Source: Kribbella rubisoli | GTDB lineage: Bacteria > Actinomycetota > Actinomycetes > Propionibacteriales > Kribbellaceae | DNA length: 64,000 nt | Reading direction: 5' to 3' | NCBI RefSeq assembly: GCF_004217145.1 | Contig: NZ_SHKR01000014.1 | Coordinates: forward strand, 682,001-746,000 | Position numbers and translations under genes: made by a program | Notes under the pieces: generated by a model | The model's database searches: none | What the model was told of the DNA's origin: nothing | The model's input: the letters and a program-made list of their open reading frames with translations, nothing else | Shown here: positions 1 through 64,000 of the stretch, piece by piece | Numbering within the stretch: position 1 is the first letter of the stretch | Layout of the letters: every line of letters begins with the position of its first letter

Positions 1-375
1 CGTGCCGGACTCGGCCATCATCCATTCCCACTTCTTGTCGGCCCAGTAGTACAGGCCGCCGCTGGGGTAGACGAGGTCGAGGTACGGGCTCTGCTGCTGG
101 ATGCCGTCCGTGACACCGGCGGCCAGGTTGAAGTGGCCCTTCGGCGGCAGCTGGTACGGGTAGGCGCCGTGGAACTCCTTGTTGGCGTTCTTGCTGCTGT
201 CCCCGCTGTTGCTGTTCGGGGTACTCGGCGAGCAGGCCTCCAGCGACCCGATGCCGGCCACGCCGACACCGGCGATGCCGAACAGCTGGAGCACGTGCCG
301 GCGCGACATCGCGTTGGTCCGGGGGCTGGGCCCCGGGGAGTTGGTGCCGGAATCGTTGGTGCCGGTGGGACTCAT
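1..375 (-). CDS. ABC transporter substrate-binding lipoprotein, peptide type (partial, C-terminus outside window)
   Basis: Only the first 125 residues are present; the gene runs off the left edge. After an N-terminal extension rich in Ser, Thr, Asn and Pro there is a twin-arginine motif (SRRHVLQLFGIAG) and a lipobox-like LEAC, so the product is predicted to be Tat-exported and lipid-anchored. The mature start (tyrosine- and tryptophan-rich, with GVTDGIQQQSPYLDLVY) resembles solute-binding proteins of peptide importers. The ATG at 375 is preceded by a purine-rich AAGGACGAAGGA. It is the last gene of a minus-strand operon whose permeases and ATPases lie at 644-4779, so it is probably the binding protein of that importer. 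Its position at the 3' end of the operon is less usual than being first. Substrate is unknown. Confidence 0.75.
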   Translation of the reverse strand, partial: MSPTGTNDSGTNSPGPSPRTNAMSRRHVLQLFGIAGVGVAGIGSLEACSPSTPNSNSGDSSKNANKEFHGAYPYQLPPKGHFNLAAGVTDGIQQQSPYLDLVYPSGGLYYWADKKWEWMMAESGT

Positions 376-434
376 TCCTTCGTCCTTTCTGATCTGATCG
401 CACGACTGTGTGCGTCAGGCACTACTGGTTTGAG

Positions 435-644
435 TTACTGCGAACCGCCCTCGCGTTTTTCCCGCCGCCGGGTCCAGACGACCCCGACGACGACGATCAG
501 GCCCAGTAGCAGGCCCAAACACAAGGTGAACAGGGTGACGACGAACTCCGGAGTACCGGGCGACAGCGTGAGCAGTAACGCTCCGCTGGCCAGTACCAGG
601 AACGCCGCCCAGCCGAGCGCCGCCCGGCCGATCTGCGGTGACAT
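435..644 (-). CDS. small two-helix membrane protein inside the peptide ABC operon
   Basis: A 69-residue protein with two hydrophobic segments, about residues 10-28 and 35-58 (rich in L, V, G), and a basic, charged tail (TRRREKREGGSQ). Its ATG (644-642) overlaps the TGA of the upstream ATPase by one base, so it is translationally coupled and belongs to the operon; a TTG immediately upstream (647) is an alternative start. I do not recognise a family. Its place between the second ATPase and the binding protein suggests an accessory membrane subunit of the importer, but no function can be read from the sequence. Codon use is like its neighbours, supporting a real gene. Confidence 0.7.
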   Translation of the reverse strand: MSPQIGRAALGWAAFLVLASGALLLTLSPGTPEFVVTLFTLCLGLLLGLIVVVGVVWTRRREKREGGSQ

Positions 645-1699
645 CAAGCCACCGGCTCATCGGGCCGGACCTCCCCGGCGCCGTCGCGGGCCACCACGTG
701 GCAGGCCGCGGACTGACCGGAACGGATCTCGACCAGCTCGGGCACCTCGCCGTCGCACAGCCCGTCCTCGAACAGCGGGCAGCGCGGGTGGAACGAGCAT
801 CCGCTCGGCAGGTGAGCCAGGCTCGGGATCTCCAGGCTGCGCAGGGATTGCCGGCCCTTGGTCTTGGTCAGGTCCGGATCCGGCTCGGGGATCGCGTCGA
901 TCAGCGCCCGGGTGTACGGATGCGTCGGCGCGTTGATGATCTTCGGCGTCGGACCGAACTCGACGATCCGGCCGAGGTACATCACCGCGGTCTTGCCGTG
1001 CCAGCCGAAGTACTTCGCGATCGCGAGGTCGTGGGTGATGAACAGGAACCCGACGCCGAGGTCGTCGCGCAGCCGGCCGAGCATCGCCAGCACGCTGATC
1101 CGGATCGACACGTCGAGCATCGAGGTCGACTCGTCCGCGATGATCAGCTTCGGGTCCAGCGTCAGCGCCCGCGCGACCGCGACTCGCTGACGCTGTCCGC
1201 CGGACAGCTGGTGCGGGAACTTCGGCAGGTAGTTCTCCGGCGGGGTCAGGTCGACCTTGGTGAGCAGCTCCGCGGCCTTGTCGGCGGCCGCTTTGTTGCC
1301 CTTGACAACACCGTGCTTGAGCAGCGGCGCGGTGATCGTCTGCTGGATCGTGCGGGTCGGGTTCAGCGACGCGTACGGGTCCTGATGGACGTACTGCACG
1401 CTGCGGCGGAAGCTGCCGAAGTCGTGCCGGTTCATCGACCAGATGTCGTTGCCGGCGAACTCGACCTTCCCGTCGGTCGGCCGGGCCAGACCGGCCGCCA
1501 TCCGGGCCGCGGTGGTCTTACCCGAGCCGCTCTCACCGACCAGGCAGAGCACCTCGCCCGGGTTGACCGACAGATCGATCTTGTCGACCGCGCGGATCGG
1601 ACCGGCCTTGGTGTCGAACACCTGACTGACAGCGGCCAGCGTCATCAACGGCGTACTTCCGTCGACGCGGTCCTGCGGTGCCGTCTCCGTGGCGGTCAT
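644..1699 (-). CDS. oligopeptide/dipeptide ABC transporter ATP-binding protein (DppF/OppF type)
   Basis: A 351-residue ABC ATPase. Visible motifs in order: Walker A GESGSGKT (about 55-62), Q-loop HQDPY, signature LSGGQRQRV, Walker B LIIADE followed by STSMLD, and switch histidine in FITHD. The C-terminal oligopeptide-transporter extension is present with a GCSFHPRC cysteine motif. The ATG at 1699 overlaps the upstream ATPase stop in an ATGA, supporting this start although the reading frame stays open upstream to 1849. It would energise peptide import together with the DppD-like ATPase at 1696-2781 and the two permeases. Substrate specificity cannot be inferred. Confidence 0.93.
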   Translation of the reverse strand: MTATETAPQDRVDGSTPLMTLAAVSQVFDTKAGPIRAVDKIDLSVNPGEVLCLVGESGSGKTTAARMAAGLARPTDGKVEFAGNDIWSMNRHDFGSFRRSVQYVHQDPYASLNPTRTIQQTITAPLLKHGVVKGNKAAADKAAELLTKVDLTPPENYLPKFPHQLSGGQRQRVAVARALTLDPKLIIADESTSMLDVSIRISVLAMLGRLRDDLGVGFLFITHDLAIAKYFGWHGKTAVMYLGRIVEFGPTPKIINAPTHPYTRALIDAIPEPDPDLTKTKGRQSLRSLEIPSLAHLPSGCSFHPRCPLFEDGLCDGEVPELVEIRSGQSAACHVVARDGAGEVRPDEPVA

Positions 1700-2781
1700 G
1701 AGGCAGTCCCCAAATCGTCCTGCACCCGTCGTTCGAGGTGCACGTCCTTCCAGTGGATGCAGGCGACGTCGTGGGCGTTGCCCGGCTCGTCGGTCACCGG
1801 GAGCAGGTCCGGTTCGGCCTGTCTGCACTCGTCGGTGGCGAACTTGCACCGCGGGTTGAAGGTGCAGCCCTTCGGCAGCGCGGCCAGGCTCGGCGGACCG
1901 CCCGGGATCGATTCCAGGTCGGGCAGATCGCCGACGATCGGCGGCACCGCCTTGATCAGGCCGAGCGTGTACGGGTGCCGCGGGCGATAGAACAGATCCC
2001 GTACGCCGCCGGTCTCGACCAGGCGTCCGGCGTACATGGTCGCGACCCGGTCGGCGAGCTCGGCGGCCAGCGACAGGTCGTGCGAGATGAAGATCATCGA
2101 GAAGCCGAGCCGCTCCCGCACCTCGTGCAGTACGTCGACGATCGATCGCTGGGTGAGGATGTCGAGCGCCGTGGTCGGCTCGTCCAGGATCAGGACCTCG
2201 GGCTCGAGCAGCAGGCTCATCGCGATCAGCACGCGCTGCCGCATACCGCCGGACAGCTCGTGCGGGTAGCAGTCCATCACCCGCTCCGGCTCGAGCCGCA
2301 CCAGCCGGAGCAGCTCACCGGCGCGGTCCTCGATCTCTTGACGAGTCGCCTTGGTGTGCGCGCGCATCGTGTCGTGCATGTGCGCGCGGATCTTCAGCAC
2401 CGGGTTGAATGCGTTCATCGCGCCCTGGAAGACCATCGCCGCGTCCCGCCAGCGGAACTCCCGCAGGTCGCGCCCGTCCAGACCGAGGATGTCGATCTCG
2501 GTGCCGTCCCCGCGGTTGAAGATCACCTTGCCGCTGGCGTGACCGAGCCTCGGCAGCAGCCGGAGCAGCCCGAGCCCCAATGTCGTCTTGCCGCAGCCGC
2601 TCTCCCCCACCAGGGCAAGGCTCTCGCCCGGGTAGAGGTCGAGGTCGACGCCGCGGACCGCCTGCACCGTCGCGCCGCCGCCGGTGCGGTACTCGACCTT
2701 GAAGTCGCGGACCGACAGCAGAGGCTTGCCCTCGCCGCCACGCGCCGCGCGGGTGGCTCCCGAAGTACTTGTCGTCACCAT
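1696..2781 (-). CDS. oligopeptide/dipeptide ABC transporter ATP-binding protein (DppD/OppD type)
   Basis: A 361-residue ABC ATPase with Walker A GESGCGKT, Q-loop VFQGAMNAFNP, the LSGGMRQRV signature variant typical of DppD/OppD, Walker B LILDEPTTALD and FISHDLS. A C-terminal peptide-transporter extension carries GCTFNPRCKF. The ATG at 2781 begins MVTTSTSG and lies two bases after the upstream permease stop (2784), which fixes the start despite an open frame extending to 3318. Partner of the DppF-like ATPase downstream. Cytoplasmic face of the inner membrane, as part of a heteromeric importer. Confidence 0.93.
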   Translation of the reverse strand: MVTTSTSGATRAARGGEGKPLLSVRDFKVEYRTGGGATVQAVRGVDLDLYPGESLALVGESGCGKTTLGLGLLRLLPRLGHASGKVIFNRGDGTEIDILGLDGRDLREFRWRDAAMVFQGAMNAFNPVLKIRAHMHDTMRAHTKATRQEIEDRAGELLRLVRLEPERVMDCYPHELSGGMRQRVLIAMSLLLEPEVLILDEPTTALDILTQRSIVDVLHEVRERLGFSMIFISHDLSLAAELADRVATMYAGRLVETGGVRDLFYRPRHPYTLGLIKAVPPIVGDLPDLESIPGGPPSLAALPKGCTFNPRCKFATDECRQAEPDLLPVTDEPGNAHDVACIHWKDVHLERRVQDDLGTAS

Positions 2782-2783
2782 CG

Positions 2784-3680
2784 TCACCGGTCCCGGAGAC
2801 GCGGGTTGAGGATCTCTTCGAGGGATCTCGTCATCATCACCAATCCGAGCAGCAGCAGGATGATCGCGACAATCGGGCTGAGGATCCAGGCCAGGCTGTT
2901 GTCGTTGAAGATCGCGCCGGCGATCCAGGCGCGGTTGAGCATGATGCCCCAGTTCGATCCGGTCAGCGGCGCCAGACCGAGCAGGTAGAGGCCGACCAAC
3001 TGGTAGATCGCGTTCGTCACGCCGATCATGAAGTTCATCAGGATGAAGCTGGCCATGTTCGGCAGGATCTCGACGAACACCACGCGGGGCGTACCGAGAT
3101 CCAGTAGTCGCGCGGCTTCGACGAACTCGCGTTCTTTCAGCGAGAACACCTGGGCCCGGACCGCCCGGGTCAGCACCGGCCAGGACAGCCCGCCGACCAG
3201 GAGCGCCAGCAGGACCGGCGAGTCGAGCTTGAAGAACGCGCCGAGGACCGCGAGCAGAACGATCTGCGGGACGGTCAGGAACACGTCGGCCAGGGTGACC
3301 ACGACCGAGTCGACCCAACCGCCGAGGTATGCCGCCAGTGAGCCGAGCACGATGGCGATCGTGGTGGAGATCGCCGCGGCGACGAAGCCGACGAAGATCA
3401 CCGTCCGGCCGCCGCTGATCATTTGGATCAGGACGTCCTTGCCCTCGTTGTCGGTGCCCAGTAGGTGCCCGGGCGTCCCCGCGGGGAGCAGGATCTCCTT
3501 GACGTTCGGCGCCACGTCCGGGGTGAAGAACGGCCCGATCGCACTGATCAGCACCAGCAGGGCTACCAGCACGAAGCCGATGAAGCCGGCCGGACTGCGC
3601 CGCAGCGACTTCAGGATGCCGGCGAAGCGGGAGACGCCGGTGGTTCCGATCGCGGTGACCGGGATCGTTGCTTCAGTCAT
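2784..3680 (-). CDS. ABC transporter permease, peptide type (DppC-like)
   Basis: A 298-residue integral membrane protein with about six hydrophobic segments and the binding-protein-dependent permease (BPD_transp_1) loop, visible as EAARLLDLGTPRVVFVEILPN. A short cytoplasmic N-terminus precedes the first helix (FIGFVLVALLVLISAIG), as in DppC/OppC. The region GTDNEGKDVLIQMISGG matches the periplasmic motif that DppC proteins carry after helix 1. The stop lies two bases from the next ATPase start and the ATG is five bases from the DppB stop, so the genes are tightly coupled. Confidence 0.92.
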   Translation of the reverse strand: MTEATIPVTAIGTTGVSRFAGILKSLRRSPAGFIGFVLVALLVLISAIGPFFTPDVAPNVKEILLPAGTPGHLLGTDNEGKDVLIQMISGGRTVIFVGFVAAAISTTIAIVLGSLAAYLGGWVDSVVVTLADVFLTVPQIVLLAVLGAFFKLDSPVLLALLVGGLSWPVLTRAVRAQVFSLKEREFVEAARLLDLGTPRVVFVEILPNMASFILMNFMIGVTNAIYQLVGLYLLGLAPLTGSNWGIMLNRAWIAGAIFNDNSLAWILSPIVAIILLLLGLVMMTRSLEEILNPRLRDR

Positions 3681-3684
3681 CTCG

Positions 3685-4779
3685 TCACCCCTTGCCCTGG
3701 ACGCGGATCCGCGGATCCAGCCGGCTGTAGAGAATGTCGGCGAGCAGGTTGGCGGCCACCACCGAGATCGTGATGACCAGGAAGATTCCCTGCAGCACGG
3801 CGTAGTCGCGGCCGTTGACCGCGTTGAAGAGGCTGAACCCGATGCCCTGATAGCCGAAGATCTTCTCCACGAAGATGGCCCCGCCGACCACGAATCCGAG
3901 CGAGACCGCGAGCTGGCTGAACAGCGGCAGGACGGCGTTGCGGCCGACGTACCCGTTCCTGATCCGCGAGTCGGACAGGCCGCGGGCCCGGGCGACGGTC
4001 ACGTAGTCCTCACCGAGCGTCTCCACCGTCGACGACTTCATCACCAGCGCCCAGGAGCCGACCGTGGTCAGCGTGTAGGCGAGGATCGGCAGCGCCGCGT
4101 GGTAGAAGATGTCGTTCAGGAAGGCCAGGCTGAACGACGGATGCACGCCTGGTGTGTACGAACCGCGCGCCTCGGTCAGGTTGAACCATTGCAGTTTCAC
4201 CCCGAGGAAGACGACGATCAGGATCGCCAGGATGTAGTTCGGGATCGCGTGCAGGAACGCGCCGATCGAGGTGAGCAGATGGTCGACCCAGGTCTCGCGG
4301 CGATAGGCCATGATCATGCCGGCCGCGATGCCGATGACGAACGCGAGCACGGTGGCCACGCCGACGGAGAACAGCGTCCACGGCAGGTAGGTCTTGATGA
4401 CCGAGGCAACGGTCGTGCCCGGCGAGAGCGCCGAGTTGCCGAAGTCGCCTTTCAGCAGGTTCAGCATGTACGTCGCGTACTGCTGGATCAGCGGGGCGTT
4501 CGGGTCCAGGGAGAACAGGTTCTTCGCCTGCGCGGCGGCGGCCTCGTACGAGATACCGGTCTGCGCGATCTGGGTCTGGATGTAGGTGTCGACCGGGTTA
4601 CCCGGCAGCAGCCGGACCAGGAAGAACGTACCGCTGGTGACGATGAAGACAGTCAAGACGGCCTTGAAAAGTCTTCGGACAAGCCAGGCGTTGAAGAACC
4701 GCCGAACGCCCGAGGGTCTCGGTTCGACAACCGGTCCTTCGATCAGCTCCGACGCGGGTGTCTCGACCGCACCGCTCAC
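3685..4779 (-). CDS. ABC transporter permease, peptide type (DppB-like); first gene of operon
   Basis: A 364-residue permease. After about 35 residues of hydrophilic N-terminus it has a first helix (FKAVLTVFIVTSGTFFLVRL) followed by LLPGNPVD, a hallmark of DppB/OppB, and a permease core with the EAA-type loop VARARGLSDSRIRNGYVGRNAVLP. About six transmembrane segments. The ATG at 4779 follows an AGGTGAGCAG ribosome-binding region. It is first in the minus-strand importer operon (permease, permease, ATPase, ATPase, small membrane protein, binding protein). An inverted repeat about 140 bases upstream could be its operator. Confidence 0.92.
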   Translation of the reverse strand: MSGAVETPASELIEGPVVEPRPSGVRRFFNAWLVRRLFKAVLTVFIVTSGTFFLVRLLPGNPVDTYIQTQIAQTGISYEAAAAQAKNLFSLDPNAPLIQQYATYMLNLLKGDFGNSALSPGTTVASVIKTYLPWTLFSVGVATVLAFVIGIAAGMIMAYRRETWVDHLLTSIGAFLHAIPNYILAILIVVFLGVKLQWFNLTEARGSYTPGVHPSFSLAFLNDIFYHAALPILAYTLTTVGSWALVMKSSTVETLGEDYVTVARARGLSDSRIRNGYVGRNAVLPLFSQLAVSLGFVVGGAIFVEKIFGYQGIGFSLFNAVNGRDYAVLQGIFLVITISVVAANLLADILYSRLDPRIRVQGKG

Positions 4780-4918
4780 TGCTCACCTCCACGCGACTGC
4801 CAGGGAAAGTCGGTGGCGCAGACCACTCAACAGCACGACTTAGTAACGCTGTCTTGCAAGGATCTGCGCATAGTGACGACAGTGTGCGCAACCCCGGTCA
4901 TCGAGTCAACGTCTTGAG

Positions 4919-4939
4919 GCAACGTTGAGACAACGTTGC
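4919..4939. promoter_or_regulatory. inverted repeat, candidate operator upstream of peptide ABC operon
   Basis: Perfect 9-bp inverted repeat GCAACGTTG-AGA-CAACGTTGC in the gap between leuA (ending 5027) and the importer operon (starting 4779). Each arm contains the palindrome CAACGTTG; partial copies CAACGT (4907) and CAACGG (4951) flank it. This clustering looks like a repressor or activator site. No regulator gene lies next to it, so the cognate factor is unknown. Confidence 0.4.
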
Positions 4940-4972
4940 GGTCAGTGACGCAACGGTACCCGGGCGTACTGG

Positions 4973-5005
4973 AATCGCCCGCCCCTGAAACAGAGACGGG
5001 CGATT
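4973..5005 (-). terminator. stem-loop downstream of leuA
   Basis: Perfect 9-bp inverted repeat AATCGCCCG / CGGGCGATT with a 15-base loop, starting 22 bases after the leuA stop on the minus strand. There is no strong U-tract, as is common for actinobacterial terminators. Likely transcription end of leuA. Confidence 0.55.
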
Positions 5006-5026
5006 CGCCGGAGGAATGTGACGCAG

Positions 5027-6829
<1,803 letters not shown>

Positions 6830-6848
<19 letters not shown>

Positions 6849-6877
6849 CAGCGAAGGAGGAGAAGCTGGTGCCGCAT
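6830..6877 (-). CDS. leucine-rich leader peptide of leuA
   Basis: A 15-codon reading frame encoding MRHQLLLLRCRGEAC and ending in TAA. Codons 5-8 are four consecutive leucine codons (CTT CTC CTC CTT). It sits 85 bases upstream of the leuA start and overlaps an 11-bp hairpin. This is the arrangement expected for ribosome-mediated attenuation, and leucine leader peptides upstream of leuA are established in actinobacteria. A -35/-10 pair just upstream would place the transcript start only a few bases before the ATG, so the leader is probably translated with little or no 5' UTR. Confidence 0.8.
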
Positions 6878-6889
6878 GATGGCAACCAC

Positions 6890-6918
6890 TCTATGCACAA
6901 CTCCCCCGGCCCGTCGAA
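6890..6918 (-). promoter_or_regulatory. putative leuA promoter
   Basis: Reading the minus strand, a TTCGAC -35-like hexamer and a CATAGA -10-like hexamer are separated by exactly 17 bases. The -10 ends 12 bases before the leader peptide ATG at 6877. Overlaps a CCCCCGG/CCGGGGG inverted repeat (6903-6925). Confidence 0.45.
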
Positions 6919-7031
6919 CCGGGGGTCTCGACGGACGAGACACTCAGAGTGACGCCGTGCTCGCTGAGGATGTGCTGAAGATTGCTTCCGGCGTTCGTTC
7001 ACCGGTCTTCCGGCGGTGCGAGGATGGCCCG

Positions 7032-7694
7032 ATGACTGCGCGGGTGCTGGTGGTGGAGGACGCGGAGCCGATCCGGACCGCCGTCGGCATGGCGCTGACC
7101 GAAGCCGGCCACACCGTGCTCACCCGCCCGGACGGCGAGGGCCTCGAGCGGGACCTCGCCGAGTACCGGCCGGATCTGGTGCTGCTCGATGTGATGCTGC
7201 CCGGCCGGGACGGGTTCGAGCTGCTCACGGTCACGCGGGAGACGTCGAACGCCGGGGTGATCCTGCTGACCGCGCGCGACGCCGTCGGCGATCGGTTGCA
7301 CGGGCTGCGCACCGGCGCGGACGACTATGTGGTGAAGCCGTTCGTCCTGGCCGAGCTGATCGCGCGGGTCGAGGCGGTCCTGCGGCGGATGGGGCGACTG
7401 CGAACGGTTCTCGAGGTCGGCGATCTCGAGGTGGATGTCGAGGCGCGATCGGTACGCCGGGGCGGGACGCCGATCGAGCTGACCGCGACCGAGTTCAAGC
7501 TGCTCACGTTCCTGGCCGGGCGCGACGGGAAGGTGGTCGGCAAGACGCAACTGCTGACCGCGGTGTGGGGGTACGACGACTATGCGGACAACCTGGTCGA
7601 GGTGTACGTGAGCGGGCTGCGGCGCAAGCTGGAGGCGCACGGCCCGCGGCTGCTGCATACCGTCCGCGGGTCCGGGTACGTGCTGCGGCCATGA
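7032..7694 (+). CDS. OmpR/PhoB-family response regulator
   Basis: 220 residues. The receiver domain (about 1-115) shows the acidic pair VVEDAE, the phosphoacceptor Asp in VLLDVMLPGRDG, the conserved Thr in ILLTARD and Lys in VVKPF. The C-terminal winged helix (about 128-220) carries ELTATEFKLLTFLAGRDG and YVSGLRRKLE with VRGSGYVL. The ATG at 7032 follows GGAUGGCC and gives the standard N-terminus MTARVLVVEDAE; the frame is open further upstream but lacks a receiver-like extension. It overlaps the kinase gene by 4 bases (ATGA), so the two form a two-component pair. The stimulus is not apparent. Confidence 0.94.
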   Translation: MTARVLVVEDAEPIRTAVGMALTEAGHTVLTRPDGEGLERDLAEYRPDLVLLDVMLPGRDGFELLTVTRETSNAGVILLTARDAVGDRLHGLRTGADDYVVKPFVLAELIARVEAVLRRMGRLRTVLEVGDLEVDVEARSVRRGGTPIELTATEFKLLTFLAGRDGKVVGKTQLLTAVWGYDDYADNLVEVYVSGLRRKLEAHGPRLLHTVRGSGYVLRP

Positions 7695-8998
7695 GAGGAC
7701 TGCGGACCGGGTCGCTGCGCGTTCGGGTGACGGCGACGGCGATCGCCGTACTGCTGGTCGTGCTGCCGATCACCGGGCTGACGGTGAAGGCCGTGTTCGA
7801 CGCGCAGGCCGAGCGCAGCCTCGACTCGCTGCTCACCGGTCGCGCGCAGCTCGCTCAGCAACTCGCCCGGCAGAACGTTGCTCCAGGCAACTTGGTACGG
7901 CGGGTCGATGCCGACGGCGTGCGGGTCACGCTGATCCTGCGGAACGGGCGACAGCTGGGCGCCCCGCCGATCGACGCCGGCGGGACCGTGCGGCAGGTGA
8001 AGGCGACGCTGCAGGCCGGCCAGCAGACGAAGGGCGCGACGCTGATGCTGTCCGCGGACACCAGCCTGCTCGCCGACGCGAGCGCCCGACTTCGAAGGGT
8101 GCTGTTGATCTCCGGCGCGTTGGCGATCATCATCACCGCGCTGGCGCTGGTGATCGGGATGCGGTTCGCACTGGCGCCGCTCGATGCGATGACCGGTTTG
8201 GCGCGTTCGATTGCAGCCGGTCGGCGCGGCGGGCGGTTGCAGCCGGAGCGCGCGGACACGGAGCTCGGTCGTACGGCGGCCGCCTTCGACGAGATGCTCG
8301 ATGCGCTCGAGGGCGCCGAGGGCGCTGCACGACGTTCGGAGGACCGGATGCGTGAGTTCGTCGCCGACGCAGCGCACGAACTGCGTACCCCGATCGCCGG
8401 TCTGCAGACGGCCGCGGAAACGCTGATCCAGTTGGGCCCGCGGGCGGCGGCGAACCAGCGCGGTCAGCTCGAACTCCTTCTGGTGCGGGAATCTCGCCGC
8501 GCCGGCACGCTGGTCTCCGACTTGCTCGAGCTGAGCCGGATCGATGCCGGCCTGCAACTGCACCTCACACAGGTCGACCTGCACCACCTCGCCGAGTCGC
8601 AGGCCGCTCGCCTCCGGCTGGTCGCGCCCGATCTGGAGGTCGAGGTCGACGGCTCGGCCATCGTCTCCGCCGACCCGGAGCGGTTGGCCCAGGTCCTCGC
8701 CAACCTCGTCGACAACGCCCGGCAGGCGGGCGCCCGGACGATCCGCCTCACCGTCGCCGCGTCCGGCGTACTGGTCGAGGACGACGGTCCCGGAGTACCG
8801 CCGGAAGCCCGCGAGCGGATCTTCGAGCGCCTCGTCCACGGCCCGCACAGCAAAGGCGCCGGCCTCGGCCTGGCCATCGCCCGCGGCGTGGCCCGGGCCC
8901 ACGGCGGCGACCTGACCGTCGCCGACCGCCCCGACGGCAAACCAGGCGCCGCCTTCCACCTCCACCTCCCCACCAGCCCGCCCAACCCGGACGTCTGA
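7691..8998 (+). CDS. sensor histidine kinase
   Basis: 435 residues. Two transmembrane segments (about 14-33 and 137-158) flank an extracytoplasmic sensor region of about 100 residues; a HAMP-like linker follows. The H-box is FVADAAHELRTPIAGL, N-box NLVDNARQAG, G1 EDDGPGVP and G2 GAGLGLAIARG. It partners the response regulator encoded immediately upstream. The last eight codons (SPPNPDV and stop) form part of a 38-bp perfect inverted repeat that continues past the stop, so the extreme C-terminus may derive from an inserted or duplicated sequence. Confidence 0.93.
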   Translation: MRGLRTGSLRVRVTATAIAVLLVVLPITGLTVKAVFDAQAERSLDSLLTGRAQLAQQLARQNVAPGNLVRRVDADGVRVTLILRNGRQLGAPPIDAGGTVRQVKATLQAGQQTKGATLMLSADTSLLADASARLRRVLLISGALAIIITALALVIGMRFALAPLDAMTGLARSIAAGRRGGRLQPERADTELGRTAAAFDEMLDALEGAEGAARRSEDRMREFVADAAHELRTPIAGLQTAAETLIQLGPRAAANQRGQLELLLVRESRRAGTLVSDLLELSRIDAGLQLHLTQVDLHHLAESQAARLRLVAPDLEVEVDGSAIVSADPERLAQVLANLVDNARQAGARTIRLTVAASGVLVEDDGPGVPPEARERIFERLVHGPHSKGAGLGLAIARGVARAHGGDLTVADRPDGKPGAAFHLHLPTSPPNPDV

Positions 8999-9098
8999 GG
9001 GGTCAACCCCTCAGGTGGTCAGTTCGGCAGCCAGATTCTCGGAGGCCAACCGACCATCTCAGGGGTTGACCCCTCAGACGTCCGGGTTGGGCGGGCTG
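8974..9098. repeat. 38-bp perfect inverted repeat between convergent genes (foldback element or bidirectional terminator)
   Basis: Arms 8974-9011 and 9061-9098 are perfect reverse complements over 38 bases, separated by 49 bases. With one single-base bulge the pairing continues outward by about five more bases. The left arm contains the final 25 bases of the kinase gene. Each arm also holds its own small hairpin (TGAGGGG-TCAA-CCCCTCA at 8996-9013 and its counterpart near 9060-9075). It lies between the kinase (plus, ends 8998) and the DUF1501 gene (minus, ends 9113), so it could end transcription from both sides. Confidence 0.9.
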
Positions 9099-9112
9099 AG
9101 TGGGCGCAAGGG

Positions 9113-10363
9113 TCAGGCGCGGAGGAGCCCGTCGATGGTGGTGGTGTGGTTGGCGAGGATCTTGCCTGGGTCTTCGCCGAGGACGTGCTGCAGCATCGTG
9201 GCGTAGACGTCGCGGAAGTCTGTGCCGGCTTTGAGATCGCCATTGGAGAGGTCGGTCAGGCTGGGCTGGTTGCCGTAGAAGCCGCCGGCGACCTTCTCGC
9301 CGAGGACGAAGACCGGGCCGGCGGTGCCGTGGTCGGTGCCGTCGCTGCCGTTGGCCTGGACCCGGCGGCCGAATTCGGAGTACACCAGCACGACCGCGTT
9401 CTTCCCGCGATCCGTCTTCTGCAGCCGCTGGACGAACGGCGTCAGCGCACCGTCGAGTTCGGTCAGCAGTCGCTGCTGTGTGCCGCGCTCATCCGCGTGC
9501 GTGTCGAAGCCGCCGAGCGAAGCGGAGTACGCCCGCGTCGGCACGCCGGCCTCGATCAGGCCGGCGATCAGTTCGAGCTGCGCACCGAGCTGCGACGTAC
9601 CGCCCGCGGATGCGCCCTTGGTGCGCTCCTCGTCGTCATCGTCCTCCTGGTCGTGCCCGCTCTTGACCGCCTTGCCCAGCACCTGCGTCGCGTTCTGCAG
9701 GTCCAGCACGGACTTGGCCGCCCGCGCCTGCCAGTGGCCCTCACCCGGGCTCGGCTTGCCCAATGCGGCGTACGCCGTACCTAATGCGCCGCCTGGCAAG
9801 GAGAGCCCGCGCAACGGGAGGGAGGCAGCGGCCGTGGTTTCGCCGGCCAGGAGTGGCGGCAGGGTCGGCTCGACGGAGACCGCACGCAGCGGGTCGCTGC
9901 CGGTGGCGTCGAGCCAGCGGCCGAGCCAGCCGGTCGGGATCGGCGACTTGGGCGATGCCGTCTGCCAGATCGCCATCGACCGGAAGTGGCTGCGATCCGG
10001 GTCCGGGTATCCGACGCCGCGTACGATCGCGAGCCGCTTGTCGTCCCACAGACCCTTGAGGCCCTTCATCCCCGGGTTCAACCCGAGGCCGTCGCCGAGG
10101 TCGAGCACCTCGTTCGGCTGGTAGGCCAGATCCGGACGCGCCTTCTGGTACGCCGGGTCCGCGGCCGGCACGACCGTGTTCAGCCCGTCGTTCCCGCCGT
10201 ACAAGGTGATGACGACGAGGACCGACTGGTCGCTCGGCAACGGATCGTCGACGGCCGCGGCCATCAGGTCGGACCAGTTCACCTGGGTCGCCCCGGCCGC
10301 CAAGGCACCGGCTGCCGTGACGCCGCTGAGCGTCAGGAATCGCCTTCTCGTCAGGTTGTCCAC
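9113..10363 (-). CDS. DUF1501 family Tat-exported protein
   Basis: 416 residues. The N-terminus has a twin-arginine signal (TRRRFLTLSGVTAAGALAAGA). The mature protein has VLVVITLYGGNDGLNTVVP and RSHFRSMAIWQT, and a C-terminal VVLVYSEFGRRVQANGSDGTDHGTAGPVFVLG, all typical of DUF1501 proteins, which share the alkaline phosphatase/sulfatase fold. An acidic low-complexity loop (DQEDDDDEERTKG) sits near residue 235. GTG start at 10363, 9 bases after the DUF1800 stop. DUF1501 and DUF1800 genes are commonly adjacent; their joint role, perhaps at the cell surface, is unknown. Confidence 0.9.
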   Translation of the reverse strand: MDNLTRRRFLTLSGVTAAGALAAGATQVNWSDLMAAAVDDPLPSDQSVLVVITLYGGNDGLNTVVPAADPAYQKARPDLAYQPNEVLDLGDGLGLNPGMKGLKGLWDDKRLAIVRGVGYPDPDRSHFRSMAIWQTASPKSPIPTGWLGRWLDATGSDPLRAVSVEPTLPPLLAGETTAAASLPLRGLSLPGGALGTAYAALGKPSPGEGHWQARAAKSVLDLQNATQVLGKAVKSGHDQEDDDDEERTKGASAGGTSQLGAQLELIAGLIEAGVPTRAYSASLGGFDTHADERGTQQRLLTELDGALTPFVQRLQKTDRGKNAVVLVYSEFGRRVQANGSDGTDHGTAGPVFVLGEKVAGGFYGNQPSLTDLSNGDLKAGTDFRDVYATMLQHVLGEDPGKILANHTTTIDGLLRA

Positions 10364-10372
10364 AATTCCGCC

Positions 10373-11653
10373 CTATCCGCTCACGACGTACTCGGGTGCG
10401 CACGCCGCGACCGCGATCAGCTGCGCAGGATCCTTGACTCCGGCCAGTGCGGTCTTGGTCCGCTCGGACCAGCCGTCGACGCCGAGCAGGGCGGCGACGG
10501 CATTCGCGTCCTCGACTGCGGACAGGTCGGTCTTCTTCGCCAGCTGTTGCGCGAGTTGGAGCCGGGTGACACCGGCCGAGGTCGTCAGCCAGCTAGCTCC
10601 GGCCGGCCAACCGCCGACGCTGGGCGGGCGGTACGGCAACTGGCCCATACCGCGCAGGCCGGCGAGCAGCTTGGTCTGCTGCTTCTCCTCCAGCTTGCTC
10701 GGCCGGAGCTTCAGCGCCCGCATCAACCCGACCGCCCACTCCACCGGCTCCTTCACAAGACTCGACGCCGGATCCTTGAACGCCGCCTCGGCAAACATTG
10801 CCGTCAGCAACGACTTCACGTCACGGTTCACGCCGTACGCCGTCGTCAGGCGGGCGACTGTTGCGGCGTCGGGCGGCGTCGCCGACACCAGCCGGAACCA
10901 CAGCCGCCCGATCACGAATCCGGCCGATGCGGGCTGGGCGAGCGCGAGCCGCGCGAACCCCTTCGCGTCGAAGTCGCCGGTCTTGCCGAGCACCGTCTTG
11001 CTGCCGGTGTCGAATCGCTTCCGCTGGAAGCTCGCGGCGTCCTTGCGCAACACCCAACCGGTCAGACAGCGGGCGCCTTGGGCGACGTCGGCCTCCAGGT
11101 AGTGACCGATGCCGAGCGTGAACAGCTCCATGAACTCGCGGGCCAGGTTCTCGTTCGGCGAACCCTTGCGGTTCTTCTGGCCGTCGAGCCAGCGGATCAT
11201 TGCGGTGTCGACGATCATCGCCTGCGCCAGGTCGCCGAACCGGCCGAGGGCGAGGGTCCGCTGGGTCTGGTTCTGCGCCAGCATCCAGGCCGCGTTGCGG
11301 ACCTTCTGGTTGCTGGTCGCGAAATGCCCGTGCCAGAACCAGGTCAGCCGCTCGGTCGCGGTCCGGCTGACCACCATCCGGTCGAGCCACCAGATCGTCA
11401 GCTTCCGCTCCTGCGCGGCCCGCTGCTTGTTGGCGGCCTTCTTCGCGTCCTTGTCCTGATCCTTCTTCTTCACGGTCTCGGGCGACTCCAGACCAGTCGG
11501 CGCCGGGAGCGCGGCGGCCGCCGCATCCTTCGCCGGACCCAGCAGTCGCCGTACGGTAGCCTCGACGCCGGCCTCCAGGTCACCCGGCGCCGGCCCGAAC
11601 CCGAACCGGTCGTTCAGCCGCCGTACGACGGCCCGCTCGCTGATCTCGGTCAT
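10373..11653 (-). CDS. DUF1800 family protein
   Basis: 426 residues with the DUF1800 layout: an N-terminal RRLNDRFGFGPAPGDLEAG, the region LTWFWHGHFATSNQKVRNAAWML, NENLAREFMELFTLGIGHYLEADV, and LVKEPVEWAVGLMRAL near the C-terminus. The ATG at 11653 (MTEISERAVV) has GGGGGA upstream; the frame is open to 11896 but the added residues are not family-like. First gene of a two-gene minus-strand operon with the DUF1501 gene. A Lys-rich segment (KKKDQDKDAKKAANKQ) occurs near residue 60. No biochemical function is established. Confidence 0.9.
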   Translation of the reverse strand: MTEISERAVVRRLNDRFGFGPAPGDLEAGVEATVRRLLGPAKDAAAAALPAPTGLESPETVKKKDQDKDAKKAANKQRAAQERKLTIWWLDRMVVSRTATERLTWFWHGHFATSNQKVRNAAWMLAQNQTQRTLALGRFGDLAQAMIVDTAMIRWLDGQKNRKGSPNENLAREFMELFTLGIGHYLEADVAQGARCLTGWVLRKDAASFQRKRFDTGSKTVLGKTGDFDAKGFARLALAQPASAGFVIGRLWFRLVSATPPDAATVARLTTAYGVNRDVKSLLTAMFAEAAFKDPASSLVKEPVEWAVGLMRALKLRPSKLEEKQQTKLLAGLRGMGQLPYRPPSVGGWPAGASWLTTSAGVTRLQLAQQLAKKTDLSAVEDANAVAALLGVDGWSERTKTALAGVKDPAQLIAVAACAPEYVVSG

Positions 11654-11728
11654 GTCCCCGATGGTTTCCAGTCCGCGGCCGCCGGACCAGGATCCCGGGG
11701 CTTTCTTCAGCCGATCCACAGGTCCTGA

Positions 11729-11778
11729 GTAGACACTGAGTAGACGCCGTCTATCGCGATGATGTAGACACTGTCTAC
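11729..11778. promoter_or_regulatory. cluster of GTAGAC/GTCTAC repeats, candidate operator for the EamA transporter
   Basis: A perfect inverted repeat GTAGACA-C-TGTCTAC (11764-11778) ends exactly at the base before the GTG start of the downstream transporter. A second, GTAGAC-GCC-GTCTAT, lies at 11740-11754, and a third half-site GTAGACAC begins at 11729. The position would let a bound repressor block transcription or initiation of a nearly leaderless transcript. No adjacent regulator gene was found. Confidence 0.5.
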
Positions 11779-12537
11779 GTGATCGCTCTCGGATTGCTGA
11801 CCGCCTCCGCGGGCTGTCACGCGACGTGGAACCTGCTGCTGAAGAAGGGCGGTCTTGGCGGTCCTGCATTCGTGTGGATGTGTGGTCTGTTGACACTGCC
11901 GATCTCGCTCGTGCTGCTGGCTCGCGGGTCGGCTGCCTGGTGGGCCGGACTCGTGAGCATGGCGCTGCACACGACGTACGCGGTCACGCTGCAGAAGGCG
12001 TACGGCGCTGGGGCATTCTCGACTGTCTACTCCGTGAGTCGCGGCTGTGCGCCGGTATTGGTGGCGATCGCGAGTCTCGGCGGGCCGCACGTGTACGGCG
12101 GGGCGGCGCTGGTGCTGGTCGGCGTACTGCTGATGGAGCGGCCTCGGTCATCTCGTGGCGTCGTGCTTGGGTTGGCGGTCGCGGCGTGCACGGCGGCGTA
12201 CACGTTGTGGGATGGGTACGCCGTCACGTCCCTGCATGTCGATCTGCTGATGTATCTCGCGGTGGCGAACGTGGCGCAGGTTGTTGCGCTGTCGCCGTTG
12301 GCTCGCCGGAGTGCACTAGCGAACTGGCGGAAGGCGCTGCCGGTTGCCGTCCTGATGCCGGCCAGCTACGGGCTGGTTCTGCTGGCGCTGTCGTTCGCGT
12401 CGGTTGGGGTGGTGGCCATCGGACGGACGTTGAACGTCGTGGTCGGCGCGGTGCTCGGTGCTGTTGTGCTTCGGGAGCGGCCGCGTGTCGGAGGGCTGGT
12501 CGTGATCGTTGCCGGCGTTCTGCTGGTCGGTGTTTGA
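11779..12537 (+). CDS. EamA/DMT family transporter
   Basis: 252 residues, nearly all hydrophobic, with about eight to nine transmembrane segments in two similar halves (IALGLLTASAGCHATWNLLLKK at the start, VVGAVLGAVVLRERPRVGG near the end), as in drug/metabolite transporters. It is a little shorter than the usual 280-300 residues. GTG start at 11779 directly follows a palindromic site and has no evident ribosome-binding site, suggesting a leaderless message. Substrate unknown. The following hydrolase gene begins about 10 bases after its stop, so the two are likely co-transcribed. Confidence 0.85.
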   Translation: MIALGLLTASAGCHATWNLLLKKGGLGGPAFVWMCGLLTLPISLVLLARGSAAWWAGLVSMALHTTYAVTLQKAYGAGAFSTVYSVSRGCAPVLVAIASLGGPHVYGGAALVLVGVLLMERPRSSRGVVLGLAVAACTAAYTLWDGYAVTSLHVDLLMYLAVANVAQVVALSPLARRSALANWRKALPVAVLMPASYGLVLLALSFASVGVVAIGRTLNVVVGAVLGAVVLRERPRVGGLVVIVAGVLLVGV

Positions 12538-12548
12538 GAGGAGTGGTG

Positions 12549-13202
12549 GTGAAGGACCTGGTGTGTTTGCACGCTGGTACGAGTGGGCCGTCGACGTGGG
12601 ACCGCTTCGTGCCCGCGTTCGAGGAGCTGGGGTATCGGGTGCACTGCCCGACCTTGATGGGGCATGGGAGTGCGCCGCGACAACGTCCGTACCTGCTCGA
12701 CGACTTCCGCGATCAGGTACTGCGTGAGTTCGGCGGGCCGATCACGCTGGTCGGCAACTCGCTCGGTGCGTTCGTGGCGAGCGCTGTCGCGGTCGCGCAG
12801 CCGGAACGCGTCGAGCGCTTGGTCCTCGAGGAGCTGCCCGTGCCGCCGCGCGATACGCGGGACAGCGGGCCGATGGTTCGGCCCGTGCCTGCTCTGGGAT
12901 TGCTGGCGGCCGGCTGGTTGACGCGGCACCGGTGCGATCCGCTGCTGCTGCGCGATGTCATCAAGGACCTCCGCCGGCCGCAGCCATCGTGGTGGGCCGG
13001 GTTGCGCGCGGTCCAAGCACCGACATTGCTGCTCGCAGGCGGCCCGAAGAGTCATCTGGACCAGACCCGATTCGGCCTCGTCGCGGAGACGATGCCGTCG
13101 GCAACGGTCAGGACGATCGAGGCCGGCCACCGGATCCACAGCCGCGCGCCGGAGCCGTGGTTGTCCGCTGTCCGCGAATTCCTTGCCTTCAAGGGCGCTT
13201 GA
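12549..13202 (+). CDS. alpha/beta hydrolase
   Basis: About 217 residues of alpha/beta hydrolase fold. The protein opens with DLVCLHAGTSGPSTWDRF (oxyanion-hole region), has the nucleophile elbow VGNSLGAFVA with catalytic Ser, and a C-terminal EAGHRIHSRAPEPW that supplies the catalytic His. Three consecutive GTG codons (12543, 12546, 12549) are possible starts; 12549 is chosen for its spacing to the GAGAGGAG at 12536-12543. Substrate unknown; co-transcription with the EamA transporter is likely. Confidence 0.88.
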   Translation: MKDLVCLHAGTSGPSTWDRFVPAFEELGYRVHCPTLMGHGSAPRQRPYLLDDFRDQVLREFGGPITLVGNSLGAFVASAVAVAQPERVERLVLEELPVPPRDTRDSGPMVRPVPALGLLAAGWLTRHRCDPLLLRDVIKDLRRPQPSWWAGLRAVQAPTLLLAGGPKSHLDQTRFGLVAETMPSATVRTIEAGHRIHSRAPEPWLSAVREFLAFKGA

Positions 13203-13219
13203 ATTTTTACGCTTGTCGT

Positions 13220-13636
13220 ATGACGGAATCCCTCCTCGACCGGATCGGCACGCACGGGCTCGGTGTGCTGGTCACCATCAAGCGCGACGGACGGCCGCAG
13301 CTGTCCAACGTCACGTATGTGTTCGACGGCACCCGCGTGCGGGTGTCCCTGACCGACGGTCGTGCGAAGACCAAGAACCTGCGCCGCGACCCGCGCGCCA
13401 GCTTGTACGTCGACGGGCCGCGCGGGCGGACGTACGTCGTACTGGAAGGCAAGGCCGAGCTCAGCCCGGTCGCCGCCGATCCGCACGACGCCGTTGTCGA
13501 GGACCTCGTCGACTACTACCGGACCGCGACGGGCGAGCACCCGGACTGGGACGAGTACCGAGCGGTGATGGTCGAGGACAAGCGGCTGATGTTCTCGATG
13601 ACGGTCGACCACGCGTACGGGATGCCTAAGCCGTAG
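13220..13636 (+). CDS. PPOX-class F420-dependent oxidoreductase (Rv1155-like)
   Basis: 138 residues of split-barrel flavin/deazaflavin-binding fold. GVLVTIKRDGRPQLSNVTYVF and RAKTKNLRRDPRASLYVD closely resemble mycobacterial Rv1155, which binds F420; EHPDWDEYRAVMVEDKR and HAYGMPKP match the C-terminal part of that group. This predicts a small cytoplasmic F420H2-dependent reductase and implies the organism makes F420. Its 3' end overlaps the convergent AraC gene by 11 bases. Physiological substrate unknown. Confidence 0.88.
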   Translation: MTESLLDRIGTHGLGVLVTIKRDGRPQLSNVTYVFDGTRVRVSLTDGRAKTKNLRRDPRASLYVDGPRGRTYVVLEGKAELSPVAADPHDAVVEDLVDYYRTATGEHPDWDEYRAVMVEDKRLMFSMTVDHAYGMPKP

Positions 13637-14639
13637 CCTCGTCTACTTCGGGAGTCACTCGGGCCGCCCGGGCGGCCTCGCGGTAGCGGCGGGGAGCCAT
13701 CCCGTTGACGCGTTTGAAGGCGTTGCTGAAGGCACTGTCGGACGTGTAGCCGAGCGAATGCGCGAGGGCGGACAGCGACTGATCGTCGTCGCGCAGCGCT
13801 CGCTCGGCGAGGCGCATGCGCCAGTTGAGCAGGTACGTGAGAGGCGGCACGCCGGCCACGGAGCGGAAACGCTCGGCGAACGTCGTACGCGACATCGCGG
13901 CGGCCCGGGCGAGCTCGTCGAGCTGCCACGCCCGGCCGGGCTCGTCGTGCATCAGACGCAGGGCCGGGGCGATGCGCTCGTCCGCGATCGCGCGCAGCCA
14001 ACCGACCGGGAGGTCCTCGGCCTGCGCGAGGCAGGCACGCAGGGCCTCGAGGAAAAGCAGGTGCGCGACGTCGTCGGCGGCCAGGCTCGCACCGAGCTCG
14101 GCAGTCGTTGCCTCATGCAACAACCGGTTGAGCAGCCAGTGGAAGGTCGCCGACCGCTCGTCGGTGGCGCGGAGATGGATCACCGGCGGGAGGGCGCGCA
14201 TCAGCAGTTCTTCGCCGGTGCGATTCAGGCTGACGTGGCCGCCGACACCGACCACCCGCGGACCCTCGCCGGTCAGGGCACCGCTGCCGAAGCGGGCGAT
14301 CGGTCCGTCAGTGGCGCCGAACGCGGCGATCGCGTCCTCGACCGGTACGTCGTCGGAGTTGCCCTTCACGAACTCGTGCCGGCCGTCGAACAGCACGACA
14401 TCCCCCGGCTCGAGCTCTCTGCGATCTGTGGCCAACTCGTCGTCGAAGTCGATCCAGCACGTCCCTTCGACCGCGGCGGTGAACTTGAGGCGGTTCGTCG
14501 CCGGGTAGCGCAGTGCCCACTCGCCCCTCGCCTCGAAGCCGCGCGAGACGTGGCAGTGCGCCTCGGTCAGCGCGAGGGTGTCGGTCAGCGGATCGGTCAC
14601 AGCCGTACTATCGCGCAAGTTATCGGCACTCTCAAGCAT
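13626..14639 (-). CDS. AraC-family transcriptional regulator with N-terminal cupin
   Basis: 337 residues. The N-terminal half is a cupin-type sensor (KFTAAVEGTCWIDFDDE, LEPGDVVLFDGRHEFVKG). The C-terminal 100 residues hold two HTH motifs: QLDELARAAAMSRTTFAERFRSV with PLTYLLNWRMRLAERAL, and SLSALAHSLGYTSDSAFSNAFKRV with APRRYR. It is divergent from the SDR gene at 14674, with only 34 bases between the two starts as drawn, so it probably regulates that dehydrogenase. The ATG at 14639 may not be the real start; a GTG about 15 codons inside (TAVTDPL) would leave more promoter room. Confidence 0.9.
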   Translation of the reverse strand: MLESADNLRDSTAVTDPLTDTLALTEAHCHVSRGFEARGEWALRYPATNRLKFTAAVEGTCWIDFDDELATDRRELEPGDVVLFDGRHEFVKGNSDDVPVEDAIAAFGATDGPIARFGSGALTGEGPRVVGVGGHVSLNRTGEELLMRALPPVIHLRATDERSATFHWLLNRLLHEATTAELGASLAADDVAHLLFLEALRACLAQAEDLPVGWLRAIADERIAPALRLMHDEPGRAWQLDELARAAAMSRTTFAERFRSVAGVPPLTYLLNWRMRLAERALRDDDQSLSALAHSLGYTSDSAFSNAFKRVNGMAPRRYREAARAARVTPEVDEATA

Positions 14640-14673
14640 TCTGCGTCCGGATATCGCGGCCTACCGTCGAAGC

Positions 14674-15657
14674 ATGCAAACACCGATAGGTTCAGGATTC
14701 AGCGCGGCTTCCACGACGTACGACGTACTCGAAGACGTCGATCTGCACGGGAAGGTCGCGATCGTCACCGGCGGGTACTCCGGGCTGGGCAAGGAGACTG
14801 TCCGCGCCTTCCGGTCCGCGGGAGCCGACGTCATCGTGCCGGCTCGCGATGTGGCGCGGGCTTCCGCCGAGTTGGCGGATATCGACGGGGTTGTCGTCGA
14901 GGACCTGGATCTGCTCGATCCGGCGAGCATCGACGCGTTCGCGGACCGATTCCTGGCGTCGGGGCGGGCGCTACACATCCTGGTGAACAGCGCGGGGATC
15001 ATGGCGAATCCGCTGACGCGTGACGCCCGTGGATACGAGTCGCAGTTCGCGACGAACCATCTCGGGCATTTCCAGCTCACGACGCGGTTGCTGCCGGCGT
15101 TGCGGCAGGCCGGTGGCGCGCGGGTGGTCGCGGTGTCGTCGCGCGGGCATCGCTACAGCGCGGTCGATTTCGACGACCCGAACTTCGAACATCGCGAGTA
15201 TGCGCCGTACCCGGCGTACGGGCAGTCGAAGACCGCGAACATCCTCTTCGCCGTCGAACTGGACGAGCGGGAGCGGGCGCACGGGATCCGCGCGTTCGCC
15301 GTCCATCCGGGCAGCATCATCACGCATCTGGCCCGGTACTCGAACCGAGAGACGTTACGGGAGGGCGGGTTCCTGGACGAGAACTACGAGCCGATCATCG
15401 ATCCGGCCCGTGGGCTGAAGACGGCCGAGCAGGGCGCGGCGACGCAGGTGTGGTGCGCGGTCAGCCCGCAGCTCGACGGGTACGGCGGGGTGTACTGCGA
15501 GGACGTCGATATCGCGACGATGCACGCGTCCGACGTACCGGATTCCGAAGTGCTTGCGGTGACGCCGGGCGCGTTCGGCGTACTGCCGTATGCGATCGAT
15601 CCGGAGAACGCGCGGCGGCTGTGGAAGCTCAGCGAGGAACTTCTCGACCGCGGATAA
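14674..15657 (+). CDS. SDR-family NAD(P)-dependent oxidoreductase
   Basis: 327 residues of classical short-chain dehydrogenase. The cofactor motif is VTGGYSGLGKET, followed by LVNSAGIM, the catalytic Ser region VVAVSSRGH and the YGQSK active-site Tyr/Lys. VHPGSIITHLAR follows, as in the retinol-dehydrogenase-like group. ATG at 14674 (MQTPIGSG) is chosen; the frame is open to 14578 but would run into the AraC coding region. Divergent from the AraC-type regulator. Substrate unknown. Confidence 0.92.
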   Translation: MQTPIGSGFSAASTTYDVLEDVDLHGKVAIVTGGYSGLGKETVRAFRSAGADVIVPARDVARASAELADIDGVVVEDLDLLDPASIDAFADRFLASGRALHILVNSAGIMANPLTRDARGYESQFATNHLGHFQLTTRLLPALRQAGGARVVAVSSRGHRYSAVDFDDPNFEHREYAPYPAYGQSKTANILFAVELDERERAHGIRAFAVHPGSIITHLARYSNRETLREGGFLDENYEPIIDPARGLKTAEQGAATQVWCAVSPQLDGYGGVYCEDVDIATMHASDVPDSEVLAVTPGAFGVLPYAIDPENARRLWKLSEELLDRG

Positions 15658-15683
15658 ACCAGTCGCGGTAAACCGGTCGCTCG

Positions 15684-16688
15684 GTGGACGCTGTGCCTGT
15701 GGAGATCTCGAAACTGCTACCCGACGACGAAGCCGGGTGCGCCGAAGCCGTTGCGCTGAAGAACTCAGCCGCCAAGCTCGACTGTCCGGAGATGCTGCAG
15801 CCGACCGCGCGCAGCTATGCGAACATGCTGCGCTACGGGTGGGACATGGAGCCCGAGTACGCCTACCTGGCGCGCGACGCCGACGGGAACGCCATCGGAC
15901 TGCTGGGCATGGGCGTCAACCTCTACGACAACACGAACCAGGTCTGGATCGACGTCGACGTCCATCCGGATCATCGGGGCCGTGGTGTCGGGTCGGCACT
16001 GTTCGAGTACGGCGAGAGCCTGACCCGCGAGCTGGGCCGGGACACGATCGGCTACGGCTGCGTGGACCTGCCGAAGGCGGACGCGTTCGCCCGGCGGCAC
16101 GGGTTCGTCCAGAAGGCCGTCGAGGTGAACCGTCGGCAGGACCTGACGGGGCTGGACTACGGGGTGGTCCAGCGGCTGTACGACGACGCGCTCGCCGCGT
16201 CCACGTCGTACGAACTGACGAAGCTGACCGGGCCGCTGCCGGAGGAGTTGCTGGAGGACATGGTCACGCTGACCGCCTCCATCAATGACGCGCCGAAGGA
16301 CGACCTCGACATGGAGGACGACGTCTACAGCCCCGCGCGACTGCGGGCGTACGAAGAGGCGCAGTCCAAGAGCGACCACACCGTCTACCGCGTGATCGCC
16401 CGCGAGAAGTCCACCGGTGCTTTGGCCGGCCACACGGTCATCTCGGTCGAGCGCGAACGTCCCCACATCGGCGAACAGCACGACACCGCGGTCGACCGAG
16501 CCCACCGAGGCCACCGCCTGGGCGCGCTGGTGAAGTCCGCCATGCTCCTGTGGCTCCGCGAGACCGAACCGGGCCTGACCCAGGTCGACACCTGGAACGC
16601 CGAATCCAACGACCACATGATCAGCATCAACGAACAACTCAACTACAAGATCGTGGCGCGCATCCTCGCGTACCAGAAGAAGATCTGA
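15684..16688 (+). CDS. GNAT acetyltransferase with two tandem GNAT domains
   Basis: 334 residues. The N-terminal domain has the acetyl-CoA motif IDVDVHPDHRGRGVGSALFEYG (about residues 90-112), and the second domain has DTAVDRAHRGHRLGALVKSAML (about 272-292) with a C-terminal DTWNAESNDHMISINEQLNYK. Such double-GNAT proteins are frequent in actinobacteria; the mycothiol synthase MshD has this layout, but this sequence is not clearly MshD. GTG at 15684 is the likely start, with further GTG codons at 15693 and 15699. Acceptor substrate unknown. Confidence 0.88.
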   Translation: MDAVPVEISKLLPDDEAGCAEAVALKNSAAKLDCPEMLQPTARSYANMLRYGWDMEPEYAYLARDADGNAIGLLGMGVNLYDNTNQVWIDVDVHPDHRGRGVGSALFEYGESLTRELGRDTIGYGCVDLPKADAFARRHGFVQKAVEVNRRQDLTGLDYGVVQRLYDDALAASTSYELTKLTGPLPEELLEDMVTLTASINDAPKDDLDMEDDVYSPARLRAYEEAQSKSDHTVYRVIAREKSTGALAGHTVISVERERPHIGEQHDTAVDRAHRGHRLGALVKSAMLLWLRETEPGLTQVDTWNAESNDHMISINEQLNYKIVARILAYQKKI

Positions 16689-16696
16689 AACAGCCA

Positions 16697-16723
16697 GGGG
16701 GCGCCGCAACCAGCGACGCCCCC
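16697..16723. terminator. bidirectional terminator between convergent genes
   Basis: Inverted repeat GGGGGCG / CGCCCCC with a 13-base loop, located between the GNAT stop (16688) and the end of the secreted protein gene (16744, minus strand). Likely serves both. Confidence 0.6.
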
Positions 16724-16743
16724 GGGCTTCTACTGCTGAAAGC

Positions 16744-17697
16744 TCACTCGCCCACGAGCTGGTTCCAGTGGCCGGTGATCGAGAAGATGCCGGTGCCCGG
16801 GATGGTACCGCCGGTGACCCGGCCGTAGGACGTGACCGCGGTCTTCGAGCCGTTGAACTTGCTCGTCGCGTACTGGTACGCCGAGTCGGTGTCGTTGTCG
16901 AAACCGGTTACCAGCGTGCCGCCCTTGGTACCGCACTCCCTGGCGGCCAGCGATTCGTACGCCGCGAAGCCGGTGCTCCGGACCAGCTTCAGGATCGGCT
17001 TGGTCGAGGCCGCGGCCGGGATCCGGACCGTCCAGAGCGCGCCCGCCTTGGTGGTCATCAGCAGCGTGTCGTAGGTCGGGGTCTCGGAGACCACGGTCAT
17101 CGCCTTGAAGCCCTTGAAGCCGGCGAAGTGGCCGAGCGCCCGGAAGGTGGCACCCGACGCCGCGTAGCGGTAGAGGCTGCCGTTGGTGCTCAGCCCGTAC
17201 AGGTACGAGCGGTTCGGCGCGGTGATCGCGTAGTTCGACGTCACGAGCTGGGTGAAGCTGGTCCAGCCGGAGCCGATCCGTGCGTACGTCGGCCGCGCGT
17301 TGTCGGTGTCGAAGTAGGTGACACCGCGGTACAGCGTGCCGCCCTGCACGAACAGGCTGTGGTAGTAGAAGTGCGCGTCGGTCTGCACGCCGTACCACGT
17401 CGTGTTGAGACGGGTGCCGACGAACTTGAACTCGCCGAAGAACTCACCGCGCGGGGGCTTGGCCGGCGTGACCAGGACGTCGTTGATCCCCGGCGTCGGG
17501 GTGTTGAAGCCGACATCCTGCAGGCATCCCCCGGAGGCGAGCTTGGTGTTCGGCGTGGTCTTCACGTCGCCCTTGGCCAGGTGGGCGATCGCGGGCGTCG
17601 GGTTGGACCGAACGGCGGCGGCGGCCGGAACGGCAGCAGCCGTGGCGGCGAGCATACCGACCCCGGCCAGGGCGAGCGCGAAGCGCTGCAGTTTCAT
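16744..17697 (-). CDS. secreted repeat protein, possibly a tachylectin-like beta-propeller
   Basis: 317 residues with a Sec signal peptide (MKLQRFALALAGVGMLAATAAAVPAAAA). The mature part has repeated Tyr-rich units such as WYGVQTDAHFYYHSLFVQGGTLYRGV, YAITAPNRSYLYGLSTNGSLYRYAASG and YDTLLMTTKAGALWTVRI, which look like blades of a lectin-type propeller. Two cysteines could form a disulfide (SGGCLQDV and AARECGTKGG). No enzymatic motif is seen. Family assignment rests on repeat appearance only. ATG at 17697; single-gene transcription is likely. Confidence 0.75.
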   Translation of the reverse strand: MKLQRFALALAGVGMLAATAAAVPAAAAVRSNPTPAIAHLAKGDVKTTPNTKLASGGCLQDVGFNTPTPGINDVLVTPAKPPRGEFFGEFKFVGTRLNTTWYGVQTDAHFYYHSLFVQGGTLYRGVTYFDTDNARPTYARIGSGWTSFTQLVTSNYAITAPNRSYLYGLSTNGSLYRYAASGATFRALGHFAGFKGFKAMTVVSETPTYDTLLMTTKAGALWTVRIPAAASTKPILKLVRSTGFAAYESLAARECGTKGGTLVTGFDNDTDSAYQYATSKFNGSKTAVTSYGRVTGGTIPGTGIFSITGHWNQLVGE

Positions 17698-17813
17698 TCT
17701 GGGAGTCCCCCTCAGGACATGAATGACCTCGATGGGCCTCGAGATCGTGCGCGAGCATAGCCTGCGCGGGGACTGAACGCGCCGCGATTGCAGCTTGTTG
17801 CAACAGTTCCAGG

Positions 17814-17970
17814 CTAGACCGCCTGGACCACTGTGACCTTCATCTCGTTCTAGGCCAGGCCGAACAACCCGGCGACCTGCTCGAAGAGCTCAGGGCCCGT
17901 TCCGGGTCGCTCGTCCGCCCGGCGATCGACCACAGCGTCCCCCGCTGTAGACGTGGGCGAGGTCGGTCAC
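17814..17970 (-). pseudogene. small frameshifted gene remnant downstream of GNAT gene
   Basis: A GTG (17970) overlaps the TGA of the GNAT gene as GTGA, the spacing of a coupled operon gene. The frame reads VTDLAHVYSG and then is lost at a run of five Gs. Skipping one G restores a coding-like frame (DAVVDRRADERPGTGPELFE, QVAGLFGLA), which meets TAG at 17850 and would continue NEMKVTVVQAV to a second TAG at 17814. Both the frameshift and the in-frame stop suggest decay. The family is not recognised, and chance GC-rich coding appearance cannot be excluded. Confidence 0.35.
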
Positions 17971-18635
17971 GCCGGCTGGGCGATTGTCACGTGCATTTTG
18001 TTGGAGAGGGTGAAGCCGAGTTTGTTGTAGAGCGCGATGGCGTTGGCGTTGGAGGCGCCCGTGTGGAGGAACGGAGTGCGGCCCGAGGCGGTGATCTGGG
18101 CGGCGACTGCGCGGATGAGGCGGGTGGCGAGGCCTCGCCCCTGGTAGGACGGGTGCGTGCAGACAGCGCTGATCTCGGTGTGGTGCGGGAGGGCGAAGCG
18201 GGTGCCGGCCATTGCGATCAGTTCGCCGTTCCGGCGGATGCCCAGGTAGGTGCCCAGCTCGATCGTGCGGCTGCGGAAGGGGCCGGGGTCGGTGAGGGCG
18301 ACGAGCGCGAGCATGTCGGGTACGTCGTCCACGCCGAGCAGCACCGTCTCCGGGTCCTCGGCCGGAAGCGAGGCGGGGGCAACGAACTGGACCAGAGGGA
18401 TCTCCAGGTCCACCTTCAAAACGTCAGGGACGGGCACGCTCGGGCGCATCAGCGCGCCCGTCGTGCCAGGGCCGAGCAGCACGGCCGCGTCGGCCCAGTC
18501 CTGCTCGGTGGGCTCGTCGGGCAGCGCAAGGAACGGCGCAACGGCCGAGGGATAGCGGCGAGCGTTGCCGCGGACCTCGGCGAGGTGCGCGTGCGGGCCG
18601 GTGAGGGCGGCGTACACAGGGTTCTGGAAGCTCAT
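17967..18635 (-). CDS. GNAT-family N-acetyltransferase
   Basis: 222 residues. The C-terminal half is a GNAT domain of the FR47 type: GTYLGIRRNGELIAMAGTRF, EISAVCTHPSYQGRGLATRL (acetyl-CoA pyrophosphate loop) and FLHTGASNANAIALYNKLGF. The N-terminal half is less conserved. The ATG at 18635 shares one base with the era stop (TGATG), so it is translationally coupled to era and sits at the end of the phoH-era operon. Acceptor unknown. Confidence 0.9.
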   Translation of the reverse strand: MSFQNPVYAALTGPHAHLAEVRGNARRYPSAVAPFLALPDEPTEQDWADAAVLLGPGTTGALMRPSVPVPDVLKVDLEIPLVQFVAPASLPAEDPETVLLGVDDVPDMLALVALTDPGPFRSRTIELGTYLGIRRNGELIAMAGTRFALPHHTEISAVCTHPSYQGRGLATRLIRAVAAQITASGRTPFLHTGASNANAIALYNKLGFTLSNKMHVTIAQPA

Positions 18636-19564
18636 CAGAATCCCAGTTTGCGCAGGTTCTTCGCGTCTGTCTGCCAGTTTTTGGCGATCTTGACGTGCAG
18701 GTCGAGGTACACCGGCGTACCGAGGAGGGACTCGATCTGCTTGCGCGCCGCCGCGCCGACCTCGCGCAGGCGAGCACCCTTGTGGCCGATCACGATGCCC
18801 TTCTGGCTCTCCCGCTCGAGGAAGATATTCGCGTAGATGTCGAGCAGCGGCTTGTCCTCGGGACGGTCCTCGCGCAGGTTCATCTCGTCGATGGTGACCG
18901 CGATCGAGTGCGGCAGCTCGTCCCGCACACCTTCCAGCGCGGCCTCGCGGATCAGCTCGGCGACGAGCGTCTCCTCGGGTTCGTCGGTGATGTCGCCGTC
19001 CGGGTAGAGCGGGAAACCGGCCGGCAGCAGCTTCACCAACTCGTCTGCGACCACGTCGACCTGGTAACCGGACGTCGCGGAGACCGGGATCACGGACGCC
19101 CACTCGATCCCGGCCGACTCCCCCAGCTTGGCGATCTCGGCCAGGTGCTCGACCATCCGATCCGGCTCGACGAGGTCCGCCTTGGTCGCCAGGGCGACCT
19201 TCGGCGTCTTCGCGACCTTCGCCGCCTCGCTCACCAGGAACCGGTCCCCGGGACCGATCTTGTCGCTGGCCGGCAGGCAGATCGCGATCACGTCAACCTC
19301 GGCCCAGGTGGTCTTCACCAGGTCGTTCAGCCGCTCGCCGAGCAGCGTGCGCGGCTTGTGCAGCCCGGGGGTGTCGACCAGGATGAGCTGGGCGTCCGGC
19401 CGGTGCACGATCCCGCGGACCGCGTGCCGCGTGGTCTGCGGCTTCGACGAGGTGATGACGATCTTCTGGCCCACCAACGCGTTGGTGAGGGTGGACTTGC
19501 CGGCGTTGGGCCGACCCACGAAGCAGGCGAACCCTGCCTTGAAGTTCTCAGGTGTGGACGACAT
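18635..19564 (-). CDS. era: GTPase Era
   Basis: 309 residues. The GTPase domain shows G1 GRPNAGKS, G3 DTPG (VDTPGLHKPRTLLGERLN) and G4 TKAD; the C-terminal KH domain shows GIVIGHKGARLREVG. Era binds 16S rRNA near its 3' end and assists 30S subunit maturation. The ATG at 19564 (MSSTPENF) is chosen because ACCGGAGAGG lies at good spacing before it; an upstream ATG at 19591 lacks one. It overlaps the upstream cytidine-deaminase-like gene by 17 bases. Neighbours YbeY and PhoH also act in RNA metabolism. Confidence 0.96.
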   Translation of the reverse strand: MSSTPENFKAGFACFVGRPNAGKSTLTNALVGQKIVITSSKPQTTRHAVRGIVHRPDAQLILVDTPGLHKPRTLLGERLNDLVKTTWAEVDVIAICLPASDKIGPGDRFLVSEAAKVAKTPKVALATKADLVEPDRMVEHLAEIAKLGESAGIEWASVIPVSATSGYQVDVVADELVKLLPAGFPLYPDGDITDEPEETLVAELIREAALEGVRDELPHSIAVTIDEMNLREDRPEDKPLLDIYANIFLERESQKGIVIGHKGARLREVGAAARKQIESLLGTPVYLDLHVKIAKNWQTDAKNLRKLGF

Positions 19565-19880
19565 CGCGGGCCTCTCCGGTGCCATTGGCATGTACTACGG
19601 GAACGTTGGCGCCGGCGAAGTGCCGCACGACCCCGACGTCGACGGAATCGGCGTCGGTGACGACTGCGGCGGCTTCCAGACCCTTCACCCCGGACGCGAG
19701 CGCCATCGCCACGGCCAGCTGCAGCGCGGTCAGCTCCACAGTGTCGAGCGCGACCGTGCACGCGGCGTACGTGCGCCCGTCGGAGTCGCGCACGGCGGCC
19801 CCTTCGGCGGCCCGTGTCCGGGCCCGGGCAGCACGCGCGAGCGTGACAAGTTTGGCGTCCTCCGCCGAAAGGTCTGACAA
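19548..19880 (-). CDS. cytidine-deaminase-fold protein lacking zinc ligands
   Basis: About 110 residues (SDLSAEDAKLVTLARAARAR at the start, EGAAVRDSDGRTYAACTVAL in the middle). It resembles the small protein that actinobacteria often encode between corC and era (the Rv2365c position in M. tuberculosis), frequently annotated as cytidine deaminase. The HAE and PCxxC motifs that bind zinc in real cytidine deaminases are not present, so catalysis is unlikely. A TTG start at 19880 with AGGAG five bases upstream is preferred; a GTG at 19886 is the alternative. Function unknown; the conserved position suggests a link to ribosome maturation. Confidence 0.75.
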   Translation of the reverse strand: MSDLSAEDAKLVTLARAARARTRAAEGAAVRDSDGRTYAACTVALDTVELTALQLAVAMALASGVKGLEAAAVVTDADSVDVGVVRHFAGANVPVVHANGTGEARDVVHT

Positions 19881-19888
19881 CTGCACTC

Positions 19889-21193
19889 CTAAGCGTGCTG
19901 GTGGTTCTGGTCCTGGGGCGCGGGGGTGGTCTCCTCGCGTCGTACCAGAACCGTACCTACCTGGTTGCGGCGGCCGGACGGCCGCTCCGCCGTCAGCGAC
20001 AGGCCCTCGATCGCGACCTCGGCGCCGGGGATCGGCACCTTGCCGAGCAGCTTGGCCATCAGACCGCCGACCGTGTCCACGTCGTCGTCGTCCAGCGGTA
20101 CGCCGAACAGCTCGCCCAGCTCGTCGATCGGCAACCGGCTCGACACCCGGTACGAGCCGTCGGACAGCTCTTGCACCGAGTCGGGATCCTCGTCGTACTC
20201 GTCGGTGATCTCGCCGACGATCTCCTCGAGGATGTCCTCGATCGCCACCAGGCCCGCCGTACCGCCGTATTCGTCGACGACGATCGCCAGGTGCATCCGG
20301 GCCGCCTGCATCTCGCGGAGCAGCTCGTCGACCGGCTTGGAGTCCGGGACGTACATGCACGGCCGCATGACCGACTCGACCCGCTCGGTCGACTCGGCCT
20401 GCGCATTGTCGTAGACGCGGCGCATCACGTCCTTGAGGTAGACGACGCCGAGGATGTCGTCGAGCGACTCGCCGATCACCGGGATCCGCGAGTAGCCCGA
20501 GCGCAGCGCCAGCGACGTGAGCTGGCGGAGCTTCTTGTGCCGCTCGATGTAGACCATGTCGGTCCGCGGCACCATCACCTCGCGGACGATCGTGTCGCCG
20601 AGCTCGAAGACCGAGTGGATCATCTGCCGCTCGCCGGACTCGATCACCGCGGACTTCTCCGCGTAGTCGACCAGCGCGCGCAGCTCGGCCTCGGTCGCGA
20701 ACGGCCCCTCGGCGAACCCCTTACCCGGGGTCAGGGCGTTACCGATCAGGATCAGGAACTTCGGCAGCGGACCGAGGATCTTGGTCAGCGCCATCACCGG
20801 ACCGGCCGAGATGATCGCGAACCGGTCCGAGTGCTGCCGGCCCAGCGTCCGCGGCGCGACCCCGATGATCACGTACGACACCAGCACCATCACCACGGCG
20901 GTGATCAGGATGTGCTCCCAGGTCACCGACAGGACTTCGGACAGCGCCTGGGTGACGAGCACGATCGCGGTGATCTCGCAGATCAGCCGCAGCAGGAGCA
21001 GCGAGTTCAGGTACCGCGGGGCGTCGGACAGCAGGTCCCGCAGCCGGACGGCCCGTAGATTGCCGAGCTCGACCTGCTCGTTCGCGCGCACCTTCGAGTA
21101 CGACGACAGCGCTGCCTCGGCGCCGGCGAACAGACCGGCGAGCAGGACGAGCACCGCAGCCACAACCAGGAGAACGAGGTCGTGGGAGGTCAC
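19889..21193 (-). CDS. CorC/HlyC-family CNNM transport protein (hemolysin-like)
   Basis: 434 residues. The N-terminal CNNM/DUF21 membrane domain (about residues 1-150) has four hydrophobic segments. Two CBS domains follow (EVMVPRTDMVYIERH and MRPCMYVPDSKPVDELLREM), with VDEYGGTAGLVAIEDILEEIVGEI typical of CorC proteins. The C-terminal CorC_HlyC domain (SSRLPIDELGELFGVPL, DTVGGLMAKLLGKVP) completes the family layout. CNNM/CorC proteins are linked to magnesium export. GTG start at 21193, 18 bases after the ybeY stop. Member of the phoH-era operon. Confidence 0.93.
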   Translation of the reverse strand: MTSHDLVLLVVAAVLVLLAGLFAGAEAALSSYSKVRANEQVELGNLRAVRLRDLLSDAPRYLNSLLLLRLICEITAIVLVTQALSEVLSVTWEHILITAVVMVLVSYVIIGVAPRTLGRQHSDRFAIISAGPVMALTKILGPLPKFLILIGNALTPGKGFAEGPFATEAELRALVDYAEKSAVIESGERQMIHSVFELGDTIVREVMVPRTDMVYIERHKKLRQLTSLALRSGYSRIPVIGESLDDILGVVYLKDVMRRVYDNAQAESTERVESVMRPCMYVPDSKPVDELLREMQAARMHLAIVVDEYGGTAGLVAIEDILEEIVGEITDEYDEDPDSVQELSDGSYRVSSRLPIDELGELFGVPLDDDDVDTVGGLMAKLLGKVPIPGAEVAIEGLSLTAERPSGRRNQVGTVLVRREETTPAPQDQNHQHA

Positions 21194-21211
21194 CGCAACG
21201 TCACTCCTGCC

Positions 21212-21691
21212 TCAGACACTCTCGAGCCGGTTCCCAGGTGCCCGCCATGCTTCCAGCAGGCGGCCCTGGACGTCCCACATCTCCGCTTTCTCGGCGGGTT
21301 CCGCGTGGTCGTACCCGAGCAGGTGCAGGATGCCGTGCACCGTCAGCAGCTCCAGCTCGGCCCACGTGCCGTGACCGGCCTTCGCGCCCTGCGCGGCCGC
21401 GACGGTCGGGCAGAGCGCGATATCGCCGAGATGACCGAGCGGCAGGTCGCCGTCGTCATCGTCGGACGGACCGGGCCGCAGCTCGTCCATCGGCCACGAC
21501 ATCACGTCGGTCGGACCCGGCAGGTCCAGGAACTCGACGTGATACCGCGCCATGGTGTCCTCGTCGACCAGCTTGATCGACAGCTCACACTCCGGGTGCA
21601 GTCGCAGGGACGACATCACGAACCTGCTGAGCCGCATCAGTCCGTGGGCGTCGATCTCCACCCCGGACTCGTTGTTGACCTCGACGTTCAT
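21212..21691 (-). CDS. ybeY: endoribonuclease YbeY (rRNA maturation factor)
   Basis: 159 residues with the zinc-binding signature HGILHLLGYDH near residue 118 and FLDLPGPTDVMSWPMDE in the middle. YbeY is a single-strand endoribonuclease needed for 16S rRNA 3' end maturation and ribosome quality control. An acidic insertion (SDDDDGD) is present. The ATG at 21691 overlaps the phoH stop (ATGA), giving the standard phoH-ybeY coupling. Confidence 0.96.
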   Translation of the reverse strand: MNVEVNNESGVEIDAHGLMRLSRFVMSSLRLHPECELSIKLVDEDTMARYHVEFLDLPGPTDVMSWPMDELRPGPSDDDDGDLPLGHLGDIALCPTVAAAQGAKAGHGTWAELELLTVHGILHLLGYDHAEPAEKAEMWDVQGRLLEAWRAPGNRLESV

Positions 21692-22764
21692 CGGTGGTTG
21701 TCAGCACTACCTTCATAGTTTTCGTACGCCGAGACGATCCGGCCGACCAGCTTGTGCCGGACCACGTCGTGCGAGGTCAGCCGGCAGAAGGTCAGGTCCT
21801 GCACACCCTCGAGGATGTCCTGGACGACGCGCAGCCCCGAGCTCGTCCCGGTCGGCAGGTCGACCTGGGTGAGATCGCCGGTGACGACCATCTTCGAGCC
21901 GAACCCGAGCCGGGTGAGGAACATCTTCATCTGCTCCGGCGAGGTGTTCTGCGCCTCGTCGAGGATGATGAAGGCGTCGTTCAGCGTCCGGCCGCGCATG
22001 TAGGCCAGCGGCGCGATCTCGATCGTGCCGGCCGTCATCAGCCGCGGGATCGACTCCGGGTCGAGCATGTCGTGCAGGGCGTCGTACAGCGGGCGCAGGT
22101 ACGGGTCGATCTTCTCCGACAGGGTGCCGGGGAGGAACCCGAGCCGCTCGCCGGCCTCGACGGCCGGCCGGGTCAGGATGATCCGGTTGACCTCCTTGGC
22201 CTGCAGCGCCTGGACCGCCTTGGCGACCGCCAGGTAGGTCTTACCGGTACCGGCCGGGCCGATGCCGAAGACGATCGTGTTCTTGTCGATCGCGTCGACG
22301 TACCGCTTCTGGTTCAGTGTCTTCGGGCGGATCGTGCGGCCGCGGCTGGACAGGATGTTCTGCGTCAGCACGTCGGCCGGGCTCTCGGCCGTGGCCTGCT
22401 TGATCATCGCGATGCTGCGCTCGACCGAGTCGGCGGTCAGCCCGTGCCCGGTCCGGATCACCGCGATCAGCTCGTCGATCAGCCGCTCGGCCAGGGCCAG
22501 TTCGGCCGGCTCGCCGTTGAGCGTGATCTCGTTGCCGCGGACCATGATGTCGGCGGCGAACTCCTTCTCGACGATGCGGAGGAACTCGTCCCGGGCTCCG
22601 AGCAGGGCCACCATGTCGATGCTGTTCGGCACGACGATCTTGTGCGACGCCTGCGCGCTGGCGGCTGCGCCTTGAACGGTCCCGTTCGCGCGCGCCTCCG
22701 GTTCGATACTGCGTGGCCTGGACAGGCTCTTCCTCCTGAGTCGAGTGTTGCTGAGGTTGTCCAT
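21688..22764 (-). CDS. phoH: PhoH family protein
   Basis: 358 residues. An N-terminal KH-like segment (VRGNEITLNGEPAELALAERLI) precedes the P-loop ATPase core with GPAGTGKTYLAVAKAV, Walker B FIILDEAQNTSPEQMKMFLTR and VVTGDLTQVDLP. PhoH proteins are predicted RNA helicase-like ATPases that cluster with ybeY. The ATG at 22764 (MDNLSNTRLRR) lies one base after the upstream gene's stop; the open frame extends to 22791. Cytoplasmic. Confidence 0.95.
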   Translation of the reverse strand: MDNLSNTRLRRKSLSRPRSIEPEARANGTVQGAAASAQASHKIVVPNSIDMVALLGARDEFLRIVEKEFAADIMVRGNEITLNGEPAELALAERLIDELIAVIRTGHGLTADSVERSIAMIKQATAESPADVLTQNILSSRGRTIRPKTLNQKRYVDAIDKNTIVFGIGPAGTGKTYLAVAKAVQALQAKEVNRIILTRPAVEAGERLGFLPGTLSEKIDPYLRPLYDALHDMLDPESIPRLMTAGTIEIAPLAYMRGRTLNDAFIILDEAQNTSPEQMKMFLTRLGFGSKMVVTGDLTQVDLPTGTSSGLRVVQDILEGVQDLTFCRLTSHDVVRHKLVGRIVSAYENYEGSADNHR

Positions 22765-22765
22765 G

Positions 22766-23716
22766 CTAGCCGCCCCGTCCGACACCCTCACTCGAAATTC
22801 CCCGGGACACGCTCCCAGCGGGCCTCTCGGGCGCTGTCTGCTGCGTCCTCGCCCGGCCTGGTGCGGCGTTCGGGGCGAGAATCCCGCTCAGCCGGGCGAC
22901 CTCGTCCGCCTCCGGACCGGGCGTGATCACCCCGTGCTCGAGCGCGAGCCGCCGGTTGCGTTCGAGGGACCACTCCCGGCTCGGGTGCAGGCTGACGGTC
23001 ACACCGGCCTCGGACGGGCGAAGCATCGGGCCGAGGTCGGCCTGCAGCGCATTCTCCAGCGAAGATCCCCGGTTGAGCTCGTAGGAACGCAACATCCGGT
23101 ACGTCGCCTCGACCGCCGCGCGCGTGGACCCGGAGGTCGCCGGCGGGGTGTCGAACTCGTCGGAGTGGGTGTTCCTGCCGTCGTCCACTCCCACCGCGTG
23201 GGCCGGCGTGAACACGTGCAGCGAGACCAGCGGGGCGGTCGGATCACCGTCGTACACCGAGTCCTCGCGCCAGGCGTGCGCTCCGGAGTAGCTGTCCTGC
23301 AGGGCATGCGCGGCCGCACCGAGATGTCCGAACTCGAGGGCCGGCGACGCGTGCGCGGCCGCCAGCTGCTCGAAGACGTACGCCGTGTTCGTGTCCAGGT
23401 TGTCCCAGCCCTTGCGGAACGGGTCGGCCATGAAGTGCTCGCGCTGCGCGTCCGGGTTCGCGTACGCCGAGTGCGTCGTGGGACCGAGGCCGACGTACGG
23501 GAAGGACTTGCCGAGTCCGCCGAAGTTCGTGATCACGCCGGCGCCGAACGGGCGGTCCTGATAGGCCTGGGCCTTGTCGAGCGCGGCGGCGTACTCGTCC
23601 TGCCGCAGACCGTTGATCGTCGCGTCCCGCTCCGCGAGGTGCTGGTACAGCCGCGTGACCGCGGCGTACGTGATGTCGTGATGGCCCGACCACCGGCCGT
23701 CACCGCGCTGCTTCAT
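22766..23716 (-). CDS. predicted phospholipase C/P1-nuclease-fold metalloprotein
   Basis: 316 residues without a signal peptide. It starts GRWSGHHDITYAAVTRLYQHLAER and has FGHLGAAAHALQDSYSGAHAWRE near residue 130. His/Asp motifs of the kind HxxQDxxSxxH recall zinc-dependent phospholipase C and HET-C-type proteins; this is an inference from motif shape. The C-terminal 60 residues are rich in Pro, Gly and Arg and look disordered. Its stop is one base before the phoH start, so it heads the phoH-era operon as drawn, an unusual partner for that cluster. Divergent from the sigma factor at 23787. Confidence 0.65.
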   Translation of the reverse strand: MKQRGDGRWSGHHDITYAAVTRLYQHLAERDATINGLRQDEYAAALDKAQAYQDRPFGAGVITNFGGLGKSFPYVGLGPTTHSAYANPDAQREHFMADPFRKGWDNLDTNTAYVFEQLAAAHASPALEFGHLGAAAHALQDSYSGAHAWREDSVYDGDPTAPLVSLHVFTPAHAVGVDDGRNTHSDEFDTPPATSGSTRAAVEATYRMLRSYELNRGSSLENALQADLGPMLRPSEAGVTVSLHPSREWSLERNRRLALEHGVITPGPEADEVARLSGILAPNAAPGRARTQQTAPERPAGSVSRGISSEGVGRGG

Positions 23717-23786
23717 CTCTTCAGGTTCCCACCAGATCAGGCCAACCTGTTGTCAACCTGGGACAGGGTCTTGGCGTCGTCTTTTC

Positions 23787-24329
23787 GTGGCTCAACCGGC
23801 CGTGGTGTACGAAGAGTGCGTGACACATGAGTCCTCGTGGGATGCCGACGAGGCGCTGACGGCTGTCTACACCGCCCATTACACCTCGCTCGTCCGCCTC
23901 GGCTCCCTGCTGCTGCGCGACACCGGCAGTGCGGAGGAGATCGTGCAGGACGCGTTCGTCGCGATGCACGGTCGCTGGCACCGGCTCCGCGACCCGCACA
24001 AGGCGCTCGCCTACCTGCGGACCGCGGTGGTGAACCGCTGCCGGTCCCGCCAGCGCCACCTGGTGGTGGTCGACAAGCACACCCCGAAGTCGCTCCCCGA
24101 CGAGCCCAGCGCGGAGCAGGCGGTACTGCGGACCGCCGAGACCGACCGCGTCATCGAGGCGATGCGGACCCTGCCGGAGAAGCAGCGCACGGTGATGGTG
24201 CTCCGGTACTACGGCGACCTGTCGGAGGCCGAGATCGCCGACACGATGGGCATCAGCCGGGGCTCCGTGAAGAGCCACGCCGCGCGGGCGACCAAGTCGC
24301 TACGCCAGCTCCTGGAGCAGAACGCATGA
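23787..24329 (+). CDS. RNA polymerase sigma factor, SigE family (ECF, sigma-70)
   Basis: Up to 180 residues. Region 2 is visible as LTAVYTAHYTSLVRLGSLLLRDTGSAEEIVQDAFVAMHGRW, region 4 as LPEKQRTVMVLRYYGDLSEAEIADTMGISRGSVKSHAARATKSL. This places it in the actinobacterial SigE-like ECF group. The start is uncertain: GTG codons at 23787, 23802, 23805 and 23820 are possible; 23820 has GAAGAG nearby and would give 169 residues. It overlaps the next gene (ATGA), which encodes a membrane protein with a large outer domain, so the two may form a regulatory pair, although that protein has no clear zinc anti-sigma motif. Confidence 0.9.
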   Translation: MAQPAVVYEECVTHESSWDADEALTAVYTAHYTSLVRLGSLLLRDTGSAEEIVQDAFVAMHGRWHRLRDPHKALAYLRTAVVNRCRSRQRHLVVVDKHTPKSLPDEPSAEQAVLRTAETDRVIEAMRTLPEKQRTVMVLRYYGDLSEAEIADTMGISRGSVKSHAARATKSLRQLLEQNA

Positions 24330-25468
24330 ACGACCAGAACCCGAACGAGCAGTTCGACGAGCTGATGCGCCGGGCCCTGCGGGACGAGGCGCACCGGATC
24401 GAGCCGGCCGACGCGCTGCCGGAGATCCGCGCCCGCGCGCACGCCCAGCGCCGGCCGGTCGCCCGACGCCCCTGGCTCCTGACCGCCGGCGTGGCCGCCC
24501 TCGGCACCGCCGCGGCCATCGGTGCGTTCACGGTGTTCAACGGGAACGACAACACCGCGAACGACGGCGACGCGGTGGCCGGTCCGGGTACGACGACCAG
24601 TGCGACCGGCGTACTCCCGAGTCAGACCCCGTCCGTCGTCTCCCCAACACCGTCACCGGTCCCCACCGCGGCCACCCAGCCGCCGGCCACGTCGCCATCG
24701 TCAGCGGTGAAGACGGCCGGCCCGACAGACCGCGGGGTCCCCGAGCAATCGGTCAGTAGCGCGGTTGTCCCGGTCTACTGGCTCGGTCAGCAGGTCGGCG
24801 TACCGAAGAAGTCCGCCGCGAAGCTGTACCGCACCTGGGCGAAGGTCAGCGGTCACCCGGCCGAAGAAGCGGTCCGCATCATGACCACCAAGCAGCCGGA
24901 GGACCCGGACTACTACTCGGTCTGGCGCGGTGCCGCGGTGAATCGGGTCACCCGTTCGGACGACGTCGTCACGGTCGACTTCAAGCAGCTCCCGAAGACC
25001 GACCTCGATCCCGATCTCGCGCGGGTCGCCACCCAGCAGCTGATCTACACCGTGCAGGGCGCGCTCCAGGACGACACCACCTCGATCCAGGTCACCCAAG
25101 CCGGCCGCGCGGTCCAGAAGCTCTTCGGGCAGGTCGACACCAGCACTCCGCTCGGCCGCGCGCAGGCCGCGGATGTGCAGGCGCTGGTCTGGATCACCTC
25201 GCCCAGCCAGGGTGCGGTGACCGGCAGCAAAGTCACCGTCGAAGGCACCGCGAGCGCCTTCGAGGCGACCGTCAACTATCAGCTGACGAACCTGAAGACC
25301 CGCGAGACGAAGAAGAGCTTCACCAACACGATGGAGGGTCAGAAGTTCTCACCGTTCGCGTTCTCGGTCTTGCTGACACCGGGGCAGTGGCAGATCGAGG
25401 CTTATCTGATCTCCGACGCCGACGGCAGCGTCACCAACACCGACTCGAAGACGATCCTGGTCAAGTAG
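24326..25468 (+). CDS. membrane-anchored GerMN and Gmad2 domain protein
   Basis: 380 residues. A cytoplasmic N-terminus of about 48 residues is followed by one transmembrane helix (WLLTAGVAALGTAAAIGAFTV), then a Thr/Pro/Ser-rich linker (about 70-125). A GerMN-like domain follows (VPVYWLGQQ, VDFKQLP, ATQQLIYTVQGAL), and the C-terminal 90 residues form an Ig-like Gmad2 domain (WITSPSQGAVTGSKVTVEGTA). Translationally coupled to the SigE-type sigma factor. Actinobacterial GerMN proteins are cell-envelope proteins, not sporulation proteins. It may sense the envelope and restrain the sigma factor, as inference only. Its end overlaps the convergent kinase gene by 8 bases. Confidence 0.85.
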   Translation: MNDQNPNEQFDELMRRALRDEAHRIEPADALPEIRARAHAQRRPVARRPWLLTAGVAALGTAAAIGAFTVFNGNDNTANDGDAVAGPGTTTSATGVLPSQTPSVVSPTPSPVPTAATQPPATSPSSAVKTAGPTDRGVPEQSVSSAVVPVYWLGQQVGVPKKSAAKLYRTWAKVSGHPAEEAVRIMTTKQPEDPDYYSVWRGAAVNRVTRSDDVVTVDFKQLPKTDLDPDLARVATQQLIYTVQGALQDDTTSIQVTQAGRAVQKLFGQVDTSTPLGRAQAADVQALVWITSPSQGAVTGSKVTVEGTASAFEATVNYQLTNLKTRETKKSFTNTMEGQKFSPFAFSVLLTPGQWQIEAYLISDADGSVTNTDSKTILVK

Positions 25469-26855
25469 CCGGCAGCACGATCGTGAACCCGGCGCCGCCC
25501 TCCGGCGCCGGCCCCGCGGTGAGCGTGCCGCCGAGCCTGGTGACCAGTCCCTGAGCCAGCGCGAGCCCGATCCCCGATCCGACCGGCCGTCGGTCGCGGT
25601 ACTTCTGGTTGAGTACGCCGGGCTGGAAGGCGACCGCGTAGTCCTCCGGCGCCAGGCCCGGACCGCCGTCGCGCACCTGGATCCTGACGTGTCCCGGCGT
25701 GTTATCCAGCGACATCGTCAGCTGCGCACCCGGCGGGGTAACGCGGAGAGCGTTCTCGGCCAGACCGTCCAGGACCTGCCGGATCCGTCGCGGGTCGGTG
25801 GTCGCGACGGCCGGCACCGGCGGCAGGTCGAGGTGGAACCGGACGCCTTGCCGCTCGCAACGCGCCCGCCAGACCTCGGCGCAAGCGACGAGCGTCTCGC
25901 GCAGGTCCACCTGGGCGAGGTCGAGCCGGAACTGATCCGCACCGATCCGCGCGAGGTCCAGCAGGTCACTGACCAGCCGTTCGAGCCGCAGCGACTCCTG
26001 CTGGATCACCTGACCGGCATGCCGCGGATCGGTCGCGACCCCGTCGGCGAGCGACTCGGCGAACCCGTGAACCGCGGTCAGCGGAGTACGCAGCTCGTGC
26101 GAGACCGAGAGCAGGAACTCGCGCTGCCGCGCCTCGCTGTGCTGCAGCGCGATCGAGAGTTCGTTGACCGCGGCCGCGACCTCGGCGACCTCGATCGGAC
26201 CTTCGACCGGTGCCCGGAGATCACGCCGGCCCTGACGCATCGCGGCCGCGACGTCCGCCGTACGGCGCAGTGGCCGCCCGAGGAGCCGCCCGAGCAGGGC
26301 ACCGGCGAGGCCGGCGACCAGCAGACCGGCGCCGAGCGCGAACAGGATGTTGCGGATCAGGATCCGCTGGGTGTCGGCGGCCAGCCGGACCGGTTCGACC
26401 AGGGCGAACCCCGAGCTGTCGCCGAGACCGCGAGCTTCGACCAGGTAGTCGGTGCCGCCGACGGGTACCTCGGTGGAGATCCGCTGCGTACTGCCGATGC
26501 CGTCGAGGCCGGCCGTGATCGCTGCCTGGGTGGAGTTTCCGTCGGTCGACTGGACGCCGCGTCGCGGCAGGAGCAGTACGACGACGATGCCCTGGCCGCG
26601 GACGACCTGCGCGACCCTCCCGAGCCCGGCCGCACGCGAACTCAGACCACGCTGATCCACCTGGCCGGCGATCACGTCGGCCTGCGCAGCCAGCGACTGC
26701 TGCAACACGTTTTGGGCGGACCGCCTGGCGAGCCCTGCCATCACCAGACCCGCCACCAGCACAGCGATCCCGGCGACCGCCACACAGGTCAGCACGATCC
26801 GGGTGGCCAGTGAGCCGCGGCCGGCCTCGTCCGGGGTCCGGACCTCGACGGCCAT
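25461..26855 (-). CDS. sensor histidine kinase
   Basis: 464 residues. Transmembrane helices at about 19-44 and 170-195 flank an extracytoplasmic domain; a HAMP linker (GRPLRRTADVAAAMRQGRRDL) follows. The H-box is FLLSVSHELRTPLTAVHGF, and the ATP-binding domain shows LDGLAENALRVTPPG, VRDGGPGLAPEDY and GSGIGLALAQGLV. It would autophosphorylate and signal to the regulator encoded just upstream. The ATG shares one base with the regulator stop (TGATG). Signal unknown; two secreted small proteins encoded upstream in the same direction could be sensory partners. Confidence 0.93.
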   Translation of the reverse strand: MAVEVRTPDEAGRGSLATRIVLTCVAVAGIAVLVAGLVMAGLARRSAQNVLQQSLAAQADVIAGQVDQRGLSSRAAGLGRVAQVVRGQGIVVVLLLPRRGVQSTDGNSTQAAITAGLDGIGSTQRISTEVPVGGTDYLVEARGLGDSSGFALVEPVRLAADTQRILIRNILFALGAGLLVAGLAGALLGRLLGRPLRRTADVAAAMRQGRRDLRAPVEGPIEVAEVAAAVNELSIALQHSEARQREFLLSVSHELRTPLTAVHGFAESLADGVATDPRHAGQVIQQESLRLERLVSDLLDLARIGADQFRLDLAQVDLRETLVACAEVWRARCERQGVRFHLDLPPVPAVATTDPRRIRQVLDGLAENALRVTPPGAQLTMSLDNTPGHVRIQVRDGGPGLAPEDYAVAFQPGVLNQKYRDRRPVGSGIGLALAQGLVTRLGGTLTAGPAPEGGAGFTIVLPAT

Positions 26856-27559
26856 CAGTCGCGGTCGGCCGCGTAGCCGACGCCGCGCACGGTACGGATC
26901 GGACTGGCCGCGCCGAGCTTCGCACGCAGCTGAGCGATGTGTACGTCGACGGTCCGGGTGCCTGCGGCGGACTGGTATCCCCAGACCGAACTGAGCAGCT
27001 CGTCGCGTTCGAACACGCGGCCCGGGCGCCGGAACAGCTGCGCCAACAGGTCGAACTCGGTCGAGGTCAAGCTCACCTCGGCCTCACCCGCCCAGGCCCG
27101 GCGGCGGCCGATATCGACCCGCACCAGACCCACCGAGAGCACCTCGCCTGCCGCCGGAGCACCGCCTCCCGGAACGCCGCCAGCCGTACGCCGGAGGACG
27201 GTCCGGACGCGGGCGGCCAGCTCCCGCGGGCTGAACGGCTTCGTGATGTAGTCGTCCGCGCCCAGCTCCAGCCCGAGCAGACGATCGACCTCGTCGTCCC
27301 GGGCGGTGACGAACAGGACCGGTGTCCAGTCCCCCGCCGCCCGCATCGTCCGGCAGACGTCCGCGCCGTCGCGGCCCGGCAGACCGATGTCGAGGACCAC
27401 CGCGACCGGGTGCAGCCGCCGCCACGCCGCGAGAGCCGCCTCGCCGTCGGACTCGGTCCGGACGTCGAAGCCGTCCCGGCGCAGGTACAGTTCGATCACC
27501 TCGGCGATCGCCGCCTCGTCCTCCACCACCAGAACCAGCCCGCGGCCGGCGTCGGCCAT
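26855..27559 (-). CDS. OmpR/PhoB-family response regulator
   Basis: 234 residues. The receiver shows VVEDEAAI, phosphoacceptor Asp in AVVLDIGLPGRDG, VLFVTARDDE and YITKPFSPREL. The winged helix shows VSLTSTEFDLLAQLFRRPGRVFERDELL and VHIAQLRAKLG with VRGVGYA. A Gly/Ala/Pro-rich linker (GGVPGGGAPAAGE) connects them. ATG at 27559 with GGAGCAGAGG before it. Followed at once by its kinase; preceded by a small lipoprotein gene 23 bases upstream, so probably all four genes from 28220 to 25461 form one operon. Confidence 0.93.
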   Translation of the reverse strand: MADAGRGLVLVVEDEAAIAEVIELYLRRDGFDVRTESDGEAALAAWRRLHPVAVVLDIGLPGRDGADVCRTMRAAGDWTPVLFVTARDDEVDRLLGLELGADDYITKPFSPRELAARVRTVLRRTAGGVPGGGAPAAGEVLSVGLVRVDIGRRRAWAGEAEVSLTSTEFDLLAQLFRRPGRVFERDELLSSVWGYQSAAGTRTVDVHIAQLRAKLGAASPIRTVRGVGYAADRD

Positions 27560-27582
27560 CCTCTGCTCCTGGAGACTCTCGG

Positions 27583-27792
27583 TCAGGGTGCGTCGTCCCT
27601 GGCCAGTTCGCGATCGATCGCGTCCAGGGTAGACCCGATCTGATCCAGCTCCTGCTCCGGCGACCCCACCTGTTGGGTCGCCGGAGCAGGACCGGTGCCC
27701 TGCCCACCGGGCTGGTTGCCGGAGCTGCCGCAGGCCGACAGTCCGAGGCCGAGACACGCCGTACCGAGCAGCACGGCCAGCGCCTTACGCAT
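27583..27792 (-). CDS. small lipoprotein
   Basis: 69 residues with a lipoprotein signal (MRKALAVLLGTACLGLGLSACGSS, lipobox LSAC). The mature part is a Gly/Pro/Gln linker followed by an acidic helix (SPEQELDQIGSTLDAIDREL). The ATG at 27792 shares one base with the upstream gene's stop (TGATG), so it is translationally coupled. Unknown family. Its place directly upstream of a two-component pair suggests it could modulate the kinase outside the membrane. Confidence 0.78.
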   Translation of the reverse strand: MRKALAVLLGTACLGLGLSACGSSGNQPGGQGTGPAPATQQVGSPEQELDQIGSTLDAIDRELARDDAP

Positions 27793-28220
27793 CACTTGAC
27801 CGCCTGGCAGTGCGCGGTCTTGAACGACTCGAGCTTGGTCTTCACCGTGCCGAGCTGCTTCAGTCGCTCCGAGCGGCGCTCGGCCCGCTTCTCGAGTTGC
27901 GCCGCCACCTTGTCGTGGCCGTTCGCCTTCTGCTTGGCGGCGCGCGCCTTGAGCCACGCGACCGAACCCTTCACGTCGGCGCCGCCGCTTATCCGCTGGG
28001 CCAGCTTGTCGCGCCGCGCGATCATCTTCGGAAGCCGCTCGGCACACAGTTTCTGCGACTCCTCCGGGCTCAGCGTGACCGGCTTGTACGACGTACTCGC
28101 CGAAGGCGTCGGAGTCGGGGTCGGATCGGCCGCCGCGATCGTCGTACTCGCGACGAGTCCGCCGACCAGGACGACGGCCGACGTACCGGCCGCGATGGCG
28201 CCGCGCACAGACCTGCGCAT
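27792..28220 (-). CDS. secreted small alpha-helical protein
   Basis: 142 residues with a Sec signal peptide (VRGAIAAGTSAVVLVGGLVASTTIAAA), a Thr-Pro linker and a charged helical region likely to form a coiled coil (Lys/Arg/Ala-rich, about residues 60-135). Two cysteines (KLCAERL and AHCQAVK) near the ends of the helical part could pair. ATG at 28220 with GAGGAGC upstream. First gene of the likely four-gene operon with the lipoprotein, response regulator and kinase. Family not recognised. Confidence 0.78.
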   Translation of the reverse strand: MRRSVRGAIAAGTSAVVLVGGLVASTTIAAADPTPTPTPSASTSYKPVTLSPEESQKLCAERLPKMIARRDKLAQRISGGADVKGSVAWLKARAAKQKANGHDKVAAQLEKRAERRSERLKQLGTVKTKLESFKTAHCQAVK

Positions 28221-28326
28221 GGGGTGCTCCTCGTTGTCGTTCGTGCTCGCTCGTGCTGACGAGAACGACTCTGCCCGGCGGGCGTTCGAGGAGGTTCGGG
28301 ACTGTGTTCGGGGTTTGTAAGAGTTC

Positions 28327-28656
28327 TCAGTCCGCGCGGTCGACCGTGGCGGACAGGAGGCCGGGGAAGGACCGGTCGAACTCCTCGCGGCGGAGGCGGT
28401 TGAGGCGGCGGGCGCCCTCGTCGCGTTGTTCGATCAGGCCGGCGGACCGCAGTACGGCGAAGTGGTGGCTGGCGGTCGCCTTCTTGACCGGGAGGTCGAA
28501 GGTGCCGCAGGCGCGGGTCCAGTCGTCGTGGCTGGCGAGGTCGCGCAGGATCGAGCGCCGGACCGGGTCCGCGAGCGCGTCCAGGGCCGTCTGCAGCGGC
28601 ACCTCGGCCGGGTCCACGTGGCTGAGGGTGCGGGCGCGGGCTGACTCGACGACCAT
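28327..28656 (-). CDS. ArsR-family transcriptional regulator
   Basis: 109 residues of winged helix-turn-helix: ALDALADPVRRSILRDLASHDD, then FDLPVKKATASHHFAVLRSAGLIEQRDEGARRLNRLRREEF. No cysteine-rich metal site is seen apart from a single Cys (RACGTFD), so a metal sensor is unlikely. It is divergent from the SnoaL-like gene at 28722. Direct repeats TGTTCGATCCTT (28659-28670) and TGTTCGGTTCCT (28683-28694) lie between the two genes and may be its operator. Confidence 0.9.
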   Translation of the reverse strand: MVVESARARTLSHVDPAEVPLQTALDALADPVRRSILRDLASHDDWTRACGTFDLPVKKATASHHFAVLRSAGLIEQRDEGARRLNRLRREEFDRSFPGLLSATVDRAD

Positions 28657-28658
28657 AG

Positions 28659-28694
28659 TGTTCGATCCTTGTCGTACAGTTATGTTCGGTTCCT
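28659..28694. promoter_or_regulatory. direct repeats between ArsR and SnoaL-like genes
   Basis: Two similar 12-mers, TGTTCGATCCTT and TGTTCGGTTCCT, start 24 bases apart in the 65-bp divergent intergenic region. They are candidate binding sites for the adjacent ArsR-type regulator. Assignment is by position and similarity only. Confidence 0.35.
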
Positions 28695-28721
28695 ATCTAA
28701 CAGTCTAGCGAGGGGTTCACG

Positions 28722-29207
28722 ATGATCGAGCTGGTCGACTACGGATTCGGGCCCGGGGCGCGGTTGCGGGCGGACGAAGCGCGGTTGCCGGGACGGGAGG
28801 GTGCGCTGGCGGCGCTGGAGACGTTCTACTACGCGCTCAACGGGAAGGACCTGGAGACGCTGGTCGCCGGCTGGGCGGACGATCCGTTGGTGCAGTTGAA
28901 CAACCCGATCGGCGGGATCTTGCGGTCGCGGGAGGCCGTGCGGTCGCTGTACGAGCGGGTGTTCGCGGGGTCGCTGGATGTGCAGGTGACGTTCGGCGAC
29001 GCGGCGACGTACTGGATGGACGGCTCGGTGGTGTTTGCGGGGCGGGAGGTTGGGACGTACCAGCATCCGGCGTTGGGTGAGCAGCCGTTGCGGATCCGGA
29101 CGACGCGCATCTTCGCGTACGACGGGGCGTGGCAGCAGGTCCACCACCACGGGAGCATCGACGATGCCGAGGTGTTGGCCGCCTACCAGCAGGCGGTCCG
29201 AGGCTAG
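28722..29207 (+). CDS. SnoaL-like / NTF2-fold protein
   Basis: 161 residues with the NTF2-like pattern: ALAALETFYYALNGKDLETLVAGWADDPLVQLNNP, SLYERVFAGSLDVQVTFGDAA, IRTTRIFAYDGAWQQVHHHGSIDD. Members include small isomerases, cyclases and binding proteins; no specific activity can be read. It is divergent from and probably regulated by the ArsR-family gene. ATG at 28722 follows GAGGGG. Confidence 0.85.
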   Translation: MIELVDYGFGPGARLRADEARLPGREGALAALETFYYALNGKDLETLVAGWADDPLVQLNNPIGGILRSREAVRSLYERVFAGSLDVQVTFGDAATYWMDGSVVFAGREVGTYQHPALGEQPLRIRTTRIFAYDGAWQQVHHHGSIDDAEVLAAYQQAVRG

Positions 29208-29244
29208 TGCCGCTCCAAGAAGCGTTCGGGTCGCTGGCTCGTGG

Positions 29245-29340
29245 GCAGCTCGACAGGAGTGTTTGGTGATCGGGTCTGGGTTCAGGCGTGCACGGGCGGC
29301 GGCTGGTCGGCAGTGGAGGTATACGTCCTGTCGAGCTTGC
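29245..29340. repeat. about 100-bp inverted-repeat element, copy 1
   Basis: The right arm (29313-29340) matches the right arm of the element at 41995-42093 at 26 of 28 bases, including TATACGTCCTGTCGAGCTTG. The left arm (from 29245) is partly decayed but keeps the 12-base core AGCTCGACAGGA, reverse complement of TCCTGTCGAGCT at 29326-29337. It lies in the gap between the convergent SnoaL-like and rsmE genes. A REP- or MITE-like element or transcription terminator is possible. Confidence 0.7.
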
Positions 29341-29362
29341 AGATAAAGCCGGTCTGTAAGCG

Positions 29363-30079
29363 TCAGATCCAGCGGGAGCGGGCGAGGAGGGCGGCTGCGG
29401 CCGCGACGCCGGCGGTTGAGGTTCGCAATACGGTGTCGCCGAGGCGGACCGGTTCGACGTCGAAGGCCTTCAGCTCGGTGGGTGCGATGCCGCCTTCGGG
29501 GCCGATGACGAGGACGATGTCACCGGCGGGCGGGACCTGCAGGGAGGCCAGCGGAGTGGTCGCTTCTTCATGCAGTACGACGGGCAGCGCCGCGCGGGCA
29601 AGCCGCTCCGCGACGTCGGCCGTCGACGCGAGCGGAGCGACCTCGGCGAACCACGAACGCCGCGACTGCTTGCTCGCCTCGAACGCCCAAGCGCGCCACT
29701 TCGTGAGCGTCTTCTCCACCCGCTCCGGGTTGGCCCGGAACTGACTCCGCTCCGCGTTCCACGGCACGATCACATCCGCGCCGACCTCAGTCAGCATCTC
29801 CACCGCAAGCTCGGCCCGCTCCCCCTTCGGCAGAGCCTGCACCACAACCACCCGAGGATCAGCCGCCGCCACCGACCCGCGCTCATCCACCGCCACAGTC
29901 AGCCCAGCCTTCGAAGCCCCCACCACAGGCCCCTCGACCCAAGCACCAAGCCCATCCGTCAACCGGATGCGCTCCCCCGGCCCGATCCGCCGTACAACCG
30001 CGGCATGCCGACCCTCCGCACCGTCCAGGGTCAGCTCGGCACCGGACAGGTCTTCCAGGTAGAAGACCGCGACACCCAT
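29363..30079 (-). CDS. rsmE: 16S rRNA (uracil1498-N3)-methyltransferase
   Basis: 238 residues. An N-terminal PUA-like domain (GAEGRHAAVVRRIGPGERIRLTDGLG) precedes the SPOUT methyltransferase domain with a trefoil knot: VLVIGPEGGIAPTE and VRLGDTVLRTSTAGVAAAAALLA, which bind S-adenosylmethionine. RsmE methylates U1498 of 16S rRNA in the 30S subunit. The ATG at 30079 abuts the dnaJ stop, so it is co-transcribed with hrcA and dnaJ, an arrangement common in actinobacteria and firmicutes. Confidence 0.95.
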   Translation of the reverse strand: MGVAVFYLEDLSGAELTLDGAEGRHAAVVRRIGPGERIRLTDGLGAWVEGPVVGASKAGLTVAVDERGSVAAADPRVVVVQALPKGERAELAVEMLTEVGADVIVPWNAERSQFRANPERVEKTLTKWRAWAFEASKQSRRSWFAEVAPLASTADVAERLARAALPVVLHEEATTPLASLQVPPAGDIVLVIGPEGGIAPTELKAFDVEPVRLGDTVLRTSTAGVAAAAALLARSRWI

Positions 30080-31222
30080 CTAGTGGGCGCCGAAGGCGTC
30101 GCGGAGGCGGCCGAAGACGCCCTTGTGGGTGGCTTGGACGTGGCCCTGCGGGCGTTCCTCGTCGCGGGCGACCGCCAACTGGCGGAGAAGGTCGGCCTGG
30201 TCGTCGTCGAGCTTGGTCGGGGTTTCGACGATCACCTGGACGATCAGGTCGCCGCGACCGGCGTGACGGAGCCTTGGTACGCCGCGCGCCGTCAGCGTCT
30301 GCGTCGTCCCGGACTGCGTTCCAGGGCGGATCTCCAGCGGCGTCGTCTCGCCCTCGAGGGTCGGCAGGTCGATCGTCGTACCCAGCGCGGCCGCGGTCAT
30401 CGGGAGCGTGACCGTGCAGTGCAGGTCGTCGCCGTTGCGGGTGAAGATGTCGTGCGGCTCGACCTCGATCTCGACGTACAGATCGCCGGCCGGTCCGCCG
30501 CCGGGGCCGACCTCGCCCTGGCCGGACAGCTGAACCCGGGTGCCGCTGTCGACGCCGCCGGGGATCTTGACGGTGACGGTACGGCGCGAGCGCACCCGCC
30601 CGTCGCCGGCGCACTCGACGCACGGGCTCGGGATCGTGGTGCCGTAACCGCGGCAGTTCGGGCACGGGCGCATCGTCCGCACCTCGCCGAGGAACGACCG
30701 CTGCGTGTGCGTCACCTCGCCACGCCCGTGGCAGATCTCGCACGTGACCGGCTCGGACCCGGCCGCAGCACCGGACCCGCTACAGGTCGGACACAGTACG
30801 GCGGTGTCGACCTTGAGCTCGCGCGTCGTACCGAACGCCGCCTCGGCCAGGTCGATCCGCAGCGGGATCAGCGCGTCCTGACCGCGCCGCGTCCGCGGTC
30901 GTGGCCCGCGGGTCGCGCCGCCGGTCTGGCCGAAGAACGCGTCCATGATGTCGGTGAACGTGAACGCCTGCCCGAACCCGGCTCCGCCCGGCCCGGCGCC
31001 CGCGGTCGCGAACGGATCGCCGCCGAGGTCGTGCATCTGCCGCTTCTGCGGGTCACTGAGCACCTGGAACGCGCGCCCGATCTCCTGGAACTTCTGGTGC
31101 GCGTCCTCGGAGTCGTTCACGTCCGGGTGGTACTGGCGTGCCAGCTTGCGGTACGCCTTCTTGATCTCGTCCGCTGAGGCGTCACGGCTGACGCCGAGGA
31201 CGGCGTAGTAATCGGTGCTCAT
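30080..31222 (-). CDS. dnaJ: molecular chaperone DnaJ
   Basis: 380 residues. The J domain has the HPD motif ([12 protein letters not shown]), followed by a Gly/Phe-rich linker. The zinc region has four CxxCxGxG repeats: [24 protein letters not shown] and CVECAGDG. The C-terminal substrate-binding domain is complete. It stimulates DnaK ATPase and delivers substrates. Being downstream of hrcA with no dnaK nearby, it is the second DnaJ (DnaJ2) type of actinobacteria. Controlled by the CIRCE element upstream of hrcA. Confidence 0.96.
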
Positions 31223-31247
31223 ACTCCAGACCAGGGGTTGTATGTCG

Positions 31248-32276
31248 TTAGGAGTCGGCCAGTATTTGGCTGACGTAGCGGGCGACGGCTCGTACTGCGC
31301 CCATTGTGCTCGGGTAGTCCATGTGGGTCGGGCCGACGATGCCGAGGGTGGCCAGCGCCTCCGACTTGGATCCGTATCCGGTCGCGACCACCGACGTGGT
31401 GGCCAGCTCCTCGAACGGGTTCTCGTGACCGATGCGGACCGTCAGGGTCTGCGGGTTCGTCGCCTCGCCGAGCAGCCGGAGCAGGATGACGTGCTCCTCG
31501 AGCGCCTCCAGCACCGGCTTCACGTTCCGCTCGAAGTCGTCGCCGTACCGGGTCAGGTTGGCCGCACCGCCGACCGCGATCCGCTGCTCACCGACCTCGT
31601 CGGTGAAGGCTTCGAGCAGCGTGGTGACGATCGACGCGACCAGCGCCCGGTCGCCCGGCGCGAACAGCTCCGGCACGCCGCCCAGCGACGTCGTCGCATC
31701 GGTCAGTCGCTGTCCGGCGAGGACCGAGTTGAGCCGCGACCGCAGGTCGGCGATCAGCTGCTCGTCGACGTCGTGCGGGTGCTCGACGATCCGCTGCTCG
31801 ACCCGGCCGTTGCTGGTGATCAGCACCAGCAGCAGCCGGCGCGGGCTCATCGTGACGATCTCGATGTGCCGCACGCTCGACCGGTTCAGCGACGGATACT
31901 GCACGATCGCGACCTGGCGGGTGATCTGCGCGAGCAGCCGGACGGTACGGCGTACGACATCGTCCAGGTCAACCGCTCCGGCCAGGAACGACGTGATCGC
32001 CTTCTTCTCGGCGACCGACAGCGTCTTGACCGTGCTGAGCTTGTCGACGAACAGCCGGTACCCGGCGTCGGTCGGGATCCGTCCGGCGCTGGTGTGCGGC
32101 TGGGTGATGTACCCCTCCTCCTCCAGCGCGGCCATGTCGTTGCGGACCGTGGCCGGCGAGACGCCGAGGTTGTGCCGGTCGACCAGCGCTTTCGACCCGA
32201 TCGGCTCATGGGTCGCCACGTAGTCCTCGACGATGGCGCGGAGCACATCCAGCTTGCGGTCATCCAGCACGCGCAC
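31248..32276 (-). CDS. hrcA: heat-inducible transcriptional repressor HrcA
   Basis: 342 residues. The N-terminal winged helix shows [50 protein letters not shown] with the [18 protein letters not shown] motif diagnostic of HrcA. The remaining 250 residues form the GAF-like and dimerisation domains. HrcA binds CIRCE elements and represses chaperone genes until heat stress. GTG start at 32276 with GAGAGGG upstream. A CIRCE site lies 22 bases upstream of the start, so it is autoregulated; dnaJ follows 25 bases after its stop. Confidence 0.97.
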
Positions 32277-32297
32277 ACCACCCTCTCTCGATCGACC

Positions 32298-32324
32298 TTG
32301 GCACTCGAAAGTTCCGAGTGCCAG
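32298..32324 (-). promoter_or_regulatory. CIRCE operator of the hrcA operon
   Basis: Inverted repeat TTGGCACTC-N9-GAGTGCCAG, matching the CIRCE consensus TTAGCACTC-N9-GAGTGCTAA except at the third base of each arm and the final base. It is the HrcA binding site and lies just upstream of the hrcA GTG. Confidence 0.93.
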
Positions 32325-32374
32325 TCTACCGAGCCGTAGTACCCACGCCGACGCACTCCGGCGTGGGGCGGGTC

Positions 32375-33466
32375 TCAGGCGATCTCGGGCGACGCCCCCA
32401 ACGGTACGGCGGCAGGCCGCTCGACCGTACTCGCGACGTCCACAGGCTGATCCTGGACCGCCGCCTCGAGCAGTGACTCGAGTACGTCGAGCACGTGGTA
32501 GGCCAACGCTCCGTCAGCGCGGTGTGGCTCACCGCGACGCAGCGCCCGCGCCATGTCCGCCACGCCGACGCCACGGCCGGCTCCGGCGTACCCACCGGCG
32601 ACGGGCACCTCGGTCCACTCGCGTTGCGCAGCCGTAGCGATCTCGACCGTGCCGTCGAAGGTATTAGGATCCGGCACCGACACGCTGCCCTCGGTCCCAT
32701 GTACTTCGATGCGCGGCAGCCGGGCCGCCCAGACGTCGAACGACATGAACACCGTGGTCAACACACCCGACTCGTGCTCCAGTACGCCGGTGAGGTGCGT
32801 CGGCACCTCCACCGGGAACGTCGTACCCGTCCGCGGTCCGGAGTGGATCTTGCGCTCCTGCTTCGACTGACCGGCCCTCGCGGTGACCCGGCGTACGGGA
32901 CCGAGCAGGGTGACCAGACTGGTCACGTAGTACGGCCCCATGTCGAGGACCGGGCCGCCACCCGGCTGGTAGTAGAACTCCGGCGCCGGGTGCCACAGCT
33001 CGTGGCCCGGTGTGGTGAAGGCCGCAAAAGCAGCATGCGGTACGCCGATGTCGCCGCGGTCGATCACTGCGCGAGCGGTCTGGGTTCCCGTGCCGAGCAC
33101 GGTGTCCGGTGCGCAGCCGACGCGGAGGTTGTTCGCCGCGGCGAACTTGAGCAGCGGCTCGGCGGCGGTGCGGTCCACAGCCAGCGGCTTCTCGCCGTAC
33201 ACGTGCTTGCCGGCTTCCATCGCGGCCTGGTGCACCGGAGCGTGCGCGGCCGGGATGGTCAGGTTGAGCACGATCTCGACGTCGTCCGCGGCGTACAGCT
33301 CGTCCGGCGAAACCGCGCGAATGTCCGGATTCTTGTCGGCGATCGCCTGAGCGCGCGGCAGGTCCAGGTCGGCGACGGCGACCACGTCGACGCCGGGCAG
33401 CTTGGCCAGATGGTCCAGATAGGTGCCGGAGATGACCCCGGTGCCGACGATGCCGATGTTGGTCAC
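32375..33466 (-). CDS. Gfo/Idh/MocA-family oxidoreductase
   Basis: 363 residues. The N-terminal Rossmann fold shows [18 protein letters not shown] and [13 protein letters not shown]; the family motif EKPLAVDR follows ([14 protein letters not shown]). The C-terminal half has [20 protein letters not shown]. It is expected to oxidise or reduce a sugar or inositol derivative using NAD(P). A GTG at 33466 overlaps the ThuA stop (GTGA) and is preferred; a GTG at 33478 is also possible. Together with ThuA it suggests a carbohydrate pathway, perhaps disaccharide use. Confidence 0.92.
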
Positions 33467-34104
33467 TTGCTCGCCCACAGCAGCCCCCGCTCGATGATCG
33501 TGCGCACCTCGGGCGTCTCCAGGTCGTCCAGCTTGTGGCCGACCGTGCAGACGAAGACGTTGCCCTCACCCCAGGTGCGGGTCCAGACCGCCGGCATCAC
33601 GGCGCCCTCGATCCACGGGTAGTCCGGGTGCGACTTGAACGTCGTCGTGGCCAGCACGTTGTTGGTCGGGTCGTAGTGCACGTAGTACTGCTCGGTGTGC
33701 ACGTCGAAGTGCTCGATGCCTTCGACGATCGGGTGATCCTTGACGATCTCGACGCGGTAGTCGGTGAAGCCGTGCGGGTGCGAGATGAACTGCCCGCCGG
33801 TGATGAAGCTGTAGTCGACGTTCTTGCGGAACGAGTCCGCGATACCGCCGTGCCAGCCCGCGAACCCGGTGCCGCGCCGGATCGCCGCCTCAAGACCCTT
33901 GAAGTGCTCGGGCTCGATCTCGCTCATCGTGACGCACTGCACGACGAGGTCGACGCCCTCGAGCTCGAGGTAGCTCGCGGTCGTGTCGGAGACCGTGACC
34001 TCGTATCCGTTCTCCTTCAGGAACGGGATGAACAGGTCGGTCGCCTCGACCGGGGAGTGCCCTTCCCAACCGCCCCGGACCACCACAGCACGTCGTGTCG
34101 TCAC
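33463..34104 (-). CDS. ThuA-domain protein (trehalose utilisation type)
   Basis: 213 residues of class I glutamine-amidotransferase-like fold as in ThuA: VVVRGGWEGHSPVEATDLFIPFL, GVDLVVQCVTMSEI, GTGFAGWHGGIADSFRKNVDYSFITGGQFISHPHG and PVWTRTWGEGNVFVCTVGH-like motifs near the end. ThuA proteins are linked to trehalose and related disaccharide use and often neighbour Gfo/Idh enzymes, as here. GTG start at 34104 with AAAGGTGG upstream. First gene of a two-gene operon. Two palindromes at 34118-34144 are likely operators. Confidence 0.9.
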   Translation of the reverse strand: MTTRRAVVVRGGWEGHSPVEATDLFIPFLKENGYEVTVSDTTASYLELEGVDLVVQCVTMSEIEPEHFKGLEAAIRRGTGFAGWHGGIADSFRKNVDYSFITGGQFISHPHGFTDYRVEIVKDHPIVEGIEHFDVHTEQYYVHYDPTNNVLATTTFKSHPDYPWIEGAVMPAVWTRTWGEGNVFVCTVGHKLDDLETPEVRTIIERGLLWASK

Positions 34105-34117
34105 GCCGACCACCTTT

Positions 34118-34144
34118 CGAAAGTTTCGATGTTCCGATCGGAAC
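34118..34144. promoter_or_regulatory. two palindromes upstream of the ThuA-Gfo/Idh operon
   Basis: A perfect inverted repeat CGAAA-G-TTTCG (34118-34128) and a perfect 14-bp palindrome GTTCCGATCGGAAC (34131-34144) lie just upstream of the ThuA start. These look like LacI- or GntR-type operators for sugar genes. The regulator is not adjacent. Confidence 0.5.
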
Positions 34145-34197
34145 ACTTGCGAGCCTAAGTCCCGAGGAGAGGGCTTGCCAACCACTAGGCTCAAGGG

Positions 34198-34539
34198 ATG
34201 AGCTGGAAGTTCTGGAAGAAGGACGCTCCGACCTTCCCCGGGGCGCCGCGGCCGCAGGACACGTTGCCGGTCGGGTCGTTCGGGATGACGGTCGAGGATG
34301 TGTTCTCGATCACCGGACGCGGCACAGTCGTGACCGGGCGGGTGCGGGCCGGCACGGTGTCGGTCGGCGAGCAGGTGCTGCTCAGCCGCGCCGGTCAGCC
34401 GATGCTGCAGGTCGAGGTGACCGGCGTCGAGATGTTCCGGAAGATCGTGAAGACCGCGAAGGCCGGCGACAACGTCGGCCTGCTGCTCCGCGGCATCCAG
34501 CGCGACCAGGTGATCAAGGGCGACGTACTCAGCAAGTAA
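34198..34539 (+). CDS. stand-alone EF-Tu domain 2-like protein
   Basis: 113 residues. After a short basic start ([15 protein letters not shown]) the rest reads as the beta-barrel domain 2 of translational GTPases: [57 protein letters not shown] and VIKGDVL. No GTPase domain is present before or after, so this is a free-standing domain. Such small proteins occur in actinobacteria without a known role. ATG at 34198; the MBL gene follows 10 bases after the stop. Confidence 0.82.
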
Positions 34540-34549
34540 CCTCGACCGC

Positions 34550-35320
34550 ATGAGTGAGTGGACGGAAATCGGCGACCGCACCTGGGTCCGGCGGTACGAC
34601 GAATGGGACCTGAACGTCGGCCTCGTCGTCGGCTCCGAAGGCGCACTGGTGATCGACACCCGCGCCACCACCGAAGAGGCCGAGCAGCTGCGTGAACACA
34701 TCCGCGAGCTCACCGACACGCCGGTGAAATGGGTCGTCAACACCCACGCACACTTCGACCACGTCGCCGGCAACAGCGTCTTCACCGACGCCACCGTCTA
34801 CCTCCACGAGAACGCGGCAACCGAAGAAAACCTCGCCGGGACGACGTTCGCCGCCGCCAAGGTGATCGATCTCGGCGACCGCCGCGTCGAGCTCCTGCAC
34901 GTCGGCAACGCGCACACGTCCGGCGACGCGGTCGTCGTCGTACCGGATGTCGACGTGGTCTTCGTCGGCGATCTGATCGAGGAGTCGGCGCCCCCGTCGT
35001 TCGGCGAGGACTCGTTCCCGCTCGAGTGGCCCGACACGATCGAAGCCGTGGTCGGGATGATGACCGCGGCAACCACGATCGTTCCCGGTCACGGCGCGGT
35101 CGTCGACATCGAGTTCGCCCGCGACCAGGCCATCGAGCTGGGCAGGGTCGCCAACACGATCTCGACGCTGCACCACGCCGGCACACCGCTCGACGACGCC
35201 CTCAAGCACACCGAGGACTGGCCGTGGCCGGTCGAGAAACTCCAGGACGCGATCCGCCGCGGCTACCAGGCATTAGGCGCGCCGCAGCGCCCGACTCTGC
35301 CCTTGCTCGGCCCCGGATGA
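34550..35320 (+). CDS. MBL-fold metallo-hydrolase
   Basis: 256 residues of metallo-beta-lactamase fold. The zinc-binding motif HAHFDHVAG (about residue 65), VGNAHTSGDAVVV, FVGDLIEE and VPGHGAVVD are all visible. Similar to broad-specificity MBL hydrolases. Substrate unknown. It starts 10 bases after the EF-Tu domain-2-like gene and may be co-transcribed with it. Confidence 0.9.
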   Translation: MSEWTEIGDRTWVRRYDEWDLNVGLVVGSEGALVIDTRATTEEAEQLREHIRELTDTPVKWVVNTHAHFDHVAGNSVFTDATVYLHENAATEENLAGTTFAAAKVIDLGDRRVELLHVGNAHTSGDAVVVVPDVDVVFVGDLIEESAPPSFGEDSFPLEWPDTIEAVVGMMTAATTIVPGHGAVVDIEFARDQAIELGRVANTISTLHHAGTPLDDALKHTEDWPWPVEKLQDAIRRGYQALGAPQRPTLPLLGPG

Positions 35321-35340
35321 CCCTTTCGGGTAGTTGTCCG

Positions 35341-35529
35341 TTGACACGACGTCATTTCGTCGCGCAACTTGTTCGGAACGGACATCGCCCGACCGGATGA
35401 GGTGGGACCTGTGGCTGTACTGATGCCGCGACTCCGTCGCGGCGGGTCATGGGGCTGTAACTCCCGCCCTTCCCTCGCCGCTCCGGTCGCTTCGCTCCCT
35501 CCGCTCCTCAGTCCAGACCGGGAGGCCCC
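35341..35529 (+). promoter_or_regulatory. promoter and structured leader upstream of the NCS1 permease
   Basis: A consensus -35 TTGACA (35341-35346) is followed 18 bases later by CAACTT, a weak -10. The leader then contains a perfect hairpin GCCGCGA-CTCCG-TCGCGGC (35425-35443) and a GCGGG/CCCGC pairing that follows it. The ATG at 35530 has GGGAGG nearby. The structure suggests regulation by RNA or by a protein, but it does not match a riboswitch class I can name; no TPP core motif is visible. Confidence 0.4.
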
Positions 35530-37065
35530 ATGACCAGTGCCGAGCAGACTGTTCACTCCGATGGACGAGTTGAACTGACCGATCCCGACGCGCTGGCGAA
35601 CAGCCCGTACGCGAACGCCGAGCTCGCGCCGACGCGGTTGCCGCAGCGGACGTGGACGACGTACAACTACGCGGCGCTGTGGATGGGTATGGCGCACAAC
35701 ATCCCGAGCTACCTGCTGGCGTCCGGTCTGGTCGCGATCGGGATGAACTGGTTGCAGGCGTTCCTCACGATCACGCTCGGGAACCTGATCGTGCTCGTCC
35801 CGCTGCTGCTGAACAGCCACGCGGGAACGAAGTACGGCATCCCGTTCCCGGTGTTCGCGCGGGCGTTCTACGGCGTCCGCGGCGCGAACTTCCCGGCGCT
35901 GCTGCGGGCGTTCATCGCCTGCGGCTGGTTCGGGATCCAGACCTGGATCGGCGGCCAGGCGATCTACGTGATCGTCGGCGAACTGTTCGGCAACGGCTGG
36001 CTGAACGCGTCGGCGATCGGCGGGCACCCGTGGACGATGTGGCTGAGCTTCGCGTTCTTCTGGGTGCTGCAGATGGTGCTGATCTTCCGCGGTATCGAGG
36101 GTCTGCGCCGGTTCGAGAACTGGGCGGCGCCGTTGGTGACTGTCGCGTTCGTGGCGCTGATGGTCGCGATCCTGGTCAAGGCCGGCGGTTTCGGGCCGAT
36201 CCTGTCGCAGCCGTCGAAGCTCGGCTGGGACGCCGACTTCTGGAAGATCTTCGCGCCGTCGCTGATGGGCATGATCGCGTTCTGGGCGACGCTGTCGCTG
36301 AACATGCCGGACTTCACCCGGTTCGGGAAGGGCCAACGGCAACAGGTCTGGGGCCAGATCATCGGCCTGCCGACGACGATGTCGTTCATCGCGCTGGTCT
36401 CGATCATCACCACCTCCGGCACGGTCGTGCTGTACGGCTCGGCGATCTGGGACCCGGTCGAGCTCACCCGCCGGTTCGAGAACCCGGTGATCGTCACGAT
36501 CGGTCTGATCATGGCGATCCTGGCGACGATGTCCTGCAACGTCGCGGCCAACGTGGTGAGTCCGTCGTACGACTTCGCGAACGCGCTGCCGCGCTGGCTG
36601 AACTTCCGGACCGCGGGCCTGGTCACCGGTGTGATCGGCATCGTGATCCAGCCCTGGCGGCTGATCTCGGACCCGTCGATCTACATCTTCGTCTGGCTGT
36701 CGTTCTACGGCGGTCTGCTCGCGTCGGTGGCCGGCGTACTGATCGCGGGGTACTGGCTGATCGACCGGACCAACCTGTTCCTCGCCGACCTCTACGAACC
36801 GAACGGCCGGTACTGGTACACCGCCGGCTGGAACTGGCGCGGTGTCGTCGCGACGCTGCTCGGCTCACTGCTCGCCGTCGGCGGCGCGTACTCGAACCCG
36901 GGCGCCGGCCCGTTCCCGGCCGACGGACTGATCCCGTTCCTGAAGCCGCTCTACGACTACTCGTGGGTGGTCGGCCTGGTCGTCGGCTTCCTCGCGTACT
37001 TCGCTCTCACGCTCACCGCGCCGAGCCGCCAGTCGACCGCCTCGCATGCCGCTCCGTCTTATTAG
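35530..37065 (+). CDS. NCS1-family nucleobase/hydantoin/allantoin permease
   Basis: 511 residues, about 12 transmembrane segments. The conserved NCS1 start is visible: AELAPTRLPQRTWTTYNYAALWMGMAHNIPSYLLASGLVAIGM, followed by FPVFARAFYGVRGANFPALLRAFIACGWFGIQTWIGG. NCS1 transporters co-transport nucleobases, hydantoins, allantoin or thiamine with H+ or Na+. The tight similarity of the N-terminal motif to allantoin/hydantoin permeases favours those substrates but does not prove it. Preceded by a structured 5' leader. DUF3097 follows 10 bases after the stop. Confidence 0.93.
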   Translation: MTSAEQTVHSDGRVELTDPDALANSPYANAELAPTRLPQRTWTTYNYAALWMGMAHNIPSYLLASGLVAIGMNWLQAFLTITLGNLIVLVPLLLNSHAGTKYGIPFPVFARAFYGVRGANFPALLRAFIACGWFGIQTWIGGQAIYVIVGELFGNGWLNASAIGGHPWTMWLSFAFFWVLQMVLIFRGIEGLRRFENWAAPLVTVAFVALMVAILVKAGGFGPILSQPSKLGWDADFWKIFAPSLMGMIAFWATLSLNMPDFTRFGKGQRQQVWGQIIGLPTTMSFIALVSIITTSGTVVLYGSAIWDPVELTRRFENPVIVTIGLIMAILATMSCNVAANVVSPSYDFANALPRWLNFRTAGLVTGVIGIVIQPWRLISDPSIYIFVWLSFYGGLLASVAGVLIAGYWLIDRTNLFLADLYEPNGRYWYTAGWNWRGVVATLLGSLLAVGGAYSNPGAGPFPADGLIPFLKPLYDYSWVVGLVVGFLAYFALTLTAPSRQSTASHAAPSY

Positions 37066-37074
37066 AGTGGGCGC

Positions 37075-37899
37075 GTGGCTGACAGGTATGGGAACGACGT
37101 ACTCAGTGGGGACTGGCGGAAGCCGAAGAACGGTCGGACCGTCGAGGTCGAGATCGAGAAGGGGATGGTCGTCGAGGAGCCCACTTCGGGGTTCGTCGGC
37201 GCGATCGTGCGCTGGGAGCACGGCGTCGTCGACCTCGAGGACCGGCACGGCAAGATCCGCACGTATCCGCTGGGTCCGGGCTTCTGGATCGACGGCAAAC
37301 CGGTCAGCCTGAGGCCACCGAAGAAGGCCGGTCCGGCGAAGATGACCCGGACGGCGTCCGGCTCGGTCGCTGTCGACAACGTCCGCGCCAAGGTCGCGCG
37401 CGCCAGCCGGATCTACGTCGAGGGCCGGCACGACGCCGAGCTCGTCGAGAAGGTCTGGGGCGACGATCTGCGGATCGAGGGCGTCGTGGTCGAGTACCTC
37501 GAAGGCGTCGACGACCTGGTCGAGATCGTCAACCGGTTCCAGCCCACTCCCGGCCGGCGGCTCGGCGTACTCGTCGATCACCTGGTCGAGGGATCGAAGG
37601 AATCGAAGATCGCCGCGCAGGTCAGCAACCGCTATGTGCGCGTCGTCGGCCACCCGTACATCGACATCTGGGAAGCGGTGAAGCCGTCGTCGGTCGGGAT
37701 CAAGGCCTGGCCGCGGATCCCGCACGGTCAGGACTGGAAGAAGGGCGTGCTGCAGTCGTTCGGCTGGCCGGCCACTGACCAGGCAGACGTGGCCGCGGCC
37801 TGGAAGCACATCCTGTCCAAGGTCAACAGCTTCGCCGATCTCGACCCGGCGCTGCTCGGCCGGGTCGAGGAGCTCATCGATTTCGTGACTCTGGACTGA
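37075..37899 (+). CDS. DUF3097 family protein
   Basis: 274 residues of the actinobacterial DUF3097 family: MADRYGNDVLSGDWRKPK, then a barrel-like region with GFVGAIVRWEHGVVDLEDRHGK, and a Toprim-like part IYVEGRHDAELVEKVWGDDLRIEGVVVEYLEG with LGVLVDHLVEGSKESKIA. The Toprim-like motifs (Glu in YVEGRHD, Asp in VDHL) suggest nucleic-acid binding, as inference. GTG start at 37075. Its 3' end overlaps the convergent patatin-like gene by 26 bases. Confidence 0.9.
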   Translation: MADRYGNDVLSGDWRKPKNGRTVEVEIEKGMVVEEPTSGFVGAIVRWEHGVVDLEDRHGKIRTYPLGPGFWIDGKPVSLRPPKKAGPAKMTRTASGSVAVDNVRAKVARASRIYVEGRHDAELVEKVWGDDLRIEGVVVEYLEGVDDLVEIVNRFQPTPGRRLGVLVDHLVEGSKESKIAAQVSNRYVRVVGHPYIDIWEAVKPSSVGIKAWPRIPHGQDWKKGVLQSFGWPATDQADVAAAWKHILSKVNSFADLDPALLGRVEELIDFVTLD

Positions 37900-40450
37900 T
37901 CGCTGGCATCCGCCGCTCGAGCCACGCGCGGATCCGCCGGCGGGCGCGCCGTACGTACCAGGTGACGACACCGAGCACGGCGCTCAAAGCAAGCACTGCC
38001 CCGGCGAGGAGCGCCGCGACGAGGCGCACGGCGTCGAAGGTGCCCGCGAGGATCAGTAACAGGATGCCGATCACAGCTGTTGCTGCAGGCAACCATGGCT
38101 CGAAGATCTGCGGCCGCTGCGCCGGGGTCATCTTGGCGCCGCGGACCATCCGCTCCCAGGCCGTCTGGCGGGCCGGCTCGGTGAACCAGCGCGCCGTATG
38201 CAACAGCCACGATCCGGGCTGATGCTTGCGGCCCGCGGCCGCCTTCACCCAGTTGCCGACCTCGGGACCGAGACCGGACGACACGTCGACCATCCGGTCG
38301 GCGATGCCCTTGGTGATCGCGCGGCCCTCGGGCGACGCGTTGAGCTCGTTCCGCATCGTCACGAGCGCGCCGATCCCGGCGTCGGCCGGGAAGTCCTGGG
38401 CCAGCCGCTCGATCCGCTCGGCGAGCGCGCTGATCTGCCAGCCCTCGGCCTGCAGCACCTGCCGCTGGGTCTCGCGGATCCAGTCCGCGTCCGCGCCGAG
38501 CATCGAGCCCAGGTGCGCGACGCTGTGCAGCCGGCCCATCAACCAGTCCCACCGCCGCCAGTCGGCCGCACCGAACGCGCCGAAATGCCCGACCTGACTG
38601 CCGTACAGGATGCGCTCGTTGAGCTGGTTCGCGATCGAGCCTTCCTGCAGTTCGTCGAGTACGGCGAGGGGAATGTCCGGCCCGAGCCGCAGGAACTGGA
38701 ACGGCGCGCTGCGCTGCTGCGGAGTGCGCGCCGACGTACAGCGAGAGACGATCTCTACTTCGAGCGCGGTGTCGACGAGCTCCCAGCCGACGACCGTGAC
38801 CAGCTCGGCGAACGCGTCACCGAGGGCCCGCTGGATCTGCAACTGCTCGAAGATGTCGTTCAGCCCGACCGCGACAGCCTCCGCGCCGCCGGCCGGTCGC
38901 AGGTCCAGATCCGCCGCGGCCAGCTCCACGTCGAGCGCATCGCGGACGGCCTGCACCTTCATCAGGCAGTCGCTCGCCGCGGTCAGCCGCTTGTCCAGCT
39001 CCGCACGCTCGGCGTGTGGCGCCTTGCTGATCCGATTCCGCAGCGAACGCAGAATCAGCCGGACGATCCGCTCGGCCGCGCCGGTCCCCCACAACCAGCT
39101 CGGGTTGCCGTCGGCATCGTCGCGTACGGCGGTCGTCGAGCCGTCCGGCCCCGGCACCCACGGATGCTTGGTCGCGAGGATCTCATCGATCTCCGGCTCC
39201 GACAACGCCGTCGCGGCATCCAGCACGGTCGACTGGTCGTGGCTCGCGATCGTCACGGCCTCCCACACCCCGCCGGCCGCCCGACCCCGCGAGTACGCCG
39301 GTTGCAGCGCCGCCGCGGCCGCCTTCAACCGGGCTCGCTCTTCTGGTTGCTTCAGGCAACGGTCGAAGAGCCGCTGGGTGTCGGACCAGGACGCGTCGGC
39401 CTCCAGCAGCAACCGCTCCAGCTGCTCGACGTCCGAGCGGAAGTCGACCTCGCGCGGGAACTGCACAGCCGACAACGCCGTCACCCGCCAGCTCGGCTCC
39501 TTCGCACCAGGCAACGCTGTCGACGCGTGCCCGATCCCCGCGGACGGTACGACGTACAGCACGTATCGCGTCGCCTTGCCGTTCACCGGGCGCCGGGCGA
39601 CCACGTCGAGGACGGGACCGAACGGCGCGTTGTCGAGCACGCCGCCGTCCACCAGCCACGACCCCGCCTCAGCCGGACCGGGCTGCATCCGCGGCGGACT
39701 CGCAGCCAACTCGGGCGTCTCCAGAACCGGCCCGAACGCGGCGGGGAACGACGCGGACGCCCGCGCCGCTCGCGCGAGCAGCTCGGTGTCCTTCAACCCG
39801 TTGGTGTCCTTGACCGAGAACTTGCGCCTGGCCCCGTCGTACGTCGGCGCGTCCTCGCTCGTGAACCCGTACAGGTACCGATGATCCGGTACGACGAAGG
39901 CCTGTCCGGCCGCGTCCTTGGCCTTGAACTGCTGCACGCCCAGCCCCGACGCCGTGACGAACAACGTCACCGGCTCCTCGGCGTCGCTGTCACCCGCGTC
40001 GGCCACACCCTTGAGCAGGTCCTCGAGCTGCTGCAGGAAGTACTTGCCGTCGAGCACCGACGTCGACTTCGCGCCGGCTGACGGCACCAGCTTGCCGACG
40101 TCGAGCGATCCGAGCGCGACCCACTTCTGCCGCAGCCAGGGACCGCTATCACCGTCGGGGTCGAGCGTCGAACCGTTCGCGATCGCTGTCGCCAGCAACG
40201 AACCGTTCAGTCCGCCGGCACTCGTCCCCGCGATCACATCGACCACCACGCGCCGCCGCTCCTCGCCCCGGTGGCACAGCTCGCGCCAGCGGTCCGCGAG
40301 CACAGCATCGTAGGGCTGGGACTGCGGCGCGTCGGACCCACCGGACGCACGCCGGATCAGATCCAGCTCGTGCGTCACCCCGCCCATCCAGACCGCCAGG
40401 CTGACACCGCCGTTCAGTACCAGCGCGATCCGGATCTCGTGGTCGGTCAT
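37874..40450 (-). CDS. patatin-like phospholipase, DUF3376 type
   Basis: 858 residues. The N-terminal patatin domain shows the glycine-rich loop LVLNGGVSLAVWMGGVTHEL, the Ser in GTSAGGLNG (about residue 74) and the catalytic Asp in SWLVDGGVLDNAPFGP. The long middle region is the helical part of the DUF3376/patatin-related family. Two transmembrane helices near the C-terminus (about 770-830) and a basic tail anchor it in the membrane. It likely hydrolyses acyl esters of phospholipids at the membrane. Length and domain order fit actinobacterial members. Its 3' end overlaps DUF3097. Confidence 0.9.
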   Translation of the reverse strand: MTDHEIRIALVLNGGVSLAVWMGGVTHELDLIRRASGGSDAPQSQPYDAVLADRWRELCHRGEERRRVVVDVIAGTSAGGLNGSLLATAIANGSTLDPDGDSGPWLRQKWVALGSLDVGKLVPSAGAKSTSVLDGKYFLQQLEDLLKGVADAGDSDAEEPVTLFVTASGLGVQQFKAKDAAGQAFVVPDHRYLYGFTSEDAPTYDGARRKFSVKDTNGLKDTELLARAARASASFPAAFGPVLETPELAASPPRMQPGPAEAGSWLVDGGVLDNAPFGPVLDVVARRPVNGKATRYVLYVVPSAGIGHASTALPGAKEPSWRVTALSAVQFPREVDFRSDVEQLERLLLEADASWSDTQRLFDRCLKQPEERARLKAAAAALQPAYSRGRAAGGVWEAVTIASHDQSTVLDAATALSEPEIDEILATKHPWVPGPDGSTTAVRDDADGNPSWLWGTGAAERIVRLILRSLRNRISKAPHAERAELDKRLTAASDCLMKVQAVRDALDVELAAADLDLRPAGGAEAVAVGLNDIFEQLQIQRALGDAFAELVTVVGWELVDTALEVEIVSRCTSARTPQQRSAPFQFLRLGPDIPLAVLDELQEGSIANQLNERILYGSQVGHFGAFGAADWRRWDWLMGRLHSVAHLGSMLGADADWIRETQRQVLQAEGWQISALAERIERLAQDFPADAGIGALVTMRNELNASPEGRAITKGIADRMVDVSSGLGPEVGNWVKAAAGRKHQPGSWLLHTARWFTEPARQTAWERMVRGAKMTPAQRPQIFEPWLPAATAVIGILLLILAGTFDAVRLVAALLAGAVLALSAVLGVVTWYVRRARRRIRAWLERRMPAISPESRNR

Positions 40451-40568
40451 TCAGGTCCCCCTTTTGTCCATAGGGATATCACGGATGAACCGTTGTCGCA
40501 GCGGAGAGTGAACAAAAGGTTGTCGCAGTCTGCACAGAGGGTCATTCTGGGTCGTGGGGGTGGTGGTC

Positions 40569-41132
40569 ATGCGAGCGTTGGTTGCGTTCGTCTCGGTGAC
40601 AGTCCTGTTGCTGACGGGATGCTCGTCGAGTGACGGGGGTACGCCGACGCCTGTCGTGACCGCGACCGCCGACGACACCACCGAACCGGCACCCGAACCG
40701 ACCGATGCCGAGTCGACCCAACCGGAACAGCAGCAGCCGTCGATCAGCATCGTCTCGCTCCCGATCGGCGGCTCGTCCGTCGACGACCTGCATCCGAACT
40801 GCTACTCGGTCAGCTTGACCGACACGTCGCTCCCGGCCGACACCACGATCGAGTTGGGCTCGGCAACCTTCAAGCCCGAGGGGGTCTTCGCGGCCGACCA
40901 GCAATCCTGCCCCGGTGACCTTCCTGCCTGCACCGGTGTCCGGTGGACAGCCGACCAGCACGACACCTGCTACGTCGGCGTCCGCCAGCTCGTCAGCTCC
41001 GGCAGCACCACCCTCCAGGTCCCCGGCCAGGCCACGTGCGAGAGTCAGTCCGACTGCGACAGTCTGCTCGGTCGGAGCGGCAGCCAGATCGTCCTGACAG
41101 CCTTGCCGGCCGAGACCCCGTCCGGCGGCTGA
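40569..41132 (+). CDS. lipoprotein of unknown function
   Basis: 187 residues with a lipoprotein signal (MRALVAFVSVTVLLLTGCSSS). A Thr/Pro/Glu-rich linker precedes a domain with six cysteines (for example HPNCYSV, SCPGDLPACTG, DTCYVG, ATCESQSDCDS), probably disulfide-bonded outside the membrane. Family not recognised. The ATG at 40569 is preferred over in-frame upstream GTG codons. The next gene (integral membrane protein) starts 3 bases after the stop, suggesting an envelope pair. Confidence 0.78.
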   Translation: MRALVAFVSVTVLLLTGCSSSDGGTPTPVVTATADDTTEPAPEPTDAESTQPEQQQPSISIVSLPIGGSSVDDLHPNCYSVSLTDTSLPADTTIELGSATFKPEGVFAADQQSCPGDLPACTGVRWTADQHDTCYVGVRQLVSSGSTTLQVPGQATCESQSDCDSLLGRSGSQIVLTALPAETPSGG

Positions 41133-41135
41133 CGG

Positions 41136-41972
41136 ATGGCCGACGAACGGTCGCAGGCCGAGCGCTGGGTCAGCTTCGCCGCCGGCATCATCACGCCGGT
41201 GACGCTGCTCAGCGCACTGCTGTTCTACTTCGGCTACGTCTCCTCGCGATCGCAGTACGAGTACTTCGGGATCGACGTCGACACGATCGGCCTGAGCACG
41301 CAGGACTACGTGATGCGCAGTCCCCAGCCGCTACTCGTCCCGCTCCTGGTGATCACGTTGCTCGCGGTGGCCGCTCTTCTTCTGCACAACGCGATCCACC
41401 CGACACCCGTCGCAGTACGCCGGGCCGCCCGCGTCGCCGTACTCATCCTCGTCCTGGGCGTAGCCGGTCTGCTCGCGTATCCGCTGATCGGCCACATCCC
41501 GTACTACGCCCTCATCGTCCCTACCGTGATCGGGTTCTCCGCCGCGGCGCTTGCCTACCTCACCTATCTACGCCGCAAAGCCGACCCGACCCTCGGGCCG
41601 CAACGCATCCTCATCGCCCTACTCGCCATTGCCACCGTCACCTGCGCCTTCTGGGCAACCGCGACCACGGCGCAGTACTCCGGCCGTGGCCTGGCCCGCG
41701 CCGACGCGCGCCACCTCAACCGCTTCCCGGTCGTCATCCTCGACACCAAGGAGAAGCTGGCCCTCCGCTCCCCCGGTATCGAAGAAACCGCCCTGCGCGC
41801 CGGCACCGGCCAGACCTTCAACTACCGCTACCGAGGCCTCCGCCTACTGGTAGTGGGCGAGAACCGCCTCTTCCTTGTCCCCCAAACCTGGTCCGCCTCC
41901 AACACCACCGTCGTCATCCCCCTCGACGACTCGATCCGGGTCCAGTTCCAATTCCAGAACGACCCGCCCTAG
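41136..41972 (+). CDS. integral membrane protein of unknown function
   Basis: 278 residues. Four hydrophobic segments, at about 12-35, 67-86, 98-140 (probably two) and 165-180. The region after the first helix, FFGYVSSRSQYEYFGIDVDTIGLSTQDYVMRS-like, recurs in actinobacterial membrane proteins of unknown role. The C-terminal 90 residues are soluble and have beta-rich character. Follows the lipoprotein gene by 3 bases, so it is probably co-expressed. Ends 22 bases before the inverted-repeat element at 41995. Confidence 0.75.
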   Translation: MADERSQAERWVSFAAGIITPVTLLSALLFYFGYVSSRSQYEYFGIDVDTIGLSTQDYVMRSPQPLLVPLLVITLLAVAALLLHNAIHPTPVAVRRAARVAVLILVLGVAGLLAYPLIGHIPYYALIVPTVIGFSAAALAYLTYLRRKADPTLGPQRILIALLAIATVTCAFWATATTAQYSGRGLARADARHLNRFPVVILDTKEKLALRSPGIEETALRAGTGQTFNYRYRGLRLLVVGENRLFLVPQTWSASNTTVVIPLDDSIRVQFQFQNDPP

Positions 41973-41994
41973 TGCGGCTGTGGGCATGGAGCGC

Positions 41995-42093
41995 GCAAGC
42001 TCGACAGGACGTATACGTCCACCACGCTCGCCCGCACGCCTAGGCCCAGCCTCGATAGCGATGCAGTGGATATATACGTCCTGTCGAGCTTGC
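41995..42093. repeat. about 100-bp inverted-repeat element, copy 2
   Basis: Arms 41995-42022 and 42066-42093 are inverted repeats matching at 26 of 28 bases (GCAAGCTCGACAGGACGTAT at the outer end). The 43-base centre has no clear match in copy 1 (29245-29340), whose total length is nearly the same (96 against 99 bases). It sits in the gap between convergent genes, 22 bases after a stop codon. Probably a REP- or MITE-like element or terminator. Confidence 0.85.
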
Positions 42094-42122
42094 ACATGGT
42101 CCACACCTGCCAGCTTGTTACG

Positions 42123-42797
42123 TCATCGGCCCGGGGCGAGGTCTGTCTGAGTCGTGACGCTCGGGACGTCGGGCAGCCGGTGGTCGCTCGCCGACTTCGG
42201 GACCATCCGGGCGAGCGCCTTCGGCATCGGGCCGACCGCAAGGGTCCGTACCTGATCGCCGACCGTGACAACCGCGAACGACGCCTCGCTCGGCACTCGC
42301 TCCGGGAGCGCAACGTCATGGGATCCCGTCGTGAGGTCGCCCTCGAACACGGTCGACGAGGTGCTGCCCGGCTCAGGCGGCGTCCACGACGTCATCCAGA
42401 ACGCGTCGACGGTCACTCGTACGTCGCCCGGCAGCGTGACCCGAATGATCCGGCCCTCCGGGATGTACTCGACCTCGACTCCACTCGAGGAGCTCCCGCG
42501 GGTCACGGCGTCGACCTGAGCAGCAATGACTCCCGGGATCCCGACCAGCCCTTGCACGAAGGTGACCGCGGCATTCCGCCTGCCGATCTCCGCACTGAGG
42601 TGCGCCTTGGTATCCGGAGGAACCATCCCACCGAACACCAGCACATCAATCGCACCGACGTCGTAGTCCTCCAGCACCTGATCGAACTGATTGGACGCAT
42701 CAGCCCGATACCCCGAACCACGCAACAGTTCCACCACCTCCTCCAACACACTCGGACTACGCCCAACCACAAGCACACGAGCAGCTTCGTCGTTCAT
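42123..42797 (-). CDS. pseudo-receiver domain protein of unknown function
   Basis: 224 residues. The N-terminal 115 resemble a response-regulator receiver (ARVLVVGRSPSVLEEVVELLRGSGYRADA, then IDVLVFGGMVPPDTKAHLSAEI), but the phosphoacceptor Asp is Gly (VFGGMVP) and the acidic pair is missing, so phosphorylation is not expected. The C-terminal half (GVEVEYIPEGRIIRVTLPGDVRVTVDAFW) is beta-rich and unrecognised. ATG at 42797 with GGGAG upstream; an upstream extension would run through the palindromic promoter region. That nested palindrome at 42813-42848 may be its operator. Monocistronic. Confidence 0.7.
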   Translation of the reverse strand: MNDEAARVLVVGRSPSVLEEVVELLRGSGYRADASNQFDQVLEDYDVGAIDVLVFGGMVPPDTKAHLSAEIGRRNAAVTFVQGLVGIPGVIAAQVDAVTRGSSSSGVEVEYIPEGRIIRVTLPGDVRVTVDAFWMTSWTPPEPGSTSSTVFEGDLTTGSHDVALPERVPSEASFAVVTVGDQVRTLAVGPMPKALARMVPKSASDHRLPDVPSVTTQTDLAPGR

Positions 42798-42812
42798 CCG
42801 AACTCCCAGATT

Positions 42813-42848
42813 TATGTTGGCCAGACCAACGTTGGTACATCCAACATA
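42813..42848. promoter_or_regulatory. nested palindromes upstream of the pseudo-receiver gene
   Basis: Outer arms TATGTTGG (42813-42820) and CCAACATA (42841-42848) are perfect inverted repeats; between them lies a perfect 12-bp palindrome ACCAACGTTGGT (42825-42836). The half-site TGTTGG/CCAACA occurs in several copies. It starts 16 bases upstream of the pseudo-receiver gene start and is probably an operator overlapping its promoter. Confidence 0.5.
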
Positions 42849-42907
42849 ACCCATGGCTGGTAGCCCACCGGACAACGTTCGGCGGGCGAAGCAAGCGAAG
42901 CAGAGGG

Positions 42908-43915
42908 TCAGGCGCTGTCGCGGATGATGAGCTCGGTGTTGTAGATCTCGGGGGCGGTGAGGTGAGCGCCGGCGATCTTGGCCAGGAGGATTTCGGCCAG
43001 GCGGGCACCGAGTTGTTCGACCGGCTGGCGGACGGTGGTGAGCTTCGGCGTAGTCGTGGTCGCGAGGACCGAGTCGTCGAAGCCGACGACCGCGACGTCC
43101 GTCGGCACCCGGCGCCCGCGCTGAGACAGCACGCGCAGAGCGGCAGTCGCCATCAAGTCCGAGGCGACGAACAGCCCGTCCAGATCTGGATGGGCATCCA
43201 GCAGCCGCAGCGTCGCCTGCTCGCCGCCGTCGGCCGTGAAATCGCCGTACTCGATCAGGGCCGGCAACCCGGCTTCCTTCATCACGTCCTTGTAGCCGGT
43301 CAGCCGATCAAGCCCGGCAGTCATGTCCAAAGGCCCGGCAACAGTCGCGACCTTCCGCCGCCCGATCGTCAGCAGATGCTGAACCCCGGTCCGCGCCCCG
43401 GCGACGTTGTCCACGTCGACGCTGGCCACCGGTACGTCGACCCCGAGCGGCCGCGCGCTGAAGACGATGGGCAGCGGCAACTGCGCGATCTCCTGCAGCA
43501 CGTTGTCGCGCCCGTGGTGGCTGATGATGATCGCGCCATCCACATGCCCACCGCGCAGGTACCGGATGAACCGCTGGTCATCCCCCTCGGACGGCTCGAT
43601 CAGCAGCACCAACTGCGACGACGTCGGCGCCAACGTCCGGCTGATCCCGCTGAGCATCCCGGCGAAGAACGGGTCCGAGAACACCCGGGTGTCCGGCTCC
43701 GGTACGACGATCGCCACCGAATCCGTCCGACGGGTCACCAGCGCGCGAGCCGCCCGGTTCGGTACGTACCCCAATTGCCGGATCGCCTGCTCGACCGCGG
43801 CGACCGTGTCCGGCAACACCTTCGGCGAACCGTTCACGACCCGCGAGACCGTTGCCCGCGACACCCCGGCGACCGCCGCAACCTGCTCCAACGTCGGAGA
43901 ACCAGACCCGTCCAT
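42908..43915 (-). CDS. LacI-family transcriptional regulator
   Basis: 335 residues. The N-terminal HTH is typical: TLEQVAAVAGVSRATVSRVVNGSPKVLPDTVAAVEQAIRQLGYVPN, with the hinge RAARALVTRRTDSVAIVVPEP. The periplasmic-binding-like effector domain follows (SDPFFAGMLSGISRTLA, FVASDLMATAALRVL, VAVVGFDDS). Its ligand is likely a sugar. ATG at 43915 with AGGAGGG upstream. It lies downstream of the orphan sugar-binding protein gene in the same direction and may control it through the site at 45378-45389. Confidence 0.95.
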   Translation of the reverse strand: MDGSGSPTLEQVAAVAGVSRATVSRVVNGSPKVLPDTVAAVEQAIRQLGYVPNRAARALVTRRTDSVAIVVPEPDTRVFSDPFFAGMLSGISRTLAPTSSQLVLLIEPSEGDDQRFIRYLRGGHVDGAIIISHHGRDNVLQEIAQLPLPIVFSARPLGVDVPVASVDVDNVAGARTGVQHLLTIGRRKVATVAGPLDMTAGLDRLTGYKDVMKEAGLPALIEYGDFTADGGEQATLRLLDAHPDLDGLFVASDLMATAALRVLSQRGRRVPTDVAVVGFDDSVLATTTTPKLTTVRQPVEQLGARLAEILLAKIAGAHLTAPEIYNTELIIRDSA

Positions 43916-44020
43916 CGGCCCTCCTAGGCTGTCGATCGGCCTGCGTTCACACGGTAGTACGTCCTAGGTCGAACGCGCGTCAGCCGTTGGCCGCCCGCCG
44001 GGGCGTGTTGACAGATTTCT

Positions 44021-45346
44021 TCAGTTCCCGACCCGGGTATCGGCAACCTTCTCCGCTTCGTCGAGGGCCTGTGCCCACGCAGCGTCCGGCGACTGCTTAC
44101 CGTTGTCGACCCGAGACAGCGCGGCGCTGAAGATCTGGTTGATCTCGCCGTCGCGGGGACCCTTGTGCTGCTTGAGGATCACGTTCCGGGCCCGGTCGAT
44201 GAAGATCTGCCCCACCGGCGCCTTGTTGAAGTACGCATTGACCTGCGACTTCACCTGCGGGTCGTTGTACGCGTCGAGCGTCGACGGGAACGAGCCGATC
44301 TTCTTGAACACCTTCACCTGCTGCTCGGGCGCGGTCAGCCAGGCGGCCAGCTTCGCGGCCTCCTCCGGCTGGGGCGACTGAATCGGCACGGTCAGGTACG
44401 AGCCGCCCCAGTTGCCACCGCCACCGGGGAACACGTCGGCGACGTCCCACTTGCCCTTGCCGAAACTGCCCGCGTTGTCCTGGATCACGCCGAGCAGCCA
44501 GCCCGGGCATGCCATCGTCGCGAACTTGTCGGTGCGGAAGGCCGCGTTCCACTCGTCGCTCCAGGCGACCAGCCCGGCGGACAGACCGTCCTTGCTCCCG
44601 GCCACCACCTGGTTCCAGGTCGACTTCAGCCGCGGGTTCTCGCCGGCGAGGAAGCGGTCCTGGTTCGAGTAGTACGCCTGGATCAGCTGGTTGCGCATCG
44701 CTTCCCAGGTCAGTACGGCGGAGTCGTACCACGCCGAGCCGGGGACCCGCTCCTTGAACTTCCGCCCGGTCGCGAAGTACGACGGCCAGTCCTGGAACAT
44801 CTTCGCCACCTGGGCCCGGTCGGTCGGCAGCTTGGCCTTCGCGAACAGGTCCCGCCGGTAGCAGATCGCCTCCGGACCGATATCGGTGCCGTAGCCGATG
44901 ATCCTGCCGTCCTGCGTGGTCGCGCCGGCCACCTTCCAGTCGAGCCAGCGGTCCTTCAGGTCGTTCGCGCCGTACTGCCGCAGATCGACGAACTTGTCGG
45001 CCTTGGCCAGGTACTTGTAGATCCAACTGACCTCCATCGCCTCGATGTCGGCCAGCCCGGTCCCGGACGCCAGGTTCGCGTCGAGGTTCTTGACGTGGTC
45101 GTCGACCGTCTTGGCGTGCTGCTCGACGATCGTGATGTTCGGATGCGCGGCCTCGTACTCGGTGTACAGGTCGTCGTACCCGAACTCGTTGAAGGTCGCG
45201 ATGGTCAGCTCGATCTTCGGCCCGTCCGTCTTGGCGGCGGACGGATCGGACGAGGTGGAACCGCCGCCGCAGGCCGCGGTGACGAGCAGGACCGCGGCGC
45301 AGGCCAGCAGTCCGGCGATAGGGCGGTAGCGGGCGCTGGGCCGCAT
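44021..45346 (-). CDS. sugar ABC transporter substrate-binding lipoprotein (CUT1 type)
   Basis: 441 residues with a lipoprotein signal (PIAGLLACAAVLLVTAACGGG). The mature protein is a family 1 extracellular solute-binding protein: TIATFNEFGYDDLYTEYEAAHPNITI, AMEVSWIYKYL, ATMACPGWLLGVI, GGSYLTVPIQSPQPEEAAKLAAWL. These bind oligosaccharides for CUT1 importers. No sugar permease genes lie next to it in this window, so it is an orphan and must use permeases encoded elsewhere, or have another role. Preceded by a GAGAGCGCTCTC operator. Confidence 0.92.
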   Translation of the reverse strand: MRPSARYRPIAGLLACAAVLLVTAACGGGSTSSDPSAAKTDGPKIELTIATFNEFGYDDLYTEYEAAHPNITIVEQHAKTVDDHVKNLDANLASGTGLADIEAMEVSWIYKYLAKADKFVDLRQYGANDLKDRWLDWKVAGATTQDGRIIGYGTDIGPEAICYRRDLFAKAKLPTDRAQVAKMFQDWPSYFATGRKFKERVPGSAWYDSAVLTWEAMRNQLIQAYYSNQDRFLAGENPRLKSTWNQVVAGSKDGLSAGLVAWSDEWNAAFRTDKFATMACPGWLLGVIQDNAGSFGKGKWDVADVFPGGGGNWGGSYLTVPIQSPQPEEAAKLAAWLTAPEQQVKVFKKIGSFPSTLDAYNDPQVKSQVNAYFNKAPVGQIFIDRARNVILKQHKGPRDGEINQIFSAALSRVDNGKQSPDAAWAQALDEAEKVADTRVGN

Positions 45347-45662
45347 GTGACGTGCTCCCTGGAACTTGGACGGAGTTGAGAGCGCTCTCGGATCGCGAAA
45401 GTGACCTGAGTCTCAATCGTCCCAGCCGGATATGTCAAGCACTCCCCGGTCACGCTGAGATACGAGGCCCACCAGGTCCTGACATAGTGTCCCCCCTGGT
45501 CACGCTGCGAATCACGATGATCACCGAGGGATGTGCACACTGGGAGTTAGCTGTGAGTGATCACCGCGGCCGCCCGACCGAATCACGGACCACGACGACG
45601 GTCGCGACCGGGGCTGCTCCGCCATCACTCACCTCCCGGCCGGTACCACCGACTGCCCGTGT
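45347..45662. other. 316-bp gene-free region between sugar-binding protein and HTH-less LacI-like gene
   Basis: No convincing reading frame. It holds the GAGAGCGCTCTC operator (45378-45389), two copies of GGTCACGCTG 50 bases apart (45448 and 45498), and a 9-bp inverted repeat GTGAGTGAT / ATCACTCAC (45553-45561 and 45624-45632) that may end transcription of the LacI-like gene. The promoter of the binding protein must lie here. Confidence 0.5.
45378..45389. promoter_or_regulatory. LacI-type operator upstream of sugar-binding protein
   Basis: Perfect 12-bp palindrome GAGAGCGCTCTC, centred 37 bases upstream of the binding protein ATG. The core AGCGCT is typical of LacI-family sites in actinobacteria. 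The adjacent LacI regulator (42908-43915) is the obvious candidate ligand-responsive repressor. Confidence 0.7.
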
Positions 45663-46514
45663 TCATTTCCGACTGATCGTCGACGGCGTCAGCCGGATCG
45701 TCGGCTTCGGCACGTGGTACGTCGTCACGTCGGCGCCGTCCATCGCCGCGAGGATCGCCTCGCCGACGATCGTGCCGAGCCCGTGGACGTCGACGGTGAC
45801 CACGCTCAACGGCGGATGCGCGAGCCGGGCCACGGCGGTGTCGTCCCACGCGATGATCGACAACTCCTCGGGGACCGCGACGTCCAACTCCTTCGCAACG
45901 GTGAGACCGCCGATCGCCATCAGGTCGTTGTCATAGACAACCGCACTGGGGACCCGGCCGCCGGTCAGCAACTGCCGGGTCGCATCGCGGCCGGACTCCT
46001 CGGAGTAGTCCCCCTCGATCAGCTGCCCCTGCACGTCCCGCTCGGCGCAGGTCGCGATGAACGCCTCGTCCCGCGCCTGGCAGTGCACCATGTCGCGTGG
46101 ACCGCTCACCCTGGCGATGTCACGGTGCCCGAGGTCGGCGAGCGCACGAACCGCCGCCCGGGCGCCTTCGGCGTTGTCGACCAGCACGTTGGTGATCGGC
46201 GCCTGCAGCTCGGGCCCGCCGAGCAGCACTCCTGGCGTGCGCAGGCGCGCCAGCTCGTCCAGCCGCGGGTCGTCGCTGCGGAGATCGACCATGACGATCC
46301 CGTCGACGTACTCCTGAGCCACCCAGCGGCGCCAGATCTCGATCTCGCCGGTGACGTCCGCGGTGAACTCGATCAGCAGGCTGCAGCGCCGCCCGGCGAA
46401 GTACTCCTCGATGCCCTGGACGACGTCGGCCATGAACGGTTCCATCCCGAGGACCCGGTCAGGACGCGCCAGCACCAGCCCGGCAATGCGATCCCGGGGC
46501 GTCACGTCCTGCAT
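45663..46514 (-). CDS. LacI-like effector-binding protein without DNA-binding domain
   Basis: 283 residues matching only the periplasmic-binding-like domain of LacI/GalR regulators: IAGLVLARPDRVLGMEPFMADVVQGIEEYF at the start, VDGIVMVDLRSDDPRL, LGHRDIARVSGPRDM and LSIIAWDDTAVARLAHPPLSVV near the end. The N-terminal HTH and hinge are absent. A strong AGGAGGG before the ATG at 46514 and the lack of any HTH in other frames upstream show that it was not lost by a frameshift. Divergent from a ROK regulator at 46588, with which it could share a ligand signal. Confidence 0.85.
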   Translation of the reverse strand: MQDVTPRDRIAGLVLARPDRVLGMEPFMADVVQGIEEYFAGRRCSLLIEFTADVTGEIEIWRRWVAQEYVDGIVMVDLRSDDPRLDELARLRTPGVLLGGPELQAPITNVLVDNAEGARAAVRALADLGHRDIARVSGPRDMVHCQARDEAFIATCAERDVQGQLIEGDYSEESGRDATRQLLTGGRVPSAVVYDNDLMAIGGLTVAKELDVAVPEELSIIAWDDTAVARLAHPPLSVVTVDVHGLGTIVGEAILAAMDGADVTTYHVPKPTIRLTPSTISRK

Positions 46515-46587
46515 AAACTGCCCTCCTAGGCGGCCGTTCCCACTATATTCACAGATCTAACTAACCGGACATAAGGCGGATGGACCG

Positions 46588-47802
46588 ATGCAGCAGGTCA
46601 GCGACTCCTCGCAGTCGCCGGGCTACGATCCGGCGCCGACGAGCAGCCGCGCCCTGATCGTCGACCGCATCCGCTCCGCCGGCACCCTCAGCCGGGTCGA
46701 ACTTACCCAGCTCACCGGCCTGAAGGCACCATCGGTCACCGCGGTCGTCCGCAGGCTGATCGACGACGGCCTCGTCGCCGAGACCGGTCGGGGCACCTCC
46801 ACGTCCATCGGCGGCAAACCCCGGACGCTGCTGCAGATCCGGGCGGCGGCGCGGTACGTCGTCGGCGTCCACCTCAGCGAGGACCACCTGACGTACGTGC
46901 TGGTCGACTACGCTGGCGGCGTGGTCGCGCGCTGGCGGCGGGACGGTCCGGGAGACGAGAGCGACCCCGAACAGGTCGTCGAGCGGGTAGCGAACGAGAC
47001 CCGCGAGCTGATCGCGCGTTCCGGAGTCGATCAGGCACTCGTCCTCGGTCTCGGCTTCGTCTGCCCCGGCCCGCTGATCCGCAACCGCGGAGTGACGTCG
47101 GCGCCGCCGTCGATGACGCGCTGGGTCGGATTCCCGATCCGCAGCCGCCTCGAAGAACTCCTCGGGATGCCCGCACTGCTCGAGAACGACGCGACCGCGG
47201 CCGCCGCAGGCACCCGCCTCACCACCAGCCACGACGTCTCGGTGATGGCGGCGTTGTTCATGAGCGAGGGCATCGGTTCCGGCCTGCGGCTCAACGGCAA
47301 CGTCTACCAGGGCGCGCACGGCAACGCCGGCGAGGTCGGGCACATCTGCGTCCAGATCGGCGGACCGCGCTGCTGGTGCGGAGGCACCGGCTGCCTGGAG
47401 GCACTCGCCGGACCGGCCGCCGTCGTCGAGAAGGCCCGCGCGGCCGGGCTCGACCTCGGTTCGCACCGGCACTCCGGTGTCGCCGCCTTCGCCGCTATCG
47501 CCCGGCTGGCCTTGAGCGGGGACTCCCGCGCGGAGGCGATCATCCGTGACAGCGCCGCGTGGATCGCCATCGGCGCGCAGACGATCGCCAACATGTACGA
47601 CGTACAGCTCCTGGTTCTCACCGGGCCGGCCTTCGCCGTCGCCGGGACGATCTACCTGCCGATCCTGCAGGAGCGGATCCTGAGCTCGGTCTTCGGGCGC
47701 AGCGTCGGCACCGAAGTGGTTCTGGACGAGCGCGGGCACGACGCGGCGGCGATCGGCGCCGCGCTGATGATGCTGAAGTCCGAGCACGCCATCTCCGCCT
47801 AG
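46588..47802 (+). CDS. ROK-family transcriptional regulator
   Basis: 404 residues. The N-terminal winged helix (SRALIVDRIRSAGTLSRVELTQLTGLKAPSVTAVVRRLIDDGLV) precedes a ROK domain. The ROK zinc motif is CWCGGTGCLE, and the hexokinase-like GLGFVCPGPL and LLENDATAAAAG are visible, in the order seen in NagC/Mlc-like regulators. It probably senses a sugar and controls the peptide-type ABC operon starting at 47995. ATG at 46588 with AAGGCGGA upstream. Shares a divergent 73-bp intergenic region with the HTH-less LacI-like gene. Confidence 0.94.
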   Translation: MQQVSDSSQSPGYDPAPTSSRALIVDRIRSAGTLSRVELTQLTGLKAPSVTAVVRRLIDDGLVAETGRGTSTSIGGKPRTLLQIRAAARYVVGVHLSEDHLTYVLVDYAGGVVARWRRDGPGDESDPEQVVERVANETRELIARSGVDQALVLGLGFVCPGPLIRNRGVTSAPPSMTRWVGFPIRSRLEELLGMPALLENDATAAAAGTRLTTSHDVSVMAALFMSEGIGSGLRLNGNVYQGAHGNAGEVGHICVQIGGPRCWCGGTGCLEALAGPAAVVEKARAAGLDLGSHRHSGVAAFAAIARLALSGDSRAEAIIRDSAAWIAIGAQTIANMYDVQLLVLTGPAFAVAGTIYLPILQERILSSVFGRSVGTEVVLDERGHDAAAIGAALMMLKSEHAISA

Positions 47803-47882
47803 CCACCGCTCCCCCGCACCGGCAGCCGGTCCCCCTCGCGACCGTACGCGGTCAAATCGTTACCCGCCCGAACCCTTGCGCC

Positions 47883-47905
47883 AAGTTTATTAGGCCAACT
47901 AAGTT
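47883..47905. promoter_or_regulatory. imperfect palindrome upstream of second peptide ABC operon
   Basis: A 23-bp imperfect palindrome (47883-47905) of AT-rich character, with AAGTTTATTAG on the left and CCAACTAAGTT on the right; seven of eleven pairs match. A related TAACTAAC occurs upstream of the ROK gene near 46557. It is a candidate ROK binding site. Confidence 0.35.
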
Positions 47906-47994
47906 ACCGCCCAGCTTCCCTGGCCGGCTGCCGGGTGACGCGTTCCAAGGACCGCGTTGGTGCGGACCATGCATGCCCGGAAAGGAATCCCCCC

Positions 47995-49695
47995 ATGCTC
48001 CGGAACTCCACGAACCGCCCGCGGCTTCGACGCCTGGTGAGCGCCGTCGCCGCCGTGACCGCAACGGCCCTCACGCTCGGCGCCTGCTCAGGCGCCGCCA
48101 CCGGCGGCGGCGGTCAGGCAATCGCGAAGGACGCCTCGATCACCGTCGCGGCCGGCGATACCACGGCCAAGAACTTCAACCCGTTCAGCTCCACGGCGTT
48201 GCAGCCGACGCTCGGCGTCATCTACGAGCCGCTGTACTGGTACAACTTCGCGAAGCAGTCCGAGGCGACCCCGGTGCTCGCGACCGGCTACTCCTGGAAT
48301 GCGGCCGGCACAGAGCTCACGATCAAGCTCCGCCACGGCGTCAAGTGGAACGACGGCCAGCCGTTCACCGCGACGGACGTCGCCTACACGTTCAACCTGG
48401 TCGCGAAGACCCCCGCGCTCAACCCATCCGGCCTCGCCGCGACGGCCAAGGCCACCGCTGACGACACCGCCGTACTGACGTTCAAGTCGAAGTCCCTGAT
48501 GCAGGAGCCCGCCGTACTCGCGAACCAGGCGATCGTGCCGGAGCACATCTGGAAGGACATCAAGGACCCGACCACGAACCTCAACGAGAACCCGGTCGGC
48601 ACCGGTCCGTTCAAGCTGAAGTCGTTCACGCCGCAGAGCTACGTGCTGACCAAGAACGACCAGTACTGGGAGGCGGGCAAGCCCACGATCAAGGAGGTCC
48701 GCTACCTGCCGGTGCAGTCGGCGGACGCGGCCAGCGCCGCCCTTGTCGCGGGCAAGGTCGACTGGGCGAGTGCGTACCTGCCCGGGATCGACAACATCAT
48801 GAAGTCCAACAAGGACCTGACCTACGTCAACACCCCCGTGATGACGACGGTGATCGTGACCTGCTCGAACGCTCAGCTCGGGTGCGCCGGTCCGCAGACC
48901 GATCCCGCGGTACGCAAGGCGATCTACCTGGCCATGAACCGCGAGCAGCTCGCCAAGCTGGCCGGCGGTGGAGTCGCGGGCGTCGGATCACCCACGCTGC
49001 TGCTCCCCGGCCGCGACGACGGCTGGATCGCGGACGCCGGCTCGGCGAAGCTTCCGCAGAGCGCGAACGCCGACGAGGCGGGCAAGCTCCTCGACGCGGC
49101 CGGCTGGACCAAGGGCAGTGACGGCGTACGGACGAAGGCCGGTAAGCGGCTGACACTGACCGTCCAGACTGTGACGGGCTGGAGCGACTACATCTCGATC
49201 AACGACACGCTCAAGCAGCAACTGGCCGCGGTCGGCATCGAGCTGAAGCCCAGCCAGGTCTCGTGGAACGAGTGGAACGCCGCCCAGACGAACGGGAAGT
49301 TCCAGCTGTCGCTCGACTCCGTCGGCCTCGGCGCCTCCACGAACCCGTACTTCACCTACGACAGCAAGCTCGCCTCGACGAACACCGCCGCGGTCGGCAA
49401 GAGCGCGTCGGCCGGCAACCAGTCCCGGTTCTCGAATCCGACCGTCGACGCGGCCCTCACGGCGGCGGCCGGTACGACGGACCCGGCCGCGCAGAAGGCG
49501 GCGTACGCGAAGATCCAGGGCGTCATCGCGGATCAGCTGCCCTACATCCCGGTCTACGTGAACTCGATGCTCACCGAGTTCAACACCTCGCGCGCGACCG
49601 GCTGGCCGACCAAGGACAACACCTACGTCCTGCCTGCGGCCTGGAAGGCGTGGGACGCCGGGATCGTGCTCAAGACCATCACCCCCGCCAAGTAG
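47995..49695 (+). CDS. ABC transporter substrate-binding lipoprotein, peptide type
   Basis: 566 residues. Lipoprotein signal with ALTLGACSGAA lipobox. The mature protein belongs to solute-binding family 5: IYEPLYWYNF, LTIKLRHGVKWNDGQPFTATDVAYTFNLV, NPVGTGPFKLKSF, DPAVRKAIYLAMNREQLAKLA, and a C-terminal KIQGVIADQLPYIPVYVNSM. Family 5 proteins bind oligopeptides, but many actinobacterial members bind oligosaccharides; the neighbouring ROK regulator and PL8 lyase favour a sugar ligand, as inference. First gene of a complete five-gene importer operon. ATG at 47995 with AAAGGA upstream. Confidence 0.94.
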   Translation: MLRNSTNRPRLRRLVSAVAAVTATALTLGACSGAATGGGGQAIAKDASITVAAGDTTAKNFNPFSSTALQPTLGVIYEPLYWYNFAKQSEATPVLATGYSWNAAGTELTIKLRHGVKWNDGQPFTATDVAYTFNLVAKTPALNPSGLAATAKATADDTAVLTFKSKSLMQEPAVLANQAIVPEHIWKDIKDPTTNLNENPVGTGPFKLKSFTPQSYVLTKNDQYWEAGKPTIKEVRYLPVQSADAASAALVAGKVDWASAYLPGIDNIMKSNKDLTYVNTPVMTTVIVTCSNAQLGCAGPQTDPAVRKAIYLAMNREQLAKLAGGGVAGVGSPTLLLPGRDDGWIADAGSAKLPQSANADEAGKLLDAAGWTKGSDGVRTKAGKRLTLTVQTVTGWSDYISINDTLKQQLAAVGIELKPSQVSWNEWNAAQTNGKFQLSLDSVGLGASTNPYFTYDSKLASTNTAAVGKSASAGNQSRFSNPTVDAALTAAAGTTDPAAQKAAYAKIQGVIADQLPYIPVYVNSMLTEFNTSRATGWPTKDNTYVLPAAWKAWDAGIVLKTITPAK

Positions 49696-49704
49696 CGGCC
49701 GACT

Positions 49705-50694
49705 GTGCGCTATCTGCTGCGAAAGCTCGTCTTCTACGTCGCCGCTCTCTGGGCAGCACTGACGCTGAACTTCCTGATTCCCCGGCTGATGCCGGGGAAC
49801 CCGGTCGACCTCATGCTGTCCAAGCTGGCGACGAAAGGTCCGGTCACCCCGACGACCCGGGCAGCCATCGAGGCGCTGCTCGGGACGGACACGCACTCGT
49901 CCCTGTGGGCGCAGTACTGGAAGTACCTGCACCAATTGGTGTCCGGGAACCTCGGGACCTCGATCGCGTACTTCCCGGAGCCGGTCTCCCAGGTCATCGG
50001 CCAGACGCTGCCCTGGACCGTCGGCCTGATCGGGCTGGCGACGGTGATCTCGTTCGCCGTCGGCATCCTGCTCGGCCGGGCCGCCGGCTGGCGCCGTGGA
50101 TCGTGGATCGACAACCTGATCCCCGTCACCACGATGCTGCAGTCGGTGCCGTACTTCTGGCTGGCGCTGCTGCTGCTGTTCCTGCTCGGCAGCACGTGGC
50201 CGGTCTTCCCCCTCAACGGCGGGTACGACGTGTACTCCGTGACGCCGGGCTGGAACCTGCCGTTCGCGCAGTCGATCGTGTACCACGGCACGCTGCCGGC
50301 GCTGACCATCGTCATCTCGTCGATCGGCGGCTGGATGCTCGGGATGCGCAACATGATGGTGTCGACGCTGTCCGAGGACTTCGTCGTCACCGCCGAGGCG
50401 AAGGGGCTGACGCCGCGCCGGATCCGCTCGCGCTACGTCGCCCGGAACGCGATCCTGCCCTCGATCTCCGGGTTCGCGATCTCGCTCGGTTTCGTGGTCG
50501 CGGGTTCGATCGTCACCGAGGCAGTTTTCACCTATCCCGGGATCGGCTCCGCACTACTGCTTGCTGTGGGCAACAACGACTACGCGCTGATGCAGGGCGT
50601 GTTCCTGATCATCACGCTCGCGGTCCTCGGCGCCAACCTGCTCGTCGACCTGCTGTACGGCGTCATCGACCCGCGCACCCGCGCGCGATCCTGA
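49705..50694 (+). CDS. ABC transporter permease (DppB-like)
   Basis: 329 residues with about six transmembrane segments. The DppB start is typical: LRKLVFYVAALWAALTLNFLIPRLMPGNPVDLML. The permease loop is VVTAEAKGLTPRRIRSRYVARNAILPSISG. GTG start at 49705, ten bases after the binding protein stop. Forms a heterodimeric channel with the DppC-like permease. Confidence 0.94.
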   Translation: MRYLLRKLVFYVAALWAALTLNFLIPRLMPGNPVDLMLSKLATKGPVTPTTRAAIEALLGTDTHSSLWAQYWKYLHQLVSGNLGTSIAYFPEPVSQVIGQTLPWTVGLIGLATVISFAVGILLGRAAGWRRGSWIDNLIPVTTMLQSVPYFWLALLLLFLLGSTWPVFPLNGGYDVYSVTPGWNLPFAQSIVYHGTLPALTIVISSIGGWMLGMRNMMVSTLSEDFVVTAEAKGLTPRRIRSRYVARNAILPSISGFAISLGFVVAGSIVTEAVFTYPGIGSALLLAVGNNDYALMQGVFLIITLAVLGANLLVDLLYGVIDPRTRARS

Positions 50695-50709
50695 ACGGGG
50701 TGAACTGAT

Positions 50710-51626
50710 TTGGCCATCACCACTGAAGGAGCAGCGCAGACGGCGACCGCTGAGGCGGCGCCGGCCCGGCGCAGGCTGCCGCCGATGACGCTGAAGCTGG
50801 GCGTCGGCCTGGGCATCGCCGGCGTGATCGTCCTGTTCGGCGTGATCGGACCGCTCGTCGTCGGCAATCCGTCGACCGTCCGGGACATGGGCCTGACCGG
50901 CCCGGGCAACGGCTTCCTGCTCGGCACCACCCAAACCGGTCAGGACGTCTTCGCCCAGCTCGCCTACGCGACCCGCGGATCGCTGATCATCGGCGTCGTG
51001 GTCGGCGCGTTGACGCTGCTGCTGTCGTCGTTCTTCGGCATCGTCGGGGCGTTCGTCGGCGGCTGGGCGGACGAGGCATTCTCGCTGTTCACCAACATCA
51101 TGCTCGTCATCCCGGGCCTGCCGCTGGTGATCCTGATCTCCAGCTATGTGCCGAACAAGTCGATCTGGCTGGTCGCCGCGGTCCTCGCGATCACCAGTTG
51201 GGCCGGCTCCGCCCGCGTCCTGCGCGGCTTCACCCTGAGCGTGCGCAGCCGCGACTACGTGCTCGCGGCAAAGATCAGCGGCGAGAAACGCTGGCGGATC
51301 CTGTTCGTCGAGATCCTGCCGAACCTGATCCCGCTGCTGGCGTCGCAGGTCGTGTTCGCGGTGATCTTCGCGATCCTCGGCGAGGCAGGGTTGTCGTTCC
51401 TCGGCCTCGGCGCCTCCGGATCATTCACGTGGGGCACGATGCTGTTCTACGCACAGAACGGCCTCGCGCTCCGGCTCGGAGCCTGGTGGTGGTTCGCGCC
51501 GCCGGGGCTGGCGATCGCGCTCTTCGGCGCGGCGCTGTCGCTGATCAACTTCTCGATCGACGAGATCATCAACCCGAAGCTGCGCTCGCAGACGCGCGCC
51601 GAGCGCAACAAGTGGAGCGTGAAGGC

Positions 51627-51630
<4 letters not shown>
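50710..51630 (+). CDS. ABC transporter permease (DppC-like)
   Basis: 306 residues with about six transmembrane segments. After helix 1 it has FLLGTTQTGQDVFAQLAYATRGSL, as in DppC, and the permease loop DYVLAAKISGEKRWRILFVEILPNLIP. The C-terminal DEIINPKLRSQ is also typical. Start is TTG at 50710, with GGGGTGAACT upstream; no ATG is nearby before the first helix except within it. It overlaps the next ATPase gene by 4 bases (ATGA). Confidence 0.93.
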
Positions 51631-52519
<889 letters not shown>

Positions 52520-52523
<4 letters not shown>

Positions 52524-53320
52524 GCGTCCTGGAAATGCGTGACGTGGTCATGGAGTACCGGCTCCGCGAAGGTCTGCGGACCACGCGGTTGCGTGCCGTC
52601 GACAAGGTCAGCTTCGAGTTGCCGCCGGGCCGCACGATCGCGCTCGTCGGTCAGTCCGGGTCGGGCAAGTCGACGATCGCCAAGTTGCTGATGCAGCTCG
52701 AGCGGCCGACGTCCGGATCGATCCTGGTGGACGGCGAGCCGATGCAGTATCGCGGTGCGCGCGCGGCGGCGTACCGGAAGGCTGTGCAGATGGTGTTCCA
52801 GGATCCGTTCGGGTCGCTGAATCCGTACCACACGATCGGACATCACCTGGCCCGGCCGGTGAAGCTGCATCATCCGGACTTCAGCCGCGAACAGGTGGCC
52901 GATCGGGTGGCGGAGCTCCTGCGGCGGGTCCGGCTGGACGAGGACTACGTCGGCCGGAAGCCGCACGAGTTGTCTGGTGGCCAGCGGCAACGAGTTGCGA
53001 TCGCACGGGCGCTCGCACCGGAGCCGGCGATCCTGGTCGCGGACGAGCCGGTGTCGATGCTCGACGTGTCGATCCGCTTGGGGGTGCTCAACCTGCTCGC
53101 CGCCCTGCAGCGGGAGGAGAATCTCGGGGTCCTCTACATCACGCACGACCTCGCGACCGCACGGCATTTCAGCGACGAGATCATGGTTCTGTACCACGGC
53201 GCGGTCGTGGAGCACGGGCCGGCTGATGACGTGATCCTGAATCCGCAGCATGAGTACACCCAGCTGCTCGCCGAGGCGGCTCCTGCGCCGGAACGTCGGT
53301 TGGCCGAGCTCGGGCACTGA
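52520..53320 (+). CDS. ABC transporter ATP-binding protein (DppF-like)
   Basis: 266 residues. Walker A GQSGSGKS, Q-loop VFQDPFGSLNP, signature LSGGQRQRV, Walker B ILVADEPVSMLD and YITHDLATARHF. Shorter than usual because the C-terminal extension is missing, so it ends soon after NPQHEYTQLLAEA. ATGA overlap with the DppD-like ATPase. Last gene of the importer operon; a hairpin follows at 53321. Confidence 0.94.
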
Positions 53321-53345
53321 GGGCACTCGTTTGAGGTGCCCTTTC
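53321..53345. terminator. stem-loop at the end of the second ABC operon
   Basis: GGGCAC / GTGCCC inverted repeat with a 9-base loop directly after the ATPase stop, then CTTTC. It lies between convergent genes and may also end the PL8 lyase transcript. Confidence 0.5.
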
Positions 53346-53359
53346 GCACCTAGCAGAGC

Positions 53360-55708
53360 TCAGTGGAACGACGCGGTATGCGTCTTGCCGTTGGTGCCAC
53401 CAACGGCAATGTCGAGGACCAACTGCCTGCCGGTCTCGACCACGGTCACGCTGTCGTCCATCGTGACGACGCTGCGGATCGGTTTCTTGATCGTCAGCCT
53501 GAGGGTCTGCACGGTCCGGCTCGGATCGGACACCGCGACAGTCGTCGTCCGTCCGTCCTTGCCGATCACCACCGATGCCGGCCCATCGCTGGTGACCTCG
53601 GCTACCTGGCCGGCCACCCAGAAGTTGATGAGTGTCAGGCCGTCGGTGTGGGATCGGATCGCCTGAACATTCGCGGTGTTGGCGAGGATGCTCAGGCCCG
53701 GGTCATGCGCACGTTCGGCCGTCTGCCGACTGGATGCTTTGGGCAACAGAATGTAGGCGTACTCGCCTGTTGTGGTGCCGTGCTCGAGGACGAGCTTGGC
53801 GTAGCGGCGGGTGTGCGGGGTGGTCGAGCCGGCAGTGTCGTTGCCGATGTTGATCTCCGACCAGGACCCGGTGCGGTCCTCGCGCTCGGTCCTGAGGCGG
53901 CCGCCGGTCGGGAAGACGTAGCCGGCGACGCCGTCCAGGTGCACCCATCTCGGGTCGTCGTACGTGCCGGTTGCCGCTCGACCGTTGACGAGCAGGGCCG
54001 CGGCTCCGTCTTCGTGCAGGTTGCGGTTCTCGACGATCGTCTCGACCGGGTAGCCGTCTGTTCCCGTGATACCGGCGCCCAGGGCCACAACCGAGTCGCG
54101 CAGGCAGAACCACGACTTCCTTGCCTGCAAGGTCTTGTCGTAGTTGATCAGGTGCATGCCGACCGCGCCGGCGAGATCCTTGTACGACGCCCCGCCGACC
54201 CAGTCGGCGTACGCCGCGACGGTGCCAGTGCCCGCACCGGTGCCGCCGGGTTGGCGCGGTTGCGTGCTGACCGTCGTACCTGGCAGGCGTTGTGCGTCGA
54301 CGGTCGGCCAGTACGCGTCGTAGTACTGCGATTGGTCGTCCGTATAGAGGTAGGTCATGCCGTCGCCGACGTACCAGCCGCGGAGGTTCTCGCCGTTGCC
54401 CCACTCGTAGCGGGCCATCCGTTTCGACGACATCGCGATCGCGAAGGTCCAGCCGGGGCGGCGATGGACGACGCGGTCCTGGTTGTAGAACTGGAAGTGC
54501 CGCGGGATCGCGGGCGCGGCCTTGACCGCGGTGTTCGCGAGGAGGGCCTTGGCGCGAGAGATCTCCGGGATCGACGCGCCGGGCAGGTAGTCGTTGAGGC
54601 GGTCGCGGGTGATCCAGCCCTTGGCCACGGCCTTGAAGCGCGAGGCGTATGGCTCGGCGACGCCGCTCGCCAGGAGCAGGACGGTCGACGTGGTGGCGTG
54701 GCCGTTGCGGTGGTCGCCGGCGGCCTCGCGGGAGATCGCGCGGCCGGAGACGCAGTCCATCATCAGGCCGTCGGTCATGAACGGCGCGAAGCTCGCCTCG
54801 ACCGCGTCGAGGAGTACGGCGCGGTTCGGGTCGGCGATCTCCCAGGTGGAGCCGCCGAGGAGGGCGGTGAGGTTCGCGACTCCGCCGAGCGCGACGTTGC
54901 CGTAGGTGCCGATGTACGCAAGGTTGCCGTGCTGGATGAACGAGCCGTCGCGGTAGAAGCCGTCGCCGCTGGTGACGTACGTGAACACGCTGTTCTTGCC
55001 GGACTCGGCGACGTCGCTCAGCGCATCGCGGGCGGCGGCGAGCTTGTCGGCGGACTTGCCGACGATGCCGCGGAGGGCGGTGATCAGTGCCTTGTCGACA
55101 CGGTTCGCGCCGGTCTCGCGGAGGGTCGGCGAGTTGGTCCGGCGGTTCGGGTCGGGGACGAAGTGGTCGACGGCCTTCAGGTACGCGGTGAGCTGGGCGG
55201 CTTCGAGTGCGTCGTACGCGAGGATGCAGGTGTCGAGGAGGGCGCGCGGTGCGCCGATCTCCCAGAACCACCAGTTGCCGGTCTCTTTGAGGGTCTCGTT
55301 GTAGGCGTTCGCGTTGAGGAAGTCGAGGGCGCCGCTCAGCTCGTCGGCCCAGTCTGCGCTCTGGGTGGTCGCGCCGGCCAACGCGATCGTCTTCAGGCGC
55401 GTGTAGCTGATCGAGAAGTTCCCGCTGGTCGGGCTCAACGGCAGATCCGGCCAGAGCGCGGTCCGGTCGGCAGTCGTGATCATCGTGCTGGTGTATTGCT
55501 GCGCCTGAGCGGTCAGCTTGCCGAGCGCGTCAGCGTACGCCGGGTCGGTGGTGTCGATCGCACCCCCGGTGTTGAGCTCGGTCCAGCGGGCTCGGAGTAC
55601 GTCGTACTCGTCGTCCGCGAACGCTCGGGTGGGCAGACTTATCGCACTGATCGCGCCGGCGGCAACCCCGGCCTGAAGCAACAGTCGACGACGAAAACTG
55701 GGCGGCAT
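53360..55708 (-). CDS. polysaccharide lyase family 8 protein (hyaluronate/chondroitin/xanthan lyase type)
   Basis: 782 residues with an N-terminal Tat-like signal (FRRRLLLQAGVAAGAISAISL). The alpha-toroid shows NWWFWEIGAPRALLDTCIL and GDGFYRDGSFIQHGNLAYIGTYGNVAL, the PL8 active-site region with catalytic His and Tyr, and a nearby RAISR. Beta-sandwich domains follow (MSSKRMARYEWGNGENLRGWYVGDGMTYLY). PL8 enzymes cleave uronic-acid glycans by beta-elimination. The exact substrate is unknown. A LacI-type operator lies upstream and the second ABC importer is convergent, so a linked glycan-use system is plausible. Confidence 0.92.
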   Translation of the reverse strand: MPPSFRRRLLLQAGVAAGAISAISLPTRAFADDEYDVLRARWTELNTGGAIDTTDPAYADALGKLTAQAQQYTSTMITTADRTALWPDLPLSPTSGNFSISYTRLKTIALAGATTQSADWADELSGALDFLNANAYNETLKETGNWWFWEIGAPRALLDTCILAYDALEAAQLTAYLKAVDHFVPDPNRRTNSPTLRETGANRVDKALITALRGIVGKSADKLAAARDALSDVAESGKNSVFTYVTSGDGFYRDGSFIQHGNLAYIGTYGNVALGGVANLTALLGGSTWEIADPNRAVLLDAVEASFAPFMTDGLMMDCVSGRAISREAAGDHRNGHATTSTVLLLASGVAEPYASRFKAVAKGWITRDRLNDYLPGASIPEISRAKALLANTAVKAAPAIPRHFQFYNQDRVVHRRPGWTFAIAMSSKRMARYEWGNGENLRGWYVGDGMTYLYTDDQSQYYDAYWPTVDAQRLPGTTVSTQPRQPGGTGAGTGTVAAYADWVGGASYKDLAGAVGMHLINYDKTLQARKSWFCLRDSVVALGAGITGTDGYPVETIVENRNLHEDGAAALLVNGRAATGTYDDPRWVHLDGVAGYVFPTGGRLRTEREDRTGSWSEINIGNDTAGSTTPHTRRYAKLVLEHGTTTGEYAYILLPKASSRQTAERAHDPGLSILANTANVQAIRSHTDGLTLINFWVAGQVAEVTSDGPASVVIGKDGRTTTVAVSDPSRTVQTLRLTIKKPIRSVVTMDDSVTVVETGRQLVLDIAVGGTNGKTHTASFH

Positions 55709-55725
55709 CGCGACTCCTCGGGGGT

Positions 55726-55739
55726 GGTAAACGCTTACC
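55726..55739. promoter_or_regulatory. LacI-type operator upstream of PL8 lyase
   Basis: GGTAAACGCTTACC, a near-palindrome with arms GGTAA/TTACC around ACGC, 18 bases upstream of the PL8 ATG. The central TAAACGCTTA resembles LacI-family sites. It probably makes the lyase inducible. Confidence 0.6.
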
Positions 55740-55801
55740 CCAGATCCTGCCGCCTGCGCACAACAGTCGTCAACAACCCACTACGATCACTTCTGATCAC
55801 T

Positions 55802-57013
55802 TCACGGAAGCAGATCCCTCACCACGGCATCAGCCAACAACCGTCCCCGATCTGTCAGCACCAGCCGATCGCCGTCCATCACCGCGAGACCGTCCTCGAC
55901 GACCTGGTCGGCTGCGGCGCGGCCGGGCTCGTCCAGGACCTCTCGCGGCAGACCGGCCTCCAGGCGCACCTCGAGGAGGACGCGCTCTATGCGGCGGGTT
56001 TCTTCGTCGAGGGTTTCTCGGGCCTGGGCTGGGCTTTGGTTGGTGTTGAGGCGTTCGGCATAGGCGCTCGGGTGCTTGACGTTCCACCAGCGAGTTCCGG
56101 CTACGTGGCTGTGGGCGCCGGGGCCGATGCCCCACCAGGTGTCGCCGCGCCAGTAGAGCTCGTTGTGGCGGCAGCGGGCCGCCGTACTGCGGGCCCAGTT
56201 GGAGACCTCGTACCAGCGCAGGCCCTCGGCGGAGAGCAGCTCGTCGGCCAGGACGTACTTGTCGGCGAGATCGTCGTCGTCCGGCATCGGCAGTTCACCG
56301 CGCCGGATCCGCCGCGCCAACTGCGTCCCGTCCTCGACGATCAACGCATAAGCGCTCACGTGATCGGGCTGAGCGGACAGCGCCGACTCGAGCGAAGCGC
56401 GCCAGTCATCCAGTGATTCGCCCGGGGTGCCGTAGATCAGGTCGAGGTTCACATGCTCGAAGCCGGCCGCGGTCGCCTCCTTGACCGCCTGCAGCGCACG
56501 CCCGGGAGTGTGCTGGCGGTCGAGGATCTTGAGCACGTGCGACGACGCACTCTGCATGCCGAAGCTGACCCGGTTGAAGCCAACGGCCCGCAGCTCATCG
56601 AGATACGCAGGGTCGACCGACTCCGGGTTCGCCTCGGTCGTCACCTCCGCGTCGGGAGCCAGCCCGAACTCATCACGAACGGCGGCCAGCATCCTCCCGA
56701 GATCGGCCGCCGGCAGCAGCGTCGGCGTACCGCCACCGAAGAACACGGTGTCGACCGGCCGATCCAGCTCCCCCAGCACCCGACGGGCAAGGAGCACCTC
56801 GCGGACCGCGGTCTCGGCGTACGACGCCTGCGACCCACCGCCGCCGAGCTCGCGCGCGGTGTAGGTGTTGAAGTCGCAGTACCCGCACCGCGACGCACAG
56901 AACGGCACGTGCAGGTAGAACCCCAACGGCCGGCTCGCGGCTTCGCGGACGGCGGACTCCGGCAACGCCCCGTCCAGGGGCGCAACCTCTCCCTCGGGCA
57001 ATGTTGACGGCAC
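55802..57013 (-). CDS. hemW: radical SAM heme chaperone HemW
   Basis: 403 residues. The radical SAM motif is CASRCGYC (within YLHVPFCASRCGYCDFNTYT), followed by FFGGGTPTLL, TTEANPESVDP, VSFGMQSASSHVLKILDRQH and DLIYGTPGES, as in HemW/HemN-like proteins. HemW carries heme to target hemoproteins; it is often misnamed coproporphyrinogen oxidase. The C-terminal HemN_C domain is present. ATG at 57013. HemW usually neighbours lepA and hrcA; here those are about 24 kb away or outside the window. Confidence 0.94.
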   Translation of the reverse strand: MPSTLPEGEVAPLDGALPESAVREAASRPLGFYLHVPFCASRCGYCDFNTYTARELGGGGSQASYAETAVREVLLARRVLGELDRPVDTVFFGGGTPTLLPAADLGRMLAAVRDEFGLAPDAEVTTEANPESVDPAYLDELRAVGFNRVSFGMQSASSHVLKILDRQHTPGRALQAVKEATAAGFEHVNLDLIYGTPGESLDDWRASLESALSAQPDHVSAYALIVEDGTQLARRIRRGELPMPDDDDLADKYVLADELLSAEGLRWYEVSNWARSTAARCRHNELYWRGDTWWGIGPGAHSHVAGTRWWNVKHPSAYAERLNTNQSPAQARETLDEETRRIERVLLEVRLEAGLPREVLDEPGRAAADQVVEDGLAVMDGDRLVLTDRGRLLADAVVRDLLP

Positions 57014-57034
57014 CCACCTATCCTACGGACCTAG

Positions 57035-57195
57035 GGCATGTCTGGTGATCCAGCGCCGTAGCGAGGAGGTGCTCGGCGCGGTGCATCGGCGCGCGGGGGC
57101 GAAGGGGTCGATGCGGAGCATCGTTCCCTTCGCACCCGTGCGGCGAGGTGCCGTGCCGAGTGCCCCGCAGTAGGCGATGGATCACCAGACATGCC
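57035..57195. mobile_element. 161-bp foldback MITE-like element
   Basis: Perfect 18-bp terminal inverted repeats, GGCATGTCTGGTGATCCA (57035-57052) and its complement (57178-57195). The interior is itself a long imperfect palindrome, centred on GCGAAGGGG-TCGATGC/GCATCGT-TCCCTTCGC, so the whole element can fold into one hairpin. It carries no gene. Target duplications are not obvious. It lies between hemW and the MFS gene. Likely a non-autonomous element moved by a transposase elsewhere. Confidence 0.8.
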
Positions 57196-57198
57196 TGA

Positions 57199-59277
<2,079 letters not shown>

Positions 59278-59309
59278 CTTCAACAGGCCTGGTGGATCAT
59301 GCTTGAGGG

Positions 59310-59996
59310 ATGGCTGATGGGGACGTGGCGGCGGCTCTGGCCGGCAGCTTCCTTGGAGGGTTGCCGGGTGAGCTGATCGAGCGGTTGCTGGCGACGGGTG
59401 ATCGGATTGATTACCCGGCCGGCAGCACGCTGTACCGCGAGCGCTCCTCTCCGCGTGCGGTGCTGGTGGTTCGCGGGTTGCTGCGTGTCTACATGTCCTC
59501 GCCGGAAGGGCGTCAGGTGACGGTCCGGTACGCGCGGGCTCGCGACGTACTCGGGATCGCCGTACTCGTCGCAGGGCCGGCCGATGTCGGCGTACAGACG
59601 CTCTCGGAGTGCACGCTCTTCCGGATCGACGCCGGGCTGCTGACGACTGCCGCGCGTACTGACAGCCGGGTCGCATGGGCGGTGGCGGAGGAGCTCAGTC
59701 GCCGGCTGTACGAGAACCTGCAGCAGACCGCGGTCAACGCCTTCGGCACCGTGCGCCAACGCGTCGCCTCGCACTTGCTGGACCTGGCGTCGACCCAGCA
59801 GGGTCCACGCGGCGAGCTCGTCGCCCGGGTGTCCCAGCAGGACCTCGCGGATTCCGTCGGATCGGTCCGCGAGGTGGTGGCGCGCGTACTGCGAGAGTTC
59901 CGGCTGGCCGGGCTGGTCGCCACGTCCGCCGACAAGGTCCACATCCTCGATGCCACCGGTCTCCACGACCAGACCTGGAACCCCGACGACGCGTGA
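59310..59996 (+). CDS. Crp/Fnr-family transcriptional regulator
   Basis: 228 residues. The N-terminal cyclic-nucleotide-binding fold (IDYPAGSTLYRERSSPRAVLVVRGLLRVYMSSPEGRQVTVRYARARDVLGI) precedes a long helix and a C-terminal HTH (VARVSQQDLADSVGSVREVVARVLREFRLAGLV). No Fe-S cysteine cluster is seen, so it is not an FNR-type oxygen sensor; the ligand is unknown. Located between the MFS exporter and a lactonase-like gene in the same direction, and may regulate either. Confidence 0.92.
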   Translation: MADGDVAAALAGSFLGGLPGELIERLLATGDRIDYPAGSTLYRERSSPRAVLVVRGLLRVYMSSPEGRQVTVRYARARDVLGIAVLVAGPADVGVQTLSECTLFRIDAGLLTTAARTDSRVAWAVAEELSRRLYENLQQTAVNAFGTVRQRVASHLLDLASTQQGPRGELVARVSQQDLADSVGSVREVVARVLREFRLAGLVATSADKVHILDATGLHDQTWNPDDA

Positions 59997-60101
59997 CCTC
60001 GGTTACTCCCTCGCACTACAAAAGTCACAGACGTGGCCACCGCCCCGGGCGAAGACTGATGCCCTCGGCCCCGAATCCGTCGGGGCCCGAAGGGAGATCA
60101 G

Positions 60102-60998
60102 ATGTCCACGGAAGCAACCAGATTGCCGGCGCGCACCGGCACCGGCGATCCGGTCAAGGCGGTGTCGGTGATCAGCACCGGCAGCGTCGAGATCCACCCC
60201 GAACACGCCTACGGCTCACGGAAGCCGCTGTACTGGTGGCTGCTCACGTCCCGCCGCTGGCTGCCGGCCCGCCCGATCAACGTGTACGTCATCGAGCACG
60301 CGAACGGGCTGGTGTTGTTCGACACCGGCCAGGATCGCGCCTCTGTGACCGATCCGTCGTACTTTCCGGGTGGGTTCAACGGGGTCGTGTACGACCGGTT
60401 GGCCAGGTTCCACATTGCCGAGCACGAGACGCTCGACGCACAACTGGGCACGCTCGGGTACTCGACCGCCGACGTCGACAAGGCGGTCATCTCGCACCTG
60501 CACCAGGACCACATCGGCGGGATCCCTCAGCTCGGCGGCAGTGAACTGCTGATCACCTCGTCGGAATGGGACCAGCTGTCCGGCTTCTCCCCCGAGGCTC
60601 GCGGTTTCCTCCGGTCGCATATCGACGTACCCGGCGCGCGCTGGAAACACGTCGACTTCACCACCGACGTCGATCTCACGCCGTTCCCTCGAGCGTTCGA
60701 TGTCATGGGTGACGGATCGATCCTCCTGTTCCCCACGCCCGGTCACACGCCTGGGTCGATGTCGATGCTCGTACGTCGGCGCGAGCTGCCGCCACTGCTG
60801 ATGGTCGGCGACCTCACGTACGAGGCCGGCCTGCTCGAACGTCGTCAACTGCCAGGTGTTGGCGTCCGGAGCGAGCTCGCCCGCACGACCGACAACGTCC
60901 TGGCGCTCGCCGAGCAACTGCCCGGCCTCGTCGTCCTCCCCGCCCACGACCCGACCGCGGCGCAGCGCCTGGTCGACAGCTCCCGGCGGCCGCAATGA
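60102..60998 (+). CDS. MBL-fold hydrolase, N-acyl homoserine lactonase-like
   Basis: 298 residues. The metal site HLHQDHIGG (within AVISHLHQDHIGGIPQL) matches the HxHxDH motif of AiiA-type lactonases, with later ligands in TPGHTPGS and LVGDLTYE-like segments. INVYVIEHANGLVLFDTGQDR near residue 60 is also as in that group. It may degrade lactones or another ester; quorum quenching is not shown. ATG at 60102 with AAGGGAGATC upstream. Overlaps the SRPBCC gene by 4 bases. Confidence 0.88.
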   Translation: MSTEATRLPARTGTGDPVKAVSVISTGSVEIHPEHAYGSRKPLYWWLLTSRRWLPARPINVYVIEHANGLVLFDTGQDRASVTDPSYFPGGFNGVVYDRLARFHIAEHETLDAQLGTLGYSTADVDKAVISHLHQDHIGGIPQLGGSELLITSSEWDQLSGFSPEARGFLRSHIDVPGARWKHVDFTTDVDLTPFPRAFDVMGDGSILLFPTPGHTPGSMSMLVRRRELPPLLMVGDLTYEAGLLERRQLPGVGVRSELARTTDNVLALAEQLPGLVVLPAHDPTAAQRLVDSSRRPQ

Positions 60999-61423
60999 AA
61001 TTCACCAACACGATCACCATCGAGCGTCCGCCGGCCACGGTCTTCGCCTACCTGCTGAACCTCGAGAACATCCCGCAGTGGAACTACGCGCTGTCCGAAA
61101 CTCGGCAGCTCACCCCCGGCCCACCCGCCGTAGGCACCCGCTACCTGCAGACCCGCACCATCCCCGTCCACACAGAGGAGTCCCTGGAGATCGTCGAGCT
61201 CATCCCTGGCAAGCAGCTCACGGTTCAGGGCACGCTCAACTCCTTCCCAGCCATCCTCAGCTACAGCGTTGACGCGGCCGACGGCGGCACGATCCTCACC
61301 AATGCGGTCGACCTCCAGCCGTCCGGTCCGCTGAAGCTCTTGGCCCCGATCGCCCACGGCCGCATCAAGTCCGCGGTCGCCGCAAACCTCGCCGCACTGA
61401 AGCAACTCCTCGAACAGTCATAG
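60995..61423 (+). CDS. SRPBCC-family protein
   Basis: 142 residues of the START-like/polyketide cyclase fold: FTNTITIERPPATVFAYLLNLENIPQWNYALSETRQL at the N-terminus, then alternating beta strands and a long C-terminal helix (IAHGRIKSAVAANLAALKQLLEQS). These proteins bind hydrophobic ligands. The ATG overlaps the lactonase-like stop (ATGA), so they are coupled. Ligand unknown. Confidence 0.88.
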   Translation: MKFTNTITIERPPATVFAYLLNLENIPQWNYALSETRQLTPGPPAVGTRYLQTRTIPVHTEESLEIVELIPGKQLTVQGTLNSFPAILSYSVDAADGGTILTNAVDLQPSGPLKLLAPIAHGRIKSAVAANLAALKQLLEQS

Positions 61424-61449
61424 GGTGAGTGTGAGAGTCCGGTCGCGGA

Positions 61450-61863
61450 TCACGCTCGCGGTGAATGAGCTTCTCCCGGTTCCGCGAGGCGCCGGTCCAG
61501 CAGGACGATCGTCGTACCACCGCTGATCAGCGTGAGAGTGTCGGCGTCGATGGTCCACCTGGGCCGGCGAGTTACGAAATCCATCAACCAGTCGTCCTGA
61601 GCCTCCAGTTCAGGACCGCATCCGATCTGTGTCTGCACGCCTTGGACGAACCCCAGTACCCCGTCGTCGAGCGTGACCCCACCACCCAGCTGGTTGCATC
61701 CGGCGCGGACGATCAGTACGCCGTCCTTTCGGATGGTCAACAGAATTCGACTGCCCGGCACCAGCGGCCTGTCGACCCCGTCCTCGGTCACCGCCACGGA
61801 CAAGTAAGTCTTACCGATCGGCGACCCCTCACCACCGATCAACGGCCCGTATTTCACAGTCAT
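61450..61863 (-). CDS. META-domain protein
   Basis: 137 residues. The META/HslJ pattern is visible: VAGCNQLGG-type core (IVRAGCNQLGGGVTL), GPELEAQDDWLMDFV and LTLISGGTTIVLLDR. No signal peptide is seen, so it appears cytoplasmic or the start is further upstream, but no longer frame is convincing. ATG at 61863. Convergent with the SRPBCC gene. Function unknown. Confidence 0.85.
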   Translation of the reverse strand: MTVKYGPLIGGEGSPIGKTYLSVAVTEDGVDRPLVPGSRILLTIRKDGVLIVRAGCNQLGGGVTLDDGVLGFVQGVQTQIGCGPELEAQDDWLMDFVTRRPRWTIDADTLTLISGGTTIVLLDRRLAEPGEAHSPRA

Positions 61864-61996
61864 CTTCCGCCCCCTTCACTCCGGATTATCCCGCCGATGA
61901 CCTCATCCATCACGGACTCTGGGGTGGGGATAACTACAGGGTGGTCGGGGAGCCAACCGCAATGGAATGACGGCCGGGAGGCGACAGGCTCGGAGC

Positions 61997-63229
61997 ATGG
62001 TGGCTGAATTGAGGGCGAGGGTGTTCGCGCCGGTGCGGGCGTTGGTGACGATGTTGCTGTCTGTCGCGGGTGTGCTTGCGGCGGTGCTTGTGCTCGTCAG
62101 CAGCGCGCTGGTGGTGGTTGGGATCGGGCGGTACGCCGTACCGCCTGCGGTCTGGCTCTTGCGGAAAGTGGCGGATGCGGCGCGTGCTCTGGTGCGGATG
62201 GCCGGTGTCGATGTGAGGCGACCGTACGGGCCTGAGACCAGTGCGATCGGGCTGCTGAAGGCGCGCAGTACCTGGAGGGACATCGGCTGGGCGTTCATCG
62301 ACCCGGTGATCGGGACGTGGGCGACCGCGCTTGCGATCGCGATGCCGCTGTTCGGGGTGTACGGCGCTGTCGTGCAGCCGTTCGTTTGGCGGGCCAACGA
62401 ACGGGCGGGCGGCATCAACTCGTTCGGTCCCATCCACGTGACCTCGACCGTGACCGCGCTCGCCGCGATCCCGGTCGGCCTCGCGATGATCGCCGCCGGC
62501 CTGTACATCGGGCCGCCGCTGCTCACCCTGCGCGCCAGCTGGTCGGCCGACCTGCTCGGGCCCTCGCGGACCACCGCGCTGGAGGAACGCGTCGAGACGC
62601 TGGTCGAGACCCGCGCCGACAGCGCCGGCGCGCAGGCCGCTGAGCTGCGCCGGATCGAACGCGATCTGCACGACGGCGCGCAGGCGCGGCTGGTGGCTCT
62701 CGGTATGAGCCTCAGCAACGCCGAGCGCCTGTTCGAGGAGGATCCGGAGGCCGCGCGCAACCTGGTGATCGCGGCCCGCGAGGCGTCCTCCAGGGCGCTC
62801 GATCAGTTACGCGATCTGGTCCGCGGCGTACATCCGCCCGTACTCGCGGACCGAGGTCTCGCCGACGCGATCCGCGCGTTGGCCCTGGACTCACTGCTCG
62901 AGGTCGAAGTCAGGTCCGACCTGCCTGGCCGTCCGTCGCTGCCGGTCGAGTCCGCGGTGTACTTCGCCGCCAACGAGCTGCTCGCCAACACCGCCAAGCA
63001 TGCCCGTAGTGCGACCACCGTGGCGATCTCGCTGCACTACACCAACGGCGTACTGCGCTGCGTGGTCACCGACGACGGCCCGGGCGGAGCGGATCCGATG
63101 AACGGGACCGGTTTGCGCGGCATCGAGAGTCGGCTCGCGATCTTCGACGGCACGGTCGAGGTCGACAGTCCTGTCAGCGGTCCGACCCGCGTCCAGCTGG
63201 AGGTGCCGTGCGCGATCCGATCCGTGTAG
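61997..63229 (+). CDS. NarL-family sensor histidine kinase
   Basis: 410 residues. Four hydrophobic segments in the first 190 residues (a Nar-type membrane sensor such as those in DesK-like kinases), then the HisKA_3 motif RRIERDLHDGAQARLVALGMSL with the phosphorylated His, and the ATPase domain with ELLANTAKHARS, VVTDDGPGGAD and GTGLRGIESRLAIFDG. It partners the LuxR-type response regulator that overlaps it. ATG at 61997, or GTG at 62000. The signal is unknown. Confidence 0.93.
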   Translation: MVAELRARVFAPVRALVTMLLSVAGVLAAVLVLVSSALVVVGIGRYAVPPAVWLLRKVADAARALVRMAGVDVRRPYGPETSAIGLLKARSTWRDIGWAFIDPVIGTWATALAIAMPLFGVYGAVVQPFVWRANERAGGINSFGPIHVTSTVTALAAIPVGLAMIAAGLYIGPPLLTLRASWSADLLGPSRTTALEERVETLVETRADSAGAQAAELRRIERDLHDGAQARLVALGMSLSNAERLFEEDPEAARNLVIAAREASSRALDQLRDLVRGVHPPVLADRGLADAIRALALDSLLEVEVRSDLPGRPSLPVESAVYFAANELLANTAKHARSATTVAISLHYTNGVLRCVVTDDGPGGADPMNGTGLRGIESRLAIFDGTVEVDSPVSGPTRVQLEVPCAIRSV

Positions 63230-63864
63230 TGGTCGCCGAGGATCTGTTCCTGCTCCGCGACGGGCTCGTCCGGACGCTGACCGAGCACGGGTTCACGGTC
63301 GTCGCCGCGGTCGGCACCGGACCGTCGTTGCGGAAGGCGATTGTCGACGAACAGCCCGATATCGCGGTGGTCGACGTACGGCTGCCGCCGTCGTTCACGG
63401 ACGAGGGTCTGCAAGTAGCGATCGAGGCGCGACGGCAACGGCCCGGCTTTCCGGTGCTCGTGCTGTCGCAGTACGTCGAGCAGCTGTACGCCCGCGAGCT
63501 TCTTGCCGATGGCAACGGCTCGGTCGGTTATCTGTTGAAGGACAGGGTTTTCAACACCGACCAGTTCGTCGAGGCCGTGCGGTCGGTGGCCGGCGGCGGT
63601 ACTGCGATGGATCCGCAGGTCGTCGCCAAGCTGCTCAGCAGAGGCGATGCACGCGGGCGTACTGCGGACCTGACTCCGCGCGAACGCGACGTACTGGAAC
63701 TCATGGCGGCCGGTCGCTCGAACGCCGCGATCGGGCAGCAACTGAGGCTCTCCGTCAGTGCCGTGACCAAACATATCGCCAGCATCTTCGGCAAGCTCGA
63801 CCTGCCCGCGTCCGATGACGACAACCGTCGCGTGCTCGCCGTCCTCGCGTACCTGAACCGCTGA
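63208..63864 (+). CDS. NarL/LuxR-family response regulator
   Basis: 218 residues. The receiver shows VVVAEDLFLLRDGLVRTL, phosphoacceptor Asp in AVVDVRLPPS, VLVLSQYVEQ and YLLKDRV. The LuxR HTH shows LTPRERDVLELMAAGRSNAAIGQQLRLSVSAVTKHIASIFGKL. GTG at 63208 with GGAGG upstream, overlapping the kinase by 22 bases. Cognate partner of the NarL-type kinase. Confidence 0.94.
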   Translation: MRDPIRVVVAEDLFLLRDGLVRTLTEHGFTVVAAVGTGPSLRKAIVDEQPDIAVVDVRLPPSFTDEGLQVAIEARRQRPGFPVLVLSQYVEQLYARELLADGNGSVGYLLKDRVFNTDQFVEAVRSVAGGGTAMDPQVVAKLLSRGDARGRTADLTPRERDVLELMAAGRSNAAIGQQLRLSVSAVTKHIASIFGKLDLPASDDDNRRVLAVLAYLNR

Positions 63865-63879
63865 CGTATCCTCGCACCC

Positions 63880-64000
63880 ATGCTGAGTGACGGAGTGCGG
63901 ACAATCGCCGCAGGTGGGGTCGATCACTGGGTCCGGATCGCGGGCGCCGACAACGACGGAGTACCGCTGGTGCTCGTGCACGGCGGGCCGGGCGAGAGCT
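63880..64000 (+). CDS. alpha/beta hydrolase (partial, C-terminus outside window)
   Basis: The first 40 residues are present. After an ATG (63880-63882) it reads MLSDGVRTIAAGGVDHW, then LVLVHGGPGES, the oxyanion HGGPG motif of proline iminopeptidase-like alpha/beta hydrolases. The gene continues beyond the right edge. Starts 16 bases after the response regulator stop. Confidence 0.75.
   Translation, partial: MLSDGVRTIAAGGVDHWVRIAGADNDGVPLVLVHGGPGES

Follow-up and report, generated by a model that had tools for sequence, protein, structure and literature searches.

Among the described systems closest to the repeat reported here are the REPINs that Bertels and Rainey (2011; PMC3116915) found in Pseudomonas fluorescens SBW25. 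These are extragenic and dispersed, GI doublets lying 71 bp apart, and each consists of an inverted palindromic pair with conserved ends and a variable spacer whose length is kept and whose changes are compensatory. A later account by Di Nocera et al. (2013; PMC3733652) of tagged REPs and of REP dimers describes REPINs as moved by RAYTs, and the other large class, the CGTC REPs, as having neither a known mover nor a dedicated transposase. In that account most of the palindromes follow genes, their neighbours being convergent or unidirectional, dimers form one large hairpin, and REP ends often supply the stop codon of a gene. Correia/NEMIS and ERIC repeats, mentioned there, are transcribed with neighbouring genes. 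Actinobacteria are not among the phyla that it names for tagged REPs, and the string 'actinobact' has 0 occurrences in the text.

The locus studied lies in a 64,000-nt stretch of Kribbella rubisoli DNA (hereafter the window; its genome is G000), in which a sensor histidine kinase gene runs at its 3' end into a large inverted repeat. Judged by its sequence, this repeat is characterized by dispersal, near-constant length, co-variation of its arms, a bias towards the 3' ends of genes and, in close relatives, sites that are vacant or hold something else. It is best explained, with a probability that we put at about 0.6, as a REPIN-like element without a detected mobiliser, copied between sites and kept as a putative two-way 3'-end hairpin. 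The element is called REPIN-like, and not a REPIN, because no Y1 transposase was found in G000 and the GTAG tag is absent.

Results

An inverted repeat at the 3' end of a kinase gene

The first-pass annotation had described an exact 38-base inverted repeat with arms 49 nt apart, and perfect reverse-complement arms with that spacing were indeed located at 8974–9011 and 9061–9098, enclosed in a near-palindrome of 125 nt. When mismatches are allowed, arms 8974–9035 and 9037–9098 are 87% complementary across 62 nt. The RNA fold of 8960–9112 has an energy of −130.4 kcal/mol on the plus strand and −133 on the minus strand (z about −14), matched by 0 of 200 shuffles on either strand. In an ungapped palindrome scan of the window this repeat scored 42, the runners-up 22 and 20, and the same scan of a single simulated window (first-order Markov) returned nothing of 14 or more. 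The features of the locus are collected in Table 1.

Table 1. Features at the convergent junction downstream of the kinase gene (positions in the window)
Feature	Position	Strand	Details
Kinase-end 91-nt dispersed element, family A	8991..9081	.	Covariance-model match 85.5 bits (+), 82.3 (−); 40 ungapped aligned copies
Left REP-like palindrome GGGGTCAACCCC	8999..9010	.	63 bp start-to-start from right palindrome
Right REP-like palindrome GGGGTTGACCCC	9062..9073	.	
Central co-varying stem and small loop	9015..9057	.	Alignment columns 25–67; alignment, pair counts
Locus-specific outer arm, left	8974..8990	.	Within the last codons of the kinase; flank pairing score 19.5, top of 40 loci
Locus-specific outer arm, right	9082..9098	.	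Perfect complement of 8974–8990
Sensor histidine kinase (HAMP, HisKA, HATPase_c)	7697..8998	+	Open frame, Pfam; 7697 is the open-frame start
Convergent DUF1501 protein gene	9113..10363	−	Open frame, Pfam

The left 38-nt arm covers the end of the kinase gene, as had been noted, taking in its last seven codons and the stop (8996–8998), which is supplied by the element. Of the 433 residues translated from 7697, the HATPase_c match extends to residue 426, so that the arm encodes the tail of the kinase only; C-terminal tails vary among kinase orthologues. The small hairpin seen in each arm is the GGGGTCAACCCC-type palindrome of Table 1.

A family of 91-nt elements in the genome

A genome search for further copies of the arms had been set beforehand as the test for an element. 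BLAST of the kinase-end region against its own genome gave 82 strand matches, and a covariance model gave 138 strand matches at about 70 places, a lower bound, as 150 of 4877 first-look candidates were scored. The earlier term 'foldback element' was therefore right in kind. The conserved unit of this family (family A) is 91 nt long, and 40 copies align free of gaps; these are 40 of the 41 BLAST places, a partial copy beside another copy being excluded, and three of them (L144, L146 and L149) have one decayed outer end each. Among the 71 model places listed, 55 are exactly 91 nt, the other 16 differ in length, and one overlaps another. By these comparisons the core is a dispersed repeat with near-constant length and co-varying arms.

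Paired GGGGTYRACCCC palindromes start 63 bp apart in 40/40 family A copies, in a search that admitted 60–66 bp only. The consensus palindrome, CTCAGGGG-TCAA-CCCCTGAG, has an 8-bp stem and a 4-base loop, its inner two pairs being often broken. At the kinase locus the family motif GGTT (columns 31–34) reads AGTT, with AACC at columns 58–61. Standard pairs of the long hairpin fill 80.6% of cells in the alignment; column shuffles give 76.7 ± 0.6, and slid partners no more than 47.7%. The covariation score of the arms exceeds 500 of 500 shuffles, and 25 of the 43 pairs are altered on both sides in some copy of the 40-copy alignment. Mispairs comprise 75 G–T and 73 A–C, both slightly under shuffles; given these similar counts, there is no sign of selection on RNA from one strand.

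The outermost 17 bp of each arm echo the last codons of the kinase, lie outside the family and are specific to the kinase locus. Summed over the 40 loci, locus-specific flank pairing amounts to 131.5, whereas mismatched flanks gave 65.7 ± 10.8, with 105 as the highest of 200; a score of at least 12 is reached at two loci only, the kinase locus and L131, against 0.19% of mismatched pairs. These outer pairs would be in keeping with a quasi-palindrome that template switching produced once, at this site, or with an ordinary terminator formed in place. For the whole repeat that account is scarcely credible, the 91-nt core at about 70 places refuting it there. The template switching suggested at first thus fails for the core, because the core is a dispersed repeat, and could still account for the 17 base pairs at the outer ends of the arms.

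Related families across the genus

The covariance model detected the element in 33 of 38 Kribbella genomes, some with just one or two weak matches, and outside the genus gave two weak matches in 109 other genomes sampled from the order. By BLAST, family A occurs in 18 of the 38 Kribbella genomes and a second family, B, in 15, not including G000. From 29 fetched family B copies, 28 were placed, all 91 nt long, and one was left unplaced; in family F, 8/8 units keep the 63-bp palindrome spacing. The kinase junction of other species holds, by the model, an element of family B (L012, L014, L016), C (L035) or D (L037), and elsewhere an unrelated inverted repeat, E (L010, L036), or almost no spacer (e.g. 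L038, L046–L049). Ungapped identity to family A, out of 91 positions, is 48 for the B consensus, 51 and 48 for two F copies and 62 for D, against 25–26 for palindrome-preserving shuffles (P 0.0004 for B; 0/5000 for F and D). The covariance model rewards pairing itself; this check on sequence identity covered B, D and F. Family C is 90 nt long. Since the identity of B, D and F to A exceeds that of shuffles, these families compared by sequence are a superfamily that has diverged to about half identity with its length almost unchanged.

Such constancy would also suit a protein-binding DNA site in which three dyads, set 31.5 bp or three helical turns (10.5 bp each) apart, would be bound by a multimer, such as a protein that organises the chromosome or mobilises the element, with helical phase as the reason for the kept length. 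The spacing in families A and F and the single length of the 28 placed B copies agree with this, as do Watson–Crick pairs above shuffles with G–T not favoured over A–C. However, the arms differ between families, so that one binding protein would need to read shape and not sequence; the preference for gene 3' ends described below is not predicted, and no protein was identified. A binding site as the explanation of the family is hence quite unlikely.

Other repeats were recorded in the same comparisons. Inverted repeat E (ACGGGTAGT...ACTACCCGT) fills the kinase slot of genomes G032 and G033 (L010, L036); it has no match to the element model, and among the matches listed only its own G032 copy was retrieved. 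At L294:1067–1781 (G000 C1:574866–575580), four tandem family F units are set in G-rich filler with spacings of 180, 222 and 222 nt, and growth of this array looks recent because two of its repeats are 99% alike. A second large inverted repeat of the window, at 41995–42093 between convergent open frames, has 28-nt arms with a GGACGTATACGTCC palindrome and related copies at G000 C2:728561, C3:846065 and C4:758770 and in G034 and G023; the element model found no match in this repeat family, which from its copies looks like another dispersed family. A further inverted repeat in the window has 23-nt arms, 115 nt apart (57035–57057 / 57173–57195).

Comparison of sites with relatives

Nine of 12 fetched copies from G032 lie at slots that are also filled in G000, and many insertions are therefore old. 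Across these nine slot pairs the element is free of gaps and the flanking DNA has many. With one pair added, the G032 copy was nearest to its positional counterpart in 5/10 pairs; in the other five the counterpart ranked 2, 6, 17, 27 and 39, which points to replacement or conversion. Paired changes between G000 and G032 are in excess (11 versus 2.35 ± 1.40), 9 of the 11 coming from three slots at which the G000 and G032 copies are not each other's nearest kin.

Thirteen further G000 loci were looked up in G032 and G012, eight of them also in G025, and an A copy was found only at L141, in G032. Twelve of these 13 loci are thus A-less in G032, a figure that is no rate of emptiness, the 13 having been picked among loci unmatched by the first 12 fetched G032 copies. 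The remaining sites were empty, rearranged or occupied by another hairpin, and the L004 site showed three different hairpins. Three G032 copies had no counterpart in G000; one slot (L260) has an F-like unit with the 63-bp spacing kept, for which the covariance model gave no match at E ≤ 0.1. No target-site duplication was visible at the compared sites, whose flanks are rearranged.

Search for a mobiliser

A search with PF01797 (Y1, RAYT-type), positive in 5 of 14 control genomes, gave no match in G000 and was positive in one of the 38 Kribbella genomes, G008, where the sole Y1-type transposase found lies at C7:51482–51820 (L285). The anatomy of the element, with its inverted REP pair, fixed spacing, conserved ends and compensatory spacer changes, is that of a genuine REPIN, the kind moved by a RAYT (Y1 tyrosine transposase), as PMC3116915 describes it. 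With PF01797 confined to G008 and an alignment consensus devoid of the GTAG tag, a true REPIN is very improbable here.

A MITE, an insertion sequence that has been shortened and depends on a DDE-type transposase acting in trans on its terminal inverted repeats, would account for the inverted ends and the dispersed copies, and G000 contains one ISL3 transposase gene. The end pattern AGGGGTYRACCCC gave 129 strand matches versus 0 for the reversed control. Among the matches listed, 63 of 64 places fell inside 91-nt elements, the last lying in an incomplete copy adjoining an element; therefore these ends were not seen to bound any longer element. Pfam families common to at least two of 141 flanking proteins included no transposase among the 25 listed of 158, and no target-site duplication could be seen at the compared sites with their rearranged flanks. 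A MITE is considered unlikely.

Searches for known identities gave two chance-level Rfam matches and nothing else for seven loci at E ≤ 1, and no match in phage and plasmid collections. Four IMG/VR contigs had one 17-base match each and no element by the model (one 37-nt match, E 0.6). A literature search, with most subscription journals outside its reach, returned nothing on such repeats in Kribbella.

Position at gene ends

Junctions were classified with gene calls from our own codon-usage script. Of the 40 family A copies, 22 lie between convergent genes, 14 between tandem and 4 between divergent ones, as compared with 17 convergent junctions among 130 in the background from the same stretches (binomial P about 4e-10). 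By the same gene calls, the adjoining gene ends inside the 91 nt at 5 of 40 loci, in the manner of the kinase. This location at gene ends and the stability of the hairpin make a 3'-end role a candidate, and the element probably acts as a two-way 3'-end hairpin. Several slots are empty in relatives, with the neighbouring genes nearly abutting, and the hairpin is therefore dispensable.

The element does not fit an intrinsic (U-tract) terminator: no U tract directly follows the stem, and the longest T run past the element is 3. The two-way terminator between convergent genes that the first-pass annotation had proposed would suit the location of the convergent copies. Gene ends at convergent family A elements of G000 are C-rich and G-poor (last 45 nt, C 0.42 and G 0.25; 44 ends), the comparison ends at other convergent junctions having C 0.33 and G 0.31 (34 ends). 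C-rich tails beside elements could serve for Rho loading.

Discussion

On the reading of a REPIN-like element, the unit would be copied as a whole from site to site by some activity, and copies would be partly exchanged by gene conversion or re-insertion. Elements between convergent genes may be retained because transcripts from either side would end in a very stable hairpin, limiting read-through and decay from the 3' end. At the kinase locus, the 17 additional pairs would be a later gain, either from template switching or from selection favouring a longer stem. Counted against this explanation are the 18/40 copies outside convergent junctions and the absence of a mobiliser and of a target duplication from what was found.

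A wider proposal, speculative and rather doubtful, is that Kribbella harbours mobile two-way terminators, a population with one fixed geometry (91 nt, and dyads separated by three helical turns), whose members would spread and split into families that differ in their arms, one taking another's place at convergent junctions, propagated by means other than RAYTs and classical transposases, possibly by a protein assembly that measures dyad spacing. A population of some 70 REPIN-like copies without a detectable RAYT raises the question of what copies or maintains orphan REP dimers, which is testable by strain comparison, and Kribbella, a genus with dozens of sequenced species, suits that question. 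Gene-end hairpins exchanged between species at one junction also offer a simple system for terminator turnover.

Like the MITE-type Correia/NEMIS and ERIC repeats (mentioned in PMC3733652), the Kribbella elements are short, dispersed foldback elements near genes, but no target duplication or parent insertion sequence was seen for them. Family A resembles the GTAG and CGTC REPs in its dimer hairpin and in favouring the 3' ends of genes and convergent junctions. It also starts with (A)CGTC, and its 8-bp stem and 4-base loop fall within the 8–9 bp and 4–5 bp of CGTC REPs. Identity with that class was nevertheless rejected: the CGTC of family A is mostly paired in the long hairpin (columns 2–5 with 87–90), no CCA tail follows, and families B, D and F are devoid of CGTC. 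From the SBW25 REPINs the elements differ in sequence, in having no GTAG, in far fewer copies (about 70), in the several families sharing one register, and in the missing cognate RAYT (Y1) gene, PF01797 having no match in G000. What they share with REPINs is the same inverted REP pair forming one hairpin, a spacer whose length is kept in every aligned copy, and compensatory changes, 25 of the 43 hairpin pairs being altered on both sides.
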